IMG/VR virus record: IMGVR_UViG_3300044568_003008
Location: 1 to 24,327 of that record
Reading direction: 5' to 3' (one strand)
From: a virus
DNA: 24,327 bases
The notes below the pieces were generated by a model. It was not told the origin of the DNA. It saw only the letters and a program-made list of their open reading frames with translations, and searched no databases. The first letter of the stretch is position 1. Every line of letters starts with the position of its first letter. Of this stretch, positions 1-24,327 are shown piece by piece. The position numbers and the translations under genes were made by a program.

Positions 1-1007
1 GCGATCCACTGCTCTTTGGCTTTGATCTTGGCGATCCGACCCTGTGCTGCACGACCCTGCGGACCACCTGATAGTTCTTCGATACCTTTCATCATTTCCT
101 GTTCATAGTGATTGATGAAATCCTGTAGGAACTGTGTGGGTTCTATAGCATGACTACCGGCACGTATCTGTTTGTTGATAAAAGGCTTGATCATTCGTGC
201 AAATTCTTTGTCCTGTAAGATGATATCAAAGCGTTGCGGTCCAATCTTCTGCATGGTCTTAGCCGTTGCCGCTAGATATTTTTCTATTTTAGAGTTTTCT
301 GAGGGAGTCAAGCTAGCGATACCTGTATAGTCTTTGTATGTGGCATCATCAAACCATACAGCTTTGGTCTGTGTAAATCCTGTGACGTTTACACCGAAAC
401 TGGCAGTCATGTCACCCACTGTGTCTGCACCTGAATATGTAGTATGGAATATGATTCCTAGTTGTGCACCAGCGATACGTTGACCCAATTGGCTAGCGAC
501 CGGAACAGCATAGGTAATAGTATTAGGAGTAAACACGTAGCAGTCTTCATCGTTAACTGATACTGTGTTAACTTTACCAGGGGTGAACATTAGATCACCC
601 TGAACTACTCCACCAATGTTTAGCTTGCTGAGATATTTCAATGCTGATAACAATATTTCTGCTAGCTCAGGTTGATCACCATACCATTGTTCGATATTTC
701 TGGCTGACTTACAGAGCTTAGGTTCGCCTTTAGAAAACACTGCTTTTGTGCCTACAAAAAACTTACCGTCTGCGGGATCTGTACCGCAGATGATAGCCGG
801 GCTTCCATCCCATTTAACTGTCAGCTGTGTAGTCGTTCCTGTGCCTTCTGCCAACATGTGGCGTAGGCTATCAATGTAGTTAAGTGCTTCTTCAGCACCA
901 GCATAGCCATTATTAAAGATCAAATCTTCCAGATGTTCAAGATGAACGTTCTTGCTTTCTGTTAGCAAGAATCCAGGAGTTTGGCCTTTTATTTCAAATA
1001 ATTTCAT
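1..1007 (-). CDS. DUF6267-like conserved phage protein, C-terminus cut by window edge
   Basis: I translated this stretch by hand. It is open from an ATG at 1007-1005 to the window edge, giving 335 residues and no stop, so the gene continues outside. The N-terminus reads MKLFEIKG, then HLEHLEDLIF (residues 22-31), VKWDGSPA (64-71), KFFVGTKAVF (82-91) and GVVQGDLMF (133-141). From memory this pattern fits a conserved protein of T4-like marine phages annotated DUF6267; I could not check it. KWDG followed by GDLM recalls motifs I (KxDG) and III of the ligase/nucleotidyltransferase fold, so a nucleotidyl-transfer role is possible but is inference. The start codon overlaps the TAA of the upstream gene (TAATG), so the two are translationally coupled. 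The gene belongs to the unit behind the late promoter at 1836-1843. Confidence 0.75.
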   Translation of the reverse strand, partial: MKLFEIKGQTPGFLLTESKNVHLEHLEDLIFNNGYAGAEEALNYIDSLRHMLAEGTGTTTQLTVKWDGSPAIICGTDPADGKFFVGTKAVFSKGEPKLCKSARNIEQWYGDQPELAEILLSALKYLSKLNIGGVVQGDLMFTPGKVNTVSVNDEDCYVFTPNTITYAVPVASQLGQRIAGAQLGIIFHTTYSGADTVGDMTASFGVNVTGFTQTKAVWFDDATYKDYTGIASLTPSENSKIEKYLAATAKTMQKIGPQRFDIILQDKEFARMIKPFINKQIRAGSHAIEPTQFLQDFINHYEQEMMKGIEELSGGPQGRAAQGRIAKIKAKEQWI

Positions 1008-1576
1008 TATGTGGTCTTTTGTGCTTGTTGTAGTTGTTTCATTAAAGTGGCATATTTTGGATCATTTGGGTTGATAGTCTGGCCGCCTATACTGATAGGT
1101 TGTGCTGTTGGTTGATCATCGCCATGTTGTTGATAATACTTGTTTGTCAGGTGAGTGATCAATTGAGGATCTTTCTGCACTTGATTGCTTTGACTCATCC
1201 ACCCTTGTGCTGAATATTTGAAACGACCAAACTCAGTGTCTACTGTTGCCCCTGCAGGGATAGTTTGTTTAGGTATAGTAGGAGTAGCTTGTGTAAAATA
1301 ACTTTGTCCTGAACTTGCCTGGCTGATAGTTTTTGCCAGGTCTCCAGTAAAAGTACCAACATTTTTCATTCTTAATTCTGCTGGGGTTATTTCTTGTGCC
1401 GCAGCGGCCTGGGCCATTCTATCACGCCGTGCCTGCGGTTGGACCACGGTATTATACGCAGATCTCGCACCCTGACCAACTTTATTAACGAATGTGCCTG
1501 CACCTTGTTTAACGTTTTGTCCTGCTGTCTTTAGATTATCCCAAATGCCTTCTTGTATGATTTCATTAATCTTCAT
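1007..1576 (-). CDS. Hypothetical phage protein, 189 aa, Gln/Ala/Thr-rich
   Basis: An ORF is open from 1684, but the best start is the internal ATG at 1576-1574 (MKINEIIQEGIWDNLK). It overlaps the stop of the preceding gene by 11 bases, the usual spacing in this genome; the longer version would overlap it by more than 100 bases and adds an unrelated leader. The 189-residue product begins with a short amphipathic helix, then a Gly/Ala/Gln-rich part (KTAGQNVKQGAGTFVNKVGQ) and ends in a Gln-rich tail with the phrase GQTINPNDPKYATLMKQLQQ. I recognise no domain. Low-complexity proteins of this kind occur in marine T4-like phages next to structural genes, so a virion or assembly role is possible, but no function can be assigned. 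It is probably late-expressed. Confidence 0.7.
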   Translation of the reverse strand: MKINEIIQEGIWDNLKTAGQNVKQGAGTFVNKVGQGARSAYNTVVQPQARRDRMAQAAAAQEITPAELRMKNVGTFTGDLAKTISQASSGQSYFTQATPTIPKQTIPAGATVDTEFGRFKYSAQGWMSQSNQVQKDPQLITHLTNKYYQQHGDDQPTAQPISIGGQTINPNDPKYATLMKQLQQAQKTT

Positions 1577-1814
1577 CTTTGATCTTCCTAATGCCTCGAG
1601 CGAATTTAGCAGGATCTTGACCCTTGATAGCATTAAGAAGACGGCGCTCAAGCTCAAGAGCTTGCTCGGCATCATAGTTTTCACGGATATAACGGATTAG
1701 GTTAATAGCACCATTGATGATGTTATTAGCACGTGACTCTAGGAGATTATCCTTGTCTTTGTGCGTGAGTAATTCGTCAAGCTCTGTAAGTATGCTACGG
1801 GTGCGTTTCTGCAC
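1566..1814 (-). CDS. Small conserved phage protein, 82 aa, helical
   Basis: The gene starts with GTG (1814-1812) and has a GGAG ribosome-binding site about 9 bases upstream. The product is predicted all-helical and highly charged: TRSILTELDELL, ESRANNIINGAINLIRYI, then ELERRLLNAIKGQDPAKF and RGIRKIKDED. It resembles, from memory, a small conserved protein of unknown function in cyanophages and related T4-like phages. It is the first gene behind the GATAAATA late promoter at 1836-1843, and its stop overlaps the next start by 11 bases. No catalytic motif is visible. A small late-made helical protein could be a virion or assembly factor, but that is inference. Confidence 0.75.
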   Translation of the reverse strand: MQKRTRSILTELDELLTHKDKDNLLESRANNIINGAINLIRYIRENYDAEQALELERRLLNAIKGQDPAKFARGIRKIKDED

Positions 1815-1835
1815 GATTTCTACTCCAATTTAGTA

Positions 1836-1843
1836 TATTTATC
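1836..1843 (-). promoter_or_regulatory. T4-like late promoter box (GATAAATA)
   Basis: On the minus strand the sequence reads CGATAAATATACTAAATTGG, followed by a GGAG ribosome-binding site and the GTG start at 1814. GATAAATA differs in one base from the T4 late consensus TATAAATA. The box ends 21 bases before the start codon, almost the same geometry as the matching box at 15222-15229. It lies in the only short gap (1815-1851) of this area and would drive the three genes from 1814 down to the window edge. Confidence 0.7.
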
Positions 1844-1851
1844 GAAGATAA

Positions 1852-2496
1852 TCAGATATACTCATATGGAGTTTTATATAGGATTTCATATTCTGCTTCA
1901 TTGAACCTCTTAACCGCCCACGAGTTTTGTTCTACAGGATAAAGCCATGGATTACGTTGTTTCCATTCATTAAAATATTCTTGATCTAAATTGTTTTCTT
2001 GGACAAATTTACCCGATACGATATCTTCAAATTCTATATTTTTGCAAAGTGGGTGAGCTTCAAATGGTTCAAAAACATTATATGCTAAACATCTTACTTT
2101 ATCTATAGGAGTGATATTATTACTTTCTATCCAAGTCGGGTCTGCTATTTTAAACCATCCATGATAATATCTTAGCCATCTATAAAGTTGACTTGTTCGA
2201 GTCAAAGTAGTTATAGCTATAATCTCCTCAAATATACTTAGGTCAGGAATAATAGATGGGTGTGCATGTGTGCATACCCAAGACGTATCATTCCCCCAAT
2301 CTTCGATTTTTTTATTCCATAAAGTTAAATCTAAATTTTTTTGTATGCTCGGCGAATCACCAAATTTAAATTCTTCATGATGCTGGCTTGAAACCCTGTA
2401 GGTAAATTGATGATGTTTTTCTAAATCAAAATTTTTATTTAATAAATTGCACAATAACCCGCCAGCAGTATTATTTGAAAAGCATATTAATTTCAT
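1852..2496 (-). CDS. Unknown protein, 214 aa, possibly P-loop sulfotransferase-like
   Basis: The protein starts MKLICFSNNTAGGLLCNLLN. A beta strand followed by a glycine-containing turn and a hydrophobic helix loosely recalls the phosphosulfate-binding loop of sulfotransferases, but the match is weak. Other visible parts are CTHAHPSIIPDL (about residues 75-86), a Trp/Tyr-rich stretch RWLRYYHGWFKIADPTW and a C-terminus rich in Tyr and Glu. There is no signal peptide or membrane segment. Its start overlaps the end of the SGNH-like gene by 26 bases, and it is clearly more AT-rich than the helicase gene upstream. It is the last gene before the late promoter at 1836-1843. Function is unknown; phage accessory genes of this size are often glycan- or virion-modifying, which is only a guess. 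Confidence 0.6.
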   Translation of the reverse strand: MKLICFSNNTAGGLLCNLLNKNFDLEKHHQFTYRVSSQHHEEFKFGDSPSIQKNLDLTLWNKKIEDWGNDTSWVCTHAHPSIIPDLSIFEEIIAITTLTRTSQLYRWLRYYHGWFKIADPTWIESNNITPIDKVRCLAYNVFEPFEAHPLCKNIEFEDIVSGKFVQENNLDQEYFNEWKQRNPWLYPVEQNSWAVKRFNEAEYEILYKTPYEYI

Positions 2497-3241
2497 TTTT
2501 TAAATTACTCCAAATTTGGTCTCGGTCTGGATCATAGGCAGTAAAATAGATTTTACTTAATCGATCATTGATTTGTTCTTGCACTGCGGTATCTAGTTTT
2601 ATATTTAAACCAGGTAATATTTTTTCAAAAATATATTTTGCATGTAAAAAAGGTCTTGGTTGTATATTATCGCCGCGTAGATCTGGATATAGATCAGACC
2701 ATTCACACATGCCTTGATTAAGATCTATCCAAGGTAATTTTTTTATATCTGGATAATTTTTATGTGAGGAATAATCAAAGGAATAAGTTAAAAAATATAA
2801 ATGTGGTATAGATAATTTATCTAACAAGCCAGATAGTGTAATCATGTATAAAATAGAGCGATTTATTGCCTGCTGTGATTGGATGTAAAATTCATTATAC
2901 TTAATAATATCTGGTAATTCTGATTTGCTAGAGCACCACCAACGCTGTTCAAAAGATTCTGCGATTAGGTCTCTGTATACGTCGTCTGTTTTTTGTAGAT
3001 CATCCCAGTTATCATCTTCTAAGAGTTTGTCAAATCTAATTGGGTGAGCCCACTGTATTAAAAAGGTATCTGAAAAAGTTGCAGTTAACGCAGACTTTAC
3101 TGCACAGTTAAAAATATATTCATTCCCGGCACCAATGTGTCCAAAATTTTTGACAGATGTTTGAATTATGGGTTCAAGTAATTGCGGCCATTCAGGCCAT
3201 ATATGCCCTGCGGCAAATCCATCGCCAAAGGTATAAATCAT
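2471..3241 (-). CDS. SGNH/GDSL-hydrolase-like protein with Gly in place of the catalytic Ser
   Basis: The 256-residue product opens MIYTFGDGFAAG, the place where SGNH hydrolases carry block I (GDSxxxG) with the nucleophilic serine. Here residue 8 is Gly (GGA codon) instead of Ser. Block III is visible as FGHIGAGNEYIF (33-44), with the Asn of the oxyanion hole. A candidate block V histidine is H200 in RPFLHAKYIF, preceded by D191. So the fold signature is there but the nucleophile is not, which suggests a binding protein or an altered enzyme. Similar GDS-type proteins are common in marine T4-like phages, where their role is unknown. It overlaps the helicase gene by 4 bases at its start and is more AT-rich than the helicase. 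Confidence is good for the family, low for any activity. Confidence 0.6.
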   Translation of the reverse strand: MIYTFGDGFAAGHIWPEWPQLLEPIIQTSVKNFGHIGAGNEYIFNCAVKSALTATFSDTFLIQWAHPIRFDKLLEDDNWDDLQKTDDVYRDLIAESFEQRWWCSSKSELPDIIKYNEFYIQSQQAINRSILYMITLSGLLDKLSIPHLYFLTYSFDYSSHKNYPDIKKLPWIDLNQGMCEWSDLYPDLRGDNIQPRPFLHAKYIFEKILPGLNIKLDTAVQEQINDRLSKIYFTAYDPDRDQIWSNLKNEINMLFK

Positions 3242-4629
3242 TCTACTTTTTTAAGACCAGCTAGCATGCTTTTTAGTTTTGTGCTGTCTACACTAGCATT
3301 AATTTTAGATGTGTCTTCTGCTGGGCTTACACTACTGCCAGTTTTGATCTGACTTAGGATATTAGTTGCGCCAACTCCACGCAAACCACTTTCTTGAGCT
3401 TCCTCACCTGGGTCTGTGATACGTAAGGTTTCTAAATCATACTCTAAGTCCACTTTCATCCCCACACCACTACTACTACGTGTTTTCATAAGTTGTAGTT
3501 GATAGCGACCGCGCTCACGCATAGCACGACTAGTAAAGATACCAAACACGTTATCTGCTGTGTTGATCTTACTTAATCCACCTGCGATGTGACTGTGATC
3601 AAATTCAATCTCTTCTACAGCGCCACGATTCAACTGTGAAGCAGTGATCATCAAGATGTTTAATTCTTTAGCCAAGTTACGCAGTTCTTCTGACACATAT
3701 TTGTCTTTGACAAATAGATCATTTGGACTGACTTTAGCACTCACAGGCATGACCAAGTCTAAGTAGTCTACCATGATAAAGTCTAGTTTCTTACCTGTCT
3801 GTATCTGTAGTTCTTTTAAGTAACTACGGATTTGATTTACATTTGACTGTGCTGGCATATATTTGATACGTAGGCTACCTGATTTCTTGCCTGTCATCTT
3901 GATCTTCATCTCAACTGTGTCTAGTTCCTTAAACACTTCTTTAGTTGAAACGTTAGCTACCATACTGTCCATACGCATAGCACATAGTCCTTCACTCAAC
4001 TCTAGACTTAGATATACACCGTTAAGTCCCTGTGTGACCCAGTTAATACTAATGTTCTGCATGAACAAACTTTTGCCTGATCCTGATCCACCCGCAAAGA
4101 TGTTTAACTCACCTCTGTTCATGCCACCAAATAAACGCTTGTCTAAAGTAGGCCAGCCTGTTGACACCTGTCCGTTGTTGGATTTAATCGCCATTAATCT
4201 TGCTCTGGGATCTTCAAAGTATTCTGTGCCTAGATCTTTAGTCAATGATATTTGAACCGCATCTTTGATAAGTTTTTCTACAGGATCATACTCACCTTTT
4301 TCCAACATATCTGCAGCTTTAAGGATAGCACGTTCAAGCTCATTACGTTTAGTAAATCCTTCAAACTCTGCTAGGAACCAACTATAATGATCTTCTGTAA
4401 GATCTGGCACTGGCTTACATTCCACACCTGTGACTGCTTTTACCTGTTCAGCAGTGGGCATGGCCTTGTGATCATCAGTGTGTGTCTTGATAAACTTAGC
4501 CACTTCGCGTAGGCTACGATCAAAGTTTTCTGGATTATAGATATTTTGCACACGCACATATGATTGTGCATCTTGTAGCATCATTTCTAAAAATAGTTTC
4601 TGTAGTTCTGGGCTATATTCTTTTGTCAT
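3238..4629 (-). CDS. 41: DnaB-type replicative DNA helicase (T4 gp41-like)
   Basis: This is the hexameric 5'-3' helicase that unwinds the phage replication fork and works with the primase encoded at 6441-7433. The 463-residue protein has a helical N-terminal domain (about 1-130) and a RecA-like motor (about 155-405). Walker A is GGSGSGKS (180-187), with a conserved lead-in STGWPTLDKRLFGGMNRGEL. Walker B is FIMVDYLDL (284-292). The DnaB motif ITASQLNRG is at 328-336, and the C-terminal motor part reads QLQLMKTRSSSGVG. The Ser/Thr/Lys-rich tail (about 420-463) may be the primase or loader contact. The length fits gp41 (about 475). The ATG at 4629 lies 3 bases beyond the SDR stop, and the end overlaps the SGNH-like gene in the ATGA fashion. 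Confidence 0.93.
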   Translation of the reverse strand: MTKEYSPELQKLFLEMMLQDAQSYVRVQNIYNPENFDRSLREVAKFIKTHTDDHKAMPTAEQVKAVTGVECKPVPDLTEDHYSWFLAEFEGFTKRNELERAILKAADMLEKGEYDPVEKLIKDAVQISLTKDLGTEYFEDPRARLMAIKSNNGQVSTGWPTLDKRLFGGMNRGELNIFAGGSGSGKSLFMQNISINWVTQGLNGVYLSLELSEGLCAMRMDSMVANVSTKEVFKELDTVEMKIKMTGKKSGSLRIKYMPAQSNVNQIRSYLKELQIQTGKKLDFIMVDYLDLVMPVSAKVSPNDLFVKDKYVSEELRNLAKELNILMITASQLNRGAVEEIEFDHSHIAGGLSKINTADNVFGIFTSRAMRERGRYQLQLMKTRSSSGVGMKVDLEYDLETLRITDPGEEAQESGLRGVGATNILSQIKTGSSVSPAEDTSKINASVDSTKLKSMLAGLKKVE

Positions 4630-4632
4630 ATA

Positions 4633-5292
4633 TTAATTATCAAATTTGTTAAAATCCTTATCTTCGGTTCCGTCTAAGAAAAACACACGACCGCTAGCAG
4701 TTTCATCTATAGATTCTATAAAATCTGTCATTTGTTTTATTCTAACATCATTATTAATAGATAGCAATTTATCTGGATTTAAACCAATGAAAATAGATTT
4801 GTTTTGTTTACTAAAATTTTTAAGTATCAGATAGTTTTGATATTTATTGCTAATATAATCAGCATATCCGATATGCTCATCATCATGATGATATACCAAA
4901 GGGCTCAACATCCAAACTATTTTATCTGAGGATTTTAATGTATGTATGATATGGAAGGGTAGTATGCAACTTACAAAATGCGATTGGCTCCAATCTTTTT
5001 CTAACTTCCACAAGTCTAATGTATTTTTATTGTTAATAAAATCAGTCGCATTTAATGACGATGAATTTTGATTAAAAAATATCAAATCAAGACTGGGTAA
5101 TTCTTTTAGAAATTTTTCAATCTGTGTTGGATTAATAGTTTTCCAATCAATTTTTAAATGATTTACGTTTGGATATTTTAATTCAGATCCCGATATAGAA
5201 TTCACGGTGTAACCCGTTGCTGATAGATGTTCTAATATTCCAAGACCAAATTTTGATCCACATCCAATCAATAAGCAATTTTTAGTTGTCAT
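4633..5292 (-). CDS. Short-chain dehydrogenase/reductase (SDR)-like protein
   Basis: The 219-residue protein begins with a Rossmann dinucleotide-binding turn, CLLIGCGSKFGLGILEHL, giving G10-x-G12-xxx-G16-x-G18. The SDR catalytic pair YxxxK is present as Y146-ISN-K150, with S130 in WMLS as the probable catalytic serine. The structural NNAG motif is altered (FFNQNS at 72-77). The rest follows the family: a helix after the YxxxK motif and a GLNPD loop. It is shorter than classical SDRs (about 250). Substrate is unknown. It starts inside the end of the radical SAM gene (11-base overlap) and ends 3 bases before the helicase start, so it is made together with both. Radical SAM plus SDR suggests a small modification or sugar/nucleotide-type pathway, which is inference. 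The gene is AT-rich compared with the helicase. Confidence 0.7.
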   Translation of the reverse strand: MTTKNCLLIGCGSKFGLGILEHLSATGYTVNSISGSELKYPNVNHLKIDWKTINPTQIEKFLKELPSLDLIFFNQNSSSLNATDFINNKNTLDLWKLEKDWSQSHFVSCILPFHIIHTLKSSDKIVWMLSPLVYHHDDEHIGYADYISNKYQNYLILKNFSKQNKSIFIGLNPDKLLSINNDVRIKQMTDFIESIDETASGRVFFLDGTEDKDFNKFDN

Positions 5293-6436
5293 ATACTAAT
5301 TCAGGAAATGTTTTAGTCCATTCAGTTCCTGCTTTCCTATCAATTGTTTCAAAATAATTTTGATAACTCGGCTGCCCGTTTTGGCGAACTTCTGTAATAC
5401 AATTATTAAGTTGTCCGACTAGGTTATAATTTTGATTGTATAAAGTTTGATGCGTTGTTAATTTTTCTAAAACTTTATCTTTAAGTTCTAGGGGTAGATT
5501 CCTACAGCGTAAATCGTCATGATCCATTTGACATTGATTAATAGTAAAATCATCGAATCCGTAATTCTCAATAAAAAACTCTTGAGTATCGGGAAGATAT
5601 AAAGCACTACCTACAAAAAATACACTATTCACCCTCCAGGTAAAGTGTGTTTTACTTAACTCGTTTAAATTTTTAATAAATTTATCCCAATCGGCACCTC
5701 TGCGAATATAGTTAAATCTTTCATCCATTGCATCTGAACTAATAGTAAATAATACATTTGGGAATTCACATAGTTCTTTAATTATCTGATTGTCTTGTTC
5801 ATACATCATATTAGTGTTTATGCGTATTTGAAATGACAGATCACGTCTGAGTTTTTTAAGTAATCGAAGATTGTGTTTAATTAATGTTGGTTCACCACCA
5901 CTAAGATATATTTCTTTTAATGTTTCTTGATTAGCTACTATATAATCAATTAATTTATCTGCTTGTTCAGTCGGAGTATGTAAAATTTCTTTGCCTTGTT
6001 CTTGCGCGATACTACTGCTTTGATTGCTCCAACAAGTGATACACTTTAAATCGCATATACTGCTCCAATGTAAATCTACCCCACGAAGTTTAAATTCTGC
6101 TAAATTATCATAATTAACATCTGCAGATTTAAACATTGTGTTATATAATCCTCTGATAAATTTATAATCGTCATTGTTTGTAACAATATTTTCATGTGAT
6201 TGACAAAACTTACAATTATCATCTAACACATCATTTACTAAATTTTTTTTAATTTCTAATAGGTCAGGATTAGCTAAAATTTCTTCAATGGTATTTTGAT
6301 TAAGATTTCCTAGAGATTTTTTACCATTTACACAAGTGGATATGTTTCCTCCCATGTCAACTTTAAAATAATTCCACGGGGCTGAGCAAAAATGATTAGC
6401 TTGCTTTAATAAGAAAAATTTACGTTTTGGGTCCAT
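5282..6436 (-). CDS. Radical SAM protein with N-terminal twitch/SPASM-like cysteines
   Basis: The protein has 384 residues. The radical SAM cluster motif CX3CX2C is at C128, C132 and C135 (ICDLKCITCW), followed by YLSGGEPTL with GGEP at 180-183, which contacts SAM. Four more cysteines lie ahead of the core: C17 in HFCSAPW, C35 in NISTCVNGK, and C75/C78 in DNCKFCQ. This is the arrangement of twitch/SPASM domains that bind a second 4Fe-4S cluster, here on the N-terminal side. The family acts through a 5'-deoxyadenosyl radical; the substrate here is unknown. Proteins annotated as twitch-domain radical SAM are known in marine phages, as I recall. The ATG at 6436 follows the primase stop by 4 bases. 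The gene is AT-rich, and it sits with the SDR gene between primase and helicase, which are normally close neighbours. Confidence 0.87.
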   Translation of the reverse strand: MDPKRKFFLLKQANHFCSAPWNYFKVDMGGNISTCVNGKKSLGNLNQNTIEEILANPDLLEIKKNLVNDVLDDNCKFCQSHENIVTNNDDYKFIRGLYNTMFKSADVNYDNLAEFKLRGVDLHWSSICDLKCITCWSNQSSSIAQEQGKEILHTPTEQADKLIDYIVANQETLKEIYLSGGEPTLIKHNLRLLKKLRRDLSFQIRINTNMMYEQDNQIIKELCEFPNVLFTISSDAMDERFNYIRRGADWDKFIKNLNELSKTHFTWRVNSVFFVGSALYLPDTQEFFIENYGFDDFTINQCQMDHDDLRCRNLPLELKDKVLEKLTTHQTLYNQNYNLVGQLNNCITEVRQNGQPSYQNYFETIDRKAGTEWTKTFPELVYDN

Positions 6437-6440
6437 ATTA

Positions 6441-7433
6441 TTAGTTATACAATTTTTTCCGCATGAGTTCTATCTTGAGTTTGCTCGTCTGCTTGCTGTC
6501 TAAGATAGTTTTCAGCACAAACAATTTGCCATATTTTACCACTGCTTCATTCACGTCCTTACAAGTTTCTAACCACACAGGAAAGCTGACTGACCAACCA
6601 TATTCAATAGCATTGGCGATCATCCGAGCACCAGCCTTGTCTCGATCAGCAACAACAATAACTTCTCTGCCCAATGACTCAATAATGTCTGCTTGTGTTT
6701 CATTACATTCATTATTTAATACTGCTACTCCATCTATGCTCATAGCATCAAAAGGTCCTTCACATACGATAACAAACTTGCTGTCTGCTTGTTGATTGTT
6801 AATATTAAACACAAAGTTTGGTTCATAATTACTGTGATATTTTGGTTTAACATTTTCTTCGATGGCTCTAGCAGTATAACCAATGGTTCGACCTTGCCAG
6901 ATGAACGGAATAAGTATTCTCTTGTGCAGATTATATTGTTCTTGCTTGGTCGCGTAAAACTGATATTTGTCTAGGTCAATTTTGCGTGCCACGCAATATT
7001 CTAATGCTGGATGGACATAATCCAGTGCGACCAAATTCTCTGCATCTTCTGGTAAGTCACGAGCTTTGAAATCAATCTTTTCTTCTTCGGCTTCCTGTTT
7101 AACCTCTTCTGGATTAACCAATTCTCTGACGCGGATAGCTTCGATAACTAATCGTTTGATGTCAGTATCATCTGCACCTAACCATTTTAGTAGCTTACGG
7201 AATTTGAATGTTAGATGTCGACCTGGTTGATAGCTGGCTTTGAAGTTACAGTTGAAGCAGTGATAGCTGACACTGCCATCTGGATTAGCAGTTAACCCGC
7301 CACGACCACGTGTATCTGCACTTTCACCATTATGATGACAGCAAGGTGCGTTGAAGCTGGTCCAACCACTGGGTGTGGTTTTCTTTTTTGTAGGTAAAAT
7401 ACCTTTTATGAAGTCGCTTATGATATTCAGCAT
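6441..7433 (-). CDS. 61: DNA primase (T4 gp61-like)
   Basis: The enzyme makes RNA primers for lagging-strand synthesis with the helicase encoded at 3238-4629. The 330-residue protein has an N-terminal zinc-binding domain: APCCHH (29-34) and HCFNCNF (58-64, with C59 and C62) supply the four ligands. A charged linker follows at about 105-130. The TOPRIM catalytic domain comes next: VIVCEGPFDA (221-230, E225) and VIVVADRDKAG (258-268, with D263 and D265 as the metal-binding pair). Length and layout fit gp61 (about 342). The ATG at 7433 has no clear Shine-Dalgarno sequence in front of it but a perfect TATAAT 8 bases upstream, so its transcript may be leaderless. It is the first gene of the leftward replication block after the tail-fibre operon. 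Confidence 0.92.
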   Translation of the reverse strand: MLNIISDFIKGILPTKKKTTPSGWTSFNAPCCHHNGESADTRGRGGLTANPDGSVSYHCFNCNFKASYQPGRHLTFKFRKLLKWLGADDTDIKRLVIEAIRVRELVNPEEVKQEAEEEKIDFKARDLPEDAENLVALDYVHPALEYCVARKIDLDKYQFYATKQEQYNLHKRILIPFIWQGRTIGYTARAIEENVKPKYHSNYEPNFVFNINNQQADSKFVIVCEGPFDAMSIDGVAVLNNECNETQADIIESLGREVIVVADRDKAGARMIANAIEYGWSVSFPVWLETCKDVNEAVVKYGKLFVLKTILDSKQTSKLKIELMRKKLYN

Positions 7434-7440
7434 ATATTAT

Positions 7441-7469
7441 ATTATACACTGAACTTTTGGTTAGAACAA
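7441..7469 (-). promoter_or_regulatory. Candidate sigma70-like promoter for the primase gene
   Basis: On the minus strand a -35-like TTGTTC (7469-7464; 3 of 6 match the consensus) is followed by a 17-base spacer and a perfect -10 TATAAT (7446-7441). Transcription would start at or within a base or two of the primase ATG (7433), so the messenger would have no leader. It lies in the 46-base gap between the glycine-rich adhesin gene and primase. A perfect -10 and an ideal spacer support it; the weak -35 and the AT-rich context argue for caution. Confidence 0.4.
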
Positions 7470-7479
7470 GAGTTTTTGA

Positions 7480-8607
7480 TTATACTCTGGTTATCCTTAC
7501 GTAGCCAATATTAGTGCTGAATCCAACAGTGCTGATGCTGATTCCATTGAATGTAGCATTACCTTCATATGTTCCAGTGCTGGTAGCTACTACGCTGACT
7601 ACGTTGGCATTGATGAATGATCCTCCGCCGCCGCCACCGTCTGCGGCTGTGCCCGCTGCTGCATACGCACCACCACCGCCTGAATATCCACCCCCACCTC
7701 CACCACAGATAGGAGTTCCACCACCACCGCCACCAAATCCGCCAGTGGTAGCCTGTCCAACGTAACTAGTAGCTAATCCGCCACCAATGGCTAGATTGCT
7801 AAATGATTGGCCACCGCCACCATAGTTAGCACTACCTGTGCTGGTGCGGACGTTGCTGTTTAATCCATATACACCACCGTTGTAGAATCCACCACCACCG
7901 CCTGAGTCATATGAGTTTAAGCTGACTGGGGTTATATTACCTGTGATTATATTACCAAATACATGGCTGTTGCCACCCCATCCATTCGTACCAGCTGCGG
8001 CACCTTGATTAGATCTTAGTCCTGACGTAGTAGTCGCACCATTGCTGCCAAGTTTGATGTTGCCTGATTCCCATCCAGTCCAGCGTCCAGTACCACCGCC
8101 ACCGCCAGCTACGATCAATGGTGTAGCATTGGCCATGGTGATAGTATTAGCACCAGTAAGCACATTGCCTAAGACTACGAATGTTCCTCCACCCCCGCCG
8201 GCGCCATCATAGCTACCATTGTTTACGGTGTTAGCGGCAAATTGTCCAACTACCATGGTAATCTTATCACCTCTGCGTAGAGTAAATCTACCACGGACTG
8301 TGGCACCAAAACTATAGCTGTTGCTAGCAAAGGTATTGATACTGCTGCGGCTACCACCAGCTTCGATCTCATAGGTACCATCACCTGGCACGGTCCAACT
8401 TTGGTAACCTCGTATAGGCACACTGAAGAAACTGGTATTCTGTAACCAAGTATTACCTACGTTGCTGTAGGTAGCATAGCAGTTACCTATAGTAGGTCCT
8501 GTAGCACCAATCATGCCCGCTGGAGTAAATGTAAAGGTTGAGAAAGGATACAGATCAGTCTGATCGTATATAGTAGTACCGTAGATAGTCGCGCCTTGGA
8601 TTATCAT
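7480..8607 (-). CDS. Glycine-rich tail adhesin, ALK-type glycine-rich domain
   Basis: A 375-residue virion-type protein. After a short N-terminus, residues 60-120 form a beta domain (RGYQSWTVPGDGTYEIEAGG, then VRGRFTLRRGDKITMVVGQ). A long glycine-rich part follows (135-330), with runs GGGGGTFVV, LIVAGGGGG, GGFGGGGGG and CGGGGGGYSGGGG, and it ends GYVRITRV. This order is that of the glycine-rich domain known from ALK-type receptors and from many phage tail proteins. Such runs pack as polyglycine-II helices and can form the tip of a tail fibre, as in Salmonella phage S16 gp38 (known for that phage, inferred here). The start overlaps the stop of the LamG-like gene (TAATG), so it is the last gene of the late fibre operon. 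It probably binds the host surface or trims the fibre. Confidence 0.75.
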   Translation of the reverse strand: MIIQGATIYGTTIYDQTDLYPFSTFTFTPAGMIGATGPTIGNCYATYSNVGNTWLQNTSFFSVPIRGYQSWTVPGDGTYEIEAGGSRSSINTFASNSYSFGATVRGRFTLRRGDKITMVVGQFAANTVNNGSYDGAGGGGGTFVVLGNVLTGANTITMANATPLIVAGGGGGTGRWTGWESGNIKLGSNGATTTSGLRSNQGAAAGTNGWGGNSHVFGNIITGNITPVSLNSYDSGGGGGFYNGGVYGLNSNVRTSTGSANYGGGGQSFSNLAIGGGLATSYVGQATTGGFGGGGGGTPICGGGGGGYSGGGGAYAAAGTAADGGGGGGSFINANVVSVVATSTGTYEGNATFNGISISTVGFSTNIGYVRITRV

Positions 8608-9338
8608 TATGGCAATCCGTGTATTGATTTAAGTGTGTTATAGTTTGTAGTTACTTCTACATTACTCAGCACACGATTATAGACACGCATGCTGTAATAG
8701 ACTCCTGTTGCGGTGTCAGTTGATCCTCCGCCACTATTAACGTGTCTACTTGCAAAGTATAGATTAGCAGTGCCTAGGCTAGTTGGAGCAGTAAACATTC
8801 CTGCGCCTTTCCACACACCGTTTAAGTAGTAGGTTGCTGTAGTTCCGCTGATGGTAAAGTCCCAGACGTTGACGTTGGCAATGTTAGCACCTATCGTGCT
8901 GTGATTAAATGTTACACTACTTTGCGGAGCACCAAAAGAAAAAGTAAGGGCCCCACTTTGATAACCTAGATAACCTTGATTAGCATTGTAACTGTCACTA
9001 CCCCACCAAGTAGCCCAATAGGTCTGTGTTTGATTGAATGCCACAGTCATACTCATGGTGAATGTGTTGCCTATCGTGGTCGCAGTAACACCAGTATCAA
9101 AATAAGCAGTATTTTTAGTAGTTATTCTTAGGCCGCCACCGTATTCACTGACGTAGGTGACATTACCAGGACTGACGATAGTAGTGTTATTACTGCCTGT
9201 CTGGCTAGGCCATGTGCTGCCGCTGGTAGGTGCTGTCTGTAGGTTTATTAGTAACCCGTTTTGTATAACCTGAAGGGGTGCTATGGGACTTAATAAGACC
9301 CCACCACCAAATCGAACGCCATTTGATACGATAGTCAT
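8607..9338 (-). CDS. LamG/concanavalin-A-like lectin domain tail protein
   Basis: The 243-residue protein has a short lead (to about residue 40) and then a jelly-roll lectin pattern. Visible strands include NGLLINLQTAP, GGLRITTKNTAYFDTG, TMSMTVAFNQTQTYW, WDFTISGTTATYYLNGVWKG and the typical end VYYSMRVYNRVLSNVEVTTN. 'YNR.L...E' closes most LamG_3-type domains. It is thus probably a carbohydrate-binding adhesin on the tail. An AGGA ribosome-binding site lies about 7 bases before the ATG at 9338, overlapping the end of the large fibre gene, and the stop overlaps the start of the glycine-rich adhesin. The three genes probably build one receptor-binding apparatus. There is no chaperone motif, though a fibre-assembly role cannot be excluded. 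Confidence 0.65.
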   Translation of the reverse strand: MTIVSNGVRFGGGVLLSPIAPLQVIQNGLLINLQTAPTSGSTWPSQTGSNNTTIVSPGNVTYVSEYGGGLRITTKNTAYFDTGVTATTIGNTFTMSMTVAFNQTQTYWATWWGSDSYNANQGYLGYQSGALTFSFGAPQSSVTFNHSTIGANIANVNVWDFTISGTTATYYLNGVWKGAGMFTAPTSLGTANLYFASRHVNSGGGSTDTATGVYYSMRVYNRVLSNVEVTTNYNTLKSIHGLP

Positions 9339-9341
9339 TGA

Positions 9342-12300
9342 TTATCCTAGATAAGTCACTGACCAGTTGTCGTTTTGGTCAAAGGTTACATTACCTACTA
9401 AAATATTAGCACTTAGATAATCTCCCGTAGCCAACACAACTGTACCGCTGACACCAAAATGTGTAGCGCCACCTATGTTACTAGAAGTTTCCCAAAAAGC
9501 AACTACGTTGCCAGCTGTGTTAAGACCATTTTTCAATACCACAAGTTGTGCTAGGCCGCTGAAACTACTATTAACACGAGCATTTAACAAGACTTCATAT
9601 ATGCCAGCTACGGGTGCTGTAAACTTACCAGTTGCGGCATCAAAGTAACTGCCTTGATTATACGCGGTAGAGACTGCAACATCTTTGAGGTTAACGTTGG
9701 CAGTAGATTGGCTACCATTATAAAGAGAAACACCGTTTACACGGAACGCTGGACGAGCAGGCATAGTAACACCAAGTCCACTGACATTAACATTACCTGG
9801 GAATGAGACGTTACCATAGATATCAAATGTTGTAGTATATACGTTAGCGATAATACGTGTGTTGGCTTCTGTACCTATCAAGTTACCAACTGTGGCATTA
9901 CCAGTTACTGATAGTGTTGCCAGTGTGCCTATTTCTGTAATCGATGGCTGGCTAGCAGTAGCAATAGTACCAATAATGCTCTGTGCTAGGATATTACCTG
10001 TGCTGTTAATAGTGCCAGCACGTACCGCGCTGGCTAGTATGTTAGCTACTACGTTGATTCCATAAACTGATACAGTATTAGCTACCAAGTTACCTGTGGT
10101 GTTTAATTGTCCTGCTACCACTGCACCAGCTACACCCACACCACCCATCACTCTTAATGCACCAGTAGCTGGGTTTGTAGCCGCTGTGGTTGCTTGTATA
10201 TTAGCTGTGGTTGTTTGGACGTTGCTAGATTGTATCGCTCCGCCATAGGTTGTTAGGTATGCGGCAACGTTTACGTTTGAATAACTGCTTCCACCACCAG
10301 CACTGGCTGTGGTCATCGTAGTGCCATCAGCAAATGTCAACACCCCTGCAACACCTAAGCGTATGTTAGCGATGTTGCCTGAGTAGGTCGGTAGATATGT
10401 AGCTACTTGGACGTTGCTATAACTACTTCCGCTGGCAACAATACCAGTTAATAGAGCACCATTACCAAATAGATATTGTGCTGTGACGTTACCCTGTGTG
10501 TAAAGATTAGCAGTTGCTACTACGTTGTTAGCAGTAATAGTATCAACTTGTGTAATATTACCGTAACCACCACCAGTTACGACGTAACCAGTTGCTGTGA
10601 TATTACCAACGGTGGTAATATTACCTGTTGTGATATCACCTGCTAGATAAGCGATTACATTTACGTTTGAGTAGCTTGACCCTCCACCCGCTGACGCTGT
10701 TGTCATAACAGTACCATCAGCAAACACAATGTTACCACTAGGTGCTAGTTTGATGTTAGCTATAACAGCCTGTGTTGATGACAGATACGTTGCTACATTT
10801 ACATTACTGTATAGGTTGTAACCTGTAGCGTTTAAGTAAGCCGCTACGTTGACATTGCCGTAATTAGCGAAACCCATGCTTTCAGTGTAGGCTTTGACAT
10901 TAACATTTGAATAAGCTGTTGGTAATCCAGTTAGGAACTGCCCACTACCAACGAAATATGTGCCAGTGACATTTCCAGCCGTGCTGATACCGTTGCCCTG
11001 TATGGTTAATACCACATTGTTGGCGTTCACTCCACCAGCAAAGAATCTAATATTTTTGTTAAGGGTCTGCACACCAATGACCAAGTTGCCACCGCCATTG
11101 GCTGCTGTGTTGCCTGCGGTGTATAGATAAGCATCGTTAGGTGTTAAGGCAGTACCAATAGCATTATTATTTGCAGCCACACTAGGATCATATCCACTGC
11201 CCGCTATACCAAAGTCAACGAAGTAAGCTGAATCTGTGCCATTGTTAGCAGTTGCAATAAAATCACTTGAGGCTTGATTGCCTGTGTTCAAGTTCTGTGA
11301 GTTAATCTGTGCGTAGCCGTTAAAGTCAGATGTAAACTGTGCTACCACCTGTGGTATTGGTGTGTATCCTGGGATACCAGCGTATAGGGCTGAGAACCCA
11401 GTGATGGTATTACCGTAGAATATAGCACTGTTAATCTGTAGGACATTACCAGTTAGGGCGATGTTACCTGATACCGTGATATTGCGTGCTGATATGTCAC
11501 CACCGTATAAGGGCAAGTAGCTGGCCACGTTGGCATTTGAGTATAAGTTATAACCTTGTGTGTTTAGGTATGCCGCTACGTTGACATTGCTGTAATTCTT
11601 AAAGCCCATAGTTTCTGTATAGGCTTGAACATTAACGTTTGAATAGTTAGTTCCACCACTTGATGCTACTATACCTGTTAAGAGTGCACCGTTACCTAAG
11701 AAGTAAGTAGCAGAGACATTGCCTGAGACTGTGGCATTGCCTACTGTTATAGTTGATGACTTAGCAGGACTGTAATTAGCTGTGTATACTGTAACAGGAT
11801 ATGCAAATGACGATGCAGTTGGAGTAGTTGTTACGTTGACGAAGTTAGGCGTACCAGTAACAACAGTCGCTGACGTAACTGTCAGGGTCACTGCGCCACT
11901 GTTACCAACTATGGTGTAGCCAGCCACTATGGCATTTGAATTGTTGTCTGCTGGTAAGAACACACCTCCACTATCTTGAACAGCACCAAATGCATTTGTA
12001 GAGTAGGAAAAACTAGATCCTACCTGAGCTTGGATAGCACCAACAAAGTTCAGAGCACTGACATTGCCTGAATAAGTTGGTAGGTATGTGGCTACTTGGA
12101 CGTTGCTGTAACTACTACTGCTAAATGTGACCGGTGTGCCGTTGGCATAATTAACTGAGAATGTGTTGCCTGATAATGTTAGATTACCGGCATTGTCGAA
12201 TATCCAGGCATAAGCTCCGTTGTTGGTCGCTATCCTGACATCACTATTGTCTGCGCGAGCATAATTTATATTGATGTTAGCAAAACCATCATGGCCAAAA

Positions 12301-14684
12301 TAAGATTTACTACTGTTACCAAACGAAAATAATTTTGTAGTATCACCAAGTATCAAGTTAGCATAGTAACCTTCGATCTTACGCTCAAAATTATCAGCAG
12401 GTCCGGCATCAGTTTCTAAGAAGGCTTTTACATCAATGTTGCCATAGTTACCGCCACCACCACTACCTAATCCCGATAAGATGCTGACACCATTGGCGTA
12501 GTTGATTGAAACTGAAGCTACGTTAGGTAAGGTTAGATTACCATCTGAGCCAAACTGCCATTGGTAGGCAGATCCACCGGTATCTGTATAAATGTTGACC
12601 GCAGCATTGGCTTCAAGACTAACAGATTCTGCTCCAATAACATCAAAGTTATTTGCGTCTGTGTCAATTACAGGTGTGCCTGGGAAGGCTAAACGACCAT
12701 CTGAGCCAAACTGCCATTGGTAGGCAGATCCACTGGTGTCAGTGTAGATGTTGACCACAGCGTTGGCTTCAAAGTTAATGGACTCTGCGGCCTGTACTTC
12801 AAAGTTGTTAGAGTCGGTGTCGATCCTGGGTGTGCCTGGGAATGTTAGTCTACCATCTGCACCAAAGTTCCAAATCTGTGCTGTGCCACCCACTGGTAGA
12901 TTGGCTGTGATATACAGACCAGTGGATTCGTTTGCAATGATATTTCCAGCCACAGTCAATGGAACGTTTTGTATCAGCACATCGGTCGGTAACACCAAAA
13001 GATTGTTGTAGCCACCAGCGCCAATGTTGACTCCATTACTGCTTATCAGAGCACCAATATTTTCAACAGTTAAGTTTAAACTTGTAAGATTGGTTATACT
13101 CCCTACTAATCCTTCAGTGTTCCCAATGAAGTATGTTGCTGTAATATTTCCGGTAGATGTGACATTGCCTAGCTGTAGATCATCGTATACAGCATTAGTA
13201 AAATCTACTGTAGTACCTGGTGCAGGAACTACGTTACTGAATAAACGCCATTGATTAGCACTAGCATCTCTGACCAAGCCAGTGTGCTGTAAGGGTTGTC
13301 CAAATGGTGTGCGATGTGCCGCAAATCCTAGGTCGAGACTGTCTGCTGGATTTAAGTCAGCGAGGTTGATGATGTTATCACTGATGACCACGTTGTTAAC
13401 GCTGATGTAAGTTACATTACCATTGACAGTCAGATTGCCTGCGACTGTTAAATTACCGGGGAATGTTGAACTACCATCGCTGTAAAATTGCCATGGATTA
13501 CCGCCAGACAGGATTCTAACACCTGTTGATGAGGTTACACTAAATGCATTAACTCCAACCTGCTGAGCTATTACAACGCCGTTATCATCAAAAACTGTAG
13601 TAACGCCGGCGCCGTAACTGGTGATGTTAGCACCACTGGGCAGTGTTAGTTTACCATTTAGATCAAAATGCCAATGGCTATCACCGGTCATAACTGATAC
13701 CATGGTATCATCTATCTGTAGTTTATTAGATCTATTGCTGCTCTGTATGTCCACAGTGTTACTGGTCGCAGCTGTTAATATCGCTGTGTTAGTTGATGTA
13801 ATTCCTAAAGTAGCACCGCCCGGCAGTGTTATATTACCGTAGCTGTCAAATGTCCATGTTTTACCGGATTTGCTGATATTGGCTGCGATATCACCGGTGT
13901 AGGTTGGCAAGTAACTTGCTACATTACTATTACCATAAATTGACAATGTAGCCACGCTGTCAACATAACCTCGCATACCAAGATTGGCAGCGATAGTTGC
14001 TAGATTGGCTGCATTGACCTGTGCTGACTGTATGGTATTGGCTAGATCAATGTAACCAGTGATACCAACATTAGCTGCGGTTACGTTTGCGTTTAGAGCA
14101 TAAGCACTGAGATCAACTGTGACGTTGGCTACTTGCGCATTAACGTATGCTATGGTAGGAATAACCGTGCCATTGACAGTTAGATTGCCGGTAGCGTCAA
14201 TGCTTAGTGGAACGCCACCTACGTAGATAGTATTGTTGCTGACAAATAAATCTTTCCATTGGTGTGTGATATTACCTAACGAATATGCTACGTTAGCTGT
14301 TGGTATAATGCTACCAGGTACTTCTAAATTACCCGAACTTCTAAAATTAAAGTTGCGTGAGCCGCCTGTTTGAATTACTAATTCGCTACCTGGATTAGTG
14401 CCATTTATCTGTGCTATGCCTGCTGTAGTAACGTTCAAAGATGACAGTGTAGTTGATGGGTTTGTTAGATAAGCCGCAACGTTGCTGTTACCGTAGCTGG
14501 TACCACTTCCACCGCCTTGTATGACGTTACCGCCAGGTGTGACACCATCGTGTATGCGTATGGTTTTTGCTTCAGTATCAACTGTCAGCTCACCAGGCAG
14601 GCCCGTGTAGCGATTGTTCTGTATGGTGTTACCACGTAAGGTTAATACTTTGGTAACTTGGACGTTTGCGTAGCTTATGGCCAT
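9342..14684 (-). CDS. Giant repetitive tail fibre (1780 aa) with Mtd-like N-terminus and C1q-like tip
   Basis: The N-terminus (about 14-60: TLRGNTIQ, GLPGELTVDTEAKTIRIHDG, VTPGG) matches the N-terminal domain type seen in the Bordetella phage major tropism determinant and in many fibres, which anchors the protein to the tail. The shaft (about 60-1640) is built of degenerate repeats. One kind centres on YSNVNVAAYL (13 copies I can count), one on WxFGSDGNLTLPG (8 copies), and one on GNGALLTGI. A pair of 52-residue tandem units lies at 12541-12852. The last 130 residues (VSTAYNQGSYFDAATGKFTA, PVAGIYEVLLNARV, LVVLKNG) form a C1q/TNF-like jelly roll, a likely trimeric receptor-binding tip. The start overlaps the previous stop (TAATG), and the lectin and glycine-rich genes follow directly. 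Gly/Asn/Thr/Val bias and near-absence of Cys fit a fibrous trimer. Confidence 0.88.
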   Translation of the reverse strand: MAISYANVQVTKVLTLRGNTIQNNRYTGLPGELTVDTEAKTIRIHDGVTPGGNVIQGGGSGTSYGNSNVAAYLTNPSTTLSSLNVTTAGIAQINGTNPGSELVIQTGGSRNFNFRSSGNLEVPGSIIPTANVAYSLGNITHQWKDLFVSNNTIYVGGVPLSIDATGNLTVNGTVIPTIAYVNAQVANVTVDLSAYALNANVTAANVGITGYIDLANTIQSAQVNAANLATIAANLGMRGYVDSVATLSIYGNSNVASYLPTYTGDIAANISKSGKTWTFDSYGNITLPGGATLGITSTNTAILTAATSNTVDIQSSNRSNKLQIDDTMVSVMTGDSHWHFDLNGKLTLPSGANITSYGAGVTTVFDDNGVVIAQQVGVNAFSVTSSTGVRILSGGNPWQFYSDGSSTFPGNLTVAGNLTVNGNVTYISVNNVVISDNIINLADLNPADSLDLGFAAHRTPFGQPLQHTGLVRDASANQWRLFSNVVPAPGTTVDFTNAVYDDLQLGNVTSTGNITATYFIGNTEGLVGSITNLTSLNLTVENIGALISSNGVNIGAGGYNNLLVLPTDVLIQNVPLTVAGNIIANESTGLYITANLPVGGTAQIWNFGADGRLTFPGTPRIDTDSNNFEVQAAESINFEANAVVNIYTDTSGSAYQWQFGSDGRLAFPGTPVIDTDANNFDVIGAESVSLEANAAVNIYTDTGGSAYQWQFGSDGNLTLPNVASVSINYANGVSILSGLGSGGGGNYGNIDVKAFLETDAGPADNFERKIEGYYANLILGDTTKLFSFGNSSKSYFGHDGFANININYARADNSDVRIATNNGAYAWIFDNAGNLTLSGNTFSVNYANGTPVTFSSSSYSNVQVATYLPTYSGNVSALNFVGAIQAQVGSSFSYSTNAFGAVQDSGGVFLPADNNSNAIVAGYTIVGNSGAVTLTVTSATVVTGTPNFVNVTTTPTASSFAYPVTVYTANYSPAKSSTITVGNATVSGNVSATYFLGNGALLTGIVASSGGTNYSNVNVQAYTETMGFKNYSNVNVAAYLNTQGYNLYSNANVASYLPLYGGDISARNITVSGNIALTGNVLQINSAIFYGNTITGFSALYAGIPGYTPIPQVVAQFTSDFNGYAQINSQNLNTGNQASSDFIATANNGTDSAYFVDFGIAGSGYDPSVAANNNAIGTALTPNDAYLYTAGNTAANGGGNLVIGVQTLNKNIRFFAGGVNANNVVLTIQGNGISTAGNVTGTYFVGSGQFLTGLPTAYSNVNVKAYTESMGFANYGNVNVAAYLNATGYNLYSNVNVATYLSSTQAVIANIKLAPSGNIVFADGTVMTTASAGGGSSYSNVNVIAYLAGDITTGNITTVGNITATGYVVTGGGYGNITQVDTITANNVVATANLYTQGNVTAQYLFGNGALLTGIVASGSSYSNVQVATYLPTYSGNIANIRLGVAGVLTFADGTTMTTASAGGGSSYSNVNVAAYLTTYGGAIQSSNVQTTTANIQATTAATNPATGALRVMGGVGVAGAVVAGQLNTTGNLVANTVSVYGINVVANILASAVRAGTINSTGNILAQSIIGTIATASQPSITEIGTLATLSVTGNATVGNLIGTEANTRIIANVYTTTFDIYGNVSFPGNVNVSGLGVTMPARPAFRVNGVSLYNGSQSTANVNLKDVAVSTAYNQGSYFDAATGKFTAPVAGIYEVLLNARVNSSFSGLAQLVVLKNGLNTAGNVVAFWETSSNIGGATHFGVSGTVVLATGDYLSANILVGNVTFDQNDNWSVTYLG
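10230..14500 (-). repeat. Degenerate repeat array in the fibre shaft
   Basis: Inside the fibre gene the coding pattern Y-[SG]-N-x-[NQ]-V-[AKQI]-[AST]-Y-[LT] recurs at irregular distances (13 copies, for example YSNVNVAAYLNTQGY, YSNVQVATYLPTYSG, YSNVNVKAYTESMGF). At DNA level the plus strand shows recurring ACGTT(T/G)AC(G/A)TT-type blocks. The copies differ at many third positions, so the array is old or under drift rather than freshly expanded. Confidence 0.8.
12541..12852 (-). repeat. 156-bp tandem duplication (two 52-residue units)
   Basis: Two direct copies, 12541-12696 and 12697-12852, encode matching 52-residue units: both run from R-L-[TA]-FPGTP through IDTD and EANA[VA]VNIYTDT to AYQWQFGSDG. 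A run of about 37 bases (12541-12577 and 12697-12733) is identical in both copies, so this is the freshest duplication in the fibre. The next unit boundary at 12853 again shows CCATCTG on the plus strand, but what follows is a different repeat type. Confidence 0.85.
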
Positions 14685-15199
14685 TATGGTAGTAATCCTG
14701 GGTCAATAACTGTTTCAGTGACATTCTGCACAGACACAGTGGTAGAGTAGTAAGCGGGTAACACTTCGAGATCCAGTGGAACGTTGAAGTTATCATCCAT
14801 ATACAAGGGTGTTTCTGTGCTGTCTGATGCTTTGATCAATCTCGTGGTCAGTTTATAAAATCTCTGCTCCAGACTATTAACTACATTAGCTGTGAACAAT
14901 ACTGTAGTTGTGCCAATGGTTAAATTACTGTATTGTGCCTGTCCATTGGCTGTAAAGCTGTAGGCAGTGACTTCGTTTACAGGATCCTGTATGTCGATGC
15001 GCACACTGTAGCCCACTAGATTTGCGGGTTTTTGATCCTGATTTTTAACTATTAACTGCATAGGATTATCTATGCCTTGATAAACTTTTATTGGGCGTGC
15101 ATACACGGGTCGGTTCCTCGGTTTAAGTGTGGGATCAGAGAAGTCCAAAACTTCTATTGGTATTCTTTGTATAGCTAAATAACTTGTGATTGTTGGCAT
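14684..15199 (-). CDS. Virion structural protein, probable baseplate/fibre attachment protein
   Basis: The product has 171 residues and is the first gene behind the late promoter at 15222-15229. It begins MPTITSYLAIQRIPIEVLDF, then contains YQGIDNPMQLIVKNQDQKP (about 50-68), NLVGYSVRIDIQDP and beta-rich segments such as TIGTTTVLFTANVV and NFNVPLDLEVLPAYYSTT. 'Y-G-D-x-P-hydrophobic' followed by a 'DLTGYSVR'-like strand recalls the N-terminal domain of baseplate upper proteins (BppU type), but this is by eye only. Its stop overlaps the start of the giant fibre gene (TAATG), so the two are coupled. It probably links the fibre to the baseplate. There is no signal peptide or Cys. Confidence 0.6.
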   Translation of the reverse strand: MPTITSYLAIQRIPIEVLDFSDPTLKPRNRPVYARPIKVYQGIDNPMQLIVKNQDQKPANLVGYSVRIDIQDPVNEVTAYSFTANGQAQYSNLTIGTTTVLFTANVVNSLEQRFYKLTTRLIKASDSTETPLYMDDNFNVPLDLEVLPAYYSTTVSVQNVTETVIDPGLLP

Positions 15200-15221
15200 T
15201 CTGTCTTCGATCTCTTTAACA

Positions 15222-15229
15222 TATTTATC
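15222..15229 (-). promoter_or_regulatory. T4-like late promoter box (GATAAATA) for the tail-fibre operon
   Basis: The minus strand reads CGATAAATATGTTAAAGAG, then GATCGAAGACAGA and the ATG at 15199. The ten bases CGATAAATAT are identical to those of the box at 1836-1843, and the distance from box to start codon is 22 bases (21 there). It lies in the 38-base gap between the divergent genes at 15199 and 15238 and is the only such box ahead of the whole fibre operon (15199 to 7480). Confidence 0.72.
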
Positions 15230-15237
15230 GCGGTCCT

Positions 15238-15612
15238 ATGGAAGACAGTTACAAGAAACTCTTAGATCAATACCCGTTTATCAGCTATATTACCTATGGC
15301 GGTAATGACTATATTGGTATCATACAGAATTCAGACGAAGTTATAACCACTATCTATGACTATGCGGCTCTACGCACACTAGCGCAGAAGACACAGTTCT
15401 TAGCCCTGGCTGAACAATGGTGGTGGGAAAGCAATAGGCTAGTGCCTATCAATGTGTTTCTAAAGCAGGATTGGGTAGAATTCCGGGTCTGTTTAAAAAC
15501 ATTCAACAGCAAGGACGTAGCTATACAGCACGGGCCTTATGTTAGTCTAAAAGAAATAGCTCAGAAAAGAAGTAAAAGACGTAGTATTACGTTGGTTCGC
15601 AAAGTAAGTTAA
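15238..15612 (+). CDS. Conserved phage protein of unknown function, 124 aa (only plus-strand gene)
   Basis: The protein starts MEDSYKKLLDQYPFISYITY and contains YGGNDYIGIIQNSDEVITTI, EQWWWESNRLVPINVFL (about 61-77), VCLKTFNSKDVAIQHGPYVS and a basic end KRSKRRSITLVRKVS. From memory it is very close in plan to a hypothetical protein kept in most marine T4-like phages. The WWWESNR block and the basic tail are the distinctive parts; no enzyme motif is visible. It is divergent from the fibre operon across a 38-base gap, and its TAA (15610-15612) interlocks with the TAA of the GIY-YIG gene on the other strand at the shared TTAA. There is no strong ribosome-binding site before the ATG. It must have its own promoter inside the gap or within the start of the 14684-15199 gene. 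Confidence 0.85.
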   Translation: MEDSYKKLLDQYPFISYITYGGNDYIGIIQNSDEVITTIYDYAALRTLAQKTQFLALAEQWWWESNRLVPINVFLKQDWVEFRVCLKTFNSKDVAIQHGPYVSLKEIAQKRSKRRSITLVRKVS

Positions 15613-16235
15613 CGAGTAAGTTTTCTTTCAGCATAACTACGTTTTAGACTTTCAGAAATCTTTTGTTTTGTTTCTTGATTTGCTTTTTTACCCTTATTAA
15701 TTAAAGATAATTTTATCTTTGTTTCTTCTGAATGTTTTTTGCCAGGTTTTCCCTGTCGCTGCTGAGACATTTTTTCTTTTACTTCATTAGTTCTTTTTTT
15801 ACCTGTATTTGCTTCACTTAATTTTTTCTTTTGTTCTTCACTCATTGCCTTGCCTTTATTCCAAGGAATTCTTTTTTTAGCATATTCTGAGAGTGCCTTG
15901 CGACCTGTTTCTGACATCTTCTTTGGCTTCCTGAGTTTTGCTTTCCATTCTTCTGTAAAATTTGTAATTCTACCAGAAACCCCATCTCCACCATCTGTAA
16001 GATTTCTAAGTATTCCTGTTCCTATATCTTTACGACCATATTGTGCGATTAATTTTACTTCTAAATCCAAAGCTTCTTGTTCAGTAAGATTATTTTGAAG
16101 TATACAGATTCTTGACAAATCTGTTGGTTTAGATGTAACCCTGGTTGATGTCCAGGCTCGTTTGCCGGAACCTTTACCTATATAGTACGGAGTTAAATCT
16201 TCTCTAAGATAAGCATATACATAATATTTGTTCAT
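15609..16235 (-). CDS. GIY-YIG homing endonuclease with NUMOD3 repeats
   Basis: A site-specific DNA endonuclease, probably a selfish gene. The N-terminal 90 residues carry the nuclease signature: YVYAYLRED (5-13) and PYYIGKGSGKRAW (16-28) stand for GIY-YIG, with R26, and the metal-binding Glu is E59 in LDLEVKLIAQYG. The C-terminus (about 120-208) holds basic DNA-binding NUMOD3-type repeats: NKGKAMSEEQKKKLSEA, GKPGKKHSEETKIKLSL and NQETKQKISESLK. The open frame extends to a TTG at 16262, but the ATG at 16235 starts directly with MNKYYVYAYL, as expected for the domain, so I chose it. The gene lies just after the mini-DnaE gene and meets the plus-strand gene tail to tail. It is more AT- and Lys-rich than its neighbours, which fits an invader. 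Confidence 0.9.
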   Translation of the reverse strand: MNKYYVYAYLREDLTPYYIGKGSGKRAWTSTRVTSKPTDLSRICILQNNLTEQEALDLEVKLIAQYGRKDIGTGILRNLTDGGDGVSGRITNFTEEWKAKLRKPKKMSETGRKALSEYAKKRIPWNKGKAMSEEQKKKLSEANTGKKRTNEVKEKMSQQRQGKPGKKHSEETKIKLSLINKGKKANQETKQKISESLKRSYAERKLTR

Positions 16236-16262
16236 ACAAATATTTAGCATTAATGCGTCCAA

Positions 16263-16835
16263 CTAGCATTTTTCGTCAAGTAAATTTAAGTTAACAATTA
16301 CTAAATGTGCGTAGGCACAAGAATGAGCCTTTTTGAAGCTGTAGCCGTCCTCTGTTTTATCCCAAACAGTTTCAGCAACTTCTTTCCAAGACTTACCTAT
16401 TAGGTGCCTCTTTGCGGGTCTGATGACAGCCAAAAACATCATTAATCGTGTCACAGAGTCCACAGGCTCTGGCATTTTAAGCAAGGTATCGTAGTGATTG
16501 TTGATGTGTATCAATTGACCGCAAATCGCAGGATCATATAACTTGGTCCAATCGGGTTCCTGCATGAGCTTGATCAAATGTGTTTCACTCTTAACCTGTT
16601 TATATACATGAACATTTAGTAAGTCTAGTTTCATATAGCCACGCTCTTCTGCCGCCTGATAGTCTAAACTAGCTGATCCTGAGAATGGATCTACGGGTAT
16701 ATCTGTGGCGTATACTCCTGTATTATGGCGAGTTAATCGACCATCACGGATAATACTAGCTGGTGTTACATTTAACAAGTCTAATACCTGTTGACGATCA
16801 GCGAAGTCTATGTCGATGTCTGATTTAAATTTCAT
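16263..16835 (-). CDS. Mini-DnaE: C-family DNA polymerase palm-like protein, 190 aa
   Basis: The protein looks like a condensed DnaE (Pol III alpha, about 1160 aa in E. coli). Numbered from the ATG at 16835: KSDIDIDF (4-11) matches the DnaE motif PDFDVDF, which holds catalytic D401 and D403. RHNTGVYATDIPVD (36-49) matches the RHAAGVVI loop, and AEERGYMKLDLLNV (62-75) matches EAAGLVKFDFLGL, with D71 in the place of catalytic D555. Later IRPAKRHLI and YSFKKAHSCAYAHLVIV (165-181) match the RPGP and FNKSHAAAYALL stretches. The PHP, thumb and clamp-binding parts are absent. A TTG at 16847 would add four residues; the ATG leaves a normal 11-base overlap with the methyltransferase gene. Related proteins occur in cyanophages as hypotheticals, as I recall. 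Whether it polymerises is unknown. Confidence 0.72.
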   Translation of the reverse strand: MKFKSDIDIDFADRQQVLDLLNVTPASIIRDGRLTRHNTGVYATDIPVDPFSGSASLDYQAAEERGYMKLDLLNVHVYKQVKSETHLIKLMQEPDWTKLYDPAICGQLIHINNHYDTLLKMPEPVDSVTRLMMFLAVIRPAKRHLIGKSWKEVAETVWDKTEDGYSFKKAHSCAYAHLVIVNLNLLDEKC

Positions 16836-17535
16836 TCCGTAACCCAATAAACTTTTTATCTACCATTTGATTCGATTCCACATGCCATTCCCATATATGA
16901 TCAGGTAGGTCTTTAAAATCATTAAAGTTATAGTTTTTTAAATTTACTGCCGCTAGAATCATTCGTTGTCTTAGATCTTGATAAAACGCTTTAAAATAAA
17001 CTATTTTCCAACCATATACAGATAAACAATCGTCGATCCATTTTAAATTAGGTGCACCTACTAATATTTTATCATATCCATTATGCCCGTTTCGCACATT
17101 ATCAGTTTGTTCAACACACCAATCTATACTAGGCAAAGGTGTTTCCGGTCCAAATTCAGTTTCTAATATAATATGTTTTGCTTTGCTTTCACAGATAGTT
17201 TGCAATAATAAATTATGATCAGCGATATGATAAAACATTCCAAAAGTAACTACGGTATCAACATTTTTTAAAAATCCAATCATTTGATCTTTATTGCACG
17301 CATCTCCTGTAACATAATCAACATTATCAAAATTTAACGATTTAGCCAACTTTATAGATTGTTGAACCAAATGTTCTCTTGGTTCGACTCCAATGACTGT
17401 TTTTGCACCATATTCACTACAACAGATACTGCTTTCACCTGTATGTGATGCCAAATCTAAAACGTGCTGATCTGCCAGCATAAATTCTAAACTTTTAGGC
17501 ACAAAAAATTCAAAATCTGAATTGCGAAATTTCAT
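16825..17535 (-). CDS. Class I SAM-dependent methyltransferase
   Basis: The 236-residue protein shows the Rossmann-type methyltransferase series: motif I VLDLASHTGESS (25-36), acidic end of strand 2 VIGVEPREH (47-55, E51), YVTGDAC (74-80, D78) and the motif IV region VDTVVTFGMFYHIADH (92-107), followed by HIILETEFGP (121-130). The C-terminus (DLRQRMILAAV, HIWEWHVES) is unlike common DNA methyltransferases, and there is no DPPY or PCQ motif, so a small-molecule, glycan or RNA target is more likely than DNA; the HIADH loop resembles CmoB-type enzymes slightly. It starts within the stop of the 62-residue gene upstream (ATGA). It is AT-rich compared with the flanking conserved phage genes, so it is probably an accessory insertion. 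Confidence 0.8.
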   Translation of the reverse strand: MKFRNSDFEFFVPKSLEFMLADQHVLDLASHTGESSICCSEYGAKTVIGVEPREHLVQQSIKLAKSLNFDNVDYVTGDACNKDQMIGFLKNVDTVVTFGMFYHIADHNLLLQTICESKAKHIILETEFGPETPLPSIDWCVEQTDNVRNGHNGYDKILVGAPNLKWIDDCLSVYGWKIVYFKAFYQDLRQRMILAAVNLKNYNFNDFKDLPDHIWEWHVESNQMVDKKFIGLRNEI

Positions 17536-17720
17536 AGTTTCTCAATGGTATAATTTTTAGGATCTGGTGCTTGCGGTGGATTATTGATCGCATACTCTAT
17601 TCTATCTAGCTGCATCCTAGCCTGTTGGACGTCATAGTTAAGCAAAATCAGTTCTGACTTAACAGATACTAGTTCTGTTTTCAACTCATCAAATAATACT
17701 TTAAGCTCATCGGCGATCAT
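17532..17720 (-). CDS. Small coiled-coil protein, 62 aa
   Basis: The frame is open from 17753, but a strong AGGAGG ribosome-binding site lies 8 bases before the ATG at 17720, which also overlaps the TGA of the zinc-finger gene (ATGA). I therefore take MIADELKVLFDELKTEL as the N-terminus. Residues 1-45 form one long charged/hydrophobic heptad helix (ELKTELVSVKSELILLNYDV), followed by a Pro-rich end NNPPQAPDPKNY. No enzyme motif is present. It is likely an oligomeric adaptor; the partner is unknown. It has the best Shine-Dalgarno sequence in the window, so it may be made in large amounts. Confidence 0.7.
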   Translation of the reverse strand: MIADELKVLFDELKTELVSVKSELILLNYDVQQARMQLDRIEYAINNPPQAPDPKNYTIEKL

Positions 17721-18418
17721 AGTTTCGCCTCCTGTAATATGCTTTTTATCCATTCAGTATCCGCCACATAATCTTGAAATTTCCTTTGCCAATAGTCTGG
17801 ATCTATCCAGGGTAAGATTATTCCCACCTGTTCTTCATTTAGTCCATCAAGGAAATCAACACCGCTGGCACAGTTATAGACAATCCAAGGACTAATCCTG
17901 CCATTACTGATATGATGGCAAATGCGATTAGCATTACCAAACCTAAAGTAATCACTAAATCCGTTTTTAAATTCGCCCAATTCATCTGCATAATCCTGCA
18001 TCTCCTTCAGTGCTCGTTCAAGCGCATCTTGGACTGCTTCCTTGCGCATATACGTTTTAAGATATTCTAAGTAGACTTTCTCATGCGTCCAATGATCAAG
18101 TTTTTTATTTTCTTTGATCACATAGTCAATAAACATCCTGGGATTGACCGCACGGATACCAACCATGTGACGTCCAAACTTAACAAACGCACGATAATAA
18201 GGACTGATCACAAAGTCCTCATATGACTTCATCTTAGCTGAACCTTGTGTTAGTTCATAAAAACGTAGATATGCTTGTAAGCCAAACTGCACACCTGTTT
18301 CTCGTTCCTGTTGCCAGCGACGTTTTTCTTCGCAAAGATGCGCCGCAAGTGTTGACTCCTTGCGGAACTCTTTGTCACAATACTTACATTTATAGCTCGG
18401 CTTTAATTGATTTGTCAT
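17717..18418 (-). CDS. Conserved phage zinc-finger protein, 233 aa
   Basis: The best start is the ATG at 18418 (MTNQLKPSYKCKYC); the longer frame from 18463 would overlap the upstream gene by 74 bases. Residues 9-30 form a zinc finger: C11-KY-C14, then KEFRKESTLAAHLCEEKRR with H27 and C29 as the likely remaining ligands (C2HC type). The remainder is helical, with GLQAYLRFYELTQGSAK, PYYRAFVKFGRHMVG, FRFGNANRICHHISNGRISP and WIVYNCASGVDFL. From memory this is a protein kept in many marine T4-like phages, always of unknown function. A single finger plus a helical body suggests nucleic-acid or protein binding within replication or transcription. It sits directly after the gp62-like gene, overlapping it by 29 bases. 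Confidence 0.75.
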   Translation of the reverse strand: MTNQLKPSYKCKYCDKEFRKESTLAAHLCEEKRRWQQERETGVQFGLQAYLRFYELTQGSAKMKSYEDFVISPYYRAFVKFGRHMVGIRAVNPRMFIDYVIKENKKLDHWTHEKVYLEYLKTYMRKEAVQDALERALKEMQDYADELGEFKNGFSDYFRFGNANRICHHISNGRISPWIVYNCASGVDFLDGLNEEQVGIILPWIDPDYWQRKFQDYVADTEWIKSILQEAKL

Positions 18419-18869
18419 CAAGTCCGAGGTTTCGTGCCATGTCTGCAATATCTCGTTTATCATTGATCTTCGCTAGTAGGTCTATTTCATCTGATTTTAA
18501 ATTAGGATATAACTTGGCCAAAAACTTTTGGCTCTTGTTATCACCTTCTTTCTTTTTGCTTTTCAACCAATAGTGGAACTGATTGCCCATGCCAGGACTA
18601 ACTGATGTGCAAGCCAACCACTGTAGTTTAGGGTGCCGGTTGATATCAAAGAAGTGTTTGTTCACACGCTCATTGGTAGCCATGAGATAATAGGCCTGCA
18701 TGTCTCCACTGCCACTTACATTAGCACCATACTTTAACATTAGATATGTTGAAAAACTTTTACGCTGTTCATCTGTAAACTTATCATAGTAAGCACGATC
18801 CTTGCGATCGTAAGCTGCCATCTCATTACCGATATAAAGTGGATCTGGATTGCTCACTTCTTGCTCCAT
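18390..18869 (-). CDS. 62: Probable sliding-clamp loader small subunit (gp62-like)
   Basis: In T4, gp62 joins gp44 to load the gp45 clamp. The 159-residue product has the plan I remember for gp62 of marine T4-like phages: an N-terminal FTDEQRKSFSTYLMLKYGA, then MQAYYLMATNERVNKHFFDI (about 59-78), HPKLQWLACTS, FHYWLKSKKK (about 101-110), KFLAKLYPNLKSDEIDLL and an end DIADMARNLGLDDKSIK. The 'YLM.NE.N.HFF' and 'WLK' blocks are the features used. T4 gp62 itself is only remotely alike. gp44 and gp45 are not in the window, so context gives little support beyond the surrounding replication genes. The ATG at 18869 overlaps the previous gene by 16 bases. An alternative is another conserved phage protein of unknown role. 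Confidence 0.55.
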   Translation of the reverse strand: MEQEVSNPDPLYIGNEMAAYDRKDRAYYDKFTDEQRKSFSTYLMLKYGANVSGSGDMQAYYLMATNERVNKHFFDINRHPKLQWLACTSVSPGMGNQFHYWLKSKKKEGDNKSQKFLAKLYPNLKSDEIDLLAKINDKRDIADMARNLGLDDKSIKAEL

Positions 18870-19102
18870 CCCTTGCTGAGATAGTTAAGTATTCGATCAA
18901 CGCTGGACTGCATGCTTTGATATTTGTTCTGTAGATTTTCAATTTCGTTCTGTTGACGATCTATTATTTTCAGCAATCTATCAAATGCAGCAGTTTGCTC
19001 GCGTAATTTTTTATCTTGACTTAATAAATTTGGGCGAGGGGGCGCATTTGGATCTACTGCCCGTTTCTTTTTCTGTTTAAACTGTTGTGGGTTAAATGCC
19101 AT
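18854..19102 (-). CDS. Small coiled-coil phage protein, 82 aa
   Basis: The N-terminus is basic and disordered (FNPQQFKQKKKRAVDPNAPP). Residues 28-75 make a long heptad helix (LREQTAAFDRLLKIID, EIENLQNKYQSMQSSV), and the end is Lys-rich. No known domain is seen. It overlaps the 85-residue gene by 11 bases and the gp62-like gene by 16, so all three are co-translated. A DNA- or replisome-associated tether is possible because of the basic tail and coiled coil; this is inference only. Confidence 0.75.
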   Translation of the reverse strand: MAFNPQQFKQKKKRAVDPNAPPRPNLLSQDKKLREQTAAFDRLLKIIDRQQNEIENLQNKYQSMQSSVDRILNYLSKGWSKK

Positions 19103-19349
19103 CTTTATAATCCTCTGAGAGCTTATATATAATTATACATTTTTCAACAGCTTCTGTCAATGCTGGATTTAGATTCCGTTTTGGATATATGTCATTCCAT
19201 AGGCGCTGTTCGATTAATTCTCGAGCCTCCCAACTTTGCCCAATCATAATGCGTTCACTTTCGGGAGCACCAAATTCACGGGCATAGGTAGTCAATCCCC
19301 CGTCTGGACTTTCATAGATATAAGTTGCTCCTGGTTTTAATTTGCCCAC
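19092..19349 (-). CDS. Conserved small phage protein, 85 aa
   Basis: The gene starts with GTG at 19349, one base after the TAA of the upstream gene (TAACGTG). The protein begins KLKPGATYIYESPDGGLTTY, then AREFGAPESERIMIG, WNDIYPKRNLNPALTEAVEK and IIIYKLSEDYKDG. It recalls a short protein found beside uvsW and small membrane genes in marine T4-like phages. Beta-rich N-terminus and helical C-terminus, no Cys pairs, no membrane span. Function unknown. Confidence 0.75.
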   Translation of the reverse strand: MGKLKPGATYIYESPDGGLTTYAREFGAPESERIMIGQSWEARELIEQRLWNDIYPKRNLNPALTEAVEKCIIIYKLSEDYKDGI

Positions 19350-19350
19350 G

Positions 19351-19500
19351 TTACCAATGCCTGATGATACCTGCTATGATGAATAAGTTAGTAATGATAT
19401 ATAACGCCACGATTGATGTCCTTAGTAAGGCTACTACATCTGCTTCTTGATCAGTGATGCCTTCTTTTTGCCCTAGAGCTTTGGCCCAAAGTCTCCACAT
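19351..19500 (-). CDS. Small single-span membrane protein, 49 aa
   Basis: The frame is open from 19581, but an AAAGGA ribosome-binding site lies 6 bases before the ATG at 19500, which gives MWRLWAKALGQKEG as N-terminus. The upstream gene ends at 19515, so this start also avoids the overlap. Residues 29-46 (SIVALYIITNLFIIAGII) form one clear transmembrane helix; the head (about 1-27) carries Lys/Arg and an acidic QEADVVALLRT. Very similar short proteins ending in a hydrophobic span and (R/H)HW are, as I recall, frequent in cyanophages. Possible roles are holin-like, envelope remodelling or host-membrane interaction, but no role is shown. Confidence 0.72.
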   Translation of the reverse strand: MWRLWAKALGQKEGITDQEADVVALLRTSIVALYIITNLFIIAGIIRHW

Positions 19501-19514
19501 GCTCAATCCTTTCT

Positions 19515-20015
19515 TTACCATATTTTTCCGTAGTCTACCACTTCGCTTTGGCGACTGATGTCTTTGACAAAATAAGCACACAGTGGATGCTCACCATCAG
19601 TGATAGGCACTGCCAGCATCTGTCCTGGACGCAGTTTCGGAAAATACCATTTGACGTCCTGATAGATATCTACTATCTCGATTGTGTGGAACTCTGGTTT
19701 GAAACTGTCTAGAGGATTAAAACAGAATACACTGAATCCTCTATCATTAATACTGGTCAATGGTATTACTTCTAAATCACCAAAGTCTGGTTCACCTATG
19801 AGTATCTGCCAGTCTACAGGCATCTTGACCAAGTGACCACCAATGCGTAATACCAATGCTGGACTGTTAAATGATTCTAAGAAGATCAGAGGTATAAAGA
19901 AGTAGTCTGGGTTCTTTGGATCGCTGTTATCTAATATGGCGAAACGTAGATCCTCGACTTCATCTGGTATCTCGTTCATCTCATACGCGGTATTTTCTAA
20001 TGTTAATATATACAT
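19515..20015 (-). CDS. Conserved phage protein next to uvsW, 166 aa
   Basis: The protein starts MYILTLENTAYEMNEIP and is rich in beta strands: FAILDNSDPKNPDYFFIPLI (26-45), LESFNSPALVLRIGG (46-60), MPVDWQILIGEPDFGDL and SINDRGFSVFCFNPLDSF, and it ends VKDISRQSEVVDYGKIW. I recall a close relative in most cyanophages, located directly behind uvsW, always unnamed. No enzyme motif is visible; the many prolines and aromatic residues suggest a compact beta domain. It begins 3 bases after the UvsW stop. Co-location with UvsW hints at a recombination or repair role, but the family has no known function. Confidence 0.78.
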   Translation of the reverse strand: MYILTLENTAYEMNEIPDEVEDLRFAILDNSDPKNPDYFFIPLIFLESFNSPALVLRIGGHLVKMPVDWQILIGEPDFGDLEVIPLTSINDRGFSVFCFNPLDSFKPEFHTIEIVDIYQDVKWYFPKLRPGQMLAVPITDGEHPLCAYFVKDISRQSEVVDYGKIW

Positions 20016-20018
20016 ATC

Positions 20019-21476
20019 TTATTGCCAATCTGTCTTTTCTACGACAAATGGGTAGTTAGCCTCCTTGTAAAATTGCTTTCTTTTTGTTAGATGCCGTTTG
20101 GCAAATTTGCATGTAGACGTTATGTCCCAGATCTGCACGAAATCTTTGTCTTCAGCTTTACGAATACCTCGACCAATTGACTGGATAACTCGAACAAAGC
20201 TCTTACCAGGCTCAACAAGCACAAGATTAAAAATACGAGGAATATTGATGCCAACAGCGGCAACACCATAAGTGGCAACAATAACTTTGTCATCCATCGT
20301 CGCAACATCGTCATATTGTTCTTTCCTATCATCTGCTTTAGTTCCTCCCGAAACGAATACTGCATCTTTAATTTTTTCTATTAATGCCTTACCTGGAGCA
20401 ATACGATCTACTAGGACTAGTGTATTACCACTTTTACGTATTGACTCTACTAACTGTGCGATATAGTCTAACCGCCCTTCTGTTTCTAATAGATATCGTA
20501 ATTCACTTTGATAATCTCGATATTCCACATGATCAACTAACTGTAGGACATTTACATGGCAGTTAGCTAACACGCCCTGTGATTGTAATTCACTGGCACT
20601 AAGACGGCCAATAACGTCTCCTATCGAACACTTTAGGCTGACAAATTCGTAATCTTCTTTAGGAATCGTGCCAGTTAATCCCCAACGGATAGGTATATGT
20701 GCCATTACCCCAGTAAGCAGAGTTTTCAGCGCATCTGCTTTGGCCATATGCACTTCGTCAACCATGACACAGACAACATCTTGTAGGAACTCGCCAATGG
20801 TGATGTCCACTTCATGATTGCGTGACCCTTTGAGTAAGATGTTCAAACTCTGCCAAGTGCAGATAGTATGTGTGCGACCAAACTCTTTACGGTCTCCAAA
20901 GTAAACACCGACATCTAGGCCCATGTTGATATAATCAGCTTCTGTCTGTGTGACTAATGATTTGTTTGGAACGATCACTACAGTCCTGCCATGTGGTTCA
21001 CAGCAATAACTCAATGCGGCAGTGATTAGTGTCTTACCTGCACCTGTGGCTACTTCCTGTAGGCATTGTGGATTAGCCAAGAACTTATTGATGATTTCAA
21101 CTTGATAATCACGCAATACGATTGGTTGTCCTGCCATAGGATGTTTAGCAGGCCAATTAATATGTTTGAATGTATCTTCTGTTACTTCTTCAAAGTCATA
21201 CTGTGTTTTATATTCACGCAGATCTTCTAACTCTAAACTGTAGCCCTGTTGATCTAAGTAAGGAATGATCTCTGGCAATAGGTTAACATAGGTGCTACCG
21301 CCCAATTGGAAGAACGCTACCTTACCATCCCAGCGACCTAGACGGACTGCGGGCAAATAGCGAGCACCTGGTATCTCATACTTAAACTTGTTTGAAAGTT
21401 CTTTGCGTTCATGTAGATCAAGTCCTTCTATCTTTACATTGACTTCGTCTTTGATTATCAGTCTTGCCACTGCCAT
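20019..21476 (-). CDS. uvsW: UvsW-type ATP-dependent DNA/RNA helicase
   Basis: UvsW is the T4 superfamily-2 helicase that unwinds branched recombination intermediates and R-loops and switches replication from origin- to recombination-driven. The 485-residue protein has the UvsW N-terminal domain (about 1-100, with PGARYLPAVRLGRWDGKVAF) and then the motor: Q-motif region LRDYQVEII (121-129), Walker A ATGAGKT (143-149), DEVH (240-243), LTGT (267-270), VATYGVAAVGINIP (400-413) and motif VI QSIGRGIRK (432-440). The length is close to T4 UvsW (503). Its ATG shares one base with the TAA of the molybdopterin enzyme gene (TAATG), so translation is coupled. It is expected to be made in the replication phase. 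Confidence 0.95.
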   Translation of the reverse strand: MAVARLIIKDEVNVKIEGLDLHERKELSNKFKYEIPGARYLPAVRLGRWDGKVAFFQLGGSTYVNLLPEIIPYLDQQGYSLELEDLREYKTQYDFEEVTEDTFKHINWPAKHPMAGQPIVLRDYQVEIINKFLANPQCLQEVATGAGKTLITAALSYCCEPHGRTVVIVPNKSLVTQTEADYINMGLDVGVYFGDRKEFGRTHTICTWQSLNILLKGSRNHEVDITIGEFLQDVVCVMVDEVHMAKADALKTLLTGVMAHIPIRWGLTGTIPKEDYEFVSLKCSIGDVIGRLSASELQSQGVLANCHVNVLQLVDHVEYRDYQSELRYLLETEGRLDYIAQLVESIRKSGNTLVLVDRIAPGKALIEKIKDAVFVSGGTKADDRKEQYDDVATMDDKVIVATYGVAAVGINIPRIFNLVLVEPGKSFVRVIQSIGRGIRKAEDKDFVQIWDITSTCKFAKRHLTKRKQFYKEANYPFVVEKTDWQ

Positions 21477-23551
21477 TATTGAGTTTTCCTAATATTTGCA
21501 AATACTAATTTATATTGTGGATTTAAATAATCTCTATTTTTATTATTAGTCAGTCTATTAATAATAGCATGATTAGCTATTCTTATCAACCCCGCTTGTA
21601 GATTTTTATCTTCTCGACATTTTATTACGATTTCAGCTGAATCTGTTTCTAAAATTACCAGGTCATTATTACTGAGTGATAGCTGTAACATATCATGACT
21701 ACTAATTTCTAATATTGGTTGATTAATATTTGGAATAATATTATTCACAGCATCTCTTTTCCGGTATCCACATTGTAAAATAAATTTATAGTTTGGATCA
21801 GACAGTTGAAATTTATTTAATTTTAACGTTGATAAAAAATAGCCCGGAGTTAGATCAATAATAGAATTTGTTTTTTCAGATTGAAAGTTTGTTATTACTT
21901 TTCCGGTTGAATTTAATTCATCTGCTAACTTATCTGACAGAACTATTGATTGAGCAGTAGTATATTTTTTCTTCGATAATAAAAAAAATTTCCACCACAT
22001 TATAGGTATTACAAGATTTTTATATCTATTTCCTATTACTTTATTGAGTGTATAATAAACATCTGGAATTTTGTTGTTATATCTTTCAAATAGGCAATCA
22101 TAAAATGCCACTTGATTTTTATCAAATAATAATTTAAATTCATCTAACTCTTTATTATCAATCAGAGATAATTTTTCTAAGATCAATTCATAAATTTCGA
22201 TAACTGTTTTTGTGCTATTTAAATCGATTATAGGCTCACTTAATTGTGCAATTTTATTGCTAATAGTAGAAACCTCATAACTTTCAAAAAAGGTTTTTAC
22301 TGGTAAAATATAATCTGCAGCATCTGTAGATTGTGTTTGAAAACTATCTAACGCAATAACGATATCAACATTTTCTAGTTGAGATTTGAATTTATCGCTG
22401 TTGGGGAATCTTCCTATCGGATTATTATTATCAATAATAACACAATGGAATTTTTGATTCTCATTGATGTATAGGTTATCTCCGATTAGTGATGAAGAAG
22501 TCACTCCACCAAATTGTTTTTGATTTCCAAAAGGCACATGTGTTTCTGTGAAATAATGATTGCTGATCATACCGGGATCTATAGGATCCGATATTATATT
22601 CATACCACCAACTTTTTGGTAGTTTCCGGTTAATGTATATAATAAAATAATTAAATAGTTAACGGCAAATGGATTCAGTGAGTGGCATGTTCCGTTACCA
22701 GAATTTACAGAAACACTAGTGCTTGAATTAATTATCTTTGCTAGATTATGTAATTGTTCAACCGGCACTCTACAAATATTCAAGCATTCTTCAATATCTA
22801 CATTAGAAAAATATGTTTTTATTTTATCATAGTTTTTAGTCTGTTGGCTTATGTATTCATAATTTATATAATCATTTTCTATCATTATCTTAATTAATGC
22901 CGATAGTAACCAAGCATCTGTCCCTGGGGCCGGTTTAACATATACATCAGCCATATCTGATGTATCAGTTTGGCAAGGATCAATTACAATTAAATAGCGA
23001 TTGGGATCGTTACTGAGATCGTTTAATATTTTCCTTGCACGTGGATAGTGTTGGGTAATCCAGGGATTTTGACCGATTACAATATGCGCTTGTGAATTCT
23101 TTATATCGGCATGCGGAAGGGATCCAAAAAACATGCTATTAACCATTGATGGATAGATTTTTTCCATAGAAAAAACATTACTGACATATTTGGCGCCTAA
23201 TCTTCTAACTAACTCATAAGTATATTCGCCGCGATGATCTGGCATTGCTGATGCCATGTAAAATATTTTTGACCTGTCGATTTTTTTTAATCTAACGGCT
23301 ATTTCATCTAGAGCCTGCTCCCAAGAAATACACACAAATCCTTTATCAGTTTTTTTCATGGGTCTAGTAATTCTATCTGGACTATGTTGGAACCCAATTA
23401 ATTTTTGTGCCTTCTCGCAAATATAGCCTTGGCTCACTGGATCATCAAAATCGGGAATTATTTTAACAAATTTATTATCCTGAATCGTGACTTTTATTCC
23501 ACAATGTGCCGCACACAAACGACAAAATGATTTTTTAATTATTTGTGTCAT
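21476..23551 (-). CDS. Molybdopterin oxidoreductase, DMSO reductase family, with 4Fe-4S domain
   Basis: The 691-residue protein has the full architecture of a Mo-bisPGD enzyme. The N-terminal 4Fe-4S domain reads CRLCAAHC (10-17) and GYICEKAQKL (42-51): C10, C13, C17, C45, with K47, the usual lysine between cluster and pterin. ISWEQALDEIA (75-85) follows, then VKPAPGTDAWLLSALI (205-220), NPIGRFPN (377-384) and QSTDAADYILPVKTFFE (407-423), all family signatures, and a C-terminal dinucleotide-binding barrel (about 560-691). No Tat signal exists, so it is cytoplasmic. No Cys lies between 75 and 192, so the usual Cys/Sec Mo ligand is absent; Ser, Asp or none is possible. Substrate is unknown, and no electron-transfer partner or cofactor genes are in the window. 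The ATG at 23551 is preferred to a TTG at 23593. The gene is very AT-rich. Confidence 0.9.
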   Translation of the reverse strand: MTQIIKKSFCRLCAAHCGIKVTIQDNKFVKIIPDFDDPVSQGYICEKAQKLIGFQHSPDRITRPMKKTDKGFVCISWEQALDEIAVRLKKIDRSKIFYMASAMPDHRGEYTYELVRRLGAKYVSNVFSMEKIYPSMVNSMFFGSLPHADIKNSQAHIVIGQNPWITQHYPRARKILNDLSNDPNRYLIVIDPCQTDTSDMADVYVKPAPGTDAWLLSALIKIMIENDYINYEYISQQTKNYDKIKTYFSNVDIEECLNICRVPVEQLHNLAKIINSSTSVSVNSGNGTCHSLNPFAVNYLIILLYTLTGNYQKVGGMNIISDPIDPGMISNHYFTETHVPFGNQKQFGGVTSSSLIGDNLYINENQKFHCVIIDNNNPIGRFPNSDKFKSQLENVDIVIALDSFQTQSTDAADYILPVKTFFESYEVSTISNKIAQLSEPIIDLNSTKTVIEIYELILEKLSLIDNKELDEFKLLFDKNQVAFYDCLFERYNNKIPDVYYTLNKVIGNRYKNLVIPIMWWKFFLLSKKKYTTAQSIVLSDKLADELNSTGKVITNFQSEKTNSIIDLTPGYFLSTLKLNKFQLSDPNYKFILQCGYRKRDAVNNIIPNINQPILEISSHDMLQLSLSNNDLVILETDSAEIVIKCREDKNLQAGLIRIANHAIINRLTNNKNRDYLNPQYKLVFANIRKTQ

Positions 23552-24134
23552 CAAAGTATTCGTGTATTTCTGGCCAAAATCTACTTGAAACAATTAATCG
23601 TGTATTTGAATTATTATTTTCTGCTCGATGCGGTATACATACATTGACCCAGGCCGGGTTTTCTACGTTCCATCTTCCAATTTCTATAGCCTCATCGGAT
23701 TCAAATCCACGAGCAGTTGCCCACCCAGTTACTGGTTCATCATCAAAGTAGGCTTGCGCATTAGGTTTTGTGGCATTATAAAATACAGTGTAACTATCTT
23801 CACAATTCATCACTGGCAGATTTAAGGCGTAACTTCTAGTTTGCCAATCTTCTGTATCAACGTGAATTGGGCTATCGATTAATCTTTTGTCTCCGTTTGT
23901 GCCTATAAAAATACACGATGTCCATTTTTCGTATAATTTTAAATCTTTTAGAAATTGTATGTAAATAGGAGCATTATCTCTTACGATATCTTTATCAAGA
24001 TAGGTAAATGTAAATCCACGATCTTTAAAGATATTAGAATAATGATGTTTGTATATATTTTCAAATTCTTTTTTAATTTGTTCGAGATTATTTACATGAA
24101 CTGGCTTATACAGCCAAGTTGGTTTAGATATCAT
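23535..24134 (-). CDS. 2OG-Fe(II) oxygenase-like protein, 199 aa
   Basis: The protein carries the iron-binding triad of the double-stranded beta-helix fold: H91-x-D93 in SPIHVDTED and H169 in VCIPHRAEN, with R179 (NTRLIVSSRF) in position to bind the carboxylate of 2-oxoglutarate. Between them are the strands YALNLPVMNC (102-111) and YTVFYNATK, and the WVNVCIPH strand leads into the last histidine. Proteins of this plan are common in marine T4-like phages and are of unknown substrate. It overlaps the start of the molybdopterin enzyme by 17 bases and starts 2 bases after the upstream stop. Protein, nucleic-acid or small-molecule hydroxylation is possible. The family call rests on motifs only; a non-enzymatic cupin-like protein is the alternative. 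Confidence 0.68.
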   Translation of the reverse strand: MISKPTWLYKPVHVNNLEQIKKEFENIYKHHYSNIFKDRGFTFTYLDKDIVRDNAPIYIQFLKDLKLYEKWTSCIFIGTNGDKRLIDSPIHVDTEDWQTRSYALNLPVMNCEDSYTVFYNATKPNAQAYFDDEPVTGWATARGFESDEAIEIGRWNVENPAWVNVCIPHRAENNNSNTRLIVSSRFWPEIHEYFDDTNN

Positions 24135-24136
24135 GA

Positions 24137-24327
24137 TTAATTTTTGTTCCTTAGTTTCGAATCTGTAAGATATATGATACGTTCAGCACGCTGTGTCCAA
24201 CTCATGCGCTTTCCTCCAAACATCATCTCAAATGTAGTCACCAACAAGGGCACAGGAAAATCCCAGGTTGCAGGAATCTTCTGAGCATATACTACTTTAA
24301 CACCATATGGGTCATATTCGCTAGTGC
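24137..24327 (-). CDS. Conserved phage protein, C-terminal 62 residues only
   Basis: I translated this by hand from the window edge to the TAA at 24139-24137. The visible end contains EYDPYGVKVVYAQKIPATWD, FPVPLLVTTFEMMFGG and KRMSWTQRAERIIYLTD. The residues are well-formed coding sequence with a GC content like the core phage genes, not like the AT-rich gene that follows. I recall a similar C-terminus in proteins of unknown function from marine T4-like phages. The 5' part lies outside the window, so neither start nor function can be given. Confidence 0.7.
   Translation of the reverse strand, partial: TSEYDPYGVKVVYAQKIPATWDFPVPLLVTTFEMMFGGKRMSWTQRAERIIYLTDSKLRNKN

Follow-up and report, generated by a model that had tools for sequence, protein, structure and literature searches.

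A MopB-type oxidoreductase gene, probably a stable phage resident, in a cargo slot upstream of uvsW in large myophages

The MopB locus and its cargo slot

The window analysed here is the whole 24,327-nucleotide stretch of the IMG/VR virus record IMGVR_UViG_3300044568_003008. On its minus strand, a gene for a molybdopterin-type oxidoreductase (MopB) lies between uvsW and an oxygenase-like gene, with the following features:

20019..21476, minus strand: uvsW helicase (PHROGs/Pfam), right-hand border of the cargo slot, with the TAATG junction
21476..23551, minus strand: phage MopB oxidoreductase gene ([4Fe-4S]/Mo-bisPGD-type), 691 aa, from the ORF, Pfam, AF2 model, PDB matches and homologs
21536..21772, minus strand: C-terminal dinucleotide-binding domain PF01568, residues 594-672, sub-cut-off score with profile and fold support
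22223..23374, minus strand: Molybdopterin domain PF00384, residues 60-443 (Pfam)
23162..23164, minus strand: codon of E130, in the Mo/W-ligand column where formate dehydrogenases have Sec/Cys, from profile alignment to 9t1s
23411..23524, minus strand: [4Fe-4S] motif C10-X2-C13-X3-C17-X27-C45 plus K47, from the translation
23535..24134, minus strand: predicted 2OG-Fe(II) oxygenase, 199 aa, sharing 17 bp with the start of MopB (HxD...H...R triad; fold match)
24137..24325, minus strand: last 62 codons of a conserved gene of ~371 aa, left-hand border of the cargo slot

The MopB stop and the uvsW start share the sequence TAATG (CAATAATGGC), an arrangement of translational coupling; the original prediction was right about this junction and about the overlap with the ORF upstream, which measures 17 bp. 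The original prediction also placed the gene in a replication operon, which holds loosely: MopB shares its strand with uvsW and with genes for a DnaB-like helicase and a primase, but also with long tail-fibre-like genes. The upstream ORF has no Pfam match. Four relatives all conserve its HxD...H...R triad (H91, D93, H169, R179), and the model of this ORF, of modest pLDDT (73), matches 2OG-Fe(II) prolyl hydroxylases, so that the label "oxygenase-like" is reasonable.

The ~371-aa gene is complete in contig L007 and in 47 further uvsW contigs that share the gene order. In relatives, the slot between these two genes is either empty, with the same TAATG coupling, or occupied by other cargo, such as B12-radical SAM enzymes (L021, L028) and a protein of the Asp/Arg-hydroxylase type (L072). 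Oxygenases of two families accompany MopB in this slot (the window, L007/L008, L013, L015, L024), and in two cellular loci (L100/L107) a PhyH oxygenase gene overlaps that of MopB. Together with the nature of the other cargo, this raises the possibility that MopB is paired with the adjacent oxygenase in a phage-directed modification of a nucleobase, glycan, peptide or lipid, rather than in energy metabolism. We regard this as conceivable but doubtful: 2OG-type oxygenases are common phage cargo, and the pairing is not obligate because 6 of the 13 MopB contigs (L009-L012, L014, L016) carry the gene without an adjoining oxygenase.

Predicted fold and metal site

The MopB ORF starts with ATG and contains no internal stops. 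Pfam detects the molybdopterin domain (PF00384; E 1e-22, 81 bits against a cut-off of 24) and the Fe4S4 domain (PF04879; E 2.7e-11, 43.7 bits against 22.7), whereas the Molydop_binding domain (PF01568; E 7e-5, 23.2 bits) falls slightly below its cut-off of 26.8. The AlphaFold (AF2) model has a pLDDT of 90.7 and matches formate dehydrogenases, nitrate reductase and acetylene hydratase full-length (VIA-align Z 31-34, ~600 residues); the superfamily fold extends throughout residues 1-691, including the C-terminal dinucleotide-binding domain. A full-length match is absent from BFVD, the viral structure library. The ORF, the Pfam matches and the fold bear out the identification of a full-length, 691-residue oxidoreductase of the Mo-bisPGD/4Fe-4S type. 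The protein has a predicted full-length fold of the Mo/W-bisPGD superfamily, a single [4Fe-4S] motif and conserved cofactor-scaffold residues.

Residue conservation was counted over a 62-row alignment of phage and cellular sequences. The N-terminal CX2CX3CX26-28C motif with its downstream Lys/Arg is represented by Fe-S cysteines and K47 that are invariant in all 62 sequences, among 39 columns fixed in phage and cellular rows alike. The metal-ligand column is Glu (E130) in 62/62 rows, so that this residue is shared with the nearest cellular family; no mention of a glutamate ligand was found in the literature searched. The lysine next to E130 is missing from two phage rows. The profile alignments place Lys in the column of the catalytic His of formate dehydrogenases and no counterpart of their catalytic Arg/RGQNN segment (alignment to 9t1s); in FdhH, the ligand, the His and the catalytic Arg are Sec140, His141 and Arg333, respectively. 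It had been claimed that all signature blocks are present, which is exact for the C10-to-C45 motif with K47; the metal ligand, now Glu, and the formate dehydrogenase Arg motif, now gone, depart from it. In the cellular rows, the QGN and QEKTGxxW residues by the metal are fixed; the phages have replaced these, except for the Glu and, in most rows, the Lys. Judged from this alignment, the phage clade has retained the Fe-S and pterin residues and swapped the cellular residues surrounding the metal site.

This pattern could also be read as that of a non-catalytic MopB protein comparable to NuoG of complex I or QrcB, in which the fold and the Fe-S cluster are kept for electron transfer or binding and the molybdenum chemistry is lost. 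The unusual Glu, the loss of the cellular residues around the metal and the weak C-terminal Pfam score are all compatible with such a protein. We nevertheless consider it unlikely. The scores against NuoG (74 vs 470 bits) and QrcB (106 vs 440 bits) are far below the cut-offs, and G160, N162, D191-P192, G210, D212, N377-P378, D402, N665 and D674 are invariant among the phage copies; these scaffold residues presumably contact the pterin, going by general knowledge of the superfamily, and a cofactor-free protein would not need them.

Subfamily assignment

The best NCBIfam scores of MopB are those against formate dehydrogenase alpha (TIGR01591), NasC and PhsA, the PHROG match is labelled "DmsA", and formate dehydrogenases and Nap are among the fold matches, all of which could indicate a known enzyme (formate dehydrogenase or a reductase of nitrate, DMSO or thiosulfate) acquired from a host. 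This appears improbable. No NCBIfam cut-off is approached: the three best scores are 193, 136 and 112 bits against 666 (the equivalog cut-off), 1100 and 694, respectively, and the same holds for DmsA/YnfE (72 vs 778), NapA (54.6 vs 904) and TorA (20 vs 1465). In place of the Sec/Cys ligand, His and catalytic Arg that characterize TIGR01591, MopB has Glu, Lys and no corresponding segment, and the outgroup formate dehydrogenases are placed far from the phage proteins in the tree. On the basis of the cut-offs and the active site, we reject formate dehydrogenase, nitrate reductase or DMSO reductase identity. The earlier parallel with formate dehydrogenases and nitrate, arsenate and DMSO reductases therefore fails in the known sense, given that Glu replaces the Cys/Sec/Ser/Asp ligand and the Arg motif is lost.

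Phage residence and selection

Alignment queries of viral contigs identified MopB homologs (39-55% identity for the full-length copies) on 12 further contigs, which come from 11 IMG metagenomes other than that of the window; a single-sequence scan returned none because its patterns were too specific. In all 12 contigs, the homolog is located upstream of uvsW, adjoining it or at most three genes away, and one of these contigs is 114 kb long and carries terminase, tail sheath and RNR genes. The two gene joins, MopB-uvsW and oxygenase-MopB, were both checked in independent contigs. Close pairs of MopB genes show dN/dS of 0.08-0.27, indicative of purifying selection (dN is 0.21 at dS 1.0 for L015/L177). 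Matches among GenBank phage records do not exceed 31% identity, and the closest, which include Acinetobacter, Salmonella and Listeria bins as well as records of bacterial genomes, resemble bacterial DNA; because of this host-DNA appearance and low identity, they were not counted as phage evidence.

Host DNA joined during assembly, or a recent functionless capture, is a negligible prospect: the GC content (0.30) and GC3 (0.22) of MopB are below those of neighbouring core genes and the L008 copy is broken, but other cargo genes of the phages have the same GC3, the phage-only clade is deep and under purifying selection, and the arrangement recurs in 12 independent contigs, which rules out a chimera or host contamination. 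MopB is a phage gene, as predicted, and not a stray host fragment at a contig join.

Cellular kin

The nearest cellular kin of phage MopB (24-31% identity) belong to an uncharacterised, stand-alone "molybdopterin-dependent oxidoreductase" family of Pseudomonadota, Myxococcota, Acidobacteriota and Actinomycetota, including proteins from Shewanella frigidimarina (L097), Limnohabitans (L103) and a Bradyrhizobium plasmid (WP_248890028.1). Of 398 genomes drawn from the phylum of the Shewanella relative, four, one of them that of the relative itself, had a match at E 1e-80, and none of these was closer to the phages. In a tree with the cellular kin and outgroup formate dehydrogenases, the phage proteins form one deep clade (SH-aLRT 100). 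On this evidence, phage MopB is a phage branch of the uncharacterised family, and a separate one rather than a strict member, because the QGN/QEKTGxxW residues are replaced. Conserved neighbours are weak across 80 cellular loci: a TetR-like regulator in 16, a ferredoxin in 5 and an FAD/NAD reductase in 2, the ferredoxin or reductase gene directly downstream in some relatives.

Proposed function

MopB is homologous to a cellular family of metabolic enzymes and is flanked by phage genes in 13 contigs, as expected of an auxiliary metabolic gene (AMG), and the purifying selection speaks, indirectly, for its expression and activity in infection. MopB is probably an auxiliary redox enzyme of the cytoplasm, linked to ferredoxin or flavin and using Moco taken from the host. 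A cytoplasmic location would fit a protein that starts directly at its Fe-S motif. Host-made Mo(W)-bisPGD would be loaded into MopB, and the single cluster would exchange electrons with a soluble partner from the host, either a ferredoxin or a ferredoxin/flavin reductase, proposed because such genes directly follow some cellular relatives. The reaction would transfer two electrons, oxidizing or reducing a small metabolite, in a pocket unlike that of the cellular enzymes. Reliance on host cofactor, as originally suggested, is probable: neither the MoaA C-terminal domain nor Fer2 had a match in the nine phage contigs searched, each of which is a fragment of a genome that may still carry such genes elsewhere. 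The suggestion that respiratory electron flow is redirected is unsupported, since there is neither an adjacent respiratory subunit gene nor an N-terminal export extension; a soluble, ferredoxin- or flavin-coupled reaction is more likely.

Taken as a whole, the explanation that we favour, and consider reasonably probable, is that MopB is a Mo/W-bisPGD enzyme with the redox mechanism outlined above and a stable phage resident, carried as slot cargo in a lineage of large myophages. Weighing against it are the sub-cut-off PF01568 score, the unusual ligand, the two rows without the Lys, the broken L008 copy, the ferredoxin or reductase neighbours in just 7 of the 80 cellular loci and the lack of any match to a partner or Moco gene in the nine phage fragments. 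More tentatively, the phage clade might represent a new type of Mo/W enzyme, with a Glu ligand and a phage-specific pocket, that uses host Moco and ferredoxin for a redox step host enzymes do not perform, for example, in a modification together with the 2OG oxygenase.

The products of many known phage auxiliary genes are small or simple enzymes. That an enzyme of 691 aa, presumably dependent on a labile, multi-component host cofactor, is maintained by selection in a diverse clade implies that these phages benefit from complex redox reactions in the infected cell, and suggests that they alter host redox chemistry during infection. MopB is a concrete candidate for expression, the family-wide Glu in the ligand column poses a testable chemical question, and the remodelled phage branch points to an uncharacterised cellular enzyme family.

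Comparison with known systems

The original prediction knew of no characterised phage member, and none appears in the papers searched, nor were phages found in DMSO-reductase-superfamily phylogenies in the literature searched; annotations, however, exist. PHROG 7800, "dimethyl sulfoxide reductase DmsA", places the family in a phage library (E 2e-40, residues 4-465), although the alignment covers only the N-terminal two thirds of MopB and the PHROG members may be prophage or contaminated records. Virus AMGs reported in short annotation mentions of molybdenum-enzyme or partner genes in phage genomes and virus contigs comprise a pelagimyophage "formate dehydrogenase" (PMC7029224), a Microcystis-virus "molybdopterin oxidoreductase" (PMC12542629) and an FdnB-like protein of phage RXM (PMC8953757); unlike the present analysis, they do not address clade, locus, selection or active site.

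Among characterised enzymes, the periplasmic and assimilatory nitrate reductases (2nap, NasC) share the fold (Z 32) and the single-cluster architecture with MopB, which lacks a Tat signal, has lost the ligand Cys and misses the NapA and NasC cut-offs. The FDH-H-like and F420/HDCR formate dehydrogenases (1aa6, 9t1s, 7qv7), the best PDB sequence matches, share the fold, the single [4Fe-4S] motif and the two pterin-binding halves; MopB differs from them in the three catalytic positions and in scoring far below the equivalog cut-off. The cellular stand-alone family has the same domain order, [4Fe-4S] motif, ligand-column Glu and conserved C-terminal domain and likewise no obligate partner subunit, whereas the phage proteins are shorter (654-708 aa vs ~750-790 aa), have replaced the QGN and QEKTGxxW residues and form a clade of their own.

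A phage-borne molybdopterin oxidoreductase

The original observation of a full-length molybdopterin (MopB) oxidoreductase gene within a phage operon is confirmed, with the following features:

21476-23551, minus strand: MopB oxidoreductase gene, uninterrupted ORF, 691 aa
24137-24325: last 62 codons of a ~371-aa gene, the one that neighbours MopB in 10 of 12 viral contigs

The iron-sulfur motif is exactly as claimed (C10-X2-C13-X3-C17-X27-C45, with Lys47), the MopB stop codon overlaps the start of the uvsW helicase gene (CAATAATGGC), and the MopB start shares 17 bp with the preceding ORF. In Pfam, the Fe4S4 and Molybdopterin domains pass the cut-off, which the C-terminal dinucleotide-binding domain narrowly misses.

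An alignment-based scan of IMG/VR yielded 10 viral contigs with MopB homologues; L177 came from a second scan and L024, with a truncated copy, from a uvsW scan. These 12 contigs come from 11 IMG metagenome identifiers other than that of the window, and their full-length copies share 39-55% identity with the window protein. In all 12, MopB lies directly or at most three genes upstream of uvsW, which is 79-97% identical to that of the window; the ~371-aa gene is the other neighbour except in L009, which has a different upstream gene, and L024, where the contig ends. On the 114-kb contig with L011 are genes for ribonucleotide reductase, the large subunit of terminase, a tail sheath and virion proteins. 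The named phages with the closest uvsW are the jumbo phages Sinorhizobium Phosso and Agrobacterium Atu_ph07 (52-55%), and the corresponding region of Phosso contains no gene annotated as a MopB-type enzyme. The recurrence of MopB near uvsW in 12 further viral contigs upholds the original assignment: this is a phage gene.

A cargo slot upstream of uvsW

In 43 of 47 further contigs with both borders, the ~371-aa gene adjoins uvsW with nothing between, and several of these empty sites also have the TAATG junction. The remaining four harbor other cargo, including an Asp/Arg-hydroxylase-type oxygenase and, in the place of MopB, a B12-binding radical SAM protein:

L021:1237-3111 and L028:3-1835: B12-binding radical SAM protein, 610-624 aa

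Empty and otherwise filled sites, with TAATG retained, indicate a cargo site that preserves stop-start coupling to uvsW. Downstream of uvsW, another variable slot is occupied in several contigs by a radical SAM protein:

L015:12587-14083, L013:9335-10816, L021:5702-7216 and L177:11036-12547: radical SAM protein, ~500 aa

The window has a further cargo slot at 4633-6436, where a low-GC cassette separates the DnaB-like helicase gene from the primase gene. One product of the cassette is a radical SAM/SPASM protein that scores above the NCBIfam cut-off as N_Twi_rSAM, and its other ORF is SDR-like. Two low-GC ORFs beside the helicase gene (1852-3241; 214 and 256 aa), neither with a Pfam or NCBIfam match, are also assigned to cargo. 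Next to a predicted homing-endonuclease-like ORF (15609-16262) is a 194-aa DNA-polymerase-like fragment (16263-16847, phrog_11778), which may come from a split polymerase gene.

The GC3 of MopB (0.22) is close to that of the other window cargo genes (radical SAM, SDR-like, methyltransferase and oxygenase, 0.21-0.24), unlike that of the core genes (0.34-0.39). The phage gene is under selection, with dN/dS of 0.08-0.27 in close pairs (L010/L011/L012) and dN 0.21 and dS 1.0 for L015/L177. One contig has a broken copy (L008:2286-4373, 500 + 178 aa), which may be a pseudogene allele or stem from a sequencing error; the L007 copy is intact, and L007 and L008 match the window at the same identity levels for uvsW and the oxygenase.

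Fold, family and active site

The AlphaFold2 model of the window protein is confident (pLDDT 90.7, pTM 0.91) and aligns over ~600 residues, at Z 31-34, with solved structures of formate dehydrogenases, periplasmic nitrate reductase and acetylene hydratase, making superfamily membership firm. The protein approaches no NCBIfam equivalog cut-off. Its nearest cellular relatives, 24-31% identical, form an uncharacterised stand-alone family found in Gammaproteobacteria (including Burkholderiales), Bradyrhizobium, Myxococcota, Acidobacteriota and Actinomycetota, and sparse (4 of 398 genomes at E 1e-80 in a draw from one phylum, with the query relative among the four). In an Agitococcus MAG, the first family member is closely followed by a second, divergent paralog (L138:9768-12122). 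In a tree of 56 proteins, the nine from phages group together as a single clade (SH-aLRT 100), set off by a stem of 2.7 changes per site; with long outgroup branches, the precise rooting of this clade against the cellular family is tentative.

Characterised enzymes bind the metal through Ser, Cys, Sec or Asp, and arsenite oxidase has no such ligand. Here, a Glu (E130) is invariant in 62 of 62 rows and, in a profile alignment, aligns ungapped with the selenocysteine of the F420-dependent formate dehydrogenase 9t1s, making it a putative metal-binding residue. Whereas formate dehydrogenases have the catalytic His in the next column, all cellular and most phage rows have Lys, and the segment with the formate-binding Arg is absent. 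Across phage and cellular rows, 39 columns are fixed, among them the cysteines of the Fe-S motif, K47 and positions where pterin-site residues are expected. The cellular signature near the metal site (Q104-G105-N106 and Q129-E-K-T-G-x-x-W136) is replaced in phages, save the Glu and mostly the Lys, and 44 other columns that vary in cells are invariant in phages. The simplest reading of these alignments is that the phages retained the cofactor scaffold and remodelled the substrate side.

Partners

Export of the phage protein is unlikely, as its sequence begins right at the Fe-S motif. Directly downstream of some cellular relatives lies a gene for an FdxA-type ferredoxin (L103-L106, L117), an FAD/NAD-binding reductase (L097, L147) or, in others, an SDR or PhyH oxygenase. 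By analogy, the ferredoxin and reductase genes point to a soluble, ferredoxin- or flavin-coupled phage enzyme. None of nine phage fragments contains a MoaA-type or Fer2 gene, and the host is therefore assumed to provide cofactor and redox partner.

In the window and L007/L008, MopB follows a 2OG-Fe(II) oxygenase-like gene. The HxD...H...R triad of the oxygenase-like product is invariant, and its fold matches the prolyl-hydroxylase type with modest confidence. The L013, L015 and L024 slots combine MopB with a different oxygenase, of the Asp/Arg-hydroxylase type in the two scanned; the pairing is frequent, not obligatory. In two gammaproteobacterial MAGs, an oxygenase gene overlaps the MopB stop codon (L100:8238-9014, PhyH-family; L107:6856-7449, near-identical), a cellular parallel to the phage arrangement.

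Comparison with known phage genes

Similar proteins do occur in phage sequence sets, as PHROG 7800, labelled DmsA, attests. A formate dehydrogenase is mentioned for a pelagimyophage group (PMC7029224), a molybdopterin oxidoreductase appears in a Microcystis-virus AMG list (PMC12542629), and an FdnB-like protein is noted for phage RXM (PMC8953757). The viral structure library holds no full-length match to the window protein, and the literature searched describes no conserved phage MopB clade, locus or active site. The phage proteins represent a phage-specific, apparently remodelled branch within a Mo/W enzyme family that is itself uncharacterised.
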